In this document: positions 1 through 64,000 of the stretch, one piece after another
Layout: each line of letters begins with the position of its first letter
Numbering within the stretch: position 1 is the stretch's first letter
Source: Tessaracoccus timonensis
Lineage (GTDB): Bacteria > Actinomycetota > Actinomycetes > Propionibacteriales > Propionibacteriaceae
Direction: 5' to 3'
NCBI RefSeq assembly: GCF_900343145.1
Contig: NZ_LT996886.1
Span: 310,001 to 374,000, forward strand
Length of the DNA stretch: 64,000 nt
Made by a program: the position numbers and the translations under genes
Notes under the pieces: model-generated
Told to the model about the DNA's origin: nothing
Seen by the model: the letters and a program-made list of their open reading frames with translations, nothing else
Databases searched by the model: none

Positions 1-255
1 CCGTTCACCCTGGACCTCACGTTCGCATCGCAGGCCATCGGCAACCAGACCTTCCTGCCGGTTCCCCTACTCATCGTGGCAGCAAGCTGGTACCTGCTCA
101 TCACCTCGCTACTGATGGTGGTGCAGGCACGCATCGAAACGCACTTCGGCAAGGGCTTCGACCCGAGAAAGCCCGGACGCGTCGGGAAACGCCAGCAGTC
201 AGTGTTGGCCTCCGGCACAGCGAAGGACGACCCATTCCTGGAGGTGACCCCATGA
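1..255 (+). CDS. Amino-acid ABC transporter permease, C-terminal end (partial)
   Basis: This is the last 84 codons of a gene that begins before the window, read in frame 1 to a TGA at 253-255. It has a hydrophobic segment ([19 protein letters not shown]) followed by a basic tail containing [12 protein letters not shown] final transmembrane helix followed by an ERRF/ETHF-type cytoplasmic tail is typical of HisM/GlnP-family permeases of polar amino acid importers. The stop overlaps the start of the next gene (ATGA), which encodes the matching ATPase, so the two are co-translated. The substrate cannot be told from this fragment. Confidence 0.8.
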
Positions 256-1025
256 CCGCCATGATCGAAGCCCGCGGGGTGCACAAGTTCTTCGGCGACC
301 TTCACGTGCTGCGCGGAGTCGACCTGACCGTCGAGCGTGGCGAAGTCTGCGTGCTGCTCGGCCCATCGGGCTCCGGAAAGTCGACGCTGCTGCGCTGCGT
401 CAACGAGCTCGAACAAATCTCGGCCGGACGCATTCGCGTCGACGGTGAGCTCATGGGCATGAAGGAGGTCGTCAGTCGAGGCAGGAACGTGCTGCATCGT
501 CGTTCGGACAAGGACATCGCCCGCCAACGCGCCAAGATCGGCATGGTCTTCCAGCGCTTCAATCTGTTTCCGCACATGACCGCCCTGCACAACGTGATGG
601 AGGCGCCCGTGCAGGTGCTCGGGCTCTCCAAAGCCGAGGCGCGGGACCGCGCAGAGAAAGAGCTCAGACGAGTCGGTCTAGGCGAGCGCGTGGACCATTA
701 CCCCGGTCAGCTCTCCGGCGGCCAGCAGCAGCGCGTCGCGATTGCCCGCGCGCTGGCCATGGACCCGCAGCTGATGCTCTTCGACGAGCCCACCTCCGCG
801 CTCGACCCGGAGCTTGTGGGCGAGGTGCTCGGCGTGATGCAGGAACTCGCCGCGTCGGGCATGACGATGGTGGTGGTCACCCACGAGATCGGGTTCGCCC
901 GCGAGGTAGCCGACCAGGTGGTGTTCATGGACGACGGCGAGATCGTCGAGTGTGGCGCCGCGCGGCAGGTGATCGATACTCCGCAGCAGCAGCGGACGAA
1001 GGATTTTTTCGCGAAGGTGCTCTGA
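252..1025 (+). CDS. Polar amino acid ABC transporter ATP-binding protein (GlnQ/HisP type)
   Basis: The 257-residue cytoplasmic ATPase energises uptake of a polar amino acid with the permease encoded just upstream. The nucleotide-binding motifs are complete: Walker [10 protein letters not shown] near residues 37-45, a Q-loop in [11 protein letters not shown], signature [15 protein letters not shown] near 154-168, Walker [13 protein letters not shown], and the H-loop in VVTHEIG. Length and motif spacing fit the GlnQ/HisP/GltL family. A charged insertion between Walker A and the Q-loop (about residues 66-92) is somewhat longer than usual. The start overlaps the permease stop (ATGA). The solute-binding protein gene is not in view. 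Glutamate, glutamine or another polar amino acid are all possible. Confidence 0.93.
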
Positions 1026-1111
1026 CCCTACACTCATGATCTGACAATGGGCTTCGTCCTGCACCGTCCAGGCACTAGGTTAGCCTGTAGATGTCGCATC
1101 GAGGAGGACCA

Positions 1112-2446
1112 GTGTCAAACCCGTCGGGAGCTGCCCACGAGGTGGGGATCCATGAGATCCTCTTCTCCGCCACTAACGCCCGTGGACTCATCTCCGAGAC
1201 GAACGCCGCCTTCGCTGCCCTGGTCGGTGTCCCCCGCAAGAGGCTCCTCGGCACCACGCCCGAGATCATGCGCCACCCCTTCGTTCCTGCCGGGGTTGCG
1301 CTCGCCATGCACGACGCGCTCGCCGAGGGTCAGGTTGTGTGCGGCTATCTCGATCAGCGTGATGACCTCGGCCGTAGCGTCCGCACGTTCACCGTAATCA
1401 CGCCACAGAAGGACGGGCGACTGGCGCTACAGGTGCGGCCCGGCGTCGAAACTGAACTTCAACGCTTCGATCAATGCTGCGCAGGCGTCAGCTCCATAGA
1501 GGATGTCTTCCGCGGCTCTGGGGCCGTCGAAGACGTCGTCGCCCGCGCAGGTCAGGCGCAGCTTGAGGCGCTCTTGCATCAATCCGGGCACGGTGGGCTC
1601 CAGAGCTTCACCCGCACCGCGCTCCCGGCCGAGGTTCGTCATCGTGCACAACTGCGCAACGGCTGCCAGTGGCCTTCCGGCGACGACGGCTATCACCGGC
1701 TACTCCTCGCCGAGACCCGCTGGCTCGGCACCCTCCTCCAGCGTTGGCTCCCCCAACTCGACGGGCTGCACAGCCTCACCTCCTCCCTCGCCGGCGCCGC
1801 ACACCGGTTGGACGTGATCGCCAACTCCGCAGGAGCACAGGCACAGGCCTTCGACCACATCCTCACCCACAATGGCATCGGCCAACAAGCCTTCTCCGTG
1901 CGCCAGTGGATCGGCAGCGCCCACGAACAGCGCGCCGTCACCGACGAGTACCGCGCCACCGCCCAGACGCTCGTCGCACCACTCGACGACGCCCAGTGGC
2001 AGCTCGCGCTCGCGGTCCTGCACGGTGAAGCCCTCACCCACGCCGCCGTCGAACTCTGCGAAGAAGCCCTCGGCCCCATGCCCACCCGCCGCGCCATGCG
2101 GCTGCTGCTCACCACGATCGACCAGACCATCCCGACGATCCTGCGCCGCGTGGGCGAAGTGGTCGACAGAGTCCACGCGCTCGGAGAGTTCGCCGCACGC
2201 CTCTCCGACCTCACCGCCACTCGCATCGACCTGCTCGAAGGCTGGCAGCGCCGCGCAGGGAGCAGATTCGACGAAGGCACTGACCGGCTCCGTCCCGAAG
2301 TGGCTGACGCACTGCGCGAGGATCAGGGAGACCAGCGCTTCCACACGCATCTCGCGACGCGCTGCCGCAGTATCCGAGGCCTCGACGGGGGCGAGTTCCG
2401 CACACAACTGGAGAAGGTGTCGGGGCTCGTCGAGGCTCTGACCTGA
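1112..2446 (+). CDS. Soluble PAS-domain protein, Aer-like sensor of unknown output
   Basis: I choose the GTG at 1112 because GAGGAGG at 1101-1107 lies just upstream. An ATG 21 bases earlier has no such site. The resulting 444-residue protein has no signal peptide or clear membrane span. The first ~100 residues look like an Aer/chemotaxis-type PAS domain: ISETNAAFAALVGVPRKRLLG, then a PEIMRHPFVP segment matching the 'RHPDMP' motif of aerotaxis receptors, then a ...VITPQKDG strand. In that family the PAS pocket holds flavin or haem. The remaining ~330 residues are helical and alanine-rich. I see no HAMP, MCP signalling tip, GGDEF or kinase motif, so the output is unknown. It is followed by a convergent gene. 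Confidence 0.8.
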   Translation: MSNPSGAAHEVGIHEILFSATNARGLISETNAAFAALVGVPRKRLLGTTPEIMRHPFVPAGVALAMHDALAEGQVVCGYLDQRDDLGRSVRTFTVITPQKDGRLALQVRPGVETELQRFDQCCAGVSSIEDVFRGSGAVEDVVARAGQAQLEALLHQSGHGGLQSFTRTALPAEVRHRAQLRNGCQWPSGDDGYHRLLLAETRWLGTLLQRWLPQLDGLHSLTSSLAGAAHRLDVIANSAGAQAQAFDHILTHNGIGQQAFSVRQWIGSAHEQRAVTDEYRATAQTLVAPLDDAQWQLALAVLHGEALTHAAVELCEEALGPMPTRRAMRLLLTTIDQTIPTILRRVGEVVDRVHALGEFAARLSDLTATRIDLLEGWQRRAGSRFDEGTDRLRPEVADALREDQGDQRFHTHLATRCRSIRGLDGGEFRTQLEKVSGLVEALT

Positions 2447-2464
2447 GTCCGCGCCGACCCGGCC

Positions 2465-3943
2465 TCACCAGCCGAGTATCCGGAACCGCTCCCTACGCGC
2501 CTGCAGCCTGCGATCGGCCGGCATCGCGATAACCCGTAGGACAGCGTCGTGGAGCACCCTGCCGAGCTCGGCGCAGAACTCCCGCCGCCCCGCCACGAGA
2601 TCGTCTGGCTCGGGCACGATCCTGTCGACGATGCCCGCCGCCATCAGGTCCGCTGACCTGACCCCCTGCGCACGCGCCAGGTCGGCGGCGTGGGTGGTGT
2701 CACGATGGACAATCGCCGATGCTCCTTCCGGCGGAAGCGGGGAGAGCCAGGCGTGCTCGCTGCACACCACACGGTCGGCCGGCGCCAACGCCAACGCAAT
2801 CCCGCCTGTGCCCTGACCGAGCAGGAGGGACACCGTCGGTGTGCGCAGCGACAACAGCTCGCTCAACGTCCGCGCGATCTCTGACGCCAGGCCACGCTCC
2901 TCCGCCTCCTTCGACAGCGCCGCCCCGGGGGTGTCGATGACGCTCACCAGCGGGAGGTCGAGCTCCTTCGCAAGCCGGATTCCACGCCGCACCTCGCGCA
3001 GCGCCGCCGGATCCAGGGGCCGACCCTGATCGCTGCGGTCCTGCCCGACGACTACGCTCGGCGCGTTGCCCCACCGGGCCAGGGCCAACACCTGTCCTGG
3101 ATGTGTCTCGCCGTCGCCGGTGCCGTTGAGCATCGTCACGTCCTGGGCCGCCACCTCTAGCAGGTCGCGCAGGCCGGGCCGGTCGTCGCGGCGGGTGCGG
3201 ATGATCGAATCCCAGGCGTCCCAGTCGCGCAGCCGCGCGGGAGCCTGCGATTCGTGCTGCTCGTAGCCGGTGGGTCGGTTGCAGACAACCTCCAAGATCC
3301 TCGCCAACTCTTCGGCGAGCATCTCCGGCGGCAGCACTCGATCGATCACCCCACGCTCCGCCAGGTTGTCGGAAAGCTGCACCCCCGCCGGGAATGGCTG
3401 CCCGTAGATGGCCTCGTAGACTCTGGGCCCCAGGAAACCGACCAGCGCCCCCGGCTCCGCGAGGGTTACCTGCCCCAGCGAGCCCCACGACGCGAACACT
3501 CCCCCCATCGTGGGGTCACGCAGGTACACGAGGTAGGGCAGGTGCTCGCGCTTGTGCGCCATCACTGCACTGGTGATCTTCACCATCTGCAGGAACGCCA
3601 CGGTGCCCTCCTGCATCCGCGTGCCACCGCCCACGGGCAGCGCGACGATCGGCAGCCGCTCCGCTGTGGCGCGTTAGATCGCACAGGTTAACCGCTCGCC
3701 CGCAGCGACCCCGATCGATCCTCCCAGAAACTCCGGGTCGCCACCGATCACCGCCACTCTGCGTCCGCGGATGGTGCCCTCACAGGTGAGGACAGACTCG
3801 TCGCGGCCAGTGCGCACCCGGGCGCGGCGCAGCGACATGATGTAGGCGTCGGTGGGCGGCGGATCCGACATCGGCGCGTCCCACGACACGCGTGAGCCGG
3901 GGTCAAGGATGCAGTCAATCAGCGGGTCCAGGCCGAGGGACAT
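2465..3943 (-). pseudogene. Fused acyl-CoA carboxylase carboxyltransferase (AccD-AccA type), interrupted by an in-frame TAA
   Basis: Read through, this is a ~492-codon carboxyltransferase joining the beta (AccD) and alpha (AccA) halves, the module that moves CO2 from carboxybiotin to acetyl- or propionyl-CoA. The start at 3943 opens MSLGLDPLIDCILDPGSR. The AccD core follows (FLGGSIG, GGGTRMQEG, DPTMGGVFASWGSLG, GFLGPRVYEAIYGQPFPAG). The AccA half has LPLVSVIDTPGA and GQGTGGIALALAPADRVVCSEHA. A TAA at 3676-3674 replaces codon 90, between GERLTCAI and RATAERLP, where relatives have Gln or Glu. Both sides share one frame, so this is a nonsense change and not a frameshift. The downstream piece opens at a GTG (3634) with no ribosome site and would lack the start of the beta domain. 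It is probably inactive, unless the stop is suppressed or is a sequencing error. Confidence 0.85.
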
Positions 3944-4070
3944 CGTCGTACTCCTCCGGGCAGTAGAGCATGTCCTGCAAGCCTAGCGCTGCGACGCGGG
4001 GCGTGATTGCCCTTGCGGGAATCCACCACCCTCAGCGTCGGAAGGGAGGAAGCACCAACCCCGGTGCCGC

Positions 4071-9902
<5,832 letters not shown>

Positions 9903-10091
9903 TGCAAACTCCTATCCAGAGGGTGGGTACTGAAGGGTACGGGACAGTCCGCACACTAGTCGACGGTGGGCTCAGCCGTGGGGCTTGAGGAAATATAGTT
10001 GCCTACAGCCACGCCTCGGCCAGTGCCGTGCTCCAGATGCACGCGGTGGGTACACCGTTTCACCCCGACGACGCCCCTCGACCAACAAACG

Positions 10092-10130
10092 CCAGCGGCC
10101 TGGCATGCGTGTGGCATGCCAGGCCGCTGG
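10092..10130 (-). terminator. Rho-independent terminator after rplA
   Basis: A perfect 17-bp inverted repeat (arms 10092-10108 and 10114-10130, 5-nt loop GTGTG) begins 24 bases past the rplA stop. On the minus strand it is followed by CGTTTGTTGGT, a moderately U-rich tail. It separates the ribosomal-protein operon from the amylopullulanase gene. Confidence 0.85.
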
Positions 10131-10153
10131 ACCAACAGTCTTCGGTGTGAGCC

Positions 10154-10852
10154 TCAGGATGCAGGCTTGGTGGCGCCGAGGTCGAGGTTGACCGACGGGC
10201 TCATCGTCGCCGAGACCGCGATGCGGCGGATGTAGCGGCCCTTCGAGGATGCCGGCTTGAGACGGAGGATCTCGTCGAGCACCGCGAAGTAGTTATCCAC
10301 CAGCTGCTGCTCGGTGAAGGAAGCCTTACCGATGATGAATTGCAGGTTCGAGTGGCGGTCGACGCGGAACTCGATCTTGCCGCCCTTGATGTCGGAGACG
10401 GCCTTGCCGGTGTCCATGGTGACGGTGCCGGTCTTCGGGTTCGGCATGAGGCCGCGGGGCCCGAGCACGCGACCAAGGCGACCAACCTTGCCCATCATGT
10501 CGGGGGTGGCGACGACGGCATCGAAGTCGAGGTAACCGTCGGCCACCTTGGCGATGAGCTCGTCGGTGCCCACCTCGTCGGCACCTGCCGCCAACGCTGC
10601 TTCCGCACGCTCTCCGGCGGCGAAGACGAGGACCCTAGCCGTCTTGCCGGTGCCGTGGGGGAGGTTGACGGTGCCGCGCACCATCTGGTCGGCCTTACGA
10701 GGGTCGACGCCGAGACGCATCGCAACGTCGATCGACTCGTCGAACTTCGCCTTGGCCATGCCCTTGACAAGCTTGATGCCTTCTTCGGGCGAGTAGTGCT
10801 GGTTCACGTCGCGGGTTTCCGCAGACGCCTTGTAGTTCTTGCTGTGCTTCAT
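10154..10852 (-). CDS. rplA: 50S ribosomal protein L1
   Basis: The 232-residue protein binds 23S rRNA at the L1 stalk and moves with E-site tRNA. It shows the family hallmarks: MKHSKNYKA start, [22 protein letters not shown] in the first domain, [20 protein letters not shown] in the central domain, and an [20 protein letters not shown]-contact strand. Length is normal. It lies 88 bases downstream of rplK and ends at a strong terminator. In other bacteria L1 represses its own operon by binding the mRNA leader. I did not identify that site with certainty here. Confidence 0.99.
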
Positions 10853-10940
10853 GTCTGGTTCTTTCTTAGATCAGCCGGGTTCGTATCCCGGTCCACCAGT
10901 TCTGGTGCGGGGAGCTCCCCTACCAGGAAGGATGTTGGGT
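10853..10940 (-). other. rplK-rplA spacer with three short inverted repeats
   Basis: The 88-nt spacer contains a 5-bp stem (CCGGG 10875-10879 with CCCGG 10887-10891), a 6-bp stem (CACCAG 10894-10899 with CTGGTG 10902-10907) and a perfect 12-nt palindrome GGGGAGCTCCCC (10909-10920). These could pair in the mRNA ahead of rplA. A role in processing, attenuation or L1 binding is only a possibility. Confidence 0.35.
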
Positions 10941-11372
10941 TCAGTCGGCGACGGAGACGCCCATTTGGCGAGCGGTACCTTCGACGATCTTCATAGCAGC
11001 GTCGACATCATTTGCATTGAGGTCGGGCAGCTTGGTCTGAGCGATCTCGCGGACCTGGTCCTTGGTGATCTTGCCGACCTTGTCCGTGTGCGGCTTGCCG
11101 GAGCCCTTGCTGATGCCGGCAGCCTTCTTGATGAGCTCAGCGGCGGGCGGGGTCTTCGTGATGAACGTGAACGTGCGGTCCTCGTAGATGGTGATTTCTA
11201 CGGGGACGATGTTGCCGCGCTGGGATTCCGTCGCAGCGTTGTATGCCTTGACGAATTCCATCATGTTGACGCCGTGCGGACCGAGTGCGGTACCGACCGG
11301 CGGGGCAGGCGTGGCAGCGCCAGCCTGCAGGGCGATCTTGACGATCGCCGATACCTTCTTCTTGGGAGGCAT
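10941..11372 (-). CDS. rplK: 50S ribosomal protein L11
   Basis: The 143-residue protein forms the GTPase-associated centre with 23S rRNA and L10. It is recognised by [18 protein letters not shown] at the N-terminus, the proline-rich [18 protein letters not shown] motif (the thiostrepton-binding loop) and the C-terminal domain with [14 protein letters not shown]. Length is standard. AAGGACC sits upstream of the ATG. It stands between nusG and rplA, the normal bacterial order. Confidence 0.99.
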
Positions 11373-11433
11373 GGTGGGTCCTTACCTATGTTGTTGCTAA
11401 CGCGCCGGAGCGTTTCCGGCGCAACGCCCTACT

Positions 11434-12297
11434 TTAGACGACCTTGCTGACCTGGCGGAACTCCAGATCAACCGGGGTCTCACGGCCGAGGATCTCGACG
11501 AGAGCCCGAAGCCGGCTGGTGTTGGCGTTGATCTCGGTGATCGTGGCGTGCACACCACTGAAGGGGCCATCGGTCACCATGACGGAGTCGCCGACCTGGA
11601 AGTCAACGACCTCGACCTTCTTCTTCTGCTTCGCCTGCTCGCCAACCTGTTCAGCGGCGATGCGGGCCTTCACAGAAGGAGTAAGCATGTTCAGCACCTC
11701 GTCCACCGACAGAGGCACGGGAGTTTGCCCTGCCCCGACGAAGCCCGTCACGGACGGCGTGTGGTGCACCACGCCCCAGGACTCGTCGGTCATGTCCATG
11801 CGCACAAACACGTAGCCAGGCAGCACGCTGCGCGTGACAACCTTACGGTTGTTGTTGCGCACTTCAACCACGTCTTCGGTGGGGACGATGACTTCGTACA
11901 CGTCGTCGCCACCGTTGTCAGCCATGGATTCAGCGCGGGCTTCGATGTTCTGCTTCACACGCTTCTCCATGCCGGAGTACGTGTGCACGGCGTACCAGTC
12001 GCCGAACTTGCCTTCGAGCTCATCACGGAGCTCAGCTAGTGCCGCGTCGAGCGCCTCGTCGGCGTCTGTAACGTCGTCGGCTTCGTCTTCGGCGTCGTCG
12101 GTCTCGTCACCATCGAGGTTGAGGTCTACATCGATGCCGTCGGAATCCGTCGAGTCTTCGTCAGACTCTGCAGCTTCAGATTCGAAGACGATGTCGAAAT
12201 CGTCGCTGGCAGCATCTGCGTCAGCCTGGGCTTCAGCCTTGAGCTGCTCAACATCAATTTCGCCAGCGTCTGCGGCGTTATCGTCGTACTCGCTCAT
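11434..12297 (-). CDS. nusG: Transcription termination/antitermination factor NusG with a long acidic N-terminal extension
   Basis: NusG binds the RNA polymerase clamp and links transcription to Rho or the ribosome. The NGN domain starts near residue 99 (FGDWYAVHTYSGMEKRVKQNI) and continues through PTEDVVEVRNNNRKV and LPGYVFVRMDM. A KOW domain follows (VGDSVMVTDGPFSGVHATI, about 230-260). The first ~95 residues are extremely rich in Asp, Glu and Ala and are probably disordered. Extensions like this occur in many actinobacterial NusG proteins, but E. coli NusG lacks it. The ATG overlaps the secE stop (ATGA), so the two are translationally coupled. Confidence 0.98.
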   Translation of the reverse strand: MSEYDDNAADAGEIDVEQLKAEAQADADAASDDFDIVFESEAAESDEDSTDSDGIDVDLNLDGDETDDAEDEADDVTDADEALDAALAELRDELEGKFGDWYAVHTYSGMEKRVKQNIEARAESMADNGGDDVYEVIVPTEDVVEVRNNNRKVVTRSVLPGYVFVRMDMTDESWGVVHHTPSVTGFVGAGQTPVPLSVDEVLNMLTPSVKARIAAEQVGEQAKQKKKVEVVDFQVGDSVMVTDGPFSGVHATITEINANTSRLRALVEILGRETPVDLEFRQVSKVV

Positions 12298-12764
12298 GCG
12301 TTCTTACTCCCTAGGATCTGTAGCAAGCTCCAGCCGAATGCTCCGTCAAGCACCGTGACGTAGAGAATCACGAACAGCACGAACACCAAGACGGCCGCGA
12401 AATAGCCCACCATTGCGGGCCACGTCGGCCACACAACCTTCTTCAGCTCTCCGACGGATTGCTGCACGAAGTGCTTTGGATTCTTCGCCTTGTACGGGTC
12501 AACATCGTCATGCTCACGTTCGGCATCTTTGCGTTTGCGGGTCGCCGTGCCCTTTTTCACGGGGGCCTGTGCGGTGCGACGCTTCACGGGCTTCGACGAC
12601 GCTTGTTTGTCGGCGGGGAGGTCTTTCTCCAGGTCGTCGATCACCTTGTCGTCGGCCGCCGGGCTATCGTCGGCCGCGGAGGTATCAACGTCGGGTTCCC
12701 CGGTCTGCGTGGGCTCGTCAAGCGAAGCCTCGTTAGGAGTCTCCTCTGGCGACTTGTCGCTCAC
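12294..12764 (-). CDS. secE: Preprotein translocase subunit SecE with an N-terminal extension
   Basis: SecE is the small clamp subunit of the SecYEG membrane channel. I start at GTG 12764, preceded by AAGGGA. An upstream reading would run almost into the tRNA gene. The 156-residue protein has a ~100-residue charged, low-complexity extension (SDKSPEETPNEASLDEPTQ, then KPVKRRTAQAPVKK). The SecE domain follows: an amphipathic QQSVGELKKVVWPTW segment and one membrane helix (GYFAAVLVFVLFVILYVTVL). Only the single essential helix is present, as in most bacteria. It is followed at once by nusG and preceded by tRNA-Trp, the usual actinobacterial arrangement. Confidence 0.97.
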   Translation of the reverse strand: MSDKSPEETPNEASLDEPTQTGEPDVDTSAADDSPAADDKVIDDLEKDLPADKQASSKPVKRRTAQAPVKKGTATRKRKDAEREHDDVDPYKAKNPKHFVQQSVGELKKVVWPTWPAMVGYFAAVLVFVLFVILYVTVLDGAFGWSLLQILGSKNA

Positions 12765-12843
12765 TTGATGTCCCTTCGCTAACAAACAAAATGCCCTGCG
12801 GCTTGGTGCCGAAAGGCGAACGGATGGATATCGATCCATCTCG

Positions 12844-12916
<73 letters not shown>

Positions 12917-12976
12917 AGGCTCCACCGTGGCTGTGTGGGGACAGCCGGGCGGCGGCGACGGGATCGCCGAGGTCCA

Positions 12977-13006
12977 ACTATAGCCGCAAACTTCCCTCGG
13001 TGCGAA
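12977..13006 (-). promoter_or_regulatory. Candidate promoter for tRNA-Trp and secE
   Basis: On the minus strand a TATAGT (12982-12977) lies 60 bases before the tRNA, with TTCGCA (13006-13001) as a weak -35 at an 18-bp spacing. The -10 is good and the -35 is poor, so this is a candidate only. Confidence 0.4.
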
Positions 13007-13033
13007 CGGCACCCAAATGCCGTCCACCGCATC

Positions 13034-14872
13034 TCAAGCCAGCGACGCCATCCAGGCGCGGTGCAACTCCGCGTACGCACCCTCCCCGCCGGCAACGAGG
13101 TCGTTCGGGGCGCCGTCTTCGATCACTTCGCCATGCTGCAGTACGAGCACCCGGTCGGCAATCTCGACGGTGGACAGCCGGTGCGCGATGATGATCGCCG
13201 TCCGATCTGCGAGGATCGTCGCCAGGGCCCGCTGCACCAATCGTTCGCTCGGGATATCTAGGGAGCTGGTGGCTTCGTCGAGGATCAGCACGGCGGGGTC
13301 CGCGAGAACCACGCGCGCGAACGCGACGAGCTGACGCTGCCCTGCCGAGAGCCTCGAGCCCCGCTTGCCAGTGTCGGTGTCGTAGCCGTCGGGCATCGCG
13401 CGGATGAACTCGTCGGCACCGACGACAGCAGCCGCCCGTTCGATCTCCTCGCGGCTCGCACCGGGCCGTCCGAACTCGATGTTGTCCGCGATGCTTCCGC
13501 CAAAGATGAAGTTCTCCTGCGTGAGCAGCGTGACGTGTTCACGGAGCGTGGCGTCGTCGAGATCACGCAGGTCCACGCCGTCGAGCGTGACGGCGCCTTG
13601 CTGCGGGTCGTAGAACCGCGCCAGCAACTTCGCGATCGTCGTCTTGCCCGCACCCGTGGTGCCCACCAGCGCCACGGATTGCCCGGCAGGGATGTCCAGG
13701 GTGAGATTGGGGAGCACCACCTTCTCATCGATGTATCCGAATCGGACGTTTCGAAACTCGACGGCGCCACTCGCGCTCGGCATGGGGACGGGCTGCTCGG
13801 GGTCTGCTACTTCGGGTTCCTCGGCCATGACGCTGGCGATCTTCTCGAGCGCCGTCAGGGCCGACTGCAGCGAGGACACGAACTGGCCGATGTCTTGCAT
13901 CGGGTCGTAGAACATGCGCAGGTACAGCACGAAGGCCGCCATCACGCCGACGGTGAGCTCGCCTTGGATCACCATCCAACCACCGACGAGCACCACAACC
14001 ACCGTGCCGAGGTGCCCGACGAACTGGAACCCCGGCATGGCGATCGCGAACACGCGCATGGCCTTGATGTTGGTGTCGCGGTACTCCCCCGCCACTTGCT
14101 GGAACTGCGCGCGCGACCGGGGCTCGCGCCGGAATGCCTGCACGGCCTTGATGCCGGTCATGGTTTCAACGAACTGCACGATCGTGGTGGCCGACTTGGT
14201 GCGCACGGCGCGGAAGCGCGTCGTCGAGGCCCGGGCAAACCACGTCAACAGCGCGAACAGCAGCGGGTAGGTGCAGAACGCGGCCAGCGCCAGCCGCCAG
14301 TCGAGCCACAGCAGCAACACCGTCGAGCCGATGATGGTGAGCGAGGACGCGACGATCACGTCTAACCCGTGCATGACAAGTTCCTGCACGGCCTCCACAT
14401 CAGAGGTCATGCGCGAGATCGCACGCCCGGAGGTGTACTTGTCGTGAAACCCGATGGAGAGGCGCTGGAATTGCTTGAATAGGCGACGCCGCAAGGTGAG
14501 TAGCAGCCCGTTGCCGGCCCGGCCTGAACCGCGGACGAACCATACCCGGCCGATCACCTGCACCACTACGGCAACCGCCATCGCGACGAGCAACGTATTC
14601 AGCAAGGAGCCGTCGCCGTCGGCGAGCTGCGGCATTCCCTCATCCAGCACCTGCTGCACGAAATATGGGATGGCGAGGCTTGCGAGCGACTCGGCGATCA
14701 CCGCGATGGCCAGCCCCACGCCCACCCACTTGTACGGGGCGATGAGTTCGACGAGCAACTTCCGGCTCGCCGGGCGCAGGGCCATCGTCGCGTCTTGTTC
14801 CTGCTCGATCTCTTCCTTCTTGCCGCGCCACGCTTCTGTATCGACGGCGGCGGCCTGGTGCTGGTCGCTCAT
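13034..14872 (-). CDS. ABC exporter half-transporter (consensus catalytic Glu; second of a heterodimeric pair)
   Basis: The 612-residue protein fuses a six-helix type IV exporter membrane domain (about 55-340) to an ATPase domain (about 370-605). Walker A is VALVGTTGAGKTT, Walker B is VLILDEATSSLD with the catalytic Glu, and the H-loop is in IIAHRLSTVE. The signature is LSAGQ, not the consensus LSGGQ. Its start overlaps the stop of the next ABC gene (ATGA). Paired with that partner it should form an asymmetric exporter like BmrCD or TM287/288, moving lipids, peptides or drugs outward. The substrate is unknown. Confidence 0.95.
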   Translation of the reverse strand: MSDQHQAAAVDTEAWRGKKEEIEQEQDATMALRPASRKLLVELIAPYKWVGVGLAIAVIAESLASLAIPYFVQQVLDEGMPQLADGDGSLLNTLLVAMAVAVVVQVIGRVWFVRGSGRAGNGLLLTLRRRLFKQFQRLSIGFHDKYTSGRAISRMTSDVEAVQELVMHGLDVIVASSLTIIGSTVLLLWLDWRLALAAFCTYPLLFALLTWFARASTTRFRAVRTKSATTIVQFVETMTGIKAVQAFRREPRSRAQFQQVAGEYRDTNIKAMRVFAIAMPGFQFVGHLGTVVVVLVGGWMVIQGELTVGVMAAFVLYLRMFYDPMQDIGQFVSSLQSALTALEKIASVMAEEPEVADPEQPVPMPSASGAVEFRNVRFGYIDEKVVLPNLTLDIPAGQSVALVGTTGAGKTTIAKLLARFYDPQQGAVTLDGVDLRDLDDATLREHVTLLTQENFIFGGSIADNIEFGRPGASREEIERAAAVVGADEFIRAMPDGYDTDTGKRGSRLSAGQRQLVAFARVVLADPAVLILDEATSSLDIPSERLVQRALATILADRTAIIIAHRLSTVEIADRVLVLQHGEVIEDGAPNDLVAGGEGAYAELHRAWMASLA

Positions 14873-16641
14873 GCTCGCACCCCCAGCCCCGGCTCGATCT
14901 GGTAGTCAGCAGACAGCAGCTCTCGGTATTCGGGCACATTCGCCAGCAGTTCGGAGTGCTGCCCGACGTGCGCGATCCGCCCGTCGACGAGCATCGCGAC
15001 GCGGTCGGCGAGCAGCACCGTCGATGCCCGGTGCGCCACGACGATGCCCGTCACGCCGACGAGGGTGCGTTTCAAGGCTTCCTCGACTTCGGCTTCCGTA
15101 TGGATGTCGAGCGCGGAGAGGGTGTCGTCGAGGACGAGCACCTTCGGCTTCACCAAGATGGCGCGGGCGAGCGCGAGGCGCTGGCGCTGGCCGCCGGACA
15201 GGCTGAGCCCTTGCTCGCCAAGGCGCGTATCGAGGCCCCAGGGCAGGTCGTAGACGAACTCGGCCTTGGCGACGCGCACTGCCTCCTCGATTTCCTCGTC
15301 GGTGGCTTCCGGCCGGCCGAGTGTGAGATTTTCTCGGGCGGACATCGAGAACAGGATCGGGTCTTCAAACGCTGTCCCGATGAGCGAGCGCAGCTGGGTG
15401 AGCTCCAGGTCGCGCACATCGACGCCGTCGAGTTCGATGCTGCCGCCCGTCACGTCGAGGAGTCTGGGGATGAGTGCGACGATGGTGGATTTCCCAGAGC
15501 CGGTGCCCCCGACGAGCGCGATGGTCTCCCCCGGTTCGATCACGAGGTTGAGGTCATGCAGCGTCGAGAAGGAGGCGTCGTCGAACTGGAAATCGACGTC
15601 GCGGAACTCGAGCTTGCCGCGGGGTTCGGCAATGGTACGGGTGCCGGAATGAATGGTGATGGGCTCGTCGAACACTTCCACGACGCGGTCCGCTGCGGCC
15701 GCGGCTTCGCCAGCGAAGCTCAGGAGGAAACCCAGCCCTCCGATGGGCCACGCAATCGACAGCAGCAGCGTGACGAACGCCACCACCTGGCCGAGCGTGA
15801 GCAGCCCAGCGGCTGCGGCGTAGGCGGCGCCACCGGAGATGAGCACCAGCAGCACGTTGGGGAACACTTCGAGCAGCGTCCACAGCACCGACGCCACGTT
15901 TTGCCGGCGCACGCCGAGCTCTCGCAGCTTGACCGCGCCGTCGTCGAACTTGTCAAACGCGTACTTCACGCGCCCGAACGAGCGGATCACCCGCACTCCG
16001 TGCAGGGATTCCTCGGCGAGGCTCGCAACATCGCCAGTGGCGTCTTGTACCTGCCGGGAGATGCGCGCGGAACGCGTCACCAGTCTCCACGTGATGAGCA
16101 CGACGGGAACAATCAACGCCAGCACGATCAGGCCGAGCTGCCAGTACATCGTCACCATGATGGCGAGCACGACGACGATGCGCAGCGAGTCGAGGATGAG
16201 CATGAGCAGGCCGAACGACATGAACCGGCGCAACAGGCCGAGATCGCTCATGATGCGGCTGAGCAGCTGACCGGATTCCCACCGCTTGTGGAAGCCCATT
16301 TGGAGCGCCTGCAGCTTGTCGAATAGGTCGAAGCGCATCGATGCTTCGATGTGGCTGGTCACATCCGACATGATCCAGCGCCGCAGCCAGTTGACGCCTG
16401 CGTCAAAGGTGCCTGCCAGGAGAATGAACAGCGCACTCAAGACGATGCCGTTGATGTCGCGGTTGGCGATGGGGCCGTCGACGGCGCGCCCTAGCAGCAG
16501 CGGAATAGCCACCGAGACGAGCACGCCGATGGGGGTCAGCACCAGGATGAGCGCGAAGCTCTTCCAGGCCGGGCGGGCGTAACGCCACAGCATCACGAGC
16601 GACGAGCGCTTCTTGCGTTGCGGTGTCTCCCGGCTGGTCAT
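14869..16641 (-). CDS. ABC exporter half-transporter with degenerate Walker B (first of a heterodimeric pair)
   Basis: The 590-residue exporter has a membrane domain (about 20-320, including EASMRFDLFDKLQALQMGFH) and an ATPase domain (about 345-580). Walker A GGTGSGKSTIV and signature LSGGQRQRLALARAI are normal. Walker B reads VLVLDDTLSALD, so Asp replaces the catalytic Glu. In heterodimeric exporters this substitution pairs with a non-consensus signature in the partner to make one degenerate ATP site, and the downstream partner does carry LSAGQ. The gene is first in the pair, with ATGA coupling. Nothing nearby identifies the cargo. Confidence 0.95.
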   Translation of the reverse strand: MTSRETPQRKKRSSLVMLWRYARPAWKSFALILVLTPIGVLVSVAIPLLLGRAVDGPIANRDINGIVLSALFILLAGTFDAGVNWLRRWIMSDVTSHIEASMRFDLFDKLQALQMGFHKRWESGQLLSRIMSDLGLLRRFMSFGLLMLILDSLRIVVVLAIMVTMYWQLGLIVLALIVPVVLITWRLVTRSARISRQVQDATGDVASLAEESLHGVRVIRSFGRVKYAFDKFDDGAVKLRELGVRRQNVASVLWTLLEVFPNVLLVLISGGAAYAAAAGLLTLGQVVAFVTLLLSIAWPIGGLGFLLSFAGEAAAAADRVVEVFDEPITIHSGTRTIAEPRGKLEFRDVDFQFDDASFSTLHDLNLVIEPGETIALVGGTGSGKSTIVALIPRLLDVTGGSIELDGVDVRDLELTQLRSLIGTAFEDPILFSMSARENLTLGRPEATDEEIEEAVRVAKAEFVYDLPWGLDTRLGEQGLSLSGGQRQRLALARAILVKPKVLVLDDTLSALDIHTEAEVEEALKRTLVGVTGIVVAHRASTVLLADRVAMLVDGRIAHVGQHSELLANVPEYRELLSADYQIEPGLGVRA

Positions 16642-16701
16642 ATGTCCGAACTCTACTGAGTTTCGAGACCGAGACTCAAAGGCATTCTTCTAGTGGACAG
16701 C

Positions 16702-17712
16702 TCACATGCCCAGCATGCGGCCCCAGGTCATCGTCGCGACGACACCGGTAGTCGGAAGTTTGTGGCGGCGCTGGAAGTCCAGCACGGCTTGCTTCGTCTT
16801 CTCGCCGAACACGCCGTCGATAGCGATGTCGCGGTACCCGGAGTACTGCAGTTCTTTCTGGAGCGCGACGACGAGCGGGCCGCGGTCGCCCGGCCTCACC
16901 GTCGGGGCGAGGTGCTTCCACGTGGCGGCGTCCACGTCGCCACTGATGTCCTTAAGCTTCATCACGTCGGCTTGGTAGTAGGCGACGGCGTCTTGCGTCG
17001 TCCAACCGTAGCTACCGTTTTCGACGATCTTGCGGCCCATGCGGGCGTTTAGCAGGCGCTGCAGGGTGGTGACGTTCGTATTGACGTTGCCGTAGGTCTG
17101 CGGCAGGAAGTCGCGCGTCGCAACCGGCAGCTGGGGGGAGGGCTTGGATGCGCCGCCCACGTCGTACTGGTACAGGTTGTGCGACTTCATGATGCTGATG
17201 ACGAGCTCGGAATAGCGGGGATCCGTCGCGTACCCACCCTTGCGCACCTCGCGCACGAACTGGTCGGGGTTATTCGGGTAGTCGAAGGCCTTGCGGTAGC
17301 GGCTGAGCGAACGCAGGAATTGGCCGAAGTCCTTGATCGAATCGCCCGTGTTCGCGTACGTGCGGAAGCTAGAGACCATGAGGTAGCGGGTGCCGTCCTT
17401 GCGGTACTCGTAACTGGAGAAATCCTTGCAGCCCTTCTGGAACTGCGACTTCTTCTTGCTGCACTTGATGTTGAACAGGGTGTTCACGGGCTCTTTCGCC
17501 ATCGACGACCTGCCCCACCCGGTTTCGAGCGCGGCCATACCAATGGCGACGGAAGCCGGCACCCCGGTTGCCCGCTGGTTCTCCTGCGCGGCCTTCACGA
17601 GCGACGTGATGAAGTTGCTTTGCCTGCTGGCATGCGCCGGGGGCGCCACGACGGCGGTGAGCGCAAGCCCGGCCGTCACCGCCAAAGCCAACAGTGTTCG
17701 CAGCGCACGCAT
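16702..17712 (-). CDS. Secreted N-acetylglucosaminidase (FlgJ/LytG-type) with peptidoglycan-binding domain
   Basis: The 336-residue exported cell-wall hydrolase should cut glycan strands of peptidoglycan. A signal peptide ends near AHA-S (residue ~29). The GH73-type glucosaminidase domain (~32-195) has FITSLVKAAQENQRATGVP, ASVAIGMAALETGWGRSSMA with the catalytic Glu, and NLFNIKCSK-type and FRTYANTGDSIKDFGQFL segments. A C-terminal peptidoglycan-binding repeat (~255-336) contains DIAIDGVFGEKTKQAVLDFQRRH. GGAGAAGGC precedes the ATG. The gene lies between the ABC pair and murB, so a general cell-envelope role fits. Confidence 0.9.
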   Translation of the reverse strand: MRALRTLLALAVTAGLALTAVVAPPAHASRQSNFITSLVKAAQENQRATGVPASVAIGMAALETGWGRSSMAKEPVNTLFNIKCSKKKSQFQKGCKDFSSYEYRKDGTRYLMVSSFRTYANTGDSIKDFGQFLRSLSRYRKAFDYPNNPDQFVREVRKGGYATDPRYSELVISIMKSHNLYQYDVGGASKPSPQLPVATRDFLPQTYGNVNTNVTTLQRLLNARMGRKIVENGSYGWTTQDAVAYYQADVMKLKDISGDVDAATWKHLAPTVRPGDRGPLVVALQKELQYSGYRDIAIDGVFGEKTKQAVLDFQRRHKLPTTGVVATMTWGRMLGM

Positions 17713-17800
17713 GCCTTCTCCTGACGATCGATGAGTCGAAGGTGAGGCTAGTTGGGTGTGCGCCTCGGACGGAAGTGTCTCAACTTGAGGTTGAGGTGTG

Positions 17801-18886
17801 TTACTTGAGGGTTGCGCCGACGAGGTTCACTTCAGGTTCGAGCCGAATCCCCGTGCGTGCCTCGACGCCGTCGCGCACATGGCGGGCCAGCGCGACGAGT
17901 TCCGTCGCGGTGGCGCCTCCCCTGTTCGTGAGCGCAAGGACGTGTTTGGTCGACAGCCCCGCGTTGCCCATGCAGAACCCCTTGTCGAAGCCCGAGTGCT
18001 GAATGAGCCAGGCGGCGCTGGTTTTCGTGCGCCCGTCGTCGGTGGGAAAGCGTGGCGCGTCGTCGGGCAGCGTCGCGGCGGCGTCGGCGTCGAGGATGGG
18101 GTTGGTGAAGAAGCTGCCAGCCGACCAGGTGTCGTGGTCGGCGTCGTCGAGCACCATCCCCTTGCCCGCACGGATGGCGAGCACCGTCTCGCGCACCTTC
18201 GCCGAATCGGCGCGCTCCCCCACCTCCACTCCGAGATGCCTTGCCAGCTCGGGATACAGAATGGGCGCCGAGAGGTTCCCGAGTTTGAACTGGAACGTGA
18301 CTTCGACGACCACCCAGCGGCCGGGGTTGCGCTTGAACACGGAATCTCGGTAGCCGAACTCGCAGTCGGCGGCGGCGAACGTACGGAACTGCTTCGTTTC
18401 GCGGTCCCAGGTGCGCACGGAGTAGATGAACTGGCTCACTTCGATGCCGTAGGCGCCGACGTTTTGGATGGGCGTCGCGCCCACGCTGCCTGGGATGCCG
18501 GACAGTGCTTCGGGACCGATCCACTCCTGCGTAACCGCGTACGTCACGAAATCGTCCCAGACCTCACCAGCTCCGACGGTGATCACCGCCCCGCCGCACT
18601 GGGACACCGTGCCGCGCACGCCGGTGATGCCCATGCGCACCACGACGCCGTCGAAGCCAGCGTCGGCGACGAGCACGTTAGAGCCGCCGCCGAGGATGAG
18701 CACGGGAGTGCCCTGTTCGTCGGCTTCGCCCACGATGCGCGCGACGTCGTCGGGAGTGTTCGCGACGACGAAACGCTGCGCCGGTCCACCCACGCGCAGG
18801 GTGGTGTGATCAGCGAGCAGTGGGTTGGCATCGACGTCGACCGGTCGCGGAGCGCGGGAGACCGTCGTCATGGCGCACTCAGTCAA
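17801..18886 (-). CDS. murB: UDP-N-acetylenolpyruvoylglucosamine reductase MurB
   Basis: This NADPH- and FAD-dependent enzyme makes UDP-N-acetylmuramate for peptidoglycan. I start at TTG 18886 because GGAGG (18897-18893) is 6 bases upstream. The ATG five codons later would be 21 bases away. The 361-residue chain shows TTLRVGGPAQRFV, VLILGGGSNVLVADAGFDG (FAD site), LSGIPGSVGATPIQNVGAYG, a tyrosine loop FGYRDSVFKRN as in type I MurB, and SAGSFFTNPIL with the active-site Ser. The TTG overlaps the stop of the upstream dehydratase gene, so the three genes form one operon. Confidence 0.97.
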   Translation of the reverse strand: MTECAMTTVSRAPRPVDVDANPLLADHTTLRVGGPAQRFVVANTPDDVARIVGEADEQGTPVLILGGGSNVLVADAGFDGVVVRMGITGVRGTVSQCGGAVITVGAGEVWDDFVTYAVTQEWIGPEALSGIPGSVGATPIQNVGAYGIEVSQFIYSVRTWDRETKQFRTFAAADCEFGYRDSVFKRNPGRWVVVEVTFQFKLGNLSAPILYPELARHLGVEVGERADSAKVRETVLAIRAGKGMVLDDADHDTWSAGSFFTNPILDADAAATLPDDAPRFPTDDGRTKTSAAWLIQHSGFDKGFCMGNAGLSTKHVLALTNRGGATATELVALARHVRDGVEARTGIRLEPEVNLVGATLK

Positions 18887-19274
18887 GACGCACCTCCACC
18901 GTCGCGGCGCCGAGCACGGCGTCGTCGCCGCAGGTTGCGGTGAGCGCCAGTGTGGCTTGGCCGTCCTCGACGCTCTTCACCGTCGCATTGTAGAGCACCG
19001 CGGTGCCCTCGTCGGTATCGGGCACGACGACGGGTTTCGTGAAGCGCACGGCGTACTTGGTAACGCGCGACGGGTCGCCCACCCAGTCGGTGACGACGCG
19101 CAGGCCGGCGCCCATGGTCCACATGCCGTGAGCGAGCACGCCGGGCAGTCCCAGCGCCTTAGCCTTGCGGTCGGAGAAGTGGATCTCGTTGAAGTCTGTG
19201 GATGCGCCGCTGTAGCGCACCACGCCCTGGCGGGTGATGGGCACGCGAAGCTCGCGGGATTCACCGACGTTCAT
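18879..19274 (-). CDS. MaoC-like hydratase/dehydratase subunit (HadB-like, catalytic)
   Basis: The 131-residue hot-dog protein contains the hydratase-2 signature with catalytic Asp and His (STDFNEIHFSD, D27 and H32) and the GVLAHGMWTMG helix. In mycobacteria HadAB and HadBC dehydrate 3-hydroxyacyl-ACP in FAS-II. Here it probably acts with the gene just upstream as a two-chain (3R)-hydroxyacyl dehydratase. It overlaps that gene by ATGA and overlaps murB downstream. The rpmG-dehydratase pair-murB order is common in actinobacteria. Confidence 0.92.
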   Translation of the reverse strand: MNVGESRELRVPITRQGVVRYSGASTDFNEIHFSDRKAKALGLPGVLAHGMWTMGAGLRVVTDWVGDPSRVTKYAVRFTKPVVVPDTDEGTAVLYNATVKSVEDGQATLALTATCGDDAVLGAATVEVRLD

Positions 19275-19693
19275 GCTGTCTCCTCTCGGGTGTGCATCAG
19301 CGTGGAGTGCGCCACCGCGCAGGCTTCCCCGCCGACGGTGAGCTCGACGGCGACCGTCACCATATCGATGGGCCCACGACCCCGCACCTTGTCGATACGC
19401 AGCTCGGCGTCGACGACGTCACCTGGGCGCAGCGGCTGCAGGAACTCGAAGCGCTGGTCGGTGTGGATGGTGCGGTTGAGCGCCAGCCCGAACCGATCGT
19501 CGCCGAACAGCACATCCCATGCCTGCGCGGCGATGATGGCGGCGAATGTGGGTGGAGCGACGGGGTGCTCACCGAAGTAGGCGGGGTTGTTGTCGCCGAG
19601 TGCGGTGGCGAATTCGGCGATCTTCGCTCGGCTCACCTCGTAGGGCGGCGGCTTCGGGAGCGTCAGTCCTTCGTGCTCTGCAGTGATGGGCAT
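19271..19693 (-). CDS. MaoC-like dehydratase N-domain subunit (HadA/HadC-like, non-catalytic)
   Basis: The 140-residue hot-dog protein resembles the UPF0336/FAS1-like dehydratase N-domain: YEVSRAKIAEFATALGDNNPAYFG, then VAPPTFAAIIAAQAW and HTDQRFEFLQPLRPGDVVDAELRI. It lacks the catalytic Asp-His motif of its partner and probably forms the substrate channel of the heterodimer. No ribosome site precedes the ATG. A TAGCCT hexamer ends 6 bases before it, so the mRNA may be leaderless. A terminator-like hairpin separates it from rpmG. Confidence 0.9.
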   Translation of the reverse strand: MPITAEHEGLTLPKPPPYEVSRAKIAEFATALGDNNPAYFGEHPVAPPTFAAIIAAQAWDVLFGDDRFGLALNRTIHTDQRFEFLQPLRPGDVVDAELRIDKVRGRGPIDMVTVAVELTVGGEACAVAHSTLMHTREETA

Positions 19694-19718
19694 GCGGCAA
19701 GGCTAGCGCGGAGACGAC

Positions 19719-19746
19719 AAAACGACCGCACGAAGGCGGTCGTTTT
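19719..19746 (-). terminator. Terminator after rpmG
   Basis: An 11-bp perfect inverted repeat (AAAACGACCGC 19719-19729, GCGGTCGTTTT 19736-19746, 6-nt loop) ends in a TTTT run on the minus strand, 18 bases past the rpmG stop. The A and T runs pair within the stem, so it could also act on the other strand. Confidence 0.75.
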
Positions 19747-19763
19747 ATGCGGCGAACCGTTGA

Positions 19764-19934
19764 TCAGCGGGTTTCGCGGTGCACCTGATGCGTCCTGCAG
19801 CGCGGGCAGAACTTCTTCATTTCCAGGCGATCCGGCGTGTTGCGACGGTTCTTCTTGGTGATGTAGTTGCGCTCCTTGCACTCAGTGCAGGCAAGCGTGA
19901 TCTTCGGACGGACGTCCGCGCCCTTCTTGGCCAT
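19764..19934 (-). CDS. rpmG: 50S ribosomal protein L33 (zinc-binding, four-cysteine form)
   Basis: The 56-residue protein starts [19 protein letters not shown] and ends [21 protein letters not shown] and CPRC form the zinc knuckle that marks the C+ paralogue. Many actinobacteria also carry a cysteine-free L33 used under zinc limitation, which is not in this window. It lies between tRNA-Met and the MaoC dehydratase pair, a conserved actinobacterial position. GGAGACATC precedes the ATG. Confidence 0.97.
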
Positions 19935-19983
19935 GATGTCTCCTTGACTCTGCGCGTGCTGCGCTTGTTGTATTCGCCGGCTG

Positions 19984-20059
19984 TGGTGACGAGAGCGGGA
20001 CTTGAACCCGCGACACAGCGATTATGAGCCGCTTGCTCTACCGACTGAGCTACCCCGTC
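19984..20059 (-). tRNA. trnM: tRNA-Met, elongator (CAT anticodon)
   Basis: The minus-strand cloverleaf has acceptor arms GACGGGG and CTCTCGTC (two G-T pairs), D-arm AGCTCAGTCGGTAGAGC, anticodon loop CTCATAA and T-arm GCGGGTTCAAGTCCCGC. The anticodon stem lacks the three G-C pairs typical of the initiator, so it is read as elongator Met. CCA is encoded (19986-19984). Confidence 0.96.
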
Positions 20060-20087
20060 AGATGTTCCTCCGTGCCCGAAGGAACCG

Positions 20088-20159
<72 letters not shown>

Positions 20160-20248
20160 TAGCGAGGGTCAAAGTTACACGAGCGAGCGGCCGACCACCA
20201 AATCGACGTGCACCCGCTCACCCATGCGTTCCGGCCGCCCGAAGCGCA

Positions 20249-20277
20249 AGACCCCGAGCCCATCCGACTCGGGGTCT
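20249..20277 (-). terminator. Hairpin abutting the 3' end of tRNA-Tyr
   Basis: A perfect 10-bp inverted repeat (AGACCCCGAG 20249-20258, CTCGGGGTCT 20268-20277, 9-nt loop) begins at the last base of the encoded CCA. No U-run follows, so it may be a processing signal or a weak terminator. Confidence 0.45.
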
Positions 20278-20360
20278 GGTGGCAGGTGTTGGATTCGAAC
20301 CAACGTAGGCGAACCGACGGTTTTACAGACCGCTCCCTTTGGCCACTCGGGCAACCTGCC
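20277..20360 (-). tRNA. trnY: tRNA-Tyr (GTA anticodon)
   Basis: An 84-nt class II tRNA on the minus strand. The acceptor pairs GGCAGGT with ACCTGCC, the anticodon loop is CTGTAAA, a long variable arm follows, and the T-arm is GTTGGTTCGAATCCAAC. CCA is encoded at 20279-20277 and its last base is part of a downstream hairpin. Confidence 0.96.
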
Positions 20361-20480
20361 GTGCGCAATGCGCCCCGCAAGGCTAGCACTTGCGTCGCGG
20401 CCCCGGCAAAACGACGAAGACGGCCGGATCATCACTGAACGCGTAGGCTTGGGCCGAGGCATCCACACGAGGAGGAAACC

Positions 20481-20972
20481 ATGGCAGCAGAGAGTTCATT
20501 TGACGTCGTGAGCAAGGTCGACCGCCAGGAAGTCGACAACGCCATCAACCAGGCCGCCAAGGAGGTCCGCACCCGCTTCGACTTCCGCGACACCGGCGCC
20601 TCCATCGCGTGGGCAGGCGAGGGCATCGAGATGGAAGCCTCCACCGAGGAGCGCGTGAAGGCGGTGCTCGATGTGTTCCAGTCGAAGCTGGCGCGCCGCG
20701 GCGTGAGCCTCAAGGCCCTCAAAGACGACGAGCCGCGGGCCTCGGGCAAGGTGTGGAAGATCAGCGCCCACATGGAGGAAGGCATCTCCCAGGAGAACGC
20801 GAAGAAGATCTCCAAGCTGATCCGCGACGAGGGGCCGAAGGGCGTCAAGGCGCAGATTCAGGGTGACGAGCTGCGCATCTCGTCGAAGAAGCGCGACGAT
20901 CTCCAGGCGGTGCAGAAGCTCATCCGCGACCAGGACTACGACTTCGCCACCCAGTTCGTGAACTACCGCTGA
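20481..20972 (+). CDS. YajQ-family nucleotide-binding protein
   Basis: The 163-residue cytosolic protein matches the YajQ/UPF0234 family over its whole length: [20 protein letters not shown] at the start, [13 protein letters not shown], a [14 protein letters not shown] strand, [20 protein letters not shown] and [20 protein letters not shown] at the end. Family members bind nucleotides, and some bind cyclic di-GMP and act as regulators. The role here is not known. GAGGAGG lies 5 bases before the ATG. Confidence 0.95.
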
Positions 20973-20993
20973 GGCGCTCGGTAAGCTCGCCCC

Positions 20994-21875
20994 ATGCGAA
21001 TCGGCACCCACAATGTGAACGGCATCCGCGCGACGACGAAGCGCGGGTTCAAGGAGTTTTGGGCGTCGGAGGGCGCCGACGTCGTGTGCCTCCAGGAGGT
21101 GCGTTGCCGGGCGAAGGACCTGCCGCTCGACGCATTCGACGGCTGGCACGCCACGCTCGAGCTGGGCCAGCTGGCGGGGCGCAACGGTGTGGCTATCTTG
21201 ACCCGCCAGCCCCCCGCCGCCGTGCGCACCATTCATGGCGGCAGCGCCCACGTCGTCGAAGGTGGTGAGCTCAGAGAAATCCCGACGGAGGCCACCGGCG
21301 GGCGCGACCTCCAACCAGCCGCCACGCACGGGCGCTACCTGGAGGTCGACCTCGTCGACGCGCCACTGCGCGTGGCATCGCTGTATCTGCCGAAGGGCTC
21401 GGCGTTTCCGTACGATGGCGTGGACGAGCCGAAGTACGAGTTCAAGATGCGCTTCCTGCGCGGCCTGGCGCGCCAGCTCACCACGTCTCGGCGCGACGCC
21501 GCCCAAGAAGGCCGCGAGTTCCTCATCGTCGGTGACTTCAACATCGCCCGCAGCGAGCTGGACATCAAGAACTGGCGTGGCAATCAGAAGTCCGAGGGCT
21601 TCCTGCCAGAAGAACGCGACTGGATCGCCTCAGTGCTGGGCCCACGCACACTCGTCGACGTGCAGCGCCAGCTGGTAGGCAACGTCGACGGGCCGTACTC
21701 CTGGTGGAGCTGGCGCGGCCAGGCGTTCACCAACGACGCCGGCTGGCGGATCGACTACCACCTGGCCTCCCCCGGCCTCGCGAAGGTGGCGACGGCTGCC
21801 CGCACCGCCCGCGAAGCCAGCTACGACGCGCGCATGAGCGACCACGCGCCGGTGATCGTCGACTACGCGCTGTGA
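20994..21875 (+). CDS. xthA: Exodeoxyribonuclease III / AP endonuclease
   Basis: The 293-residue Mg-dependent base-excision-repair nuclease cuts at abasic sites and trims 3' ends. Family residues are visible: HNVNGIRA, CLQEVRCRAKDLP (metal-binding Glu), VGDFNIARSELDIKNW (catalytic Asp-Asn), WSWRGQAFTNDAGWRIDYHL and MSDHAPVIVDY (catalytic His). An insertion of about 30 residues around 80-110 makes it slightly longer than E. coli ExoIII. TAAGCT ends 6 bases before the ATG with no clear ribosome site, so a leaderless mRNA is possible. Confidence 0.95.
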   Translation: MRIGTHNVNGIRATTKRGFKEFWASEGADVVCLQEVRCRAKDLPLDAFDGWHATLELGQLAGRNGVAILTRQPPAAVRTIHGGSAHVVEGGELREIPTEATGGRDLQPAATHGRYLEVDLVDAPLRVASLYLPKGSAFPYDGVDEPKYEFKMRFLRGLARQLTTSRRDAAQEGREFLIVGDFNIARSELDIKNWRGNQKSEGFLPEERDWIASVLGPRTLVDVQRQLVGNVDGPYSWWSWRGQAFTNDAGWRIDYHLASPGLAKVATAARTAREASYDARMSDHAPVIVDYAL

Positions 21876-21883
21876 GATAACGC

Positions 21884-24800
21884 TCAGCTCACCATGTGGT
21901 TGATGGTGGCCAGCACCTCGCTTACCACCGACCTCGGCACCGCCGACCATGGCACGTGGCGCATCCCGGAGAAGAAGTCGAGTCTCGACTTACGCCTCGG
22001 GTCCACACCGTAGTCAAGGATGCCCGGATCCTTTTCGCCTGCGAGAAGGTAGGCGCACTCGAAGGCCTGGTCCTCCTGCTCGGCGGGCGAACCGCCCACC
22101 CACATGCCGGGGTCGAACTGGATCACGGCGGTGACGTCTGCGGCATGGAAGTACTTGCCGTACAACACGTACACGCCCGCGTCGAGGGGTTCACCTCGAA
22201 CCCAGTCAAATTTCGAGAATCCGCCAATGAGCTTGCCTGCGGGGAACGCTCCTTCTGGTAGGCCGTGGAGCAGCAGATCGTCTCCCTGGTTTGGGGGCAG
22301 CGTGAACACCTGCCTGGAGAGCTGCGGGAAGGCCTCCACCAGCTCGTAGTCGGCTTGCACCGACGCCCAGCTGGAGCGCTCCGTTTCCGAGAGATCCACC
22401 GGATGCACAATGCCGAGCGTTCGCCCGTCGAGCGACACGGGTTCGTCGTCGATGTCCACGAGCTGCCCGTCCTCGTCGATGCGCCCCAGCGCGACGCGGC
22501 TGTCACCGTCGTAGATGCTCCACACCACCGACGACAACAGCCCGCGCAGCAGCGGGTGCGGCGCGAGGTAGGTTTCGAAATCGGCTGCTTCCCAACGTCG
22601 GCCTGAAATCATCGCGTTCTCGAAGCGCTTGTTCTGGATCTTCGCCAGCCCGGTGACCGTCTTCTTCAGCGCCGTGAACTCCGCCTTCGCCTCCTCAGCG
22701 AGTTGCGCATCATCGGACTGATTGGGCTTCGGCAACGCGGTGCGGGGCTTGCCGGTGGGGCGCCCGTCGTCGCCGATGAGACGCACCACCACCTTGCACT
22801 CGGGAGTCACACTGGCCAGGAACCGCCTCGCCCCGAAACTGAACTCGCGCGTACCGCGCTCGTCGAGACCGCCGTCGGGGATAATGCGATCTTCCAGCTG
22901 GTCGCGGGTGAAACCCATCTGCCCCGCGATCTCGTTCATCGCTTCGCCAGCGCGCTTCTTGATGGCCGCATATTTCACCTTGGCGGCGATACCCGCAATC
23001 GCTTGCAAAGCCACGTCGGAGCCGACGTTGCGCAACGCCGTCAACCCATGCACCGCACGCTTGTGCTGCGAGATGCCCGGCCACTCCCGGATCATCGGCG
23101 TCAGATGGTGCACGAACCCATCGCTGGCGATGCAGCCCGCACCCGTCATGAGCCACTTCTCCTTCGACGGGGCCCCGTTCGCCAGCCACAGGTCCAGCAA
23201 AGCGACGGCGAAGGCGTCGCGGTGACGTACGGAGGCGTGCTCCCGCAGTGCTGCCAAGAGCGGCTGGTCGCGGTCATCGGCCTGCATCGCCCCGATGACG
23301 AACCGCACCTCTTCCTCGCCCAGCTTTGCGCCGTCGACGACGATCGGGGGCAGCCCTGCAACGTTCAGGTATTTGGGAAGCGGCTTCGGCCTGGCGACGG
23401 CGTCCACCGCGTCCTGCCACCACGGGGTCGACGGGTCGAACGCGCTCAGGGAGGATTCCTCGAGCACTTCCTGAGCCACCTGGCGCACACCGCCGGAGGT
23501 CTGCTCGACGATGCGTTGCAGCTGCTCAGTGGGCAGGGGGCGTAGCAGTCGAGCGATACCGGCGGCCTGCTGCACGCTGAGGTCGGCTGCGAGCACCTGT
23601 GCCAGGTGAGATTCCAGCCATTGCTCAGCAGCAGCAGCGTGCCGGGTCTTGGCGATCTCAAGGAACAGTGGCACTGCGGCAGGCCCGTGCAGCCTGGCAG
23701 TGAGGAGCCGCAGCGAGGCGTCCGCAGCGTCCTTGTCAATCTTGCCGAGGTCTGAGGCGAGCTTCGAGAAACCGAGCGGCCCGACGTTGATCACCCACGC
23801 CAAGGCTTCATACCGGTAATAGCCAAGGTGGACGCCTAGGCGTTTGGCGTGCTGGAGCCGCTCCTCAGGCGTGGCGTACAGCAACGGCAACATAGCGGTG
23901 TCAATGTACGGCCGGCCACACGCACCAGATGGCAGCGCATCGAGGCTGGCCCGAATGTCGTCCTCTCGCCCGCCGAGCAGCCGGGCGAAGAACATCCGCA
24001 CTCCGACGGAGCCGCGCGGCTGACGCTGAGGGTTCACGAGTGGCTCTCGCAACGCGTCGGCAAGCTCTAGCTTCTCCGCTTCGGGGATGAACTTCCAGAT
24101 TGCGCGTAGCGCCAGCACCGTCGTGGCGTGTGCTTCGTCACGATCTAGCGCCCAAGAATCATACAGACCATGCAGATCGTCTTTGAGTTCCTTCGCGCAC
24201 TTCACCAGGGGCTGGTTGCCCGATGCCTGCGAGAGAATGAAGTGCAACCCCTCGGGCGGGATCCTGTTCGATGCCGGTTCCTGATAGGTGTTTGTACCCA
24301 GCGCTGCGTTAGGGTCGAAGAAGAACTCAGACCACCACGTGGCGCACTCGGCGCTGGGGTAACCGTCGAAGGGCTCGCCTGAGAGCTCCCAGTAGCTGGC
24401 GTACTTATTTGGGTCTCGCACCCACTCGCATATCTGCTTGGCGCGAGCGGCAGCCTCGTCGGGGTTGAAGGGCGACGTGTCTTGCAGCTGCTCGAGATCA
24501 GCCGACAGATCCCAGCCGCGCTCCCACCAGAACAGCTCCAGACCGAGGTCTGTTGCATCGCCTGCCGGAGCGACGGGGGTTGCTGGGGCCTGGGCGCTCT
24601 CGGCGGGCTCCGGCGCGTTGCGTTTGGCGGTTGGCTTCGGCGCCGACGTGTCTGTGATCTCCGCCGACGGCGTGAGCGGGCCCTCGATGGGATCCTCCTC
24701 GTCGACGTATCCCTTCTTCAGCTTCGCGGCCACCTGCTTCTCTGCGTCGGCAAGGGCCTTCTCTTCGGAGGGGTAGGCCTTGGTCTTCGTCGTGCCGGCG

Positions 24801-24901
24801 GTGCCACGTCGACCGTAGACCACCGTGACCTGCTCCCCCATCTGATCGATGTACCAGAATTTATCCGAGGTACCTTCAGTGCATATCAGACGTCGCTGCA
24901 T
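21884..24901 (-). CDS. WGR and DUF4132 domain protein (YehI/MolR-like)
   Basis: The 1,005-residue soluble protein opens with a WGR domain (about 1-75: RRLICTEGTSDKFWYIDQMG, VVYGRRGTAGTTKTKAYPS), a nucleic-acid-binding fold also found in PARPs. A Pro/Ala linker leads to a long helical, HEAT-like middle (about 130-680). The C-terminal DUF4132 region (about 690-900) includes KIQNKRFENAMISGRRWEA and HPLLRGLLSSVVWSIYDGD. In E. coli, YehI and MolR share this build and lie beside AAA+/VWA/SWIM genes, as here. The biochemical function is unknown. It starts 35 bases after the SWIM gene and is the last member of the set. Confidence 0.88.
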   Translation of the reverse strand: MQRRLICTEGTSDKFWYIDQMGEQVTVVYGRRGTAGTTKTKAYPSEEKALADAEKQVAAKLKKGYVDEEDPIEGPLTPSAEITDTSAPKPTAKRNAPEPAESAQAPATPVAPAGDATDLGLELFWWERGWDLSADLEQLQDTSPFNPDEAAARAKQICEWVRDPNKYASYWELSGEPFDGYPSAECATWWSEFFFDPNAALGTNTYQEPASNRIPPEGLHFILSQASGNQPLVKCAKELKDDLHGLYDSWALDRDEAHATTVLALRAIWKFIPEAEKLELADALREPLVNPQRQPRGSVGVRMFFARLLGGREDDIRASLDALPSGACGRPYIDTAMLPLLYATPEERLQHAKRLGVHLGYYRYEALAWVINVGPLGFSKLASDLGKIDKDAADASLRLLTARLHGPAAVPLFLEIAKTRHAAAAEQWLESHLAQVLAADLSVQQAAGIARLLRPLPTEQLQRIVEQTSGGVRQVAQEVLEESSLSAFDPSTPWWQDAVDAVARPKPLPKYLNVAGLPPIVVDGAKLGEEEVRFVIGAMQADDRDQPLLAALREHASVRHRDAFAVALLDLWLANGAPSKEKWLMTGAGCIASDGFVHHLTPMIREWPGISQHKRAVHGLTALRNVGSDVALQAIAGIAAKVKYAAIKKRAGEAMNEIAGQMGFTRDQLEDRIIPDGGLDERGTREFSFGARRFLASVTPECKVVVRLIGDDGRPTGKPRTALPKPNQSDDAQLAEEAKAEFTALKKTVTGLAKIQNKRFENAMISGRRWEAADFETYLAPHPLLRGLLSSVVWSIYDGDSRVALGRIDEDGQLVDIDDEPVSLDGRTLGIVHPVDLSETERSSWASVQADYELVEAFPQLSRQVFTLPPNQGDDLLLHGLPEGAFPAGKLIGGFSKFDWVRGEPLDAGVYVLYGKYFHAADVTAVIQFDPGMWVGGSPAEQEDQAFECAYLLAGEKDPGILDYGVDPRRKSRLDFFSGMRHVPWSAVPRSVVSEVLATINHMVS

Positions 24902-24936
24902 GCTAAAAGCCTACGGCAGGGGCGGTGCAGCTGCGG

Positions 24937-26859
24937 TCACACCAGCGTCCGTCCGAACGCGCTCGCCAGGAGCAGCCGACGCAGTGCCTGCGCGTCGTGA
25001 CGTTCGGCGAGACCGGCGATGAGCGACGATCCGACGTCGCGGGCACGCCGGGTGAACTCGTCGAAGATCCGAGGATCGCGCTCCAGCCTGTCGAGCCCCG
25101 CGAGCAGGGCGATGCCCAACAACTCATTCAACGCCGCAAGGAGCGCTGCGGGGCTGGTGAGCGGGCGCTTCGTCGCATCGGAGGTTGGCACGTTCCAGCC
25201 GGGCACAGCGTCGGCGATCTGCGGCTGCAAGCTCCGGTTGCCGGCGCTCACGAGCGTCGGTTCCACGGTGACGCCCCCGCCGCCCCACCGCCACACGCCG
25301 GCGACGAAGCACTCGTCGAGCACGTCGGCGCCCACCACGTCGCACCACGCCGCGAGTGCGGAGGCACCGTCGGAACCGGCCCCGGCGGTGGCAAGCTGCA
25401 AGCGCGCGAGGGCGCCGTCGCAGTCCTCGAGCGAAGCGACGAATGCGGCGGTGACGGGATCGAACCCGAAGTCGACGATCCGGGTGCACCGCACCACGGC
25501 GAGCCCGGTGCCCGCTGCACGGTCGTCGAGGATGGCCGGCAGCCTCGTCTGCTGCTCGGCCAGGGCAGCCGGCGAATCAGCCAGGTACGGCGGAGACAAC
25601 TCCCCCAGCGCGGGAGCGGGCATGGGCGTGGCGCGACGACGGCCGGGCAGAAAGTTGCCCCACCCGTCGCGTTTCCCGCCTTGCACGAGCACCTGCCCGC
25701 CGCCCCATTGCGCGAGCGAGACGCTGCCGACCAGCCGCCGGGCAACCTCCGCCGGACTAGACGCATCATCCTCGACGCGCTTCCTCACCCGCATGGGTGC
25801 CCCACTCCGGGCATCGACGACGTGCGCGATCACCTCACGCCAGCCAGCGCCCTCCGTCACTTGGCAGCCGAGCCCTATAAGTTTGGCCCGCGATACCTCC
25901 ACCTCACGGGCGGCAGAGCCCGCGACGAGTCGGTCTGGGATGCGCTCCGCAAAGCCGCCTCGGAGGCTCTCGGCCCGCGCCAGCAGCTCACCGAGCAGCC
26001 TGACGAGCCTCGTCGGATCAAACTGCACGCTTCGCGACGCGTGACGTTCCTGTTCGTGCATCAGCTCGTCGACGAGTGCGGCCAGGTGAGGCATCTCCGC
26101 CTGTTGCAGTTGCGCACCGAGGCGCTGCCAGCCTGCCTGCAGCGCGCTCCCGCCAACCTCGACGCCCACCTGGAGCAGGGCGTCGATCTGCGCGACGATG
26201 CGCGTCAGCAGGGCTTCGTCGGGCTTCCATCCGTCGCCTGGGAGCTGACGCAGCCCGGTCTCGCCGAAGGGCGCACCCCGCGCGGCTTTGACGGCGAGCG
26301 CGACGTGGATGCATGGGTCGGGGTCGGCGCAGGTGCAGCGCACGTAGCGGAGATCGTCGCCAGCCAGGAAACGCACGGTCACCGCCACGGGGTGATGCAG
26401 TCGCACCACCGCGATGTCGTTGGTCACGCCCACCTGCGCGAGGAGCCCGTCGGCGACAAGCCCGCGCGCCTGCGTCTGGAGCCGTCCGAGTGCTGCGGCC
26501 AGGGCCTCGTCGGTGATGCTGCCGGGGTCGAACGGCGCAGTGGTGTCCGTCTCGGCTGAGTGAGGGCTCTCGTCGTGGTGCTGCGCGTGCGCCCAGCGCT
26601 GATAGACCAGCACCGCGCGCACCAGGTGCCTGCACTCAGCACCTGCCAGGCAGGTGCACGGCCAGTCGCCGAACGGCTTGTTGGCCAACAGCTCGCAGCG
26701 GGTGCCGTCGTCGGCCGTCACGACGACGGTGCCGTCATCGCGCGCCTCGACCGTGTAGTCGAACCCATCCAGCTCTTTGAGCGCGCGCCGGACAGTGCCC
26801 TTGTTCGTGAGATCCACCAGCACGTTCTCGGTGAGCTGGAGCAAGTCGTCGCGGATCAT
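24937..26859 (-). CDS. Double SWIM zinc-finger protein (YehQ-like)
   Basis: The 640-residue protein has two SWIM zinc motifs of identical spacing, CxCx5CxH: C68-C70-C76-H78 (CTCLAGAECRH) and C175-C177-C183-H185 (CTCADPDPCIH). SWIM domains bind DNA or protein. The other ~450 residues form an alanine- and leucine-rich region without a motif I recognise. It overlaps the VWA gene upstream (ATGA) and precedes the WGR/DUF4132 gene. In E. coli the comparable gene is yehQ. The role is unknown, probably as a binding partner or effector of the MoxR-VWA pair. Confidence 0.88.
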   Translation of the reverse strand: MIRDDLLQLTENVLVDLTNKGTVRRALKELDGFDYTVEARDDGTVVVTADDGTRCELLANKPFGDWPCTCLAGAECRHLVRAVLVYQRWAHAQHHDESPHSAETDTTAPFDPGSITDEALAAALGRLQTQARGLVADGLLAQVGVTNDIAVVRLHHPVAVTVRFLAGDDLRYVRCTCADPDPCIHVALAVKAARGAPFGETGLRQLPGDGWKPDEALLTRIVAQIDALLQVGVEVGGSALQAGWQRLGAQLQQAEMPHLAALVDELMHEQERHASRSVQFDPTRLVRLLGELLARAESLRGGFAERIPDRLVAGSAAREVEVSRAKLIGLGCQVTEGAGWREVIAHVVDARSGAPMRVRKRVEDDASSPAEVARRLVGSVSLAQWGGGQVLVQGGKRDGWGNFLPGRRRATPMPAPALGELSPPYLADSPAALAEQQTRLPAILDDRAAGTGLAVVRCTRIVDFGFDPVTAAFVASLEDCDGALARLQLATAGAGSDGASALAAWCDVVGADVLDECFVAGVWRWGGGGVTVEPTLVSAGNRSLQPQIADAVPGWNVPTSDATKRPLTSPAALLAALNELLGIALLAGLDRLERDPRIFDEFTRRARDVGSSLIAGLAERHDAQALRRLLLASAFGRTLV

Positions 26860-27950
26860 CGCATGGCCTCCCCCACCCAGGCTGCTAGCTCGAACGGCGT
26901 CATCACGCCCACGTGCGCGCCGAGCTCCGCGAGCTCCCGGCCGAGCGTTGTGTCGTAGCTCGCCATGCCCGACGCATCGAGCGCGCCGAGGATGAGCACC
27001 CGCGCGCCCTCACTGACGAGCCTGCGCACCGCTGCCTTGAGCTGGAACACGGAGCCGCCCTCGTACAGGTCGGTCACGACCACCACCATCGCCCGCCGCG
27101 GGGTGTCGACGAGCTGCTCGGCGTAGCGCACGGCTCGGTGAATGTCGGTGCCGCCGCCCAGCTGCACCTGCATGAGCGTCTCTACGGGGTCGATCACTTC
27201 GCTGCTGAGATCCACCACCTCGGTGTCAAACGCGAGAAGGTGGCTGCGCAGCGCCGGTATGCCGTGGAAGATCGACGCGGTCACCGCCGAGTGGATCACG
27301 GAGTCCAGCATGGAGCCCGACTGGTCGACCGCGATGATGATCTGCCAGCGCTCCGAATGACGCTTCGTGCGCGACACGAACACCGGATCGGCGATGACGA
27401 GTTTGCCGAGCTCCGGCGACCAGCGTTTGAAGTTGGCGCGGATCGTCGCCACCGGATCAAAGTTGGTGGCCACCTTGTGTCGGCTTCGACGATGCGGCTC
27501 CAGGCGGCCCGTCACCGCGCGGCGCACGTCGGTGGCGAAGAGCTCGACGAGTTGCTGCACCACCTTGCGCACAATCTGTTTCGCTGCGGCGAGCACTTCC
27601 TGGTTCATGAGGTGCTTCGTCGAGAGCACCGCCTTCAGCAGGGTCTCGGAGGGCTCGATGCGCTCCAGCACCTCCGGGTCGGTCACCAGCTCGCTCAGCC
27701 CATAGCGCTCCAGCGCGTCGGTCTGGATGCGTTCCTGCACCGCCCGCGGGAACAGCTCGCTGATTTCGTTGATCCAGGTTGGCACTGTGAGCTGCGACGG
27801 CCCGTCGCCGCCCAGGAGATCCACGGTCTCCCTGTCGTAGAGGAAATCCAGCGACGCCGCGCGGCGGGCGTCGACCCCCGACAGCTCGCCGAGTTTCTCG
27901 GATCCGTCCCCCAGAATGAGCCGCCAACGGACGGCGCGTGCGTCGCTCAC
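26856..27950 (-). CDS. VWA domain protein with intact MIDAS (YehP-like)
   Basis: The 364-residue cytosolic protein has an unassigned helical N-terminal half and a von Willebrand A domain from about residue 200. The metal site is complete: DQSGS (D209, S211, S213), GGGTD (T268) and VTDLYEGG (D294). VWA proteins paired with MoxR ATPases act as metal-dependent adaptors that bring the ATPase to a target. It overlaps both neighbours by ATGA. The corresponding E. coli gene is yehP. Confidence 0.9.
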   Translation of the reverse strand: MSDARAVRWRLILGDGSEKLGELSGVDARRAASLDFLYDRETVDLLGGDGPSQLTVPTWINEISELFPRAVQERIQTDALERYGLSELVTDPEVLERIEPSETLLKAVLSTKHLMNQEVLAAAKQIVRKVVQQLVELFATDVRRAVTGRLEPHRRSRHKVATNFDPVATIRANFKRWSPELGKLVIADPVFVSRTKRHSERWQIIIAVDQSGSMLDSVIHSAVTASIFHGIPALRSHLLAFDTEVVDLSSEVIDPVETLMQVQLGGGTDIHRAVRYAEQLVDTPRRAMVVVVTDLYEGGSVFQLKAAVRRLVSEGARVLILGALDASGMASYDTTLGRELAELGAHVGVMTPFELAAWVGEAMR

Positions 27951-30232
27951 CAGACCTCCTCGCCCAAGAAGCCGCGGACGTGGCCAAGCAGTGCCTGCTC
28001 GAAGCTGGCCACCGCCATCACGTCGTCGGAAGAGCCCTCGAAGCGCCGCAGTACATCATGGCCTTGCTCGCCCAGCAGCTGATTGGCGATCTGGGCGCGC
28101 TCGCGTGGCGGATACGCGGAGAAGGCACGACGCAGCCCCGGTAGCGCCGCGAGGAAATCGTCGTCGTCGAAGCTCGTCACCGCCGCGTCGAGAGCGCCCA
28201 CAAACTCGCTCCTGCGAGTGGCGGCTTCTCTCGCCACCGTGAGCAGCCCAAACACAAAGTCGCCCAACTCCGCTGGGTTCGCCAGCAGCGTGATCGACGT
28301 GGCGAGGGCCTCGCCGTCCTCCCCATCGAGTAGCCACTGGGCGCCGGTGCCGGCGCCACGCAGCGCCGCTGCCTGGTCTGGCGAGTCGCTGATGTGATGC
28401 AACGCTCGTCGCCATGCTGCGCGCGCCAACGGCAAGTCCTGGCAGCGTTCGATGACGTCAACCCCGCTGCGGATGGCCGCTCCGACGGGGTCCGTCGACG
28501 GCGCATCGGGCAGCGCCCCAACGCGTTCCACGAGCATGGCGAGGCGTTCGAAGGCGACGGTGATGAGCGCACCGAGATCGGCCCGTCCGGTGGTCTGCCA
28601 CAGTGCGTCGTAGCGGTAGAGGCGCAGTAGTGAACGCAGCGCGTCGCCGAGTCCGCCGATGTTGCCGGTGGTGGCGAACAGGGTCTCGGTGCGGGCTTGC
28701 AGTGCCCTGCCGAGGTCGTCCACTCCACACAGTGCCGCGCGGAGCATGAGTTCCGCGGCGGCGCGAGGATCGTCGACGATGTCCACGGCGTCGGCGAGTA
28801 ACCGCGTCGTCACAGCCTCGTCGCGGGTGCCGCCGAATCTGGAAGCTTCGACGAGCGAGCTCTCATATTCGGGGGTCCACCACAGCCGCCAGTGCTCCAC
28901 GCCGTCGGCATCCGCGCTGCGCACCAGGGCGCCGACCCGCACATCCAGTGCCACGAGACTGTGGAGCAGCCTGGAGCTGCGAAGGCCGTCGTCGCTCGTG
29001 AGGTCCACCTTCGCGACGCGCTCCTTCGGATGAGGAGTGAGCCCCAGGGCCTCCAAGTCGGCGACGAATTCCACCACCAGCGGCGGGCGACGCGTGCCGG
29101 GCGCGAGCTGACCCACCCGGTTGCCGCGCAGAATCTCGTGCACCCTCGCGACGAGCGGGTGGGCGGCGCCGTCGTCGTCCTTCACCAGCGCGCTGATGAC
29201 TCCGTCGACGAGATCCGTGCGCCACACCTCACCGTGCCCGCGGAGCGCGGCGAGCGCCTGCGCGGTGGTGGAGACGGCAATGAGGTCGGCGACGGAGATC
29301 CGCTGCTTGGAGTCACGAAGCCCCTCGGCAATGTCCTTCAGCAGCCGCTCCGCGGTTCCCGTGCGCCCGGCACATCGGTCGGCGTGCAGTGCTTCGTAGA
29401 ATCCGGGGTTGCGCTGGCCGGCGTCGTAGCCGGTGAGCGCGTCGAGGGCGGCGTACGACGTCGGGGTGAGCGCGACGCCGTAGCGTTCGTCGTCGGGCGA
29501 TTCCCAGCGGGCAACGGGCTCAAATCCGGCGGTCAGGCAGTGCCGCAGCCCCGAGATGTGCGCCGCGCCGCACACGACGAGCACCGTCCCCGACGTGCGT
29601 TCCCCGGTCTCGCGGATGCGGGAGGCCATGTAGCGCTCGCGCTGGCGGTTCTCGTCGCTGTCGCTTCGCAACATTTCTCCGAGGCGTTCGATCCGGGCGC
29701 GGTAGTCGTCCATGCCGAGTTCGGAATCGAGCTCCAAGAGCTCGTCGATGAGGGCATCGACGTCGTCGACGCCCACTTCACGAAGCAGTGGTTCCAGCGC
29801 TGATTCCTGCAGTTTGGAGGGCTCCGCCAGTAGGTTCGCTGCGCTGGCGTGCTCGGCCCGCGCACTCCAGGGTAAATCGATGAACTCCAGCGCAATGCCC
29901 CGCTCCTGCGCGGCGCGCACGGCCGCCCACTCGGGCGCGTAGGCGCTGAACGGATAGAACGCCCCGCGACGATCTGACCACTGCTCGCTGCCCGGTTCCG
30001 CGTGCGGGTGCATCGGCGCCCAGGTGTAGATCATCACGGGGAGCTTGTGTGGCAGCGCGAGCTCCTCCAGATACTTGTTGTACTCGCTCGGTCCTTCGAC
30101 GAGCACCGCCTCGACGTCGCCGGCGCGGATTCGCTCAGCGACGAGTCTCGCCCCGGCCGGCGAGTGGTGCCGAACCCCGAAGAACTCAACCTGATCGGCC
30201 ACGGTCAATCCAGCAGTTCGCGATGCACCCAC
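27947..30232 (-). CDS. DUF5682 family protein (YehM-like)
   Basis: The protein (761 residues if started at 30232) has the DUF5682 N-terminal signature VEFFGVRHHSPAGARLVAERI with a following VLVEGPSEYNKYL. Later it has CGAAHISGLRHC, suggesting a TIKI/EreA/GumN-like fold with conserved His and Glu residues. That fold assignment is inference. The rest is a long helical region. The start is uncertain: ATG 30232, TTG 30208 (overlapping the moxR stop) and GTG 30202 are all in frame and none has a convincing ribosome site. The position between MoxR and VWA matches E. coli yehM. Confidence 0.85.
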   Translation of the reverse strand: MGASRTAGLTVADQVEFFGVRHHSPAGARLVAERIRAGDVEAVLVEGPSEYNKYLEELALPHKLPVMIYTWAPMHPHAEPGSEQWSDRRGAFYPFSAYAPEWAAVRAAQERGIALEFIDLPWSARAEHASAANLLAEPSKLQESALEPLLREVGVDDVDALIDELLELDSELGMDDYRARIERLGEMLRSDSDENRQRERYMASRIRETGERTSGTVLVVCGAAHISGLRHCLTAGFEPVARWESPDDERYGVALTPTSYAALDALTGYDAGQRNPGFYEALHADRCAGRTGTAERLLKDIAEGLRDSKQRISVADLIAVSTTAQALAALRGHGEVWRTDLVDGVISALVKDDDGAAHPLVARVHEILRGNRVGQLAPGTRRPPLVVEFVADLEALGLTPHPKERVAKVDLTSDDGLRSSRLLHSLVALDVRVGALVRSADADGVEHWRLWWTPEYESSLVEASRFGGTRDEAVTTRLLADAVDIVDDPRAAAELMLRAALCGVDDLGRALQARTETLFATTGNIGGLGDALRSLLRLYRYDALWQTTGRADLGALITVAFERLAMLVERVGALPDAPSTDPVGAAIRSGVDVIERCQDLPLARAAWRRALHHISDSPDQAAALRGAGTGAQWLLDGEDGEALATSITLLANPAELGDFVFGLLTVAREAATRRSEFVGALDAAVTSFDDDDFLAALPGLRRAFSAYPPRERAQIANQLLGEQGHDVLRRFEGSSDDVMAVASFEQALLGHVRGFLGEEVW

Positions 30233-31290
30233 GCCTGGGCGCGAATCGGGTCCTTCGACCCCTGCATGCGTCGCTCGTAGTAGCCGCGCAGCCGCGAGCG
30301 ATCTTCGAGGTCGTCCTTCAACGCCGATCCGGCCAGCGCTGACGTGAGTTCCTTGCCTCCAGGTGTGCCGTCGCCGAACCAGGCCGCTTCCAAGCCTGCG
30401 GCGAGCCCCGTCGACACCGCCTCCGCCGTCGACATCGCGCTGCTCAGTCGCTCGACGCCCTGGTCGCCTGCGCGCCCTGAGCGCAGCTCGCGAAACACCT
30501 CGACGATGACCCGCGTCAGGTCGCGCGGCAACCGGGCGGGGACTCCGGCATCCGCGAGCAGCGCGTCGGTTTCGCGCTGCACGAGCGCGGCCTCGACGTC
30601 GGCGTCGGGGATGGGGCCGATGGTCTCGAAGTTGAACCGTCGCTTCAATGCTGCGGACATCTCGTTGACGCCGCGGTCGCGGGTGTTGGCGGTGGCGATG
30701 ACGTTGAAACCGCGCAAGGCGTGCACGGTGCGGGCGTCACCGTCGAACTCGGGGATGGTGAGGACCCGGTCGGAGAGGAGGGAGAGCAGCGCGTCTTGCA
30801 CCTCGGGCGCGCAACGGGTGATCTCCTCAAAGCGCACCACCTTGCCCTCAGTCATGCCACGGTGGATGGGTGCGGGCACCAGGGCGCGCTGCGTCGGCCC
30901 CTCCGCCAGGAGTAGCGCGTAGTTCCACGAGTACTTAATGGCGTCCTCCGTGGTGGCGGCCGAGCCCTGCACGGTCAGCGACGTGTCGCCCGAGATCGCC
31001 GCAGCCAACAGCTCGCTGAGCAGCGACTTCGCTGTGCCCGGCTCACCGACGAGCATCAGGCCCCGGTTCGTCGCCAGTGCCACCACGCAGCGCTCCACCA
31101 GGGCCCTGGAGCCGACGAATTTCGGCGAGATCTCTGCACCGTCGCCCAGCACAAACTCCACAACCGCAGGAGCAGACAGGCGCCAGCCCTCAGGGGCAAC
31201 CCTGCCGAGTTCCGCGTCCCGCGTAGCGAGCGTCGCTAATTCATCAGCGAAGCGCACCTCGGCTGGCAGGCGTTGTATGCGTGCGGTCAT
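30205..31290 (-). CDS. MoxR-family AAA+ ATPase (YehL-like)
   Basis: The 361-residue ATPase has Walker A GEPGTAKS (82-89), Walker B VVRFEEI (about 151-157), sensor-1 in NVIATANTRDRG and a C-terminal lid. MoxR proteins work as hexameric chaperones with VWA partners to mature or activate other complexes, and the VWA partner is two genes downstream. It is the first gene of the five-gene set, and its stop overlaps the DUF5682 start region. In E. coli the equivalent is yehL. Confidence 0.92.
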   Translation of the reverse strand: MTARIQRLPAEVRFADELATLATRDAELGRVAPEGWRLSAPAVVEFVLGDGAEISPKFVGSRALVERCVVALATNRGLMLVGEPGTAKSLLSELLAAAISGDTSLTVQGSAATTEDAIKYSWNYALLLAEGPTQRALVPAPIHRGMTEGKVVRFEEITRCAPEVQDALLSLLSDRVLTIPEFDGDARTVHALRGFNVIATANTRDRGVNEMSAALKRRFNFETIGPIPDADVEAALVQRETDALLADAGVPARLPRDLTRVIVEVFRELRSGRAGDQGVERLSSAMSTAEAVSTGLAAGLEAAWFGDGTPGGKELTSALAGSALKDDLEDRSRLRGYYERRMQGSKDPIRAQAWVHRELLD

Positions 31291-31355
31291 GACGACCCCT
31301 TTCTCGACGACGCAACGAGCCTAGCTTCGCTGGCGTGCATCCGAAGGCAGCGTGA

Positions 31356-32852
31356 CTATTCCTCGACCGCCGCGTCTCGTTGCCGGTCGTGCCGCCTGGG
31401 CAGGCTGAGTTCATGGGTGTACAGGCCCCACGCGATCACCGCGACGAGCACGAGCATGACGGGCCAGGGGCCGTTACGCATGCCGAAATTCAGGGCACTG
31501 AACGTCAGCAACCCGGCGGTGACCAGCATCGCCACCCGCATGAGGCGTTGCGGCGGGCGGCTCATCGGCAGCAGCACCGCGCCCCACAGGAAATACCAGG
31601 AGTGCATCGCGGGCACCCACAGCGCGAACCACAGCAGCGACCACGACACGAAGCGCAGCGGCTGGGTACCGAGGTATTTCACCGCGAACACCACCATGCC
31701 GACGGCGATGATCACGTATCCGAGCTGACGGACGATCTCGAAGGCCACCGCACCTGCCGCCGCGTGCCCCGTCGCGGCGAAGAGGTATTCCACGCCTCTA
31801 CCCAGCAGTACGACGATGGCCACCGTGTCCACCTGGCCGGGCACGTCGGAGGAATGCAGCCAGCCGAATCCCAGCCTCGTTGCGAAGGTGATGGCGCAAA
31901 ACGTCAGTACGCCGATGCCGAGCGACAGCAGCGAACGCCCCAGCGCCATCATGAGAGGCTTCGCTTTGAACGATGTCCATGGACGCACGAGAAATGGCAG
32001 CGCCACCGTGGCGATGATGGCTGGCTGCTTAATCGAGGCCCCCACGCCGACGGCCACTGCGCCGACGAGCACCGCGAACCAGCGATCCCGGAAGCGGAGC
32101 GTGAGCCAGATGCCGAGCACCATGAAGCCCGTCATGAGCGCGTCGTTGTGTGCGCCGCCCACGAAGTCGATGAGCAGCAGCGGGTTCAGGGTGACGAACC
32201 AGCTGGCGAAGCCGCGGTCGAGTTTGAGGAGCCCGGCGATGCGGGGCACGGCGAAACCGATGAGCGCGACGCCCACGATGGCGGGAATGCGGTGCAGGAG
32301 TGCGGCTTTCAGGGGGTCGAAGCCGCCGAGCAACATCAGCCCTTGCGAGATGCGCAGCGATAGCGGTCCGTACGGTGCAGGCGTGTCGCGCCACACCCAT
32401 GCCACCTGGTCGGCGACGTACCCAGGTAGCGCGCCCGGGCCCACCTGGTACGGGTCCAGGCCGTTGTGGAGCAGCCATCCGTGAGCGACGTAGGAGTACA
32501 CGTCGTGGGAGAACACGGGCGGCGCGATGAGGAGCGGGGCGCAAGCGATCGAGAGCACGGCCCAGTTGCGCAGCGGGGGGCGCTCCCGAGCGTGGCGGTC
32601 GCTCGGGCGGAGGCGGAACCAGGCGACGAACATGAGCGCCAGGCCGAGCATCACCAGTACCGTGCCGAGCCAACGCAGCACTTCGACGCCCTGGGAGGTG
32701 TGCGGCAGCACGCTCCAGAACGGAGACGCCTGCGGCAGGTATGCGGGGCTGAGCGAGCCGAGCAAGATGCACAGCGAGCCGGCGAACGCGCCCCACACCG
32801 CGCGCGAGCCCGCAGCCAGCTGCAGATCGCGGAGCCGTTTCGCGAGCATCAC
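31356..32852 (-). CDS. mptB: Polyprenol-phosphomannose-dependent alpha-(1-6)-mannosyltransferase, MptB type (GT-C)
   Basis: The 498-residue multi-pass protein (about 12-13 helices) carries the GT-C acidic loop after the first helices: FSHDVYSYVAHGWLLHNGLDP, then NPLLLIDFVGGAHNDALMTG and GASIKQPAII. This matches MptB, which adds mannose from polyprenyl-phosphomannose to the lipomannan backbone of actinobacterial lipoglycans. The GTG start (32852) overlaps the stop of a NuoI-like gene, so it is translated with three redox-protein genes, an unexpected pairing. Another GT-C mannosyltransferase such as MptA is the main alternative. Confidence 0.8.
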   Translation of the reverse strand: MMLAKRLRDLQLAAGSRAVWGAFAGSLCILLGSLSPAYLPQASPFWSVLPHTSQGVEVLRWLGTVLVMLGLALMFVAWFRLRPSDRHARERPPLRNWAVLSIACAPLLIAPPVFSHDVYSYVAHGWLLHNGLDPYQVGPGALPGYVADQVAWVWRDTPAPYGPLSLRISQGLMLLGGFDPLKAALLHRIPAIVGVALIGFAVPRIAGLLKLDRGFASWFVTLNPLLLIDFVGGAHNDALMTGFMVLGIWLTLRFRDRWFAVLVGAVAVGVGASIKQPAIIATVALPFLVRPWTSFKAKPLMMALGRSLLSLGIGVLTFCAITFATRLGFGWLHSSDVPGQVDTVAIVVLLGRGVEYLFAATGHAAAGAVAFEIVRQLGYVIIAVGMVVFAVKYLGTQPLRFVSWSLLWFALWVPAMHSWYFLWGAVLLPMSRPPQRLMRVAMLVTAGLLTFSALNFGMRNGPWPVMLVLVAVIAWGLYTHELSLPRRHDRQRDAAVEE

Positions 32853-33163
32853 GCGTCCTCAGGGGCGAGCGCAGTCTTGCCGTGCACGAGATCGTCGAGC
32901 CTATTCGTCGGCATGACGCGGCTGTCGCTCCACTCCAGCGCGTCCGTCGGACACTGCTCGATGCACACGCCGCAGAACATGCACAGCGACCAGTCGATCG
33001 AGAACGTGTCGAGCACGTTGTGGGTGCGTGGCCGCGCCCCAGGGGCGGGCACCGTCTGCTCCTGGTGCGAGGTGAGGCGGATGCACCACGTCGGGCACTC
33101 TCGTGCGCAGATCATGCACGAGGTACACAGGGATTCACGAAGCTGGATGGAGCCGTGGGTCAT
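32849..33163 (-). CDS. Stand-alone NuoI-like 2[4Fe-4S] ferredoxin subunit
   Basis: The 104-residue protein has two full cluster motifs, CTSCMICARECP near residues 13-24 and CMFCGVCIEQCP near 62-73, separated by a short loop as in NuoI/HycF/EhaQ-type subunits. It should pass electrons between iron-sulfur clusters in a NuoB/NuoC-like peripheral arm. It overlaps both neighbours (ATGA with the NuoC-like gene, GTGA with mptB). A full-length NuoI is encoded separately at 53167-53721, so this is a paralogue. Confidence 0.85.
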   Translation of the reverse strand: MTHGSIQLRESLCTSCMICARECPTWCIRLTSHQEQTVPAPGARPRTHNVLDTFSIDWSLCMFCGVCIEQCPTDALEWSDSRVMPTNRLDDLVHGKTALAPEDA

Positions 33164-33666
33164 CGACGAACCCGCACTCTCGTTCCCGTCGCGCTGAGCG
33201 CAACGTCTTCCGCCGTCGCGGCAGGATTCTCAACGACGGCGGGGTCGGGCACGCCGACCGGCAGCAGCGAGCGTCGGCTCGGGGAAGCACTGCCTGGTTC
33301 CAGTGCGCCCGGCCACGACGTCTCGCCGCGCTCGGGAAGGAGGAACTCTTTGCGCAGCGGATGGCCTTCGCCGTGGTGGATGAGCGGGGCGTTGTCTGCA
33401 TCGTCGAAGGTGATGCCAAACATGTCATGCACCTGGCGCTGCAACCAGCCAGCGCCAGGCAGCAGGTCGTCGATACGCGGCGCGGTGGGCTCGTCGCGGC
33501 TCGTGGTGTGCGAACATTCGCGACGCTCGCCGTCGCTCGGGCGCTCCAGCATGGCCACGACGCGGAACCCGCCGTCGCGGCCCAGCTCGTCGACGGCGGT
33601 GAGGAACTGGAGGAAGGTGAACCCATCGTCGATCGCGTGTTGCACCGATTCCCGGAACTCAGCCAC
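33160..33666 (-). CDS. Stand-alone NuoC-like (30-kDa) subunit
   Basis: I start at GTG 33666, which follows GAGGAGG at a 6-base spacing. The 168-residue protein (opening VAEFRESVQHAIDDGFTFLQ) keeps the complex I 30-kDa signature WLQRQVHDMFGITF and GEGHPLRKEFLLPE. It should dock a NuoB-like subunit and a 49-kDa partner, but no NuoD-like gene is adjacent. It overlaps the NuoB-like gene upstream by 8 bases and the NuoI-like gene downstream (ATGA). Confidence 0.85.
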   Translation of the reverse strand: MAEFRESVQHAIDDGFTFLQFLTAVDELGRDGGFRVVAMLERPSDGERRECSHTTSRDEPTAPRIDDLLPGAGWLQRQVHDMFGITFDDADNAPLIHHGEGHPLRKEFLLPERGETSWPGALEPGSASPSRRSLLPVGVPDPAVVENPAATAEDVALSATGTRVRVRR

Positions 33667-34051
33667 GTCGCACCTCCTCGATAACTTCGGCAAGCGCCTC
33701 GGGTGGAGGCGGGCAGCCAGCGACAAAATGGTCGACATCGACGAGGCCACCGGCCCCCTTCTCCACCGCATACGAATCCCAGTACGGCCCGCCGATGCAG
33801 GCGCAGGCACCGAACGCCACCACCGTCGGACGCGACGGCAGCGCGTCGATGGCGGCTTGCGCGGCGGGAGCCATGGCGTGCGTCAGCGTGCCCGACAGCG
33901 TGAGCACCACGTTCGCGTCGGCGGGGAGTTCGTCGACGGGCACCCTCGGCCGGGCAGCGAGTGCGGCCTGTGATTCGAGGGCGCAGCAGGCGAGCGCGAG
34001 GTCGACGACGTACACCGACCCGTCGGAGCACCAGTCCACTGCCTGCAACAT
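33659..34051 (-). CDS. Stand-alone NuoB-like [4Fe-4S] subunit
   Basis: The 130-residue protein has all four ligands of the N2-type cluster: tandem Cys in LALACCALES, a third in FGACACIGG and the fourth in VAGCPPPPEAL. The start MLQAVDWCSDGS parallels complex I PSST subunits and the small subunits of energy-converting hydrogenases. It is the first cistron of a four-gene overlapping operon. The true complex I NuoB is at 61509-62063, so this belongs to another, possibly reduced, oxidoreductase. Confidence 0.85.
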   Translation of the reverse strand: MLQAVDWCSDGSVYVVDLALACCALESQAALAARPRVPVDELPADANVVLTLSGTLTHAMAPAAQAAIDALPSRPTVVAFGACACIGGPYWDSYAVEKGAGGLVDVDHFVAGCPPPPEALAEVIEEVRRG

Positions 34052-34108
34052 GGCAGACAGTGTACTGACACCGCGAGCTTCACCACTCGCACCCGCCTGG
34101 CGACGATG

Positions 34109-37100
34109 TCAGGCGAAACGCACCTGGCGACCCAGCGTGCCGCGAAGGCGCTCCGGGTCGGGCTTTACCGATTTCGCCCACTCGAGGCGCCCTGCCAGGC
34201 CGAGACGCTCACTGGCTTCCTGGTTCGTGGGGTCGGCCATGAACTCCTCGATCGCGGCGATAGAGCGTTCAAGGAGAACACGTTGGTTATCAGCGGCGGA
34301 CTGCAGACGCTCGGCGTACCACGAGGATGCGAGTACCGACTCCCTGGTGAACATCCCACGGAACTCCGGCGAGTCCAGCGTCATCCCTTCGTACTCCCCG
34401 TACGCCATGATGCCCAGCAGCGCCTTGATCGGCGGCACCGCGTACTCGACGGTGCCGTCGTCGAAGTAGCTCTGCCCCACTCGCTGGTGCGTGGTGACGA
34501 TGGTCTCCACCGACGACGCGTACTGCGCTGCATCCTGTTTTTCCGGGTGCAGCATGTCGTCGGAGAACACCACGTGCGGGTGCAGGAAGATGCGCCCGAA
34601 GTACTTCGTGGTGAACTTCTGCGTGATGCGGTAGCCCAGACGGCTGGCCTCATACGTCTTGCCTTCGAACTCGAAGTCGGGCACCGGCTCGAGCGCCCCT
34701 TCGTCGATGAGATGCTTCGCATCGCGTTCCTCGGGGCTCATCCGTGAGAAGAGCTCGGGGATGAGCAGCGAGATGTCGTGGTCAACGCGCACGTTGGGGC
34801 CGACCACACCGGCCGACGACAACCAGCCGTCGTAGCCCGTGAGCACGAACGACAACAGTGCCGCGTTGAGGTCGTAGGTGGTGGGCAGTGCATTGAACGG
34901 CTTCTTCGTCATCGCGCCTTCGGAGCCCGCGCCGGTAGTGGAGGGCGATTTGCCCGTCATCGACGAGATGAACTCCATCATGAGCTCCGGCAGCTCCATG
35001 TAGTGCAGCGGCGCGTAGGCGCACAGGGCCGGGACACCGTCGGAGGCAGCGTTGTTGCGCCGCCCGGCGGCCACCACGTCGACGCTGTGCCTGAGCGGCT
35101 CGTCGTGGCGAAGCCCAAGCGCCATGCGTTCACCCAACTCAGCGAGTTGGGTGGCGCGCGCATTCGCGATGTCGGGACGCACCTGCAAGTAGCGCGGGTT
35201 CTTCGTCCGAGCACCGTTCACGATGCGTGGGTGCGCCGACGACACCACGTACGTGGCCTTGCTGTGGCCGGCCGCGAAGCGTTCGAGGCGACGCCGCATC
35301 GGCTTGGTGAACTGCGAGAAGCCCACCGCGTCTTGGGTGATCTCCTGCACTTCCTCGCGCGTGAGCGGCGCGAAGTTCGACAAGAAGGCGCCCGCCGCGA
35401 TGTCCTTCTCAGTCTGCTTGTCGTAGCCACGGTGGATGGCGTCGTCGGGGCGCTGGAAGAGCAGGCGCTCCGCGTTTTCGACGTATTTTCGGCTCAGTCC
35501 CTCGGCGATCCCGTGCTCGCCACCGGGCGCGACGATGGATGCGGTGATGTCGTCCTCGGTTTGCACCTTGGCTGCGGGATGGAAGTCGTGGCGCAGCCCA
35601 AACAGCCGCCACGAATCGCCTTCCTCGTAGCCGACGCGCAACATGTTGACGCGAATCTTGTCGCCATCCAGGCGCAGCGCGTGCCCGGTGCGGCCGTTCA
35701 GGCTCGGCACCGCGAAGTGGCTCGCCCAGTCGTCGCCCCACTCGGGCCGGTAGAAGCGTTTCACCACGAACACGAGTTCCTTGATGTGGTTCGGGATGCT
35801 GCCGAGCCAGGCGTTGTACTCGTCGGTGTAGTCCGCCGACGGGCTCAGCAGCTTGATGACCGACCCGACGCTGCGCTCGTCGGAGAGCAGCGGGCGAACG
35901 TCGTGCGTGGCTGGATCCTTGAAACGGTCGGAAAAGTCGTGACCGACGATCTCAGCAACCTGGCGCATGTCCTCGTCGAAGTTCTCGACGTAGGCGTTGC
36001 CGACGATGAACGCGTCGGTGATGTCTTTCGAGATCTCTGATTTGCCGCCGCCGGAGACCGTGGCCGGCTTGTGCGCCTCGGTGGCTACGGCGACGGTGCC
36101 GACGAGCGTCCACTGGCTGCCGTCGACTTCCAGGTGCAGCGGCTCAATCTGGTACCCGTCGGGGGTGATGTAGGTGTGGTCGCCCTTGAGCGGGAGCGTG
36201 TGCTGCCCTTGCGCGTTGCGCCACGTCACTGTGGAATCGCGCAGCGACAGCTCGGTGTTCGGCGGAATCAAGAGGAGCCGCTCGATGTCCGTCGCGACGG
36301 CGTACCCCTCGGGCTGCACATCCCAGCGCTCCGGATCGCGTTCGACCGCTTGCTCGAAGGTCTGGTTGGGGTTCTCGTCGGTGGTGAAGGTCTGACCAAG
36401 GTTGTACCGGGGATAGGTGCGCGCGCCGCCTGAGTGCTCTTCTTCGACGATTCCCAGGAGGTTGCTGGCGTAGCTGATCTGTGCCTTGACCTCCTTCTTG
36501 CAGTAGCCGAAGTAGTTGTCGGCAATGACGGTGCAGATGACGCCCCGCTCGTCGCGCACGCACAGCTTGAACGCGGTGCCGCCGTTGTAGCGCTCCTCCG
36601 GGTCGCTCCAGCACTGGCCGTCTCGACGCTGCCGCTCGGTGGCGTCGTCGATGTGGGGCAGGCCGAGTTCCTTCTTGGTGAGGTGCGTGAGGTGCGGGGC
36701 CAAGATGACGGCGCCAGTATGGCCGGTCCAGGTTTCGGGGTCGAGTGCGGCGTCGTTGTCCGGCAGCAGCGGGTCGCCCGCGTTTCCGAAGATGCCTTCG
36801 ACGAAATCAAGGTTGGCCATGAGCGTGCCGGGCGCGAAGAATCGGACCTCCATGGTGCGGCGCGGGGTGAAGCCATGCACCGGAGGCGCCACTACTGGGC
36901 GAAGGAGGAGCGAAGCCCAGCAGTAGGCGGGCTCTTCTTCCTCCGCGGTGTACGGCAACAGCATCGCGTCCTTCGGAGGTTGCAGCGCTGCGGCGAAGAT
37001 ACGAGCGGCCACCTCGCGCGGCACCGCAATTTTGTCGTCTTGGATGGGGAGGCCACCTTCGGCGATATGGAACACGCCCTTGGTGGTGCGACGGTCATTC

Positions 37101-37459
37101 GCGGGGTTGTGCAGTACTCCGTTGGCGAGGCGGTAGCTGCTCAGCTGTTCAGAGTGGAACTCGTCGCCGCGGCGCGGGAGGGTGAGTTCGCGTGCCAGCC
37201 CCGGCTGATCGAGCACGAAGGAGCGGCTGGGAAGCTTCTCATCCCAGTCGGTGCCCTCGAAGTAGGAGTCAAGGAATGTCTGAATGCGGTCGTCGACGGG
37301 GGGCATCGCGAAACTCAGCCGACGGTTCAACTCGCGCTGGCGCTCGAGAATGGGGCTGACCAGAGCCGCTTCCTGCTCACGTCGCCCCTTGCGAGGCCTG
37401 GAATATCCCAACAGTCCAAGTCGAAGCTCAATTGCTGCAGTCGTCATGTCATTGGCCAT
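34109..37459 (-). CDS. Large protein resembling PPi-type phosphoenolpyruvate carboxykinase
   Basis: The real start is probably ATG 37459 (MANDMTTAAIELRLGLLGYS), giving 1,116 residues. The reading frame is open further upstream but runs into the MFS gene and has an arginine- and cysteine-rich, unlikely sequence. No signal peptide is seen. Recognisable blocks are GAVILAPHLTHLTKKELGLP, VIADNYFGYCKKEVKAQISY and GGARTYPRYNLGQTF. To my recollection these occur in the ~1,100-1,200-residue family that includes PPi-dependent PEPCK (oxaloacetate + PPi to PEP + Pi + CO2) of propionibacteria and Entamoeba, and in uncharacterised fungal proteins. There is no classical P-loop, which fits PPi use. The CDS is certain and the function is a best guess. 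Confidence 0.6.
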   Translation of the reverse strand: MANDMTTAAIELRLGLLGYSRPRKGRREQEAALVSPILERQRELNRRLSFAMPPVDDRIQTFLDSYFEGTDWDEKLPSRSFVLDQPGLARELTLPRRGDEFHSEQLSSYRLANGVLHNPANDRRTTKGVFHIAEGGLPIQDDKIAVPREVAARIFAAALQPPKDAMLLPYTAEEEEPAYCWASLLLRPVVAPPVHGFTPRRTMEVRFFAPGTLMANLDFVEGIFGNAGDPLLPDNDAALDPETWTGHTGAVILAPHLTHLTKKELGLPHIDDATERQRRDGQCWSDPEERYNGGTAFKLCVRDERGVICTVIADNYFGYCKKEVKAQISYASNLLGIVEEEHSGGARTYPRYNLGQTFTTDENPNQTFEQAVERDPERWDVQPEGYAVATDIERLLLIPPNTELSLRDSTVTWRNAQGQHTLPLKGDHTYITPDGYQIEPLHLEVDGSQWTLVGTVAVATEAHKPATVSGGGKSEISKDITDAFIVGNAYVENFDEDMRQVAEIVGHDFSDRFKDPATHDVRPLLSDERSVGSVIKLLSPSADYTDEYNAWLGSIPNHIKELVFVVKRFYRPEWGDDWASHFAVPSLNGRTGHALRLDGDKIRVNMLRVGYEEGDSWRLFGLRHDFHPAAKVQTEDDITASIVAPGGEHGIAEGLSRKYVENAERLLFQRPDDAIHRGYDKQTEKDIAAGAFLSNFAPLTREEVQEITQDAVGFSQFTKPMRRRLERFAAGHSKATYVVSSAHPRIVNGARTKNPRYLQVRPDIANARATQLAELGERMALGLRHDEPLRHSVDVVAAGRRNNAASDGVPALCAYAPLHYMELPELMMEFISSMTGKSPSTTGAGSEGAMTKKPFNALPTTYDLNAALLSFVLTGYDGWLSSAGVVGPNVRVDHDISLLIPELFSRMSPEERDAKHLIDEGALEPVPDFEFEGKTYEASRLGYRITQKFTTKYFGRIFLHPHVVFSDDMLHPEKQDAAQYASSVETIVTTHQRVGQSYFDDGTVEYAVPPIKALLGIMAYGEYEGMTLDSPEFRGMFTRESVLASSWYAERLQSAADNQRVLLERSIAAIEEFMADPTNQEASERLGLAGRLEWAKSVKPDPERLRGTLGRQVRFA

Positions 37460-37553
37460 GCACCCATTGTCGCCCTCAAGGGAAACGAACCAAAGGGCGC
37501 CCCTCACTTCAGTCAGTGCGGTTGCTCGTTTCGTGAGCGGCGCGCGACAAGCA

Positions 37554-38831
37554 CTAGGGGCGCTTGCGACGGCGTTTACGGACGCGGCTGCGCACCGATT
37601 CAATGAAATGCAGCGTCGACGGGTAGTTCCTGGCTCCCGACAACAGCAATCCGCCCACAACGAGCGCGGTGATACCCGTTGCCGCACCTCCCACAAACAC
37701 CGACGCCCTCGCACCGAAGTAGTCACCGATCCAGCCCACCAGTGGGGCTCCGATGGGCGTGCCGCCGAGGAATATAGCCATGTAGAGCGCCATCACGCGC
37801 CCGCGCATCTCGGGTTCGGTGGTGAGCTGCACGCGGCTGTTGGCTGCGGTCATGACGGTGATGGACAGGAACCCCGTCGGCACCAGCAAGAGGGCGTAGA
37901 GCCAGTACCAGGGCGTGACGGTGAGCGCGCACATGGCCAGCGAGAACCCGAAGAGCGCACCGACCAGCAGGCGAAGCCTTGGGTAGCCGCGACGAGCGGC
38001 GAGCACCGCGCCAGTGAGCGTGCCCGCCGCCATCATCGAGCCCAATAATCCGTACTCCCCAGCGCCCAGGCCGTAGGCTTCCGTCGCCATGAGTGCATTC
38101 GTGATCTGGAAGTTCAGCCCGAAGGTACCGAGCATGAACACCATGATGAAGATCTTCACCAGGTCAGAGCGTTTTAGCACGTAGGCGACGCCCTCCCGGA
38201 TGGCGCCCTTCCCCTTGCGCGGCTTCGGCGGGTGGAGTTCGTTGGCGCGCATGAGGGCGAGCGCGGTCACGGGAGCCACGAAACTCACCGCGTTGATCCA
38301 CAGCGCCGGCACCACACCGAACGCACCAATCAATACGCCCGAGACCGCCGGGCCGATGAGGCGTGCGCAGTTGAACTGCATGGAGTTCAATCCGACGGCG
38401 TTGGGCAGCAGGTGCTCCTCCACCATCTCGGAGACCATGGCCTGCCGAGCGGGGGCGTCGAACGCCTGCACCAGGCCGGTCAGCGCAGCCAACACATAGA
38501 TGTGCCACAACTCAGCCACTCCGAAGGTGACGAGCAGCGTGGTGCACAAGGCGGTGACGCCGAGCCCCATCTGCGTGAACTGCAGCATGCGCCGCTTCGA
38601 GACGCGGTCTGCGAGCGCGCCGGCATACGGGGAGAAAATCGGAATGGACAAAAACTGCAGCCCGGCGACCAGGCCGAGCGCGGCCGCGTCGTTGTCCGTG
38701 AGGATGGTGAGCACCAGCCAGTCTTGGGCGATCACGCTCATCCAGCCTGCGATGTTGGAGATCAGCGACGCGATCCAGAACAGCCGGAAGTTGTAGACCT
38801 TAAGGGAAGTAAAGGTGGAGTGACGACTCAC
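37554..38831 (-). CDS. MFS exporter (MFS_3, EntS-like)
   Basis: The 425-residue, 12-helix transporter has the conserved A-motif region GALADRVSKRRMLQF in the first half and AARRGYPRLRLLVGA in the second. FDAPARQAMVSEMVEEHLLPNAVGLNSM is typical of the EntS/MFS_3 exporters, which move siderophores or drugs outward. Its start overlaps the stop of a MarR regulator gene (ATGA), so it is likely controlled by that regulator. The substrate is unknown. A basic tail (RSRVRKRRRKRP) ends the chain. Confidence 0.93.
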   Translation of the reverse strand: MSRHSTFTSLKVYNFRLFWIASLISNIAGWMSVIAQDWLVLTILTDNDAAALGLVAGLQFLSIPIFSPYAGALADRVSKRRMLQFTQMGLGVTALCTTLLVTFGVAELWHIYVLAALTGLVQAFDAPARQAMVSEMVEEHLLPNAVGLNSMQFNCARLIGPAVSGVLIGAFGVVPALWINAVSFVAPVTALALMRANELHPPKPRKGKGAIREGVAYVLKRSDLVKIFIMVFMLGTFGLNFQITNALMATEAYGLGAGEYGLLGSMMAAGTLTGAVLAARRGYPRLRLLVGALFGFSLAMCALTVTPWYWLYALLLVPTGFLSITVMTAANSRVQLTTEPEMRGRVMALYMAIFLGGTPIGAPLVGWIGDYFGARASVFVGGAATGITALVVGGLLLSGARNYPSTLHFIESVRSRVRKRRRKRP

Positions 38832-39241
38832 GCGATCACCCGCTGCAGAATATCCGCCGCACGCCCCAGCACCTGGCGCTCGTCGGCACTCAGTGCGGTG
38901 AGGCGCTGCTCCATGAAGGAGTCACGGATGCCGGCGGTACGTCGAAGCTCTGCCCGCCCCTCGTCGGTGATGCACACGTTGCGACGACGACCGTCGTCCG
39001 GGTCTTTACTGCGCTCGATGAATCCCTGCGCTTCGAGCCCGTCAAGGGTTTTCGTGATCGACGGGGCGCTCACCTGCTCCGCCTCGGCGAGTTCACCGGG
39101 CGACTTCGGGCCGCGGTTGAGGTTCCACAGCACGGACAATTGGTGAGGTGGAATGGCGGAGCCGGATTCGAAGCGCACTTTGTGGCTCACGAGCTGACAC
39201 GCCAGACGTACCTCGTTTGCCAGTGTGCTCGTCGAATCCAC
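38828..39241 (-). CDS. MarR-family transcriptional regulator
   Basis: The 137-residue winged-helix protein starts at GTG 39241, seven bases after GAGGTGG. It shows the MarR pattern: LSVLWNLNRGPKSPGELAEAE, SAPSITKTLDGLEAQGFIERSKDP (recognition helix), and the wing DGRRRNVCITDEGRAEL. MarR proteins are usually dimeric repressors released by small molecules. Coupling to the MFS exporter gene suggests control of that exporter and of itself. Confidence 0.94.
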   Translation of the reverse strand: MDSTSTLANEVRLACQLVSHKVRFESGSAIPPHQLSVLWNLNRGPKSPGELAEAEQVSAPSITKTLDGLEAQGFIERSKDPDDGRRRNVCITDEGRAELRRTAGIRDSFMEQRLTALSADERQVLGRAADILQRVIA

Positions 39242-39270
39242 GCGTTAACCACCTCATATATTTAGCCCCA

Positions 39271-39280
39271 GCTAGTTAGC
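39271..39280. promoter_or_regulatory. Candidate MarR operator between marR and korA
   Basis: A GCTA-GT-TAGC palindrome lies 30 bases before the MarR start codon. TATAGT/TATACT (39291-39296) next to it can serve as a -10 on either strand. The palindrome is short, so this is a suggestion only. Confidence 0.35.
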
Positions 39281-39411
39281 CACAGGAAAGTATAGTCGGT
39301 GGGGCAAGCGTCTCCACACCACGGACTCATCGGGCACTCAGACGGCCCGTGCATTCCGGCATCCACGCAACTACACTGGCGAGGACGTCTACCCACTAGT
39401 TTCGAGGATTC

Positions 39412-41265
39412 GTGACCAAGCAACTCAACAGAGTCGTCATCCGCTTCGCCGGCGATTCCGGCGACGGCATGCAGCTGACCGGTGACCGCTTCACCGCAGA
39501 ATCGGCTAGCTTCGGCAACGACATCGCCACACTCCCCAACTTCCCCGCCGAGATTCGAGCGCCGCAGGGCACGCTGCCCGGGGTGTCGAGCTTCCAGCTC
39601 CACTTCGCCGATTTCGACATCGTAACCCCCGGCGACGTGCCGGACGTGCTCGTCGCGATGAACCCGGCCGCGCTCAAGGTGAACCTGAAGGATCTGCCCA
39701 CCGGCACGGTCATCATCGTCGATACGCACGACTTCACCGCGCGCAACCTCAAGAAGATCGGGTGGGACACCAACCCCCTCGAGGACGGCACCCTCACCAA
39801 CTACACGGTGCACCAGCTGGACCTCACGACGCTGGCGCAGGGCGCCGTCGAAGGCTTCGGCCTCACGCGCAAGGACGCGTCGCGGACGAAGAACATGTTT
39901 GCGCTTGGCCTGCTGAGCTGGATGTACTCGCGCCCCACCGAAGGCACAGAGCAGTTCCTCGCTTCGAAGTTCGCCAAGAAGCCAGATATCCGCGACGCCA
40001 ACCTCGCCGCGTTCAGGGCCGGCTACGCGTACGGCGAGACCACCGAAGCGTTTGCTGTGCAGACCGTCGTCGATCCGGCCCCGATGCCGCAGGGTCGCTA
40101 CCGGCAGGTCTCCGGCAACCTCGCCACGGCCTACGGCCTCATGACGGGCGCCCACAAGGCCGGCATGCAGCTCTTCTTGGGCTCCTACCCCATCACCCCC
40201 GCCTCCGACATCCTGCACGAACTCTCCCGCCGCAAGGACGTCGGCGTGATGACGTTCCAGGCGGAAGACGAGATCGCCGGCGTCGCGTCCGCGCTGGGCG
40301 CGAGCTTCGGCGGTGCGCTCGGTGTCACCACCACGTCGGGCCCCGGCGTCGCGCTGAAATCGGAGACCATCAGCCTCGCCATCATGACCGAACTCCCATT
40401 GGTGATCGTCGACGTGCAGCGCGCCGGGCCGTCGACGGGTATGCCGACGAAAACCGAGCAGGCCGACCTGTTGCAGGCACTCTACGGCCGCCACGGTGAG
40501 GCCCCGCTACCGGTGCTCGCGGCGAAGTCGTCCACCGACTGCTTCGACACCGCGCTCGAGGCGTGCCGGATCGCTGTCACCTACCGCACGCCCGTCATCA
40601 TGCTCTCCGACGGCTACCTCGCCAACGGTGCCGAACCGTGGCGTATCCCGGATCTCGACGCGATTCCCGCCATCGAGCCCAACTTCGCCGAGCAGGTACA
40701 CGACGAGGACCCGCACTTCATGCCGTACCGACGCGACCCCGAGACGCTCGCGCGTGAGTGGGCGAAGCCCGGCACGCCCGGCTTGGAGCACCGCATCGGG
40801 GGTCTGGAGAAAGACCAGCTCTCGGGCAACGTCAGCTACGACCCGGACAACCACGATGCGATGGTGCGTACCAGGGCTGACAAGGTGGCCGGCATCGTGC
40901 GCGACATCCCCGACCTCCAGGTGGACGACCCAACCGACGACGCGAAACTGCTCGTGCTCGGCTGGGGGTCGACCTACGGACCCATCACGGCTACGGCCAG
41001 GCGCATGCGTAAGAACGGCCACAAGATCGCGACGGCGCACCTGCGCCACCTGAACCCCATGCCCGCCAACGTTGGCGATGTGCTGCGTCGCTACGAGCAC
41101 GTCATCGTCCCGGAGATGAACATGGGCCAGCTCGCGCACGTGCTTCGGGCGAGGTACCTCGTCGATGTGGAGAGCTACTCGCGGGTGCGCGGGCTACCGC
41201 TGTCCATCGCGGAGCTGGAGGAAGATTTCGTACAAGCAGTGCAGGCATTGGAGGAGCAGCGATGA
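39412..41265 (+). CDS. korA: 2-oxoacid (2-oxoglutarate):ferredoxin oxidoreductase, alpha subunit with fused gamma domain
   Basis: The 617-residue subunit carries a gamma domain first (VVIRFAGDSGDGMQLTGDRF, IRAPQGTLPGVSSFQ, about 1-190) and then the alpha pyrimidine-binding domain (SYPITPASDILHEL, FQAEDEIAGVASALGASFGG, RAGPSTGMPTKTEQADLLQ). With KorB it oxidatively decarboxylates 2-oxoglutarate or another 2-oxoacid to the acyl-CoA and reduced ferredoxin, replacing or supplementing the TCA dehydrogenase. The GTG start follows CGAGGA. It is coupled to korB by ATGA. Confidence 0.95.
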   Translation: MTKQLNRVVIRFAGDSGDGMQLTGDRFTAESASFGNDIATLPNFPAEIRAPQGTLPGVSSFQLHFADFDIVTPGDVPDVLVAMNPAALKVNLKDLPTGTVIIVDTHDFTARNLKKIGWDTNPLEDGTLTNYTVHQLDLTTLAQGAVEGFGLTRKDASRTKNMFALGLLSWMYSRPTEGTEQFLASKFAKKPDIRDANLAAFRAGYAYGETTEAFAVQTVVDPAPMPQGRYRQVSGNLATAYGLMTGAHKAGMQLFLGSYPITPASDILHELSRRKDVGVMTFQAEDEIAGVASALGASFGGALGVTTTSGPGVALKSETISLAIMTELPLVIVDVQRAGPSTGMPTKTEQADLLQALYGRHGEAPLPVLAAKSSTDCFDTALEACRIAVTYRTPVIMLSDGYLANGAEPWRIPDLDAIPAIEPNFAEQVHDEDPHFMPYRRDPETLAREWAKPGTPGLEHRIGGLEKDQLSGNVSYDPDNHDAMVRTRADKVAGIVRDIPDLQVDDPTDDAKLLVLGWGSTYGPITATARRMRKNGHKIATAHLRHLNPMPANVGDVLRRYEHVIVPEMNMGQLAHVLRARYLVDVESYSRVRGLPLSIAELEEDFVQAVQALEEQR

Positions 41266-42305
41266 GCGGTCTTGCAGGCGTTCCACTGGCCATCGAGCCC
41301 TTGCAGCGCAAGGAGATGGTGAGCGATCAAGAAGTGCGCTGGTGCCCAGGCTGCGGCGACTACGCAATCCTGTCCACCTTCCAGCAGATGGCGGCGGGGC
41401 TCGGCATCCGTCGCGAGAACATCGTCATGATCTCGGGCATCGGCTGTTCATCGCGCCTGCCGTACTACGTCGACTCGTACGGCATGCACTCCATCCACGG
41501 ACGCGCGCCCGCCATCGCGACAGGGCTCGCCGCCACGCGCGACGACCTCAGTGTCTGGGTCATCACCGGCGACGGCGACGCGCTCTCCATCGGCGGCAAC
41601 CACCTCATTCACGCGCTGCGCCGCAACGTGAACATCAACATCTTGCTGTTCAACAACCGCATCTACGGGCTCACGAAGGGGCAGTACTCCCCCACGTCTG
41701 AGATCGGCAAGGTGACGAAGTCAACCCCGTACGGCTCGCTCGACGAACCGTTCAACCCGCTGTCGGTGGCGTTGGGCGCGGAGGCGACGTTCGTGGCTCG
41801 CGCCGTCGACTCCGATCGCGCCGGGCTCACTGAGGTGATGGAGCGCGCGGCCCAGCATCGCGGTGCATCCTTCATCGAGATCTTCCAGAACTGCCCCATC
41901 TTCAACGACGGTGCGTTCGATGCCATCAAGGGGCCTGAGGCCGTCGAAACCCTCATCCCGCTGCGTCACGGCGAACCCATCACGTTCGGCAAGGACGGGC
42001 ACAAGGCGGTGATCCGCGACGAGTACGGCGCGCTCAGCGTCGTCCAGACCGCCGACGTGGACCCGTCGGCCATCGTGGTGCACGACGAGACGCGCGACGA
42101 TCCAACGTACGCGTTCGCACTGTCCAGGCTCACCGAGCCGGGCGTGCTCGATCAGGCCCCAATCGGGGTGCTGCGTTGCGTGGATCGCCCCACCTACGAC
42201 GATCTCGCCCGCGAACAGATCACCGCTGTCGAGTCACCTGACCGGGCTGCTGCGCTAGCCTCGGTCATCGCAGGACCTGACACGTGGGAGGCTCGGACAC
42301 AATGA
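41262..42305 (+). CDS. korB: 2-oxoacid (2-oxoglutarate):ferredoxin oxidoreductase, beta subunit
   Basis: The 347-residue catalytic partner binds thiamine diphosphate and a [4Fe-4S] cluster. Cysteines lie in WCPGCGDYAIL, GIGCSSRLP and FQNCPIFND. The TPP motif is GDGDALSIGGNH, followed by LLFNNRIYGLTKGQYSPTS. Length and cysteine pattern match the two-subunit actinobacterial KorAB. Its TGA overlaps the ATG of a membrane-protein gene, so three genes are co-translated. Confidence 0.95.
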   Translation: MSGLAGVPLAIEPLQRKEMVSDQEVRWCPGCGDYAILSTFQQMAAGLGIRRENIVMISGIGCSSRLPYYVDSYGMHSIHGRAPAIATGLAATRDDLSVWVITGDGDALSIGGNHLIHALRRNVNINILLFNNRIYGLTKGQYSPTSEIGKVTKSTPYGSLDEPFNPLSVALGAEATFVARAVDSDRAGLTEVMERAAQHRGASFIEIFQNCPIFNDGAFDAIKGPEAVETLIPLRHGEPITFGKDGHKAVIRDEYGALSVVQTADVDPSAIVVHDETRDDPTYAFALSRLTEPGVLDQAPIGVLRCVDRPTYDDLAREQITAVESPDRAAALASVIAGPDTWEARTQ

Positions 42306-43534
42306 ATCAATGGCGGCCGTCAGCGCCACCTCCACCAGGTGGCTGGCAGCCGCCAGATTCCGGGCGTTCACGCGCGCCACAGCCTCGCCCTCCCGCTGCG
42401 CAGCCTGACTCGTCGCAGGAGCAGGATCCGGAGGCGTTCCAGTCCATCTTGATGCGCGCTCGTGACCAGTCGCGCTACGAGGCGCCTGTCATTGAGGAGG
42501 AGCGCTCGCGCGGCCCCTTCCCCTGGAAGATGGTCGTCGCTGTGTTCACGGTCGTGGTAGTACTCGCCGTCGCCGCCGGCACGTTCTATGCGCTCGTGCT
42601 ACGCAAACCCACCGTCGACGAGCGCACCATCGTGAAGCCTTCCGGCAGCGCATCTGCGGGGAACATCCGCACTCCGCAAGCGGCCGTCTCCGAGTATCTG
42701 CATGCGCTCGCCGACGGCGACATCGACAAGGCCTTGTCCCTCGGAGAGCGCGGGGGCGACGAGACCAGCACGATGGTGCTGCTCTCCCGCAAGGCACACC
42801 AGGCGATGCGCGAGAAAGCGCCCATCGAGAACATCAAGATCCTGACCACCGACAAGAAGGCGTCGGACGTGGAGGTGAGCTACACGCTCGCCGGGCAGCC
42901 CGTGCACACAAGTATTCCCGTGGTGCTCGACGATCGCGGGAGCTACGAGCTGGAGCGCACCACCGTCACCGTCGTGATCGAGCTCGTGCAGGCCGAGTCG
43001 CTGCCCCTGAAGGTGAACGGCGTCGAGGTGCCCAAGGTGCAGCCCATCGAGGTGGTGCCTGGCGTGTACAACCTTTCGACGGAGTTGCCGTTCATTCAGT
43101 ACCCGTCAGACAACAGCTTCACCATTGGCTCGCTGCAGTTCGCGGAGGAGACGCTGCTGCCGGCAACGCCTGCCTTCACGAACGCCGGTAACGACGCGTT
43201 CCGTTCAGCGCTGGAGCGTTCCCTCGAGCAGTGCGTGGAGATGCAAGCTCCCAGCCCGCAGGGATGCCCGCAAGGGGTTCGTCCAGCGAAACCCATCAAG
43301 CCGGGCTCGATCAGGTGGAGCCTCGTCGGCAATCCCGTGGTCGGGGTGCAACCCAGCCTCAGCACCGACGATCTATCCATCGGTGTCGCCACGCTGGATA
43401 TGACCTTCAATCTGGAGTTCCAATACGCCGACGGCTCCAACCCAGGCACGCAGGAGCTCAAGGTCACGGCCCGCGCATCGGCGAATATGCTCGCTGAGAA
43501 CCCCGATGAGGTCATCATCACCTGGAACAAGTAA
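42302..43534 (+). CDS. Single-pass membrane protein of unknown function, coupled to korB
   Basis: I start at ATG 42302, which overlaps the korB stop (ATGA). The 410-residue protein has a Pro-rich cytoplasmic N-terminus (about 1-75), one membrane helix (about 76-100, KMVVAVFTVVVVLAVAAGTF), and an exported ~300-residue region. That region opens with an NTF2/DUF4878-like stretch (AAVSEYLHALADGDIDKALSL) and continues as beta-rich sequence ending VIITWNK. I do not recognise a family with certainty. Co-translation with KorAB may simply reflect transcription. Confidence 0.85.
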   Translation: MNQWRPSAPPPPGGWQPPDSGRSRAPQPRPPAAQPDSSQEQDPEAFQSILMRARDQSRYEAPVIEEERSRGPFPWKMVVAVFTVVVVLAVAAGTFYALVLRKPTVDERTIVKPSGSASAGNIRTPQAAVSEYLHALADGDIDKALSLGERGGDETSTMVLLSRKAHQAMREKAPIENIKILTTDKKASDVEVSYTLAGQPVHTSIPVVLDDRGSYELERTTVTVVIELVQAESLPLKVNGVEVPKVQPIEVVPGVYNLSTELPFIQYPSDNSFTIGSLQFAEETLLPATPAFTNAGNDAFRSALERSLEQCVEMQAPSPQGCPQGVRPAKPIKPGSIRWSLVGNPVVGVQPSLSTDDLSIGVATLDMTFNLEFQYADGSNPGTQELKVTARASANMLAENPDEVIITWNK

Positions 43535-43570
43535 GTAGCCGCACGCCGAGCGCCTACTAGGCTAAACGGC

Positions 43571-45511
43571 ATGACTGGACTCGATTTTTCTCACCGCGAC
43601 GACGAGGTGCGCCTCGTCGACGACCTGTTCCGCCACTTCCACGGGCGTTGGCTCGCCACCGCGCAGATCGATCCCGATAAATCGTCCGCCGGTGCCTTTG
43701 TTGATCTCCGCGATGACGCGGAGGCGAATGTGCGTGCGATCGTCGAGGGCATCCGCAACGCTGAGCCGGGCTCCGAGGAAGCGAAGATCGCGCAGCTCTA
43801 CGCGTCGTTCATGGATGAGCAGAAGGTGGAAGCACTCGGCGCTGCACCGCTGCGCCCGCTGCTGGAGGCCATCGAGGGCATCACCGACGGCGCCTCGCTC
43901 GCGGGCTACCTGGGTGACGCGGCGCGTCGGGGGTTGCTGAGCCTCGTCCACTTCGGCGAGGAGACTGACCCGGGAGACCCGTCGCGCTACGTCTTGTTCA
44001 TCGCGCAGAGCGGTCTGGGGCTGCCGGATGAGGAGTATTACCGGCTCGAGGAACACGCCGAGATCCGGGATGCGTACCGTGCGCATGTCAAGCGCATGCT
44101 CGCGCTCGGCGGTGTTTCCGACGCCGCCGATCAGGCCGACGCCGTGCTGGCGCTCGAGACGAAGATCGCCGCGCAGCATTGGGACAAGGTGCGCTGTAGG
44201 GACATCGTCGCGATGTTCAACCCGAAGTCGTGGGAGGAACTGCAGAGCTTTGCGCCTGGATTCGCTTGGGAGCGGTTCCGCGACGCGGCCGGGATCCCCG
44301 TCGAGAAGCTGGAGTACGTCGTCGTCGAGCAGCCGTCGTTCGTGGAGGCGCTCGCTAGCCTCGTCGAGGAGGAACCTGCCGATGCGTGGCGCGCGTGGGC
44401 GCGCTGGCATGTGATCTCGAGCGTCGCGCCATACCTGTCGTCGCAGTTCGTCGAAGCCAACTTCGACTTCTACGGGCGCACGCTTTCCGGCACCGAGGAG
44501 TTGCGTCCCAGGTGGAAGCGCGGCATCGCGTTCGTCGAGGGTGTGATTGGTGAGGCCATCGGCAAGCTGTACGTGGCGAAGCACTTCAAGCCCGAGGCCA
44601 AGGCCGCCATGGATGCGCTCGTGGGCAACCTCATCAAGGCTTACGACCAGTCCATCCGTGAACTCACGTGGATGTCCGAGACGACGAAGGAGCAGGCGCT
44701 CGAGAAGCTCAGGGGGTTCACCCCGAAGATCGGCTACCCGTCGCGTTGGCGCGATTACTCCGCGTTGGAGGTGGGCGACGATCTGCTCGCGAACGTGCTT
44801 GCCAGCAACGAGTTTGATTTCGAGTACTCGCTGTCGCGCGTGCTCAGCCCGGTGCAGGAATCCGACTGGGCCATGCTGCCCCAGACGGTGAATGCGTACT
44901 ACCATCCGCTGCGCAACGAGATCGTGTTCCCCGCGGCGATTCTGCAGCCGCCGTTCTTCAACGTCAACGCCGACGATGCCGTCAACTACGGCGCCATCGG
45001 GGCGTTCATCGGGCACGAGATTGGGCACGGCTTCGACGACAAGGGCTCCACCACCGATGCAGAGGGCAAGATTCGTGACTGGTGGACCGCCGACGACAAG
45101 GCCGCGTTTGAGCAAGCCACGGCGCGACTCGTCAGCCAGTACGACGGGCTCTCCCCCGAAGGCGTCGACGGGCACGTCAACGGCAAGCTCACGCTCGGCG
45201 AGAATATCGGCGACCTTGGCGGCGTCGGCATCGCATACAAGGCCTGGCTGATCGCCGGCGGGCGCCCCGACGGGGAGCCGATCGACGGGTTCACTCCCGC
45301 GCAGCGGTTCTTCCTGTCGTACGCACAGGTGTGGCAGTCGAAGCGCCGCCCGGAGATGGCGAAGATGCTCCTCAGCGTCGACCCCCACTCCCCCGCTGAG
45401 TTCCGCGTGAACCAGATCGTGAAGAATGTCGACGCCTTCCACGAGGCCTTCGGTACTGCGCCGGGCGATGGTCTCTGGCTCGAGCCGGAGGAGCGCGTCA
45501 GCATCTGGTGA
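43571..45511 (+). CDS. M13-family zinc metallopeptidase (PepO/neprilysin type)
   Basis: The 646-residue oligopeptidase has the zinc site HEIGH (482-486) and the third ligand in ENIGD (E544-D548). NAYYHPLRNEIVFPAAILQP upstream and NVDAFHEAFG near the end are family blocks. It has no signal peptide or membrane helix, unlike neprilysin, so it is probably cytoplasmic like PepO and degrades short peptides. It stands alone, followed by the repeat array. Confidence 0.95.
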   Translation: MTGLDFSHRDDEVRLVDDLFRHFHGRWLATAQIDPDKSSAGAFVDLRDDAEANVRAIVEGIRNAEPGSEEAKIAQLYASFMDEQKVEALGAAPLRPLLEAIEGITDGASLAGYLGDAARRGLLSLVHFGEETDPGDPSRYVLFIAQSGLGLPDEEYYRLEEHAEIRDAYRAHVKRMLALGGVSDAADQADAVLALETKIAAQHWDKVRCRDIVAMFNPKSWEELQSFAPGFAWERFRDAAGIPVEKLEYVVVEQPSFVEALASLVEEEPADAWRAWARWHVISSVAPYLSSQFVEANFDFYGRTLSGTEELRPRWKRGIAFVEGVIGEAIGKLYVAKHFKPEAKAAMDALVGNLIKAYDQSIRELTWMSETTKEQALEKLRGFTPKIGYPSRWRDYSALEVGDDLLANVLASNEFDFEYSLSRVLSPVQESDWAMLPQTVNAYYHPLRNEIVFPAAILQPPFFNVNADDAVNYGAIGAFIGHEIGHGFDDKGSTTDAEGKIRDWWTADDKAAFEQATARLVSQYDGLSPEGVDGHVNGKLTLGENIGDLGGVGIAYKAWLIAGGRPDGEPIDGFTPAQRFFLSYAQVWQSKRRPEMAKMLLSVDPHSPAEFRVNQIVKNVDAFHEAFGTAPGDGLWLEPEERVSIW

Positions 45512-45530
45512 TCGGGTCGCCCTGCTCGAT

Positions 45531-46082
45531 GATTGAGTAGCGCCGCAGGCGCGTATCGAAATCATCCCGGACGTGGTTTCGATACGCCCGCTCCGCGGGC
45601 TACTCAACCACCAGGGACGGCGGCCCCCAGACCCACTCATCTCGATGATTGAGTAGCGCCGCAGGCGCGTATCGAAATCATTCCGGATGCGGTTTCGATA
45701 CGCCCGCTCCGCGGGCTACTCAACCACCGGCCGAAGGCGCGCCTCGCCCCAACCGACCATCGAGTAGGCGACGCAGTCGCCGTATCGAGATGCGCCGGTG
45801 AAAGTAACCCAATATCCACACGCGTTTGCTCCAGAAGGCGTTTCTGTCCGTTTTTTCGGAAACGAAAGTGGATATCGGGTTAGCTGACGGATGCGACGTG
45901 GTTTCGATACGCCCGCTCCGCGGGCTACTCAACCACCAGGGGAAGGCGGCCCCCAGACCCACTCGCCTCGATGGTTGAGTAGCGCCGCAGGCGCGTACCG
46001 AAATCATTCCGGATGTGGTTTCGATACGCCCGCTCCGCGGGCTACTCAACCACCAGGGACGGCAGCGGGCTACTCAACCACC
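45531..46082. repeat. Array of 82-nt palindromic repeats with a ~116-nt period; no gene in this stretch
   Basis: Full copies lie at 45531-45612, 45647-45728 and 45973-46054. A right half is at 45898-45937, a divergent left half at 45758-45792 and a tail fragment at 46065-46082. Each full copy is an imperfect palindrome with outer arms TTGAGTAGC / GCTACTCAA and inner arms GCGTATCGAAA / TTTCGATACGC around a ~12-nt centre. Spacers of ~34 nt (GGCGGCCCCCAGACCCACTC in common) repeat as well, so the real unit is about 116 nt. It sits between two convergent genes and may serve as a terminator or as a dispersed REP-type element. No transposase is present. Confidence 0.9.
45795..45889. mobile_element. 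Candidate short hairpin insertion within the repeat array
   Basis: About 95 bases interrupt one repeat copy. It has ~27-nt imperfect inverted arms (45801-45827 and 45860-45886) sharing AAACG, GTGGATAT and GGGTTA, around a T-rich centre with a second small inverted repeat. GATGCG occurs at both edges (45789-45794 and 45890-45895). It carries no ORF. It looks like a MITE-type insertion with a 6-bp duplication, but other copies would be needed to prove that. Confidence 0.45.
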
Positions 46083-46095
46083 GAAGATCTGTGGC

Positions 46096-47058
46096 TCAGT
46101 GCTCGCGGCGGACGAGCTCGTCGCACACCTCGAACAGCGCGAGCTTGGCGTCGCCGTCCGGGAGCGGAGCGAGCGTCTCGCGGGCGAGCGCAGCGTGGCG
46201 CTCCACCTCGGCCTTCGCTTCGTCCATGATCGGGTGGGCGCGGAGCTGCCTCAGCGCCTCCGCCAGCGTGGCGTCGTCGGTGAGGTCACCGTCGATGAGC
46301 GTCAGCAGCTCGGCATCAGCCGGGTCTTTCTTCTTGCGCAGCATGAGCACCGGCAGCGTCGGCACACCCTCGCGCAGATCGGTGCCGGGCGTCTTGCCGG
46401 TCTGCTCGGAGGTGATGTCGATGAGGTCGTCGGAGAGCTGGAACACCACCCCAATCTCTTCGCCGAAGTTGCGCAGCGCCTCGATGTGCTCCGCGCTCGC
46501 ATCCGCAGCCATCGCACCGAAGCAGGCCGACGCCGCGATGAGCGAGCCCGTCTTATCGGCAATCACCTGCAGGTAATGCTCGAGGGGGTCGTCATCCTCC
46601 GACGGACCGATCGTCTCCGCGATCTGCCCCTGCACGAGCCTGGAGAACGTCCTGGACTGCAGCTGCACGAACTCCGGACCAAGGCCCGCCACCATGTCAG
46701 AGGCCTGCGAGAACAGGAAATCGCCGACGAGGATCGCCACCGAGTTGCCATAGAACCGGTTCGCCGACGGCGCCCCTCGCCGCACGTCCGCCTCGTCCAT
46801 GACGTCGTCGTGGTACAGGCTGGCGACGTGCGTGAGTTCCATCACCATCGCGGCGCTTTGAAGGCGCTGCTCGTCGCTCACCTCGCCAAACTCGCTGGCC
46901 ACAAACACCAGCATGGGGCGGAACCGCTTCCCGCCGGCTTCAATCACGTGGCGGGCCGCCTGCGTGACGTACGGGGTGTTCGCCACGGCCGCATCGGCCA
47001 GAAGCGGCTCGAACTCGTCGAGCCGCTTCTGGATCCGTGCGTCAAATGATGCAGTCAT
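46096..47058 (-). CDS. Long-chain polyprenyl diphosphate synthase (menaquinone side chain)
   Basis: The 320-residue trans-prenyltransferase has both Asp-rich motifs, DDVMD (84-88) and DDLID (210-214), plus GGKRFRPML. The residues before the first motif are small (AxLYHDD), typical of synthases making C35-C50 chains. It probably makes the menaquinone tail from FPP or GGPP and IPP. The ATG overlaps the nuoN stop (TGATG), so it is the last gene of the complex I operon, a linkage also known in other actinobacteria. Confidence 0.93.
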   Translation of the reverse strand: MTASFDARIQKRLDEFEPLLADAAVANTPYVTQAARHVIEAGGKRFRPMLVFVASEFGEVSDEQRLQSAAMVMELTHVASLYHDDVMDEADVRRGAPSANRFYGNSVAILVGDFLFSQASDMVAGLGPEFVQLQSRTFSRLVQGQIAETIGPSEDDDPLEHYLQVIADKTGSLIAASACFGAMAADASAEHIEALRNFGEEIGVVFQLSDDLIDITSEQTGKTPGTDLREGVPTLPVLMLRKKKDPADAELLTLIDGDLTDDATLAEALRQLRAHPIMDEAKAEVERHAALARETLAPLPDGDAKLALFEVCDELVRREH

Positions 47059-48629
47059 CAGCGGATGAACTCCGAGAATTGTCCGAACAAGTCAAGGATG
47101 CCGCCGGGCACCATGCCGAGGATCACCGTCGCGAGCGCGGAGATCACCACGAGGCTCCACACCCACAGCGACGGAGTAGCCACGACTACTTCGGAATCCT
47201 CGTCGGCAGAGTCGAACCACATCACGACCGTCACCTTGAGGTAGAAGTACGCAGCCACCACACTCATGATGATCGCGACGATCACCAGCCACGCGTAGCC
47301 ACCCTGGAACGCTGCTGCGAACACGGCGAGCTTGCCGACGAAGCCGGCCGTAAGCGGGATGCCCGCGAAGCTCAGGAAGAATAGCGTCATCACACCGGCC
47401 AGCAGCGGGTTGCTCTTGCCGATGCCCTTCCAGTCATCGAGGGACGTGGCTTCGCCACCCGCCCGACGCACACACATCACCAGGCCGAACGCGCCCAACG
47501 TCGCCACGCCGTAGGTGAGCAGGTAGAAGGCCACCGCGCCCAGGGACGTGACAAACACGTCCTTGTCGAGCACGACCGCGCCAACGACACCCACGAGGAT
47601 GAAACCGGCATGCGTGATGGCCGAGTACGCGAGGAGGCGCTTGATGTCGGTCTGCCACAGCGCGATCACCGCACCGACGACCATCGACAACACCGCGACG
47701 ACTGCGATGAACGGCTGCCAGTCCCATCGGGCGCCACCCAAGCCGACGAACAGCACGCGCACCAGCGCAGCTACCGCAGCGGACTTCGTCGCAATCGCCA
47801 TGAAACCGGTGACCGGGGTTGGAGCACCCATGTAGACGTCGGGCGTCCACGAGTGGAACGGCACCGCGCCAATCTTGAACAGCAAGCCGACGGACACCAG
47901 CACGAGGCCCAGCAGCAACAGCCAGTAGTTGTCGGTCTGCGACTTCACGGCCTCCTCGAGGCCGGTGAGCTTCAGCGAGCCCGAGTAGCCGTACAGCATG
48001 GCCACGCCGTAGAGGAAGATACCCGATGCGAGCGATCCGAGCAGGAAGTACTTCAGGCCGGACTCCTGCGAGAGCAGGCGACGGCGTCGCGCCATCGACG
48101 ACAGCAGGTACAGCGGCAGCGAGAACACCTCGAGCGCCACGAACATCAAGATGAAGTCGTTGGCGGAGGCGAACAGCATCATGCCCAGCAGCGTGAACAT
48201 CAGCAGCGGGAATACTTCGGTGTGCTCGCGACGAAGGCGCACGGCCTCGCGCTCGAGAGGGGAACCAGGGGCGGCCGAAGCCGACGGCGCGAACGCCGAC
48301 TGGCCGTCGGAGACGCCCCGCTCAGCGAACAGCGCGACGCCACCCAGCCCGAACACGAGCAGGAGCACCCAGAACACCAGCGTCGGACCGTCGTACGAGA
48401 TCGTGTCCATCGCAAGCTTCTGCGGCTCGAAGTTGCCGAGCTGTAGCGCGAGAGCCGCGCCAGCGCCCAGGATGGTGAGCGACGCGAGGCTGGTCTGCAC
48501 GACGTAGCGCGAGCTACGTGGCGCGAAGGCCTCTACCACGACGGCGAGCACGGCGCCGCCAAACACCACGAGCAGCGGTGCGAGCAACGCCCACTCGATA
48601 GTGGGTGCCGTAATCTCCAGGACGTTCAT
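47058..48629 (-). CDS. nuoN: NADH-quinone oxidoreductase subunit N
   Basis: The 523-residue, ~14-helix antiporter-like subunit pumps protons. Family blocks include GLLFKIGAVPFHSWTPDVYMGAPTP with the key Lys, and LLAYSAITHAGFILVG. An insertion rich in Ser/Ala (around residues 110-130) lies in a loop. Its ATG shares an A with the nuoM stop (TGATG). Confidence 0.98.
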   Translation of the reverse strand: MNVLEITAPTIEWALLAPLLVVFGGAVLAVVVEAFAPRSSRYVVQTSLASLTILGAGAALALQLGNFEPQKLAMDTISYDGPTLVFWVLLLVFGLGGVALFAERGVSDGQSAFAPSASAAPGSPLEREAVRLRREHTEVFPLLMFTLLGMMLFASANDFILMFVALEVFSLPLYLLSSMARRRRLLSQESGLKYFLLGSLASGIFLYGVAMLYGYSGSLKLTGLEEAVKSQTDNYWLLLLGLVLVSVGLLFKIGAVPFHSWTPDVYMGAPTPVTGFMAIATKSAAVAALVRVLFVGLGGARWDWQPFIAVVAVLSMVVGAVIALWQTDIKRLLAYSAITHAGFILVGVVGAVVLDKDVFVTSLGAVAFYLLTYGVATLGAFGLVMCVRRAGGEATSLDDWKGIGKSNPLLAGVMTLFFLSFAGIPLTAGFVGKLAVFAAAFQGGYAWLVIVAIIMSVVAAYFYLKVTVVMWFDSADEDSEVVVATPSLWVWSLVVISALATVILGMVPGGILDLFGQFSEFIR

Positions 48630-50137
48630 CAGCGTCCGCCTTCCTTCATCTGTGGGGCGGGATCCGAGACACCTGCAACCGTGAGGAAGCCCGTCGAGGC
48701 CTCATCAATGATCTGCAGTGCCGGCTTGGGCAGGAAGCCCAGGACAAGGAGCAGCACGATCAGCGGGAACACCGCCGTCTTCTCGCGAAGGCTCAGATCC
48801 TTGCTCACCTTCTCCTCAACTTGCTCGGTGACGGGGCCGGTCATGGTGGTCTTGTACAGGCGCAGCACGTAGCTGGCAGCCAGCACCATGCCCACCACCA
48901 GGAAGGCGACGTGCACGGGGTACCGCTGCCACGTGCCGGCCATCACCAGGAATTCCGAAACGAAGCTCGACATGCCAGGCAGCGCCAGCGCCGACAGCCC
49001 AGACAGCAGGAAGAAGCCCGCCAGCACGGGGGCCACCTTCTGCACGCCGCCGAAGTGGTTGATGTCCTGGCTGCCGCGGCGGGCGACGAGGAATCCAACG
49101 ACGAGGAACAGCGCCGCCGTCGAGAACCCGTGGTTCAGCATGTAGAAGATCGAGCCGGTCATCGACTGCGTCGTGAGCGCGAAGATGCCCACCACCATGA
49201 AGCCGAAGTGGCTGATGGAGGTGTAGCTCACCAGGCGCAGCATGTCGGTGGCGTTCAGCGCCATCAGCGCGCCGAAGAACATCGAGACGATGGCCCAGAT
49301 GATCACCACGGGCGCGGCCCACTGCACCGACTCAGGGAAGATCACCAAGCAGATCTTGATGATGCCGAAGGTGCCGATCTTGTCCAGCACACCGACGAGC
49401 AGCGTCGAGGTGCCCGGGGACGCGGACGCGGCAGCGTCGGGCAGCCAGGAGTGCACGCCCACCAGCGGCGCCTTCACGGCGAACGCGAAGAACACCGCGA
49501 TGAACAGCCAGTGCGCGGTCGACGTCGCCATCTCCAGCGAACCGAGATCCTGAATCAGCAGGCTCGGCTGACCCTGCGAAACGGACACGGCGTAGAGCCC
49601 GACGATGCCCACCAGAAGCACCAATCCGCCGGCCAGCGAGAAGAGCAGGAACTTCACTGCCGCGCGCTGCCTGCCCTCGCCGCCGAAGCGTCCGATCATG
49701 AAGTAGATCGGAATGAGCGTGGCTTCGAAGGCCAGGTAGAACAGCAGCAGGTCGCCTGCGAGGAACACAAACAGGGCCAGGCCCTGCATGAGCAGCGCGA
49801 GCGAGAAAAAGCCCGACGCCGTCCCGCGCACGTCGCTGCGCTCGTCGATGCGCCACTCAGCGAGCAGCACGACCGGAACGAGGATGACGGTCAGCAGCAC
49901 GAGCACCGCGTCCATACGGGTCATGTCGAGGGCGTAGAACGCACCAATCGGGCGAATCCACGGCACCGAGATGGCGAGCGAGGTCGTGCCCGAAATGCTC
50001 ATCGCGGCAGTCACGACGCCGAGCACCAGCGTAGTCAGCGCGAAGCCCATGCCGATCAGCTTGGCGGTCTGCCCCTTGAGCAGGGCGACGACCACCGAAC
50101 CGACGATCGGTAGCAGGGCGAGGATGGTCAACAACAT
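48629..50137 (-). CDS. nuoM: NADH-quinone oxidoreductase subunit M
   Basis: I start at ATG 50137 (MLLTILALLPIVGSVVVALL), which follows AAGGAG. An open frame extends upstream into nuoL but is arginine-rich and unlikely. The 502-residue antiporter-like subunit contains the conserved FAVKAPLVGVHSWLPDAAAS (with the channel Lys) and LVSYTSISHFGFMVVG. It forms one of the three proton paths of the membrane arm. It begins 14 bases after nuoL. Confidence 0.98.
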   Translation of the reverse strand: MLLTILALLPIVGSVVVALLKGQTAKLIGMGFALTTLVLGVVTAAMSISGTTSLAISVPWIRPIGAFYALDMTRMDAVLVLLTVILVPVVLLAEWRIDERSDVRGTASGFFSLALLMQGLALFVFLAGDLLLFYLAFEATLIPIYFMIGRFGGEGRQRAAVKFLLFSLAGGLVLLVGIVGLYAVSVSQGQPSLLIQDLGSLEMATSTAHWLFIAVFFAFAVKAPLVGVHSWLPDAAASASPGTSTLLVGVLDKIGTFGIIKICLVIFPESVQWAAPVVIIWAIVSMFFGALMALNATDMLRLVSYTSISHFGFMVVGIFALTTQSMTGSIFYMLNHGFSTAALFLVVGFLVARRGSQDINHFGGVQKVAPVLAGFFLLSGLSALALPGMSSFVSEFLVMAGTWQRYPVHVAFLVVGMVLAASYVLRLYKTTMTGPVTEQVEEKVSKDLSLREKTAVFPLIVLLLVLGFLPKPALQIIDEASTGFLTVAGVSDPAPQMKEGGR

Positions 50138-50151
50138 AGTTTCAAATCTCC

Positions 50152-52047
50152 TTAGCCCAGCTGTCCCAGTACGACGACGAGCAGCAACACGACGACACCG
50201 CCGACGAGGGTGAGTCCGTAGCTGCGGGAGTACCCGTTCTGGGTCTTCCGCAACGCACCGCCGAGGCCTGCCGCCACCGACGCGCCGCCTTCGGGGATCC
50301 CGTCGAGCGTCGTGCGGTCGAACCATGCGAAGCCCGACGCGATGCCCTTGACCGGCTGAATGACGGCGTACTTGTTGAATTGGTCACCGTAGAGATCCGC
50401 GCGGCCGGCGAGCAGCAGCGGGTTCTTCGTAGCGGGGGCTTCCTTCGGAATGTTGTCCTTGAACATGAACCAGCCGACGAGCACACCCACGGCAACCGTG
50501 GCCATGGTGAGCCATCCGATCGGCGTGATGTGCAGCAGCCCGGTCCCGTGGACCTCGTGGCCGGTGGGAACAGCGAGCCATTCCTGAATCCAGCCGTTCA
50601 TGAACAGGCCAGCCACCAGCGACAGCACCGCGAGGATGATGAGTGGGATCGTCATGGTCAGCGGCGACTCGTGCGGATGCACGTCCTTGTCCCAGCGCTC
50701 ATGGCCGAAGAACGTCATCATCATCAGTCGCGTCATGTAGAACGCCGTGATGCCCGCGCCCACCAGGGCGAGGATGCCCAACACCATGTTGGTGTCGAAG
50801 GCGGCTTCGATGATGTGGTCCTTCGAGTAGAAGCCCGAGGTGAAGGGGAAGCCAATGATGGCGAGGTACCCCATCGCGAAGGTGAGGAAGGTGATTCGCA
50901 TCGCCTTCGACAGCCCACCGAAGTTGCGCATGTTGACGTCGTCGTTCATGCCATGCATGACGGAACCGGCGCCCAGGAACATGTTGGCTTTGAAGAAGCC
51001 GTGGGTGATGAGGTGGAAGATCGCGAACGCGGCACCGATCGGGCCAAGACCGGCCGCGAGCATCATGTAGCCAATCTGCGACATGGTCGAGCCGGCGAGC
51101 ACCTTCTTAATGTCGTCCTTGCTGGAGCCGATCCAGGCACCGGCCAGCAGCGTGACAGTACCGACGATCGCGACGGCGAGCGTCGCCTCGGGGCTTACCG
51201 CGTAGATCGCGTTCGAGCGGATCACGAGGTAGACGCCGGCGGTGACCATCGTCGCCGCGTGAATGAGCGCGGAGACTGGTGTCGGGCCTTCCATGGCGTC
51301 GAGCAGCCAGGATTGCAGCGGAACCTGCGCCGACTTACCGCACGCGGCGAGCAGCAGCAGGAAGCCGAGCAGTGTGGCCCAGCCGCCCATGTTCGGCGCC
51401 GCCTCGTTGACCGCCTGGAAGTCGACGGAGCCGATGAGCGCGAACATGGTGAAGATCGCGGTGGCCATGCCGAGGTCACCCACGCGGTTGACGATGAACG
51501 CCTTGTTGCCAGCCGCTGCAGCGGACTCGCGGTGAGCCCAGAACGAGATGAGCAGGTACGAAGCGAGGCCCACGCCTTCCCAGCCGATGAACAGCATGAG
51601 GTAGTTGTTGGCCAGCACCAGCGTCAGCATCGCGGCGATGAAGAGGTTCAGGTAGGCGAAGAAGCGTCGACGACGGGGATCGTCAGCCATGTACCCGATG
51701 GAGTAGATGTGGATGAGCGAGCCCACGCCCGTGATGAGCAGCACGAACAGGATGGACAGCTGGTCGACCAGCAGGGCAATGTTCACGCTCCACGTGCCGG
51801 TGGCGAGCCACTCGTACACCTGAATGTTCACGGCTTCGGGCTGCTCCAGCATCTGCAAGAACAGCAGCAGGCCAATCACGAAGGAGGCGATGGGCGCCAA
51901 CGTCGCCAGCCAGTGCCCCCAGCTGTCCGACACCTTGCCGAGTAGCAGGAGCAGGAACGACGTCGCAAGCGGAATCGCGATCATCAACGGAGCGAGCGCA
52001 AAGAGGCCGACGGCCACGTTCGCTTCCAGGGTTTCGAGAAGAATCAC
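50152..52047 (-). CDS. nuoL: NADH-quinone oxidoreductase subunit L
   Basis: The 631-residue distal antiporter-like subunit starts at GTG 52047 after GAGAGGC. It has the complex I blocks FIGWEGVGLASYLLISFWAHR, GKSAQVPLQSWLLDAMEGPTP and VLAGSTMSQIGYMMLAAG. The C-terminal lateral helix region that clamps NuoM and NuoN is present. It lies 11 bases after nuoK. Confidence 0.98.
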   Translation of the reverse strand: MILLETLEANVAVGLFALAPLMIAIPLATSFLLLLLGKVSDSWGHWLATLAPIASFVIGLLLFLQMLEQPEAVNIQVYEWLATGTWSVNIALLVDQLSILFVLLITGVGSLIHIYSIGYMADDPRRRRFFAYLNLFIAAMLTLVLANNYLMLFIGWEGVGLASYLLISFWAHRESAAAAGNKAFIVNRVGDLGMATAIFTMFALIGSVDFQAVNEAAPNMGGWATLLGFLLLLAACGKSAQVPLQSWLLDAMEGPTPVSALIHAATMVTAGVYLVIRSNAIYAVSPEATLAVAIVGTVTLLAGAWIGSSKDDIKKVLAGSTMSQIGYMMLAAGLGPIGAAFAIFHLITHGFFKANMFLGAGSVMHGMNDDVNMRNFGGLSKAMRITFLTFAMGYLAIIGFPFTSGFYSKDHIIEAAFDTNMVLGILALVGAGITAFYMTRLMMMTFFGHERWDKDVHPHESPLTMTIPLIILAVLSLVAGLFMNGWIQEWLAVPTGHEVHGTGLLHITPIGWLTMATVAVGVLVGWFMFKDNIPKEAPATKNPLLLAGRADLYGDQFNKYAVIQPVKGIASGFAWFDRTTLDGIPEGGASVAAGLGGALRKTQNGYSRSYGLTLVGGVVVLLLVVVLGQLG

Positions 52048-52058
52048 GGTTTCGCCTC

Positions 52059-52358
52059 TCAGAACTTCATGAGGTTCGCGTCATCGACCGAAGCCGAGCG
52101 ACGCGTCCTATAGACGGCAACGATGATGGCGAGGCCAACCACGACCTCAGCGGCGGCGACGACCATCACGAAGAAGGCCGCCATCTGCCCCTCGAGGCCG
52201 CCGTGCTGGCGGGCGAACGCGACGAACGCGAGGTTCGCGGCGTTCAGCATGAGCTCGATCGACATGAACGCAATGATCGCGTTACGGCGCAGCAGGAATC
52301 CTGCTACTCCGACCGTGAACAAAATCGCGGAAAGCACGAGCAGTGATGCGGTGGTCAT
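52059..52358 (-). CDS. nuoK: NADH-quinone oxidoreductase subunit K
   Basis: The 99-residue, three-helix subunit has the two buried Glu residues of the proton path ([13 protein letters not shown] and [12 protein letters not shown]). Length is standard. The ATG overlaps the nuoJ stop (ATGA). Confidence 0.98.
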
Positions 52359-53170
52359 GCCTGGCCTCCTTCGATGTCGGCGCGAGCGGATTCGATGGCC
52401 TTGCGGACCTCGTCGGTGGGTGCGCGCAGCTGGTCGACGTCGACGGCGATGCCGCGGTCGAGCAGCGTCTGCGAGAGCGAGGTCTCGGCGACGGAGCCGT
52501 CAGGCAGCAGCGCCGGGGACGCGATCGAGTTGTGGCGCGCGTACACACCGGAGCTGGGCCGGGGCCCGGGGTGAGCGCCTTCCTTCGCGTAGGCCTTGGT
52601 GCGCTCGGTAGCGGAACCCCACTGGCTGACCTTCTTCTTCAGCTCGTCGCCGTGGGTCAGAATGAGTGCGCCCATCGGGGCGACGATGAGCAGCGCGGCA
52701 GCGAGCTCGAACACGATCACATAGTCGTGGAAGACGAGCTTGGCGAGGCCCTCAACGTTGCCGATCTGGTTGGCGGTCGCCAGCCCAGCGGGTTCCCCGA
52801 AGGTTGCCAGCTGTCCGACCACCGCGATGATCAGGATGCCGAACCCGAGCGAGGCGACGATCGACGCGGCGCGGTGGCCCTTGATGGTTTCCACCAGCGA
52901 ATCGGTGCTGTGCACGCCGATGATCATCACGACGAACACGAACAGCATCAAGATGGCGCCCGTGTAGACGATGATCTGCGCGACGAACAGGAAGGGGGCG
53001 TCCAGCGCACCGTAGAGCACAGCCAGCCCGATCATGACGCCGGCCATGCACACTGCTGAGTGCACCGGCTTGCGGGAGACAATGAATCCCAGAGCGCAGG
53101 CCACCATGATCGGCGCTGCGATCCAGAAGGCCACATCCGATGCCGTGGCCAAGGGAATGAAGGTCGTCAT
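52355..53170 (-). CDS. nuoJ: NADH-quinone oxidoreductase subunit J
   Basis: The 271-residue membrane subunit has five helices in the first ~175 residues, including [18 protein letters not shown] with the pi-bulge region. A long polar C-terminal tail (~90 residues) is absent in E. coli but common in actinobacteria. It overlaps nuoI (ATGA) and nuoK. Confidence 0.97.
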
Positions 53171-53721
53171 TCAACCGCTCCTTGGGTGGTGGCGCTGCGG
53201 GTATCCAGCTCTCCGGTGGCGGGGAGTCCGGCGTAGTAGTCGTCCTCGTCGTCGCCGAGTCGACGCGGGTGCGGCGGCTCTTCCATACCGGGCAGCAGCG
53301 GTGCGAGCAGCTGGTGCTTCTCGTAGATGAGGCTCTCGCGCGTCTTGTCGGCGAGCTTCCACGTGTTCGTCATGGTCAGCGCCCGTGTGGGGCACGCCTC
53401 GATGCACAGGCCGCAGAAAATGCAGCGCAGGTAGTTGATCTGGTAGACGTGCCCGTAGCGTTCGCCGGGCGAGAACCGCTCGTCTTCCGTGTTGTCTGCA
53501 CCCTCGACGTAGATGGCGTCTGCCGGGCACGCCCAGGCGCACAGCTCACAGCCGACGCACTTCTCCAGCCCGTCGGGCCAGCGGTTCAGCTGGTGGCGTC
53601 CGTGGAAGCGCGGCTGCAGTACCTTCTCAGGATCCTTGTGCGGGTAGTCCTGGGTGAAGGTCTTGCGGAAGATCGTCTTGAATGTGATGCCAAATCCGGC
53701 CCACTCATCGGTGAATCCCAT
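53167..53721 (-). CDS. nuoI: NADH-quinone oxidoreductase subunit I
   Basis: The 184-residue subunit carries clusters N6a and N6b through [12 protein letters not shown] and [12 protein letters not shown], with the NuoI-specific [14 protein letters not shown] upstream. It connects the hydrophilic arm to NuoB. The C-terminus is extended. Its ATG shares a base with the nuoH stop. A shorter paralogue lies at 32849-33163. Confidence 0.98.
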
Positions 53722-55055
53722 CAGGCGTCCTTCCCAGTCGTCTCGGTGTCTGCGTCGTCCTCGTCGTCGGTGGCTCCGACGACGACACCCGCGAGCTCAG
53801 GCAGCACCTGGCCCTTGCGCGGCGGCACAGGATAGCCGCCCGCGAACGGATCGAATACCTCGGGGTGCTCCGGTTCGGGTTCGGGCGTGGGCTCGAGATC
53901 GTCGCGACGCTTCGAGGCGAGGAGCCAGAACCCGCCGATGGCGACCAGTACGCCGGTGAGCGCGGAGGCCTGCGGGAAGAGCATCACGAGTACGAGGTAG
54001 ACCAGCACGATCTCGATGAGGTACTTCCAGCCGAGGTTCATGAACTGGTCGTAGCGGAAACGCCAGGTTGCGCCGCGCAGCCACATGAAGAAGCTGAAGA
54101 CGAGCTGTACCTTGATGACGAACGAGAGCACGCCCCACCAGCCCGGATCAGCGAGGCCCGGGATGAGGTTGAGCGGCCATGGCATGAGGTAGCCGCCCAG
54201 GAAGAGCGTGACGCACATCGCCGACACCGTGAGCATGTTGATGTACTCCGCGAGGAAGAACATCGCGTAGCGGAAGCCGGAGTAGTCGGTCATGAATCCC
54301 GACACCAGCTCCGACTCACACTCGGGCAGGTCAAACGGTGCGCGGTTGGTTTCGCCCACCATGGAGATCACGTACACCACGAAGCATGGGAACAGCAGGA
54401 AGAAGTACCAGCCGGTGATGTGGTGGTTGCCGTCCATGAACAGCTGGTTCGTGAACGGAATCGCGAAGGGAATCGGCTGGTTCTGCGCCTCGACGATCTC
54501 CCACGTGGACATCGAGCCGGAGCGCATCAGCACACCGACGATCGCCAGACCCATCGCGAGTTCGTAGGAGATCATCTGCGCAGCCGAGCGGATGGAGCCG
54601 AGGAACGAGTAGGAGTTCGACGACGCCCAACCCGCGAGCACGACGCCGTAGATACCGATAGACGCGATCGCCATGACGAACAGCGCCGCCACTGGAAGGT
54701 CGGTGAGCTGGAGCCTCGTCTCGACGCCGAACATCGTGACCTCACCGGCGAAGGGAATCACGGCCCAGCCGGTGAAACAGGCGAAGCCAGCGAGGATCGG
54801 TGCGAGGTTGAAGATGAACGCGTCGGTGTTTGCCGGGCGGTAGTCTTCCTTGAAGATCAGCTTGGCGCCGTCGCCGAGCGCCTGCCCCAAACCGAACGGG
54901 CCGTTCATCACTGGGCCGATGCGGTTCTGCATCTTGCCCAGCAGACGCCGCTCGTACCACACGTTGAAGATGGTCCAGACCAGCAGCACTACGAACAGCA
55001 GCAGGATCTTGACCACGGTCAACCAGAACGGGTCGTAGAAGAAGACGGGATTCAT
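53721..55055 (-). CDS. nuoH: NADH-quinone oxidoreductase subunit H
   Basis: The start is ATG 55055 ([19 protein letters not shown]), overlapping the nuoG stop by ATGA. The 444-residue, eight-helix subunit links the two arms and forms the quinone entry. Blocks include [32 protein letters not shown] and [20 protein letters not shown]. The ~80-residue acidic C-terminal extension is an actinobacterial feature. Confidence 0.98.
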
Positions 55056-57442
55056 GCCATTGCTCCCTCGTTGATCGTGACGGCGGTCACCGTCACGGGT
55101 GTGCCGGGCAGCGCCGCGAGACGGCCGCCCCCCGGATTCAGCGGCGCCCACACAACGTCGTCGACCATGCCGCGCACCACCTCGACGGGCAGCACCTGCT
55201 CGCGCCCGTCGCATTCGATGCGGGCGTGAGTAGTGAGGCCGAGGCGCTCAGCCGTGGCGGCGGAGACGCGTGCGACGGCGGGGCGAGCGGTCTTGCGCAG
55301 CGCGACCTCGTGGTCGTTACCGCGCGAAGCATCCAGCAGCTCACGCCAGCCGGCGAACAGGACGCCGTCGGCCTTCGTGGCAGGGGCGCACTGCGGTGCG
55401 GAGGCGCGAGCGCCTTCCCAGTCCTGCAGTTCCTGGAAGCTCGCCCAGGCGGACGCAGTCGTGCGAACGCCCAAGTCGGAGCCCAGTGCGTCCGACAGGG
55501 CGGCGAGGATGCGCAGGTCGGTCATCGGTGAGTGTGTCGACGACGTCACCAGTCCGATCGGCAGCTCGCGGCCTTCCCAGTTCAGGAAGTGGCCGCTCTG
55601 CTCCTCCACCAGTGCGGCGGGGAACACGACGTCAGCGCGCTCCGTCACCTCGGAGGGGCGCTGCTCGATGCTCACGACGAACTCCGCGGCCTCGAGTGCC
55701 GCCAGCGCGGCGGCCGGATCGGCCATGTCGCCCGGCTCGACGCCGGCCACGACGAGCGCCTTCAGCGTGCCCTGCTGCACAGCGTCGAACTGCTGCTGCG
55801 CGTTCAGCCCTTCGGCTTCCGGCAGCGCGTCGACGTCCCAGGCGGCAGCGACGTCGACGCGGGCTCCCGCGTCGGAGACCTGCCGGCCCCCCGGCAGCAA
55901 ACCAGGCAGACAGCCTGCATCGAGCGCGCCTCGGTCGCCTGCACGCCGCGGCATCCACGCCAGGTGGGCGCCGGATGCGTCGGCGATCCGGGTGGCGGTG
56001 CTGAGCAGACCGGGCACGGTGGCTGCCCGCTCCCCCACCATGATGATGGTGCTGTCGTCGAGATTCTCCAGCACCTCCAGCGCTGCAACCTCGTCGCCAG
56101 GAGCGGTCGGGATCAACGTCGCGGACAGCTTGTCGGAGCCCTTCGACGCGAACGGCGCGATCACCTGCACCTTGAGGTGTTGCTTCCGCACCGCCTTGCG
56201 CAAGCGCAGGAAGGCGATGGGCATCTCATCCTCGGGCTCGAAGGCGACGAGGATCACGGTGCTCGCCTGTTCCACGTCGGCCCAGCTGACCTGGGTGCGC
56301 CCAGCGACGCGGGCTGCCAGGAATACTGCTTCCTCGTCGGAGGACGGGCGGGAGCGGAAATCGATGTTGTTCGTGCCCAGAACGGCGCGTGCGAAGCGCG
56401 AGTAGCCGAGCGCATTCTCGACGCTGAGGCGTCCACCGGTTTGTACACCGACGGCGTCGCCGGCCTGCTTGAGGCCTGCCACCGCAGCATCGATGGCTTC
56501 CGGCCACGAGGCGGGACGCAGCACCCCGTTCTCACGTACGAGCGGGTGGGTGAGGCGATCTTCGCGGGCGTAGACGAAGCCGAAGCGGCCCTTGTCGCAG
56601 CTCCATTCCTCGTTGACCGCCGGGTTATTGCCGGCGAGGCGACGCTTCACCTGATGGTGACGGTGGTCGACACGCAGTTCACAACCGGCAGCGCAGTGCT
56701 CGCAGGTGCTCGTCGTCGACACGAGATCGAACGGGCGAGCCTGGAAGCGATACGCCGCCGAGGTGAGCGCGCCGACCGGGCAGATCTGCACGACGTTGCC
56801 GGAGAAGTAGGAATCGAACGGCTTGGTGTCGTCGATTGCGATCTGGCTGACCGCACCACGCTCGGAGAGGTGGATAAGCGGGTCGCCCGCAATCTGATCT
56901 GCGAAACGGGTGCAGCGCTGGCAGAGGATGCAGCGCTCGCGGTCCAGCAGGATCTGGGCGGAGAGGTTGATGGGCTTCGGGTAGGTGCGCTTGGCGAGGC
57001 CGTAGCGCGACTCCCCCGTGCCGTGGCTGAGTGACTGGTTCTGCAGCGGGCATTCGCCGCCCTTGTCGCAGATGGGGCAGTCGAGCGGGTGGTTGATGAG
57101 CAGGAATTCCATCTGCCCCTGCTGCGCCTTCTCGGCGACGGCGGAGGTGACCTGCGTCTTCACCACCATGCCTTCAGCCACCGGCATGGTGCAGGCGGGC
57201 TGGGGCTTCGGGAAGCCGCGGCCATTGCCGGCGTCCGGAATATCGACGAGGCACTGGCGGCAGGCGCCTGCCGGATCGAGCAGCGGGTGGTCGCAGAAGC
57301 GAGGGATGTTCGTGCCGATGCTCTCCGCCGCGCGGATGATGAGGGTTCCCTTCGGCACGCTGACCGACACACCGTCGATGGTGCACGTGGTGAGTTCCTC
57401 CGGCGGCAACACCTGGGCTGCGCTCTTGGCGTCGACGCTCAT
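55052..57442 (-). CDS. nuoG: NADH-quinone oxidoreductase subunit G
   Basis: The 796-residue iron-sulfur subunit starts with a 2Fe-2S ferredoxin domain (IPRFCDHPLLDPAGACRQCL), then HPLDCPICDKGGECPLQ, CILCQRCTRFADQIAG and a CEHCAAGCELRVD molybdopterin-oxidoreductase-type motif, ending in an inactive molybdopterin-like domain. It carries electrons from NuoEF to NuoI. The start overlaps the nuoF stop (ATGA). Confidence 0.98.
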   Translation of the reverse strand: MSVDAKSAAQVLPPEELTTCTIDGVSVSVPKGTLIIRAAESIGTNIPRFCDHPLLDPAGACRQCLVDIPDAGNGRGFPKPQPACTMPVAEGMVVKTQVTSAVAEKAQQGQMEFLLINHPLDCPICDKGGECPLQNQSLSHGTGESRYGLAKRTYPKPINLSAQILLDRERCILCQRCTRFADQIAGDPLIHLSERGAVSQIAIDDTKPFDSYFSGNVVQICPVGALTSAAYRFQARPFDLVSTTSTCEHCAAGCELRVDHRHHQVKRRLAGNNPAVNEEWSCDKGRFGFVYAREDRLTHPLVRENGVLRPASWPEAIDAAVAGLKQAGDAVGVQTGGRLSVENALGYSRFARAVLGTNNIDFRSRPSSDEEAVFLAARVAGRTQVSWADVEQASTVILVAFEPEDEMPIAFLRLRKAVRKQHLKVQVIAPFASKGSDKLSATLIPTAPGDEVAALEVLENLDDSTIIMVGERAATVPGLLSTATRIADASGAHLAWMPRRAGDRGALDAGCLPGLLPGGRQVSDAGARVDVAAAWDVDALPEAEGLNAQQQFDAVQQGTLKALVVAGVEPGDMADPAAALAALEAAEFVVSIEQRPSEVTERADVVFPAALVEEQSGHFLNWEGRELPIGLVTSSTHSPMTDLRILAALSDALGSDLGVRTTASAWASFQELQDWEGARASAPQCAPATKADGVLFAGWRELLDASRGNDHEVALRKTARPAVARVSAATAERLGLTTHARIECDGREQVLPVEVVRGMVDDVVWAPLNPGGGRLAALPGTPVTVTAVTINEGAMA

Positions 57443-58752
57443 CGCGTGGCTCCTTCCTTGGCGAAGATGGCGCTCTTCTCGTAGGGGAAGAGTTCCCGTG
57501 CAGACGTGTGGTAGCCCTGCTCGAACTCCTCACGGAAGTGCGTGACGGCGCTGCGAACGGCTGCGACGGCGCCGTCGGCGAGTGCGCAGAACGAGCGGCC
57601 GCCGATGTTCTCGCAGATGTCGAGCAGCTTGTCGACATCGCCTTCCTGTGCTTCGCCGCGCTCGAACGCCATCAGCAGCTGCACGAGCCACCACGTGCCC
57701 TCACGACACGGGGTGCACTTGCCGCAGCTTTCGTGCTTGTAGAACTCGACAAAGCGCAGCGTGGTGCGCACGATCGAGACGGTGTCGTCGAACACCTGCA
57801 ACGCCTTGGTGCCGAGCATGGTGCCGGCACCCGCCATGCCCTCGTAATCGAGCGGGAGGTCGAGGTGTTCGTCGGTGAGGATGGGCGTGGAAGAACCACC
57901 CGGGGTGAAGAACTTCAGCTTGTGGCCCTGGCGGATACCTCCGGAGAGATCGATGAGCTCCCGCATGGTGATGCCCATGGGTGCTTCGTACTGGCCCGGA
58001 TGGGTGACGTGCCCGGACACGGAGTACAGCGTGAAGCCCTTCGACTTCTCGGTGCCCATGGCCTGGAACCATTCCTTGCCGTTGGCGATGATGGATGGCA
58101 CAGATGCGATGGATTCGACGTTGTTCACCACCGTCGGCGACGCGTACAGGCCTGCGACGGCGGGGAACGGTGGGCGAAGTCGCGGCTGGCCGCGTCGGCC
58201 CTCGAGCGAATCCAGCAGCGCGGTTTCCTCACCGCAGATGTAGGCACCGGCTCCGGCGTGGACGATGATGTCCAGGTCGTAGCCGCTACCGAAGATGTTC
58301 TTGCCGAGGTAGCCCGCGTCGTAGGCTTCCTGCACGGCGGCCTGCAGGCGGCGAATGATGTGCACCACCTCGCCGCGGCAGTAGATGAATGCCTGGTGCG
58401 AGTTGAAGGCGAAGCAGGAAATGATGATGCCCTCCACCAGGGTGTGCGGGGAGGCCATCAGCAGCGGCATGTCCTTGCAGGTGCCGGGTTCCGACTCGTC
58501 GGCGTTGACGACGAGGTACTTCGGGTTCGGGTTGTCCTGCGGCACGAAGCTCCACTTCATGCCCGTGGGGAAGCCAGCGCCGCCACGGCCGCGCAGACCC
58601 GCGTCCTTCACCAGGGTGATGATGTCGGAGGGCTGCATGCCCAGCGCCTTGCGAGCGGCCTGGTAGCCGCCCGTCGACTCGTACTCGGCGAGCTTCCACG
58701 ACCGCTCCTTGCCCCAGTGGGCGGAGAGTACCGGGGTGAGTGTGTCGGTCAC
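57439..58752 (-). CDS. nuoF: NADH-quinone oxidoreductase subunit F
   Basis: The 437-residue flavoprotein binds NADH, FMN and a [4Fe-4S] cluster. GRGGAGFPTGMKWSF and the GAGAYICGEETALLDSLEG loop form the FMN/NADH site. ESCGKCTPCREGTWW supplies cluster cysteines. The GTG start overlaps the nuoE stop (GTGA). Confidence 0.98.
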   Translation of the reverse strand: MTDTLTPVLSAHWGKERSWKLAEYESTGGYQAARKALGMQPSDIITLVKDAGLRGRGGAGFPTGMKWSFVPQDNPNPKYLVVNADESEPGTCKDMPLLMASPHTLVEGIIISCFAFNSHQAFIYCRGEVVHIIRRLQAAVQEAYDAGYLGKNIFGSGYDLDIIVHAGAGAYICGEETALLDSLEGRRGQPRLRPPFPAVAGLYASPTVVNNVESIASVPSIIANGKEWFQAMGTEKSKGFTLYSVSGHVTHPGQYEAPMGITMRELIDLSGGIRQGHKLKFFTPGGSSTPILTDEHLDLPLDYEGMAGAGTMLGTKALQVFDDTVSIVRTTLRFVEFYKHESCGKCTPCREGTWWLVQLLMAFERGEAQEGDVDKLLDICENIGGRSFCALADGAVAAVRSAVTHFREEFEQGYHTSARELFPYEKSAIFAKEGATR

Positions 58753-59495
58753 TTCGCGTCCTCCTCAGCTGCGGGCGGCTCAGGCAGATTGTTCGGGTCG
58801 GGGGCGGTCCAGCCGCGCTCCCGGGCGATCTCGACGCCGCGCAGCGACGCGTGGCCAGCGGAGGGCCCTTCGTCGACGCGCCCGTCGGGGAATCCGGCAA
58901 GCACGCGCTCGGTGTCCTTCCAGCAGGTGATGGCCGCGCCGCGCGAGGAGCAGATGGGCTTGTCGTTGCTCAGTGCGTCGAGCAGCTCTGCGGTTTTCTC
59001 CGGGTCCATGTTGTCGAAGAATTCCCAGTTGACCATCATGACCGGCGCGTAGTCGCACGCCGCGTTGCACTCCAGGCGCTCGAGCGAGATCTGGCCGTCT
59101 TCGGTGGTCTGGCCCTCGTCGATGCCGAGGGTGTCCTTCACCTGTTCAAGCAGGATGTCGCCGCCCATCACCGCGCACAGCGACGTGGTGCACACACCCA
59201 GGTGATGCTTACCCGCCGGGCGACGCTTGTACATGGTGTAGAAGGTGGCCACGCCGGACACCTGTGCTGCGGAGATGCCGAGCACCTCGGCACACGCTTC
59301 GACACCGCGGGGGCTGATGCGACCGTCGACCGACTGCACCAAGTGCAGCATCGGCAGGAGCGCCGAGCGCGGCTCAGGGTAGCGGTCGGCGATCTCCTGC
59401 AGCTCGTGCATGGTGACGTCGTCGATGTTCGTTGACGTGTCGGAGTAGTCAATCGTGCCCGAATCCGCGAAGTGCGTCTTGAACTCACCACTCAT
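58749..59495 (-). CDS. nuoE: NADH-quinone oxidoreductase subunit E
   Basis: The 248-residue thioredoxin-fold subunit binds the N1a 2Fe-2S cluster with Cys in [12 protein letters not shown] and [31 protein letters not shown] is the usual N-terminal block. A ~70-residue C-terminal extension ([20 protein letters not shown]) is typical of actinobacteria. ATGA overlap with nuoD. Confidence 0.98.
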
Positions 59496-60826
59496 CGGTC
59501 AACACCTCCAAGAACTGGGTCGATGCTTGCCAGGGCGACGACGACGTCGGACATCATGCCGCCCTCGCACATGTAGGGGATGGATTGCAGGTGGTGGAAT
59601 CCAGGGTCGCGCATGTGCACGCGGTAGGGTTTGGGCCCGCCGTCGGAGACGACGTGGCAGCCAAGCTCTCCCTTGGGGGATTCGATGGCCATGTACGCCT
59701 GGCCGGCAGGCACCTTGAAGCCCTCGGTGACGATCTTGAAGTGGTGAATGAGCGCTTCCATCGAGCCCGTCATGATGTGCTTGATGTGCTCGTTCGAGTT
59801 GCCCTGACCGTCGGCTCCGATGCTGAGCTGTGCGGGCCAGGCGATCTTCTTGTCTTCCACCATCACGGGCTGGCCCTGCGTCTTCTCCAGACGCTCGAGG
59901 CACTGTTCGACGATCTTGAGCGACTGCCAGGTCTCGTCGAGACGCACGCGGAAGGCGCCGTAGGAGTCGTCGCCCGTCCAGGTGACGACGTCGAAGTCGT
60001 AGGTTTCGTAGCCGCAGTAGGGCTGCTTCTTGCGCAGGTCCCACTCGTAGCCCGTAGCGCGCAGACGCGGCCCGGTGACGCCGAGCATCATCGCGCCCGT
60101 CAGGTCGATACGGGCGATGTCCTTCATGCGGCCGATGAAGATGGGGTTCTCGTTACAGAAGCCTGCGTACTCGGGCAGGTGCTTGTGCAGCCAGTCGATG
60201 ACGCTGCGAAGGTGGTCGAGCCCTCCCTCGGGCAGGTCGTTCGCGACGCCGCCAGGGCGGATGAACGCGTGGTTCATGCGCAGACCGGTGAGCGCTTCGA
60301 AGAAGTCGAGGATCACTTCGCGCTCACGGAACCCGATGGACATGACCGTCGTCGAGCCAATCTCCATGCCGCCCGTACCGATGGCCACGAGGTGCGATGC
60401 GATACGGCACAGCTCCATCACGAGCACGCGAATCACTTGCGCGCGTTCAGGGATGTCGTCGGTGATGTCGAGGAGCTTCTCGACCGCCATGCAGTACACG
60501 GCTTCGTTGAACAGCGGGGCGACGTAGTCCATGCGCGTCATGTAGGTGACGGCCTGGGTCCACGTCTTGAACTCGGCGTTCTTCTCGATACCTGTGTGGA
60601 GGAAGCCGATGCCGGGGCGGATCGAGGTGACAGTCTCACCCTCCATCTCCAGCAGGAGGCGCAACACACCGTGGGTGGACGGGTGCGAGGGGCCCATGTT
60701 GATGACGATGGTCTCGTCACTGCGCTCGGCCTGTTCTGCGACGATCTCTTCCCAGTCGCCACCCTGGGCGTAGTAGGCGTGATCGGCTGGCTTCTCGCCG
60801 GGGGCCGCGTAAACGTCCTGACTCAC
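59492..60826 (-). CDS. nuoD: NADH-quinone oxidoreductase subunit D
   Basis: I start at GTG 60826, six bases after AAGGAG and overlapping the nuoC stop (GTGA). The longer open frame upstream is a shadow of nuoC. The 444-residue 49-kDa subunit forms the quinone pocket with Nuo[21 protein letters not shown] (quinone-site His), [13 protein letters not shown] and [20 protein letters not shown]. The C-terminus [10 protein letters not shown] is canonical. Confidence 0.98.
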
Positions 60827-61512
60827 GAGTAGCTCCTTCGCGTATCCGGCGCCGGAACCTTGGCGCCCTTGTATTCGACGTCGATGCCGCCCAGCGGGTA
60901 ATCCTTGCGCTGCGGGTGGCCTTCCCAGTCGTCCGGCATCAGGATGCGGGTGAGGCCGGGGTGGCCGTCGAAGATGATGCCGAACATGTCCCACGTCTCG
61001 CGCTCGTCGTAGTCGGCCATCGGGTAGGTGGCGCACACCGAGGGGATGTGGGGATCGCCGTCGGGGCAGCTCACTTCGAGCCGGACGCGACGGTTGTGCG
61101 TGTAGCTGAGCAGGTGGTACACGGCGTGCAGCTCGGCACCGGTCTGCTGGGGGTAGTGCACGCCCGAGACGCTCATGATGACCTCGAAGCGCAGCCACGG
61201 ATCGTCGCGGAACGTGCGAGCCACCTTGGTGAGCTGTTCGCGCGGTACGTAGATGGTGAGTTCGCCGTTGTGGTAGAGCATCGGGAACTGCTCGGCCTCG
61301 GGCAGCGCGTCGACGGCGCGACGGTAAATCTCGTCGGCATCTGCATCATCAAATGGCGGCGTGGGAATGCCCGGCATGGAGATTTCTCGCACCAGACCGC
61401 CGTAGCCCGACGTATCGCCCGAGCCGCGCGACCACATGCCCTGTTTCGTCTCGAATACGGGCGCGCCCTTCGCGGGCTCTTGTGCGCGCTGCGGGATGTG
61501 CTCCTCGCTCAT
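60823..61512 (-). CDS. nuoC: NADH-quinone oxidoreductase subunit C
   Basis: The start is ATG 61512 ([16 protein letters not shown]), overlapping the nuoB stop by ATGA. The 229-residue 30-kDa subunit contains the signature [20 protein letters not shown] and [14 protein letters not shown]. It stabilises the NuoD-NuoB core. Confidence 0.98.
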
Positions 61513-62063
61513 CGCATGAGTCCCTTCTGCTCCACCTTGGCAGGCGCAGCCAATGCGGCCTGCTCGAGTTCTTCGATTTCCGCCGCGCGGTGGGCGCCCA
61601 TCTTCGTGTTCTTCCACACTTCTTCACGCAGTTTGAAGATGCCGTCGATCAGCTGATCGGGGCGGGGCGGGCAACCGGGGATGTACATGTCCACGGGGAG
61701 AAAGTGGTCGGCGCCCTGGATGATGGCGTAGTTGTTGAACATGCCGCCCGAGCTGGCGCAGGCGCCCATGGAAATCACCCACTTGGGGTTGGGCATCTGG
61801 TCGTAGATCTGGCGCAGCACCGGGGCCATCTTCTGGCTGACGCGGCCAGAGATGATGAGGAGGTCGGACTGACGTGGCGAGCGGAACACTTCCTGCCCCC
61901 AGCGGCCGGCGTCGAACCTCGGCGTGCCAAAGGCCATCATCTCAATAGCGCAGCACGCGAGGCCCATCGTCGCGGGCCACCACGACGTCTTACGCATCCA
62001 TCCTGCGATGGCTTCCACCGACGTCAGCAGGACGCCTGCCGGAATCTTATCTTCGAGACCCAT
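61509..62063 (-). CDS. nuoB: NADH-quinone oxidoreductase subunit B
   Basis: The 184-residue subunit carries terminal cluster N2: tandem Cys in [13 protein letters not shown], then [35 protein letters not shown] and [15 protein letters not shown]. It hands electrons to menaquinone. The gene starts 21 bases after nuoA. Confidence 0.99.
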
Positions 62064-62084
62064 TGCACAACTTCCTCTATCTGA

Positions 62085-62444
62085 TCAGTCCCAGTCCAGG
62101 CCCTTGCGGCGCAAGACGTAGAAGAATGCGACGAACACCAGCGCGATGAAAATCACCATCTGGATGACGACGAAGAAGTCCATCTGGTTGCGCGACACCG
62201 CGAAGGGGTACAGGAATACCACCTCGATGTCGAACACGATGAACAGCATGGCCGTGATGTAGTACTGCACCGGGAAGCGGCCACCGCCGGCAGGCTGCGG
62301 GGTGGGCTGGATGCCACACTCGAACGCATCATGCTTGGAGCGGTTGTAGCGCTTCGGGCCTACCACTGCGCTGAGCAGCATGGATACCACCACGAAACCC
62401 GTGGCCAACACCATCATTCCCACAATGGGGATGTAGGGGTTCAT
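62085..62444 (-). CDS. nuoA: NADH-quinone oxidoreductase subunit A
   Basis: I start at ATG 62444 (MNPYIPIVGMMVLATG), five bases after GAAGGAG. The 119-residue, three-helix subunit has DAFECGIQPT (the conserved loop Cys) and FIVFDIEVVFLYPFA. It is the first nuo gene, only 28 bases after the upstream flavoprotein gene, so both probably share a transcript. Confidence 0.98.
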   Translation of the reverse strand: MNPYIPIVGMMVLATGFVVVSMLLSAVVGPKRYNRSKHDAFECGIQPTPQPAGGGRFPVQYYITAMLFIVFDIEVVFLYPFAVSRNQMDFFVVIQMVIFIALVFVAFFYVLRRKGLDWD

Positions 62445-62472
62445 GCGGACTCCTTCACTCGATTGTTGTTGC

Positions 62473-63741
62473 TCATGCCGACGGCGCCGCCTTCGAGAGC
62501 ACATTGATGATGTGATCTGCCCAATCGCCATCATGGGCATCACGCAGGTCTGCGAGCAGTTTCATGACGAGGTGCATGAGGTGCTTCCGTGGAAGGCCAT
62601 ACTTCGTGCACAAACGCATGATCGTCGGGTTGCCGATGAGCTTCGCGAAGATGGTACCGAGTCGGTAGTAGCCACCTAGCTCCGCCCTCAGTTTGATGGG
62701 GTAACCCTGCAACGCGCGCTCTGCGGCAGGCGTGCCGATTCCGCGCGCGAACGCGTCGGCGCAGGCATCGGCGGCCCACTCGGCGGCCTCCATCGCGTAC
62801 GCGATGCCCTCACCGTTGAAGGGGCTCACCATGCCGCCTGAGTCGCCGACGAGGAGCAGCCCTCGGCCATAGTGCGGTTGGCGGTTGAAGGCCATGGGCA
62901 ATGCGGCGCCTTGCACCTTGCCCACCTGGTTCTCGTCGCGGTAGCCCCACTCTTCGGGAGTGTTGTCGAGCCAGCGCTTCAGCATCGCCCGGTAGTCGGT
63001 TTTACCGAACCCCTTCGACGTGCTCGTGACACCAAGACCGACGTTGACCGTGCCGTCGCCCATGGGGAACACCCAGCCATAGCCGGGAAGCAAATTGGAG
63101 TTGCCGGGCTCACCATCCCAGAGTTCGAGCCAGCTCTCGAGGTGGTCGTCGTCGTGGAGCGGGCTCTTGTAGTAGGTGCGCACCGCCACACCCATCGGAC
63201 GGTCTTCACGCTTGTTGACTCCCATCGCGATGGCGAGGCGCGCAGAGTTACCATCGGCGGCAACGACGAGCGGTGCGCGGTATTCGTCGCCTGCCTTGGT
63301 GCGCACGCCAGCGATACGCCCAGTGCGCTCGTCGAGGATGGGCGCGGACACGTTCGCACCTTCGATGAGGTTCGCCCCGCTGGCCACCGCGATCTTGGCA
63401 AGCATGTCGTCGAAATCGGCGCGCGGACGGGTGAGGCCGAAGCTTGGGAAGTCGTGCAGCTCGGGCCAGGGGAAGAGGTATGGCTCTTTTCGGCCGGCGT
63501 ACACCCTCAGTCCGTGGTTATGGAGCCAGCCGTTACCCTCCGACACATCTACACCCAAGCGGATGAGCGCCCTCGTAGCGCGGGGCGTGAGCCCGTCGCC
63601 ACAGACCTTGTCGCGGGGGAAACGAGACTTCTCCAGGAGTGCTACGTTCAGACCATGGCGAGCTAGGTACGTGGCAGCGGTGGAGCCGGCTGGCCCGGCG
63701 CCGACGACGATGACGTCCGCTTCACAAGCGGGTTGAGCCAT
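62473..63741 (-). CDS. Geranylgeranyl reductase-family FAD oxidoreductase (likely menaquinone side-chain reductase)
   Basis: I start at ATG 63741, preceded by GAGGTGG. An ATG at 63759 lies further from that site. The 422-residue flavoprotein has the Rossmann motif VIVVGAGPAGSTAATYLARHG, the substrate-loop signature KVCGDGLTPRA and LLVGDSGGMVSPFNGEGIAY (FAD-binding). These mark the geranylgeranyl reductase group, whose actinobacterial member MenJ hydrogenates one isoprene unit of menaquinone. The position directly ahead of nuoA and in one operon with a prenyl synthase supports this role, which is inference. Archaeol- or chlorophyll-type functions are unlikely here. Confidence 0.85.
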   Translation of the reverse strand: MAQPACEADVIVVGAGPAGSTAATYLARHGLNVALLEKSRFPRDKVCGDGLTPRATRALIRLGVDVSEGNGWLHNHGLRVYAGRKEPYLFPWPELHDFPSFGLTRPRADFDDMLAKIAVASGANLIEGANVSAPILDERTGRIAGVRTKAGDEYRAPLVVAADGNSARLAIAMGVNKREDRPMGVAVRTYYKSPLHDDDHLESWLELWDGEPGNSNLLPGYGWVFPMGDGTVNVGLGVTSTSKGFGKTDYRAMLKRWLDNTPEEWGYRDENQVGKVQGAALPMAFNRQPHYGRGLLLVGDSGGMVSPFNGEGIAYAMEAAEWAADACADAFARGIGTPAAERALQGYPIKLRAELGGYYRLGTIFAKLIGNPTIMRLCTKYGLPRKHLMHLVMKLLADLRDAHDGDWADHIINVLSKAAPSA

Positions 63742-63786
63742 TCCTGCCACCTCAAACATCTATCCAGCGTTGGTCATTCCCGGGTC

Positions 63787-63815
63787 AGTCTAGGCCTGCC
63801 CGACGATTGGTGCCA
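63787..63815 (-). promoter_or_regulatory. Candidate promoter of the flavoprotein-nuo operon
   Basis: On the minus strand, TGGCAC (63815-63810) and TAGACT (63792-63787) are separated by 17 bases and lie 46 bases before the start codon. The match to sigma-A-type elements is moderate. I see no gene in the remaining bases up to 64000. Confidence 0.4.
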
Positions 63816-64000
63816 GCTGGCCACACCGTCCCCAATTAGGTGACTGATGGCTTGCGAAATACCAGGGCCTTTCTAGGGGTTACCGCGCGTGCTAGACACG
63901 ACGACGAGAAGGGCGTCGCATGGCTCCTCACGGCGGCTCCATTGGGCTCTCGCTAGGGAAAACGACATCGAGTGACGCGTGACGGAACCTGCTTAGCAGT

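Follow-up and report, generated by a model that had tools for sequence, protein, structure and literature searches.

The window, i.e., the whole stretch of 64,000 nucleotides of Tessaracoccus timonensis DNA that was analysed, contains an operon of five tightly spaced open reading frames on the minus strand. These encode, in this order, a MoxR AAA+ ATPase, a DUF5682 protein, a VWA protein, a SWIM zinc-motif protein and a WGR-DUF4132 protein (Table 1). The stop-to-start overlaps and the 35-base gap that an earlier note on this DNA had described are indeed present: the DUF5682 gene, which starts with GTG, shares 28 bases with the MoxR gene, the VWA gene overlaps the DUF5682 gene by 4 bases, the SWIM gene overlaps the VWA gene by 4 bases, and the gap lies at 24902-24936. 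In the genome of 2.759 Mb, the single DUF5682 gene and the single DUF4132 gene are located in the operon, as is the only VWA_CoxE gene above the cut-off, with two others scoring below it.

Table 1. Genes and features of the five-gene operon (positions in the window).
Feature	Position	Strand	Remark
MoxR AAA+ ATPase, YehL type, 361 aa	30205..31290	-	AAA_5 E 3.8e-36 (Pfam)
DUF5682 protein, YehM homologue, 761 aa	27947..30232	-	DUF5682 E 2.1e-100 (Pfam)
VWA (CoxE-type) protein, YehP homologue, 364 aa	26856..27950	-	VWA_CoxE E 1.5e-47 (Pfam)
SWIM zinc-motif protein, YehQ homologue, 640 aa	24937..26859	-	YehQ blastp match
WGR-DUF4132 protein, MolR/YehI homologue, 1005 aa	21884..24901	-	DUF4132 E 4e-37, WGR 4.4e-13 (Pfam)
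65-base gap upstream of operon	31291..31355	-	preceded by same-strand MptB-like gene
Predicted TIKI/TraB-type domain of DUF5682 protein, residues 7-238	29519..30214	-	H22, H23, E46, R198, H225
DUF5682 H22, H23 codons	30164-30169	-	
DUF5682 E46 codon	30095-30097	-	
DUF5682 C-terminal part, mostly helical, residues 290-761	27950..29365	-	AlphaFold2 secondary structure
First SWIM motif CxCx5CxH, residues 68-78	26626..26658	-	conserved in 36/37 rows
Second CxCx5CxH motif, residues 175-185	26305..26337	-	two motifs in 15/37 rows
WGR domain, residues 7-69	24695..24883	-	Pfam; family-optional
DUF4132 domain, residues 717-874	22280..22753	-	Pfam

All five families also occur together on one strand in E. 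coli, in the yehI/molR-yehL-yehM-yehP-yehQ cluster. The blastp identities amount to 54% for MoxR with YehL (over 345 aa), 32% for DUF5682 with YehM, 50% for VWA with YehP, 25% for the SWIM protein with YehQ (over 622 aa, E 3.9e-26) and 30-36% for the WGR-DUF4132 protein, the latter reaching 36% over 408 aa with the first of three tandem DUF4132 proteins, which is taken to be MolR. The parallel in gene content drawn previously is thereby borne out, but the gene order is only partly alike. The MoxR-DUF5682-VWA-SWIM order is shared, whereas a single DUF4132 gene closes the operon here and three tandem DUF4132 genes open the cluster of E. coli SK1144. The local gene structure of a YehL cluster, with adjacent YehM, YehP, YehQ and DUF4132 homologues, is thus found here in a partly different order.

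MoxR proteins occur widely among bacteria and archaea; YehL, which is present in E. coli K-12, is one of their seven named subfamilies (PMC3893208), and no assigned function for this subfamily was found in the literature. The residues G82, K88, E155, E156, N202, R217 and R218 of the MoxR protein are kept in 61 of 61 alignment rows. All five MIDAS metal residues that had been pointed out in the VWA protein are present and conserved as well, i.e., D209, S211 and S213 in 59/59 rows, T268 in 58/59 and D294 in 58/58.

The DUF5682 protein, which the earlier note did not weigh as a possible enzyme, yielded an AlphaFold2 model with a mean pLDDT of 89.2 and a pTM of 0.86. On this model, its N-terminal domain is predicted, here for the first time, to have the TIKI/TraB fold. 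The two histidines, the glutamate and the arginine of the active site are present in the sequence, and the His, Glu, Arg and His residues follow the same order, at similar spacing, as in the site described in PMC6254334. H22/H23, E46, R198 and H225 are conserved in 39 of 40 loci gathered without using the motif and in 13 of 13 in another comparison. The domain thus resembles the TIKI/TraB/EreA/ChaN superfamily in its predicted fold and in this residue pattern, but differs from it by its first motif, by a long helical C-terminus, by its coupling to an ATPase and by the lack of any Pfam match to TIKI/TraB-type families. In a sequence-profile comparison, TraB ranked at the top of 12 pairs, at a probability of only 17%. 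The first motif reads RHH, without the second glutamate of the E-x-H motif, which makes an identical site to that of RRSP less likely and leaves the fold reading unaffected. E101 or E199 could substitute for this glutamate, and members of the TraB type may likewise be devoid of it. For the C-terminal part, the structure matches listed are helical and helical-repeat proteins.

The SWIM protein has no Pfam match, but its first CxCx5CxH motif is conserved and its E. coli homologue YehQ does score as SWIM. The earlier description is amended by a second motif that recurs in part of the family (Table 1), and by the WGR domain being optional, as it occurs in 27 of 62 DUF4132 N-termini. Residues 520-1005 of the DUF4132 protein are modelled with a pLDDT of 90.5; no clear fold match for the DUF4132 part is among the structure matches listed.

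MoxR and VWA genes adjoin DUF5682 in 111 of the 120 DUF5682 loci fetched, and seven of the nine loci without both neighbours are cut by an end. A survey of 296 genomes of the phylum, which counted matches above the curated cut-off, found DUF5682 in 21 genomes, all 21 of which have DUF4132 or DUF5691, compared to 2 of the 275 genomes without DUF5682 (Fisher 3e-30 by genome, 2e-17 by genus). Four genomes with weaker matches (G121 for DUF4132; G049, G153 and G187 for DUF5691), none of which has DUF5682, were scored as without. Rare co-occurrence of the five families, which would have spoken against a common system, is therefore not what is seen, since the families co-occur and keep together.

The core consists of MoxR-DUF5682-VWA, and the accessory sets define subtypes. 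Subtype A, to which the window operon and the E. coli cluster belong, adds DUF4132 and SWIM. Subtype B has the order SWIM_B-DUF5691-MoxR-DUF5682-VWA and is found in Deinococcus, Massilia, cyanobacteria and large actinomycete genomes of one genus. It shares with the window operon the core trio and the presence of a SWIM protein and of another large protein; however, SWIM_B has the zinc motif alone in common with the window protein, no clear homology links DUF5691 to DUF4132, and subtype B occupies a separate part of the DUF5682 tree. In a third subtype, DUF5682 is fused to VWA.

The cluster is present in 5311 of 5426 E. coli genomes and in all eight genomes of one sampled genus, patchily within the genus of the window (12 of 25 genomes), in filamentous actinomycetes and on 36 of 72,556 plasmid records, and its DUF4132 gene is multiplied into tandem arrays. 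Sequences in the DUF5682 tree group strongly by phylum (for Actinomycetota, 4 changes versus a shuffled mean of 25.9), and therefore the cluster looks, from these sequences, like an old and mostly inherited unit with some possible transfers. The earlier proposal of a transferable unit, made from its occurrence in distant phyla, is thus only partly right, with plasmid copies and these possible transfers in its favour.

That the five proteins work as a single ATP-driven complex, as suggested before, is plausible given the E. coli parallel and the co-occurrence of the families. The reading we prefer, tentatively and at a little under even chances, is an ATP-gated TIKI-fold hydrolase driven by a MoxR-VWA motor, with the SWIM and WGR-DUF4132 proteins as accessory arm. 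The operon products would then form one machine, in which the MoxR ATPase, by analogy hexameric, would bind the VWA protein and twist it at the cost of ATP, in the manner of NorQ acting on NorD. The VWA protein would hand this motion on to DUF5682, placed where the NorD head sits, thereby opening the site formed by His-22/23, Glu-46, Arg-198 and His-225 or feeding it a remodelled protein. We infer that DUF5682 would act as a hydrolase, most probably of the peptidase or esterase kind, and that the accessory arm would select or hold the target; in other lineages, another SWIM protein and DUF5691, or other proteins, would replace this arm. The machine would more probably serve a regulated step of protein quality or protein maturation than defence. 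Such an enzyme would be unlike the tunnel-and-chamber AAA+ proteases and, if real, represents a new way of coupling AAA+ power to hydrolysis. It is possible, if doubtful, that YehL-type clusters add a fifth kind to the MoxR-VWA ternary machines: a TIKI-fold protease with exchangeable target-recognition arms would be built in, and an AAA+ ring would open it by twisting a VWA adaptor. In any case, the predicted shape of the middle part and its conserved residues look like those of a protein- or ester-cutting enzyme, and this predicted hydrolase-like core makes a gene cluster without assigned function testable, as the predicted YehM site offers named residues to change in E. coli K-12, which presumably also has the remaining cluster components.

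Alternatively, the cluster could encode a metal or cofactor insertion chaperone, in which MoxR-VWA would open a target enzyme and DUF5682 would carry or place a metal or haem, by analogy with NorQ-NorD, with CoxD-CoxE (metals) and with haem-binding ChaN of the same fold. The VWA protein is of the CoxE type according to Pfam, known MoxR-VWA pairs mature enzymes (PMC3893208; PMC13036017), the conserved histidines and acidic residues of DUF5682 are possible metal ligands, and E. coli grown with copper carried mutations in yehM, among other genes (PMC12409786). NorQ-NorD likewise combines a MoxR ATPase with a VWA partner, and the head domain of NorD is linked to its VWA much like DUF5682 in the fusions with VWA, but no TIKI-type head is described for it in the available part of PMC13036017, and its target is known. 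The copper link is an entry in a list, and no recurrent client enzyme lies beside the operon: among 112 flanking ORFs (loci L054-L107) with 114 Pfam families, none of the families occurs in more than five. Insertion is rather unlikely, though worth keeping in mind.

The nucleic-acid and defence readings of the cluster are weak. A role as conflict systems has been proposed for MoxR-vWA pairs that come with a third component (PMC7159879), and the cluster likewise has MoxR, vWA and a third conserved protein. A further, anti-phage type of such ternary systems would agree with the patchiness in the window's genus, the plasmid records and the tandem DUF4132 copies; the near-universal presence of the cluster in E. 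coli and in the genus with eight of eight genomes fits it poorly. The third protein here is DUF5682, whereas the types in section 7 of PMC7159879 are VMAP, iSTAND, FtsH and beta-propeller, none of which, on vWA or otherwise, was detected in the five proteins by a Pfam scan. The main text of that paper does not mention SWIM, WGR, DUF5682, DUF4132 or yeh. Variable effector domains and enrichment in multicellular bacteria mark those conflict systems; the hosts of the cluster include E. coli as well as filamentous actinomycetes, Pfam reveals no known effector domains in the five proteins, and bpMoxR scores 24.2 bits, under the cut-off of 27. PADLOC returned nothing of weight for the five proteins beyond WGR_XIII at residues 2-98 of the 1005 aa protein and one match of 30 residues (E 0.008), no defence model covered most of a protein, and a few of the 112 flanking ORFs match PADLOC models (raw count). 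The idea of a conflict system, which had been raised earlier, is thus quite improbable. Action on nucleic acid, for which WGR and SWIM had been invoked, is not supported, given that WGR is optional. In its more specific form, WGR-DUF4132 would sense broken DNA and the complex would remove or remodel proteins there, which is also improbable. In its favour, molR is listed among the SOS genes of E. coli (PMC3978071; PMC8533742), a one-mismatch LexA-like site starts 25 bases ahead of the first E. coli DUF4132 gene, and a D. radiodurans operon that contains a DUF4132 gene is strongly raised upon DdrO depletion, according to a published account. However, an equally good site occurs in 8% of shuffled E. 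coli upstream regions and in none of nine class A Pseudomonadota loci within 250 bases, nor are LexA boxes enriched in any group outside E. coli. Upstream of the window operon lies no mismatch-free box as in the LexA (SOS) regulon but only a two-mismatch match (31316-31329), of which the window holds 66 versus 49.5 expected. Single candidate LexA-like sites are present in ten loci.

MoxR and VWA genes both lie beside DUF5682 in 74/80 loci drawn from the best 80 of 531 relatives, 25/26 loci of a phylum sample and 12/14 loci of near kin, which upholds, for these three families, the gene association described in the earlier note. The first set came from a scan of named genome contigs and is biased to close relatives, and its peptide search pattern included the first DUF5682 motif, RHH; the second covers 26 of 33 listed places. 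The 120 regions, annotated with home-made profiles at a limit of 30 bits, are not independent, several being from single genomes. Seven of the nine exceptions end at a contig or region border (L075, L076, L096, L128, L153, L162, L163); L089 and L098 do not. The trio is accompanied by DUF4132 and SWIM_A (subtype A) in 45, 2 and 5 loci of the three sets, respectively, and by DUF5691 and SWIM_B (subtype B) in 24, 17 and 5. A weak SWIM_A match (33–46 bits) is present in L152, L164 and L165. When the ORFs of L051–L133 were grouped by all-against-all comparison, the groups listed comprised the core genes, their overlying shadow ORFs (recognized as such by the coordinates of examples) and, in 27 loci, the two accessory genes of subtype B; no other neighbor family among them recurred in more than 8 of the 83 loci.

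Within the 296 genomes of the phylum sample, DUF5682 is present in 21, all of which have at least one of DUF4132 and DUF5691. Conversely, DUF5682 occurs in 17/17 genomes with DUF5691 and 12/14 with DUF4132 above the cut-off, counts that leave out weaker DUF4132 or DUF5691 matches in four genomes without DUF5682. In some genomes DUF4132 is distant from DUF5682 or present without it, and therefore also exists independently of the system.

In the window, ORF calling returned the five genes at the positions expected. The first three junctions are overlaps of 28, 4 and 4 bases, and 35 bases separate the final gene from the one before it. A Pfam scan recognized MoxR (AAA_5), DUF5682, VWA_CoxE and WGR-DUF4132, and gave no match for the fourth protein, which is alignable with E. 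coli YehQ and carries a SWIM motif kept in 36/37 alignment rows. No defense or mobile genes were found among the scanned ORFs of the near flanks. The host is an actinomycete with a single-contig genome of 2.759 Mb.

Features of the operon, its flanks and homologous loci
Feature	Locus	Position	Remark
Five-gene operon	window	21884..31290	minus strand
Exonuclease III gene	window, near flank		8 bases from operon, ending tail to tail
tRNAs (three)	window, near flank
HadA-like gene	window, near flank
MptB-like gene	window		upstream of operon, same strand
P0002–P0005 (DUF5682, VWA, SWIM, DUF4132)	window	21884-30232	match PHROGs families phrog_30700, phrog_31592, phrog_29006, phrog_20839, respectively
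Large protein of fused loci	L154	2450-7522	equivalents in L151, L155, L167, L173
LexA-like site, one mismatch	L213 (E. coli SK1144)	3963-3978	starts 25 bases ahead of first of three tandem DUF4132 genes
VWA, two ORFs in different frames	L084	12304-13318
DUF5682, two ORFs in different frames	L077	6643-8951
DUF5682 and VWA, each two ORFs in different frames	L114

One open frame spans DUF5682 and VWA in five loci (L151, L154, L155, L167, L173; checked with Pfam for L154), and one spans SWIM_B and DUF5691 in five further loci. These two kinds of fusion suggest, at the level of gene architecture, that MoxR, DUF5682 and VWA make up a core module and that the accessory arm is a second one. Ahead of the fused DUF5682-VWA gene lie MoxR and, before it, a large protein (about 1,550–2,020 aa as open frame), for which no Pfam match was found in the two of five scanned. 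Ahead of the large protein stands a short homolog of a DUF4132 protein in 4/5 fused loci; the fifth region begins within the large gene; a separate DUF4132 search places DUF4132 at three of these places. Other arrangements are the divergent order VWA-MoxR-DUF5682 in L157–L159, with C-H-H as first DUF5682 motif instead of R-H-H, and tandem DUF4132 genes, up to three copies, ahead of MoxR (L060, L084, L116, L174/L213), as if target-recognition parts were diversifying. The split genes in L084, L077 and L114 reflect either decay or sequencing error.

A possible working mechanism is offered by NorQ, a MoxR ATPase whose pore is entered by the VWA finger of NorD and which is proposed to twist this finger against the NorD head (PMC13036017). 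Fused loci have DUF5682 N-terminal to VWA, where NorD has its head, so in the simplest machine the MoxR ring would move a putative hydrolase head, DUF5682, through VWA. In this model, DUF4132 and the zinc-motif proteins would choose the target. A YehL subfamily of MoxR has been named before (PMC3893208), and the YehL-type cluster is not among the four MoxR-vWA ternary types published (PMC7159879, section 7). No paper on DUF5682 or DUF5691 was found in the open literature, where most subscription journals are missing. New here are the predicted TIKI assignment of DUF5682, the division into subtypes, the gene fusions and the counts of co-occurrence.

The earlier note had also envisaged action on nucleic acid or in biological conflict. 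The former rests on the SWIM motif and on WGR, and is probably not the role of the system; among 62 DUF4132 N-termini, those of the window protein and of 61 out of 63 candidates, 27 have WGR. An SOS link is limited to E. coli among the loci tested; a parallel in print is the DdrO-linked operon of D. radiodurans. A defense role is improbable as well: apart from the WGR domain, no defense model of weight matches the operon proteins. Matches occur in 36 of 72,556 records of a plasmid collection (several of those listed measure 2–12 Mb and may be chromosomes) and in one unannotated phage-labeled scaffold. In the DUF5682 tree (92 of 94 candidate rows), subtypes A and B are apart and clustering by phylum is strong, the nearest named row to the window being Propioniciclava. 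Some DUF5682 gene is present in 12/25 genomes of the window's genus, and in E. coli the cluster is found in 5311/5426 genomes (5155 at ≥80% of the query). The cluster, near-universal in E. coli, thus resembles an ancient machine of the cell, now and then lost or moved, rather than a young mobile defense unit. None of ten ORFs tested from the window flanks was found next to A-type operons of congeners. One genome of the genus holds A, B and fused systems (L160, L166, L167), so the subtypes are able to coexist.

The PHROGs matches indicate that relatives are present in some records classed as viral. On the conjugative E. coli plasmid NZ_CP103756.1 (L052), homologs of yehI-yehL-M-P-Q, btsSR and mlrA lie on a chromosome-like segment between IS26 copies, adjoining annotated genes for beta-lactamase and other resistances.
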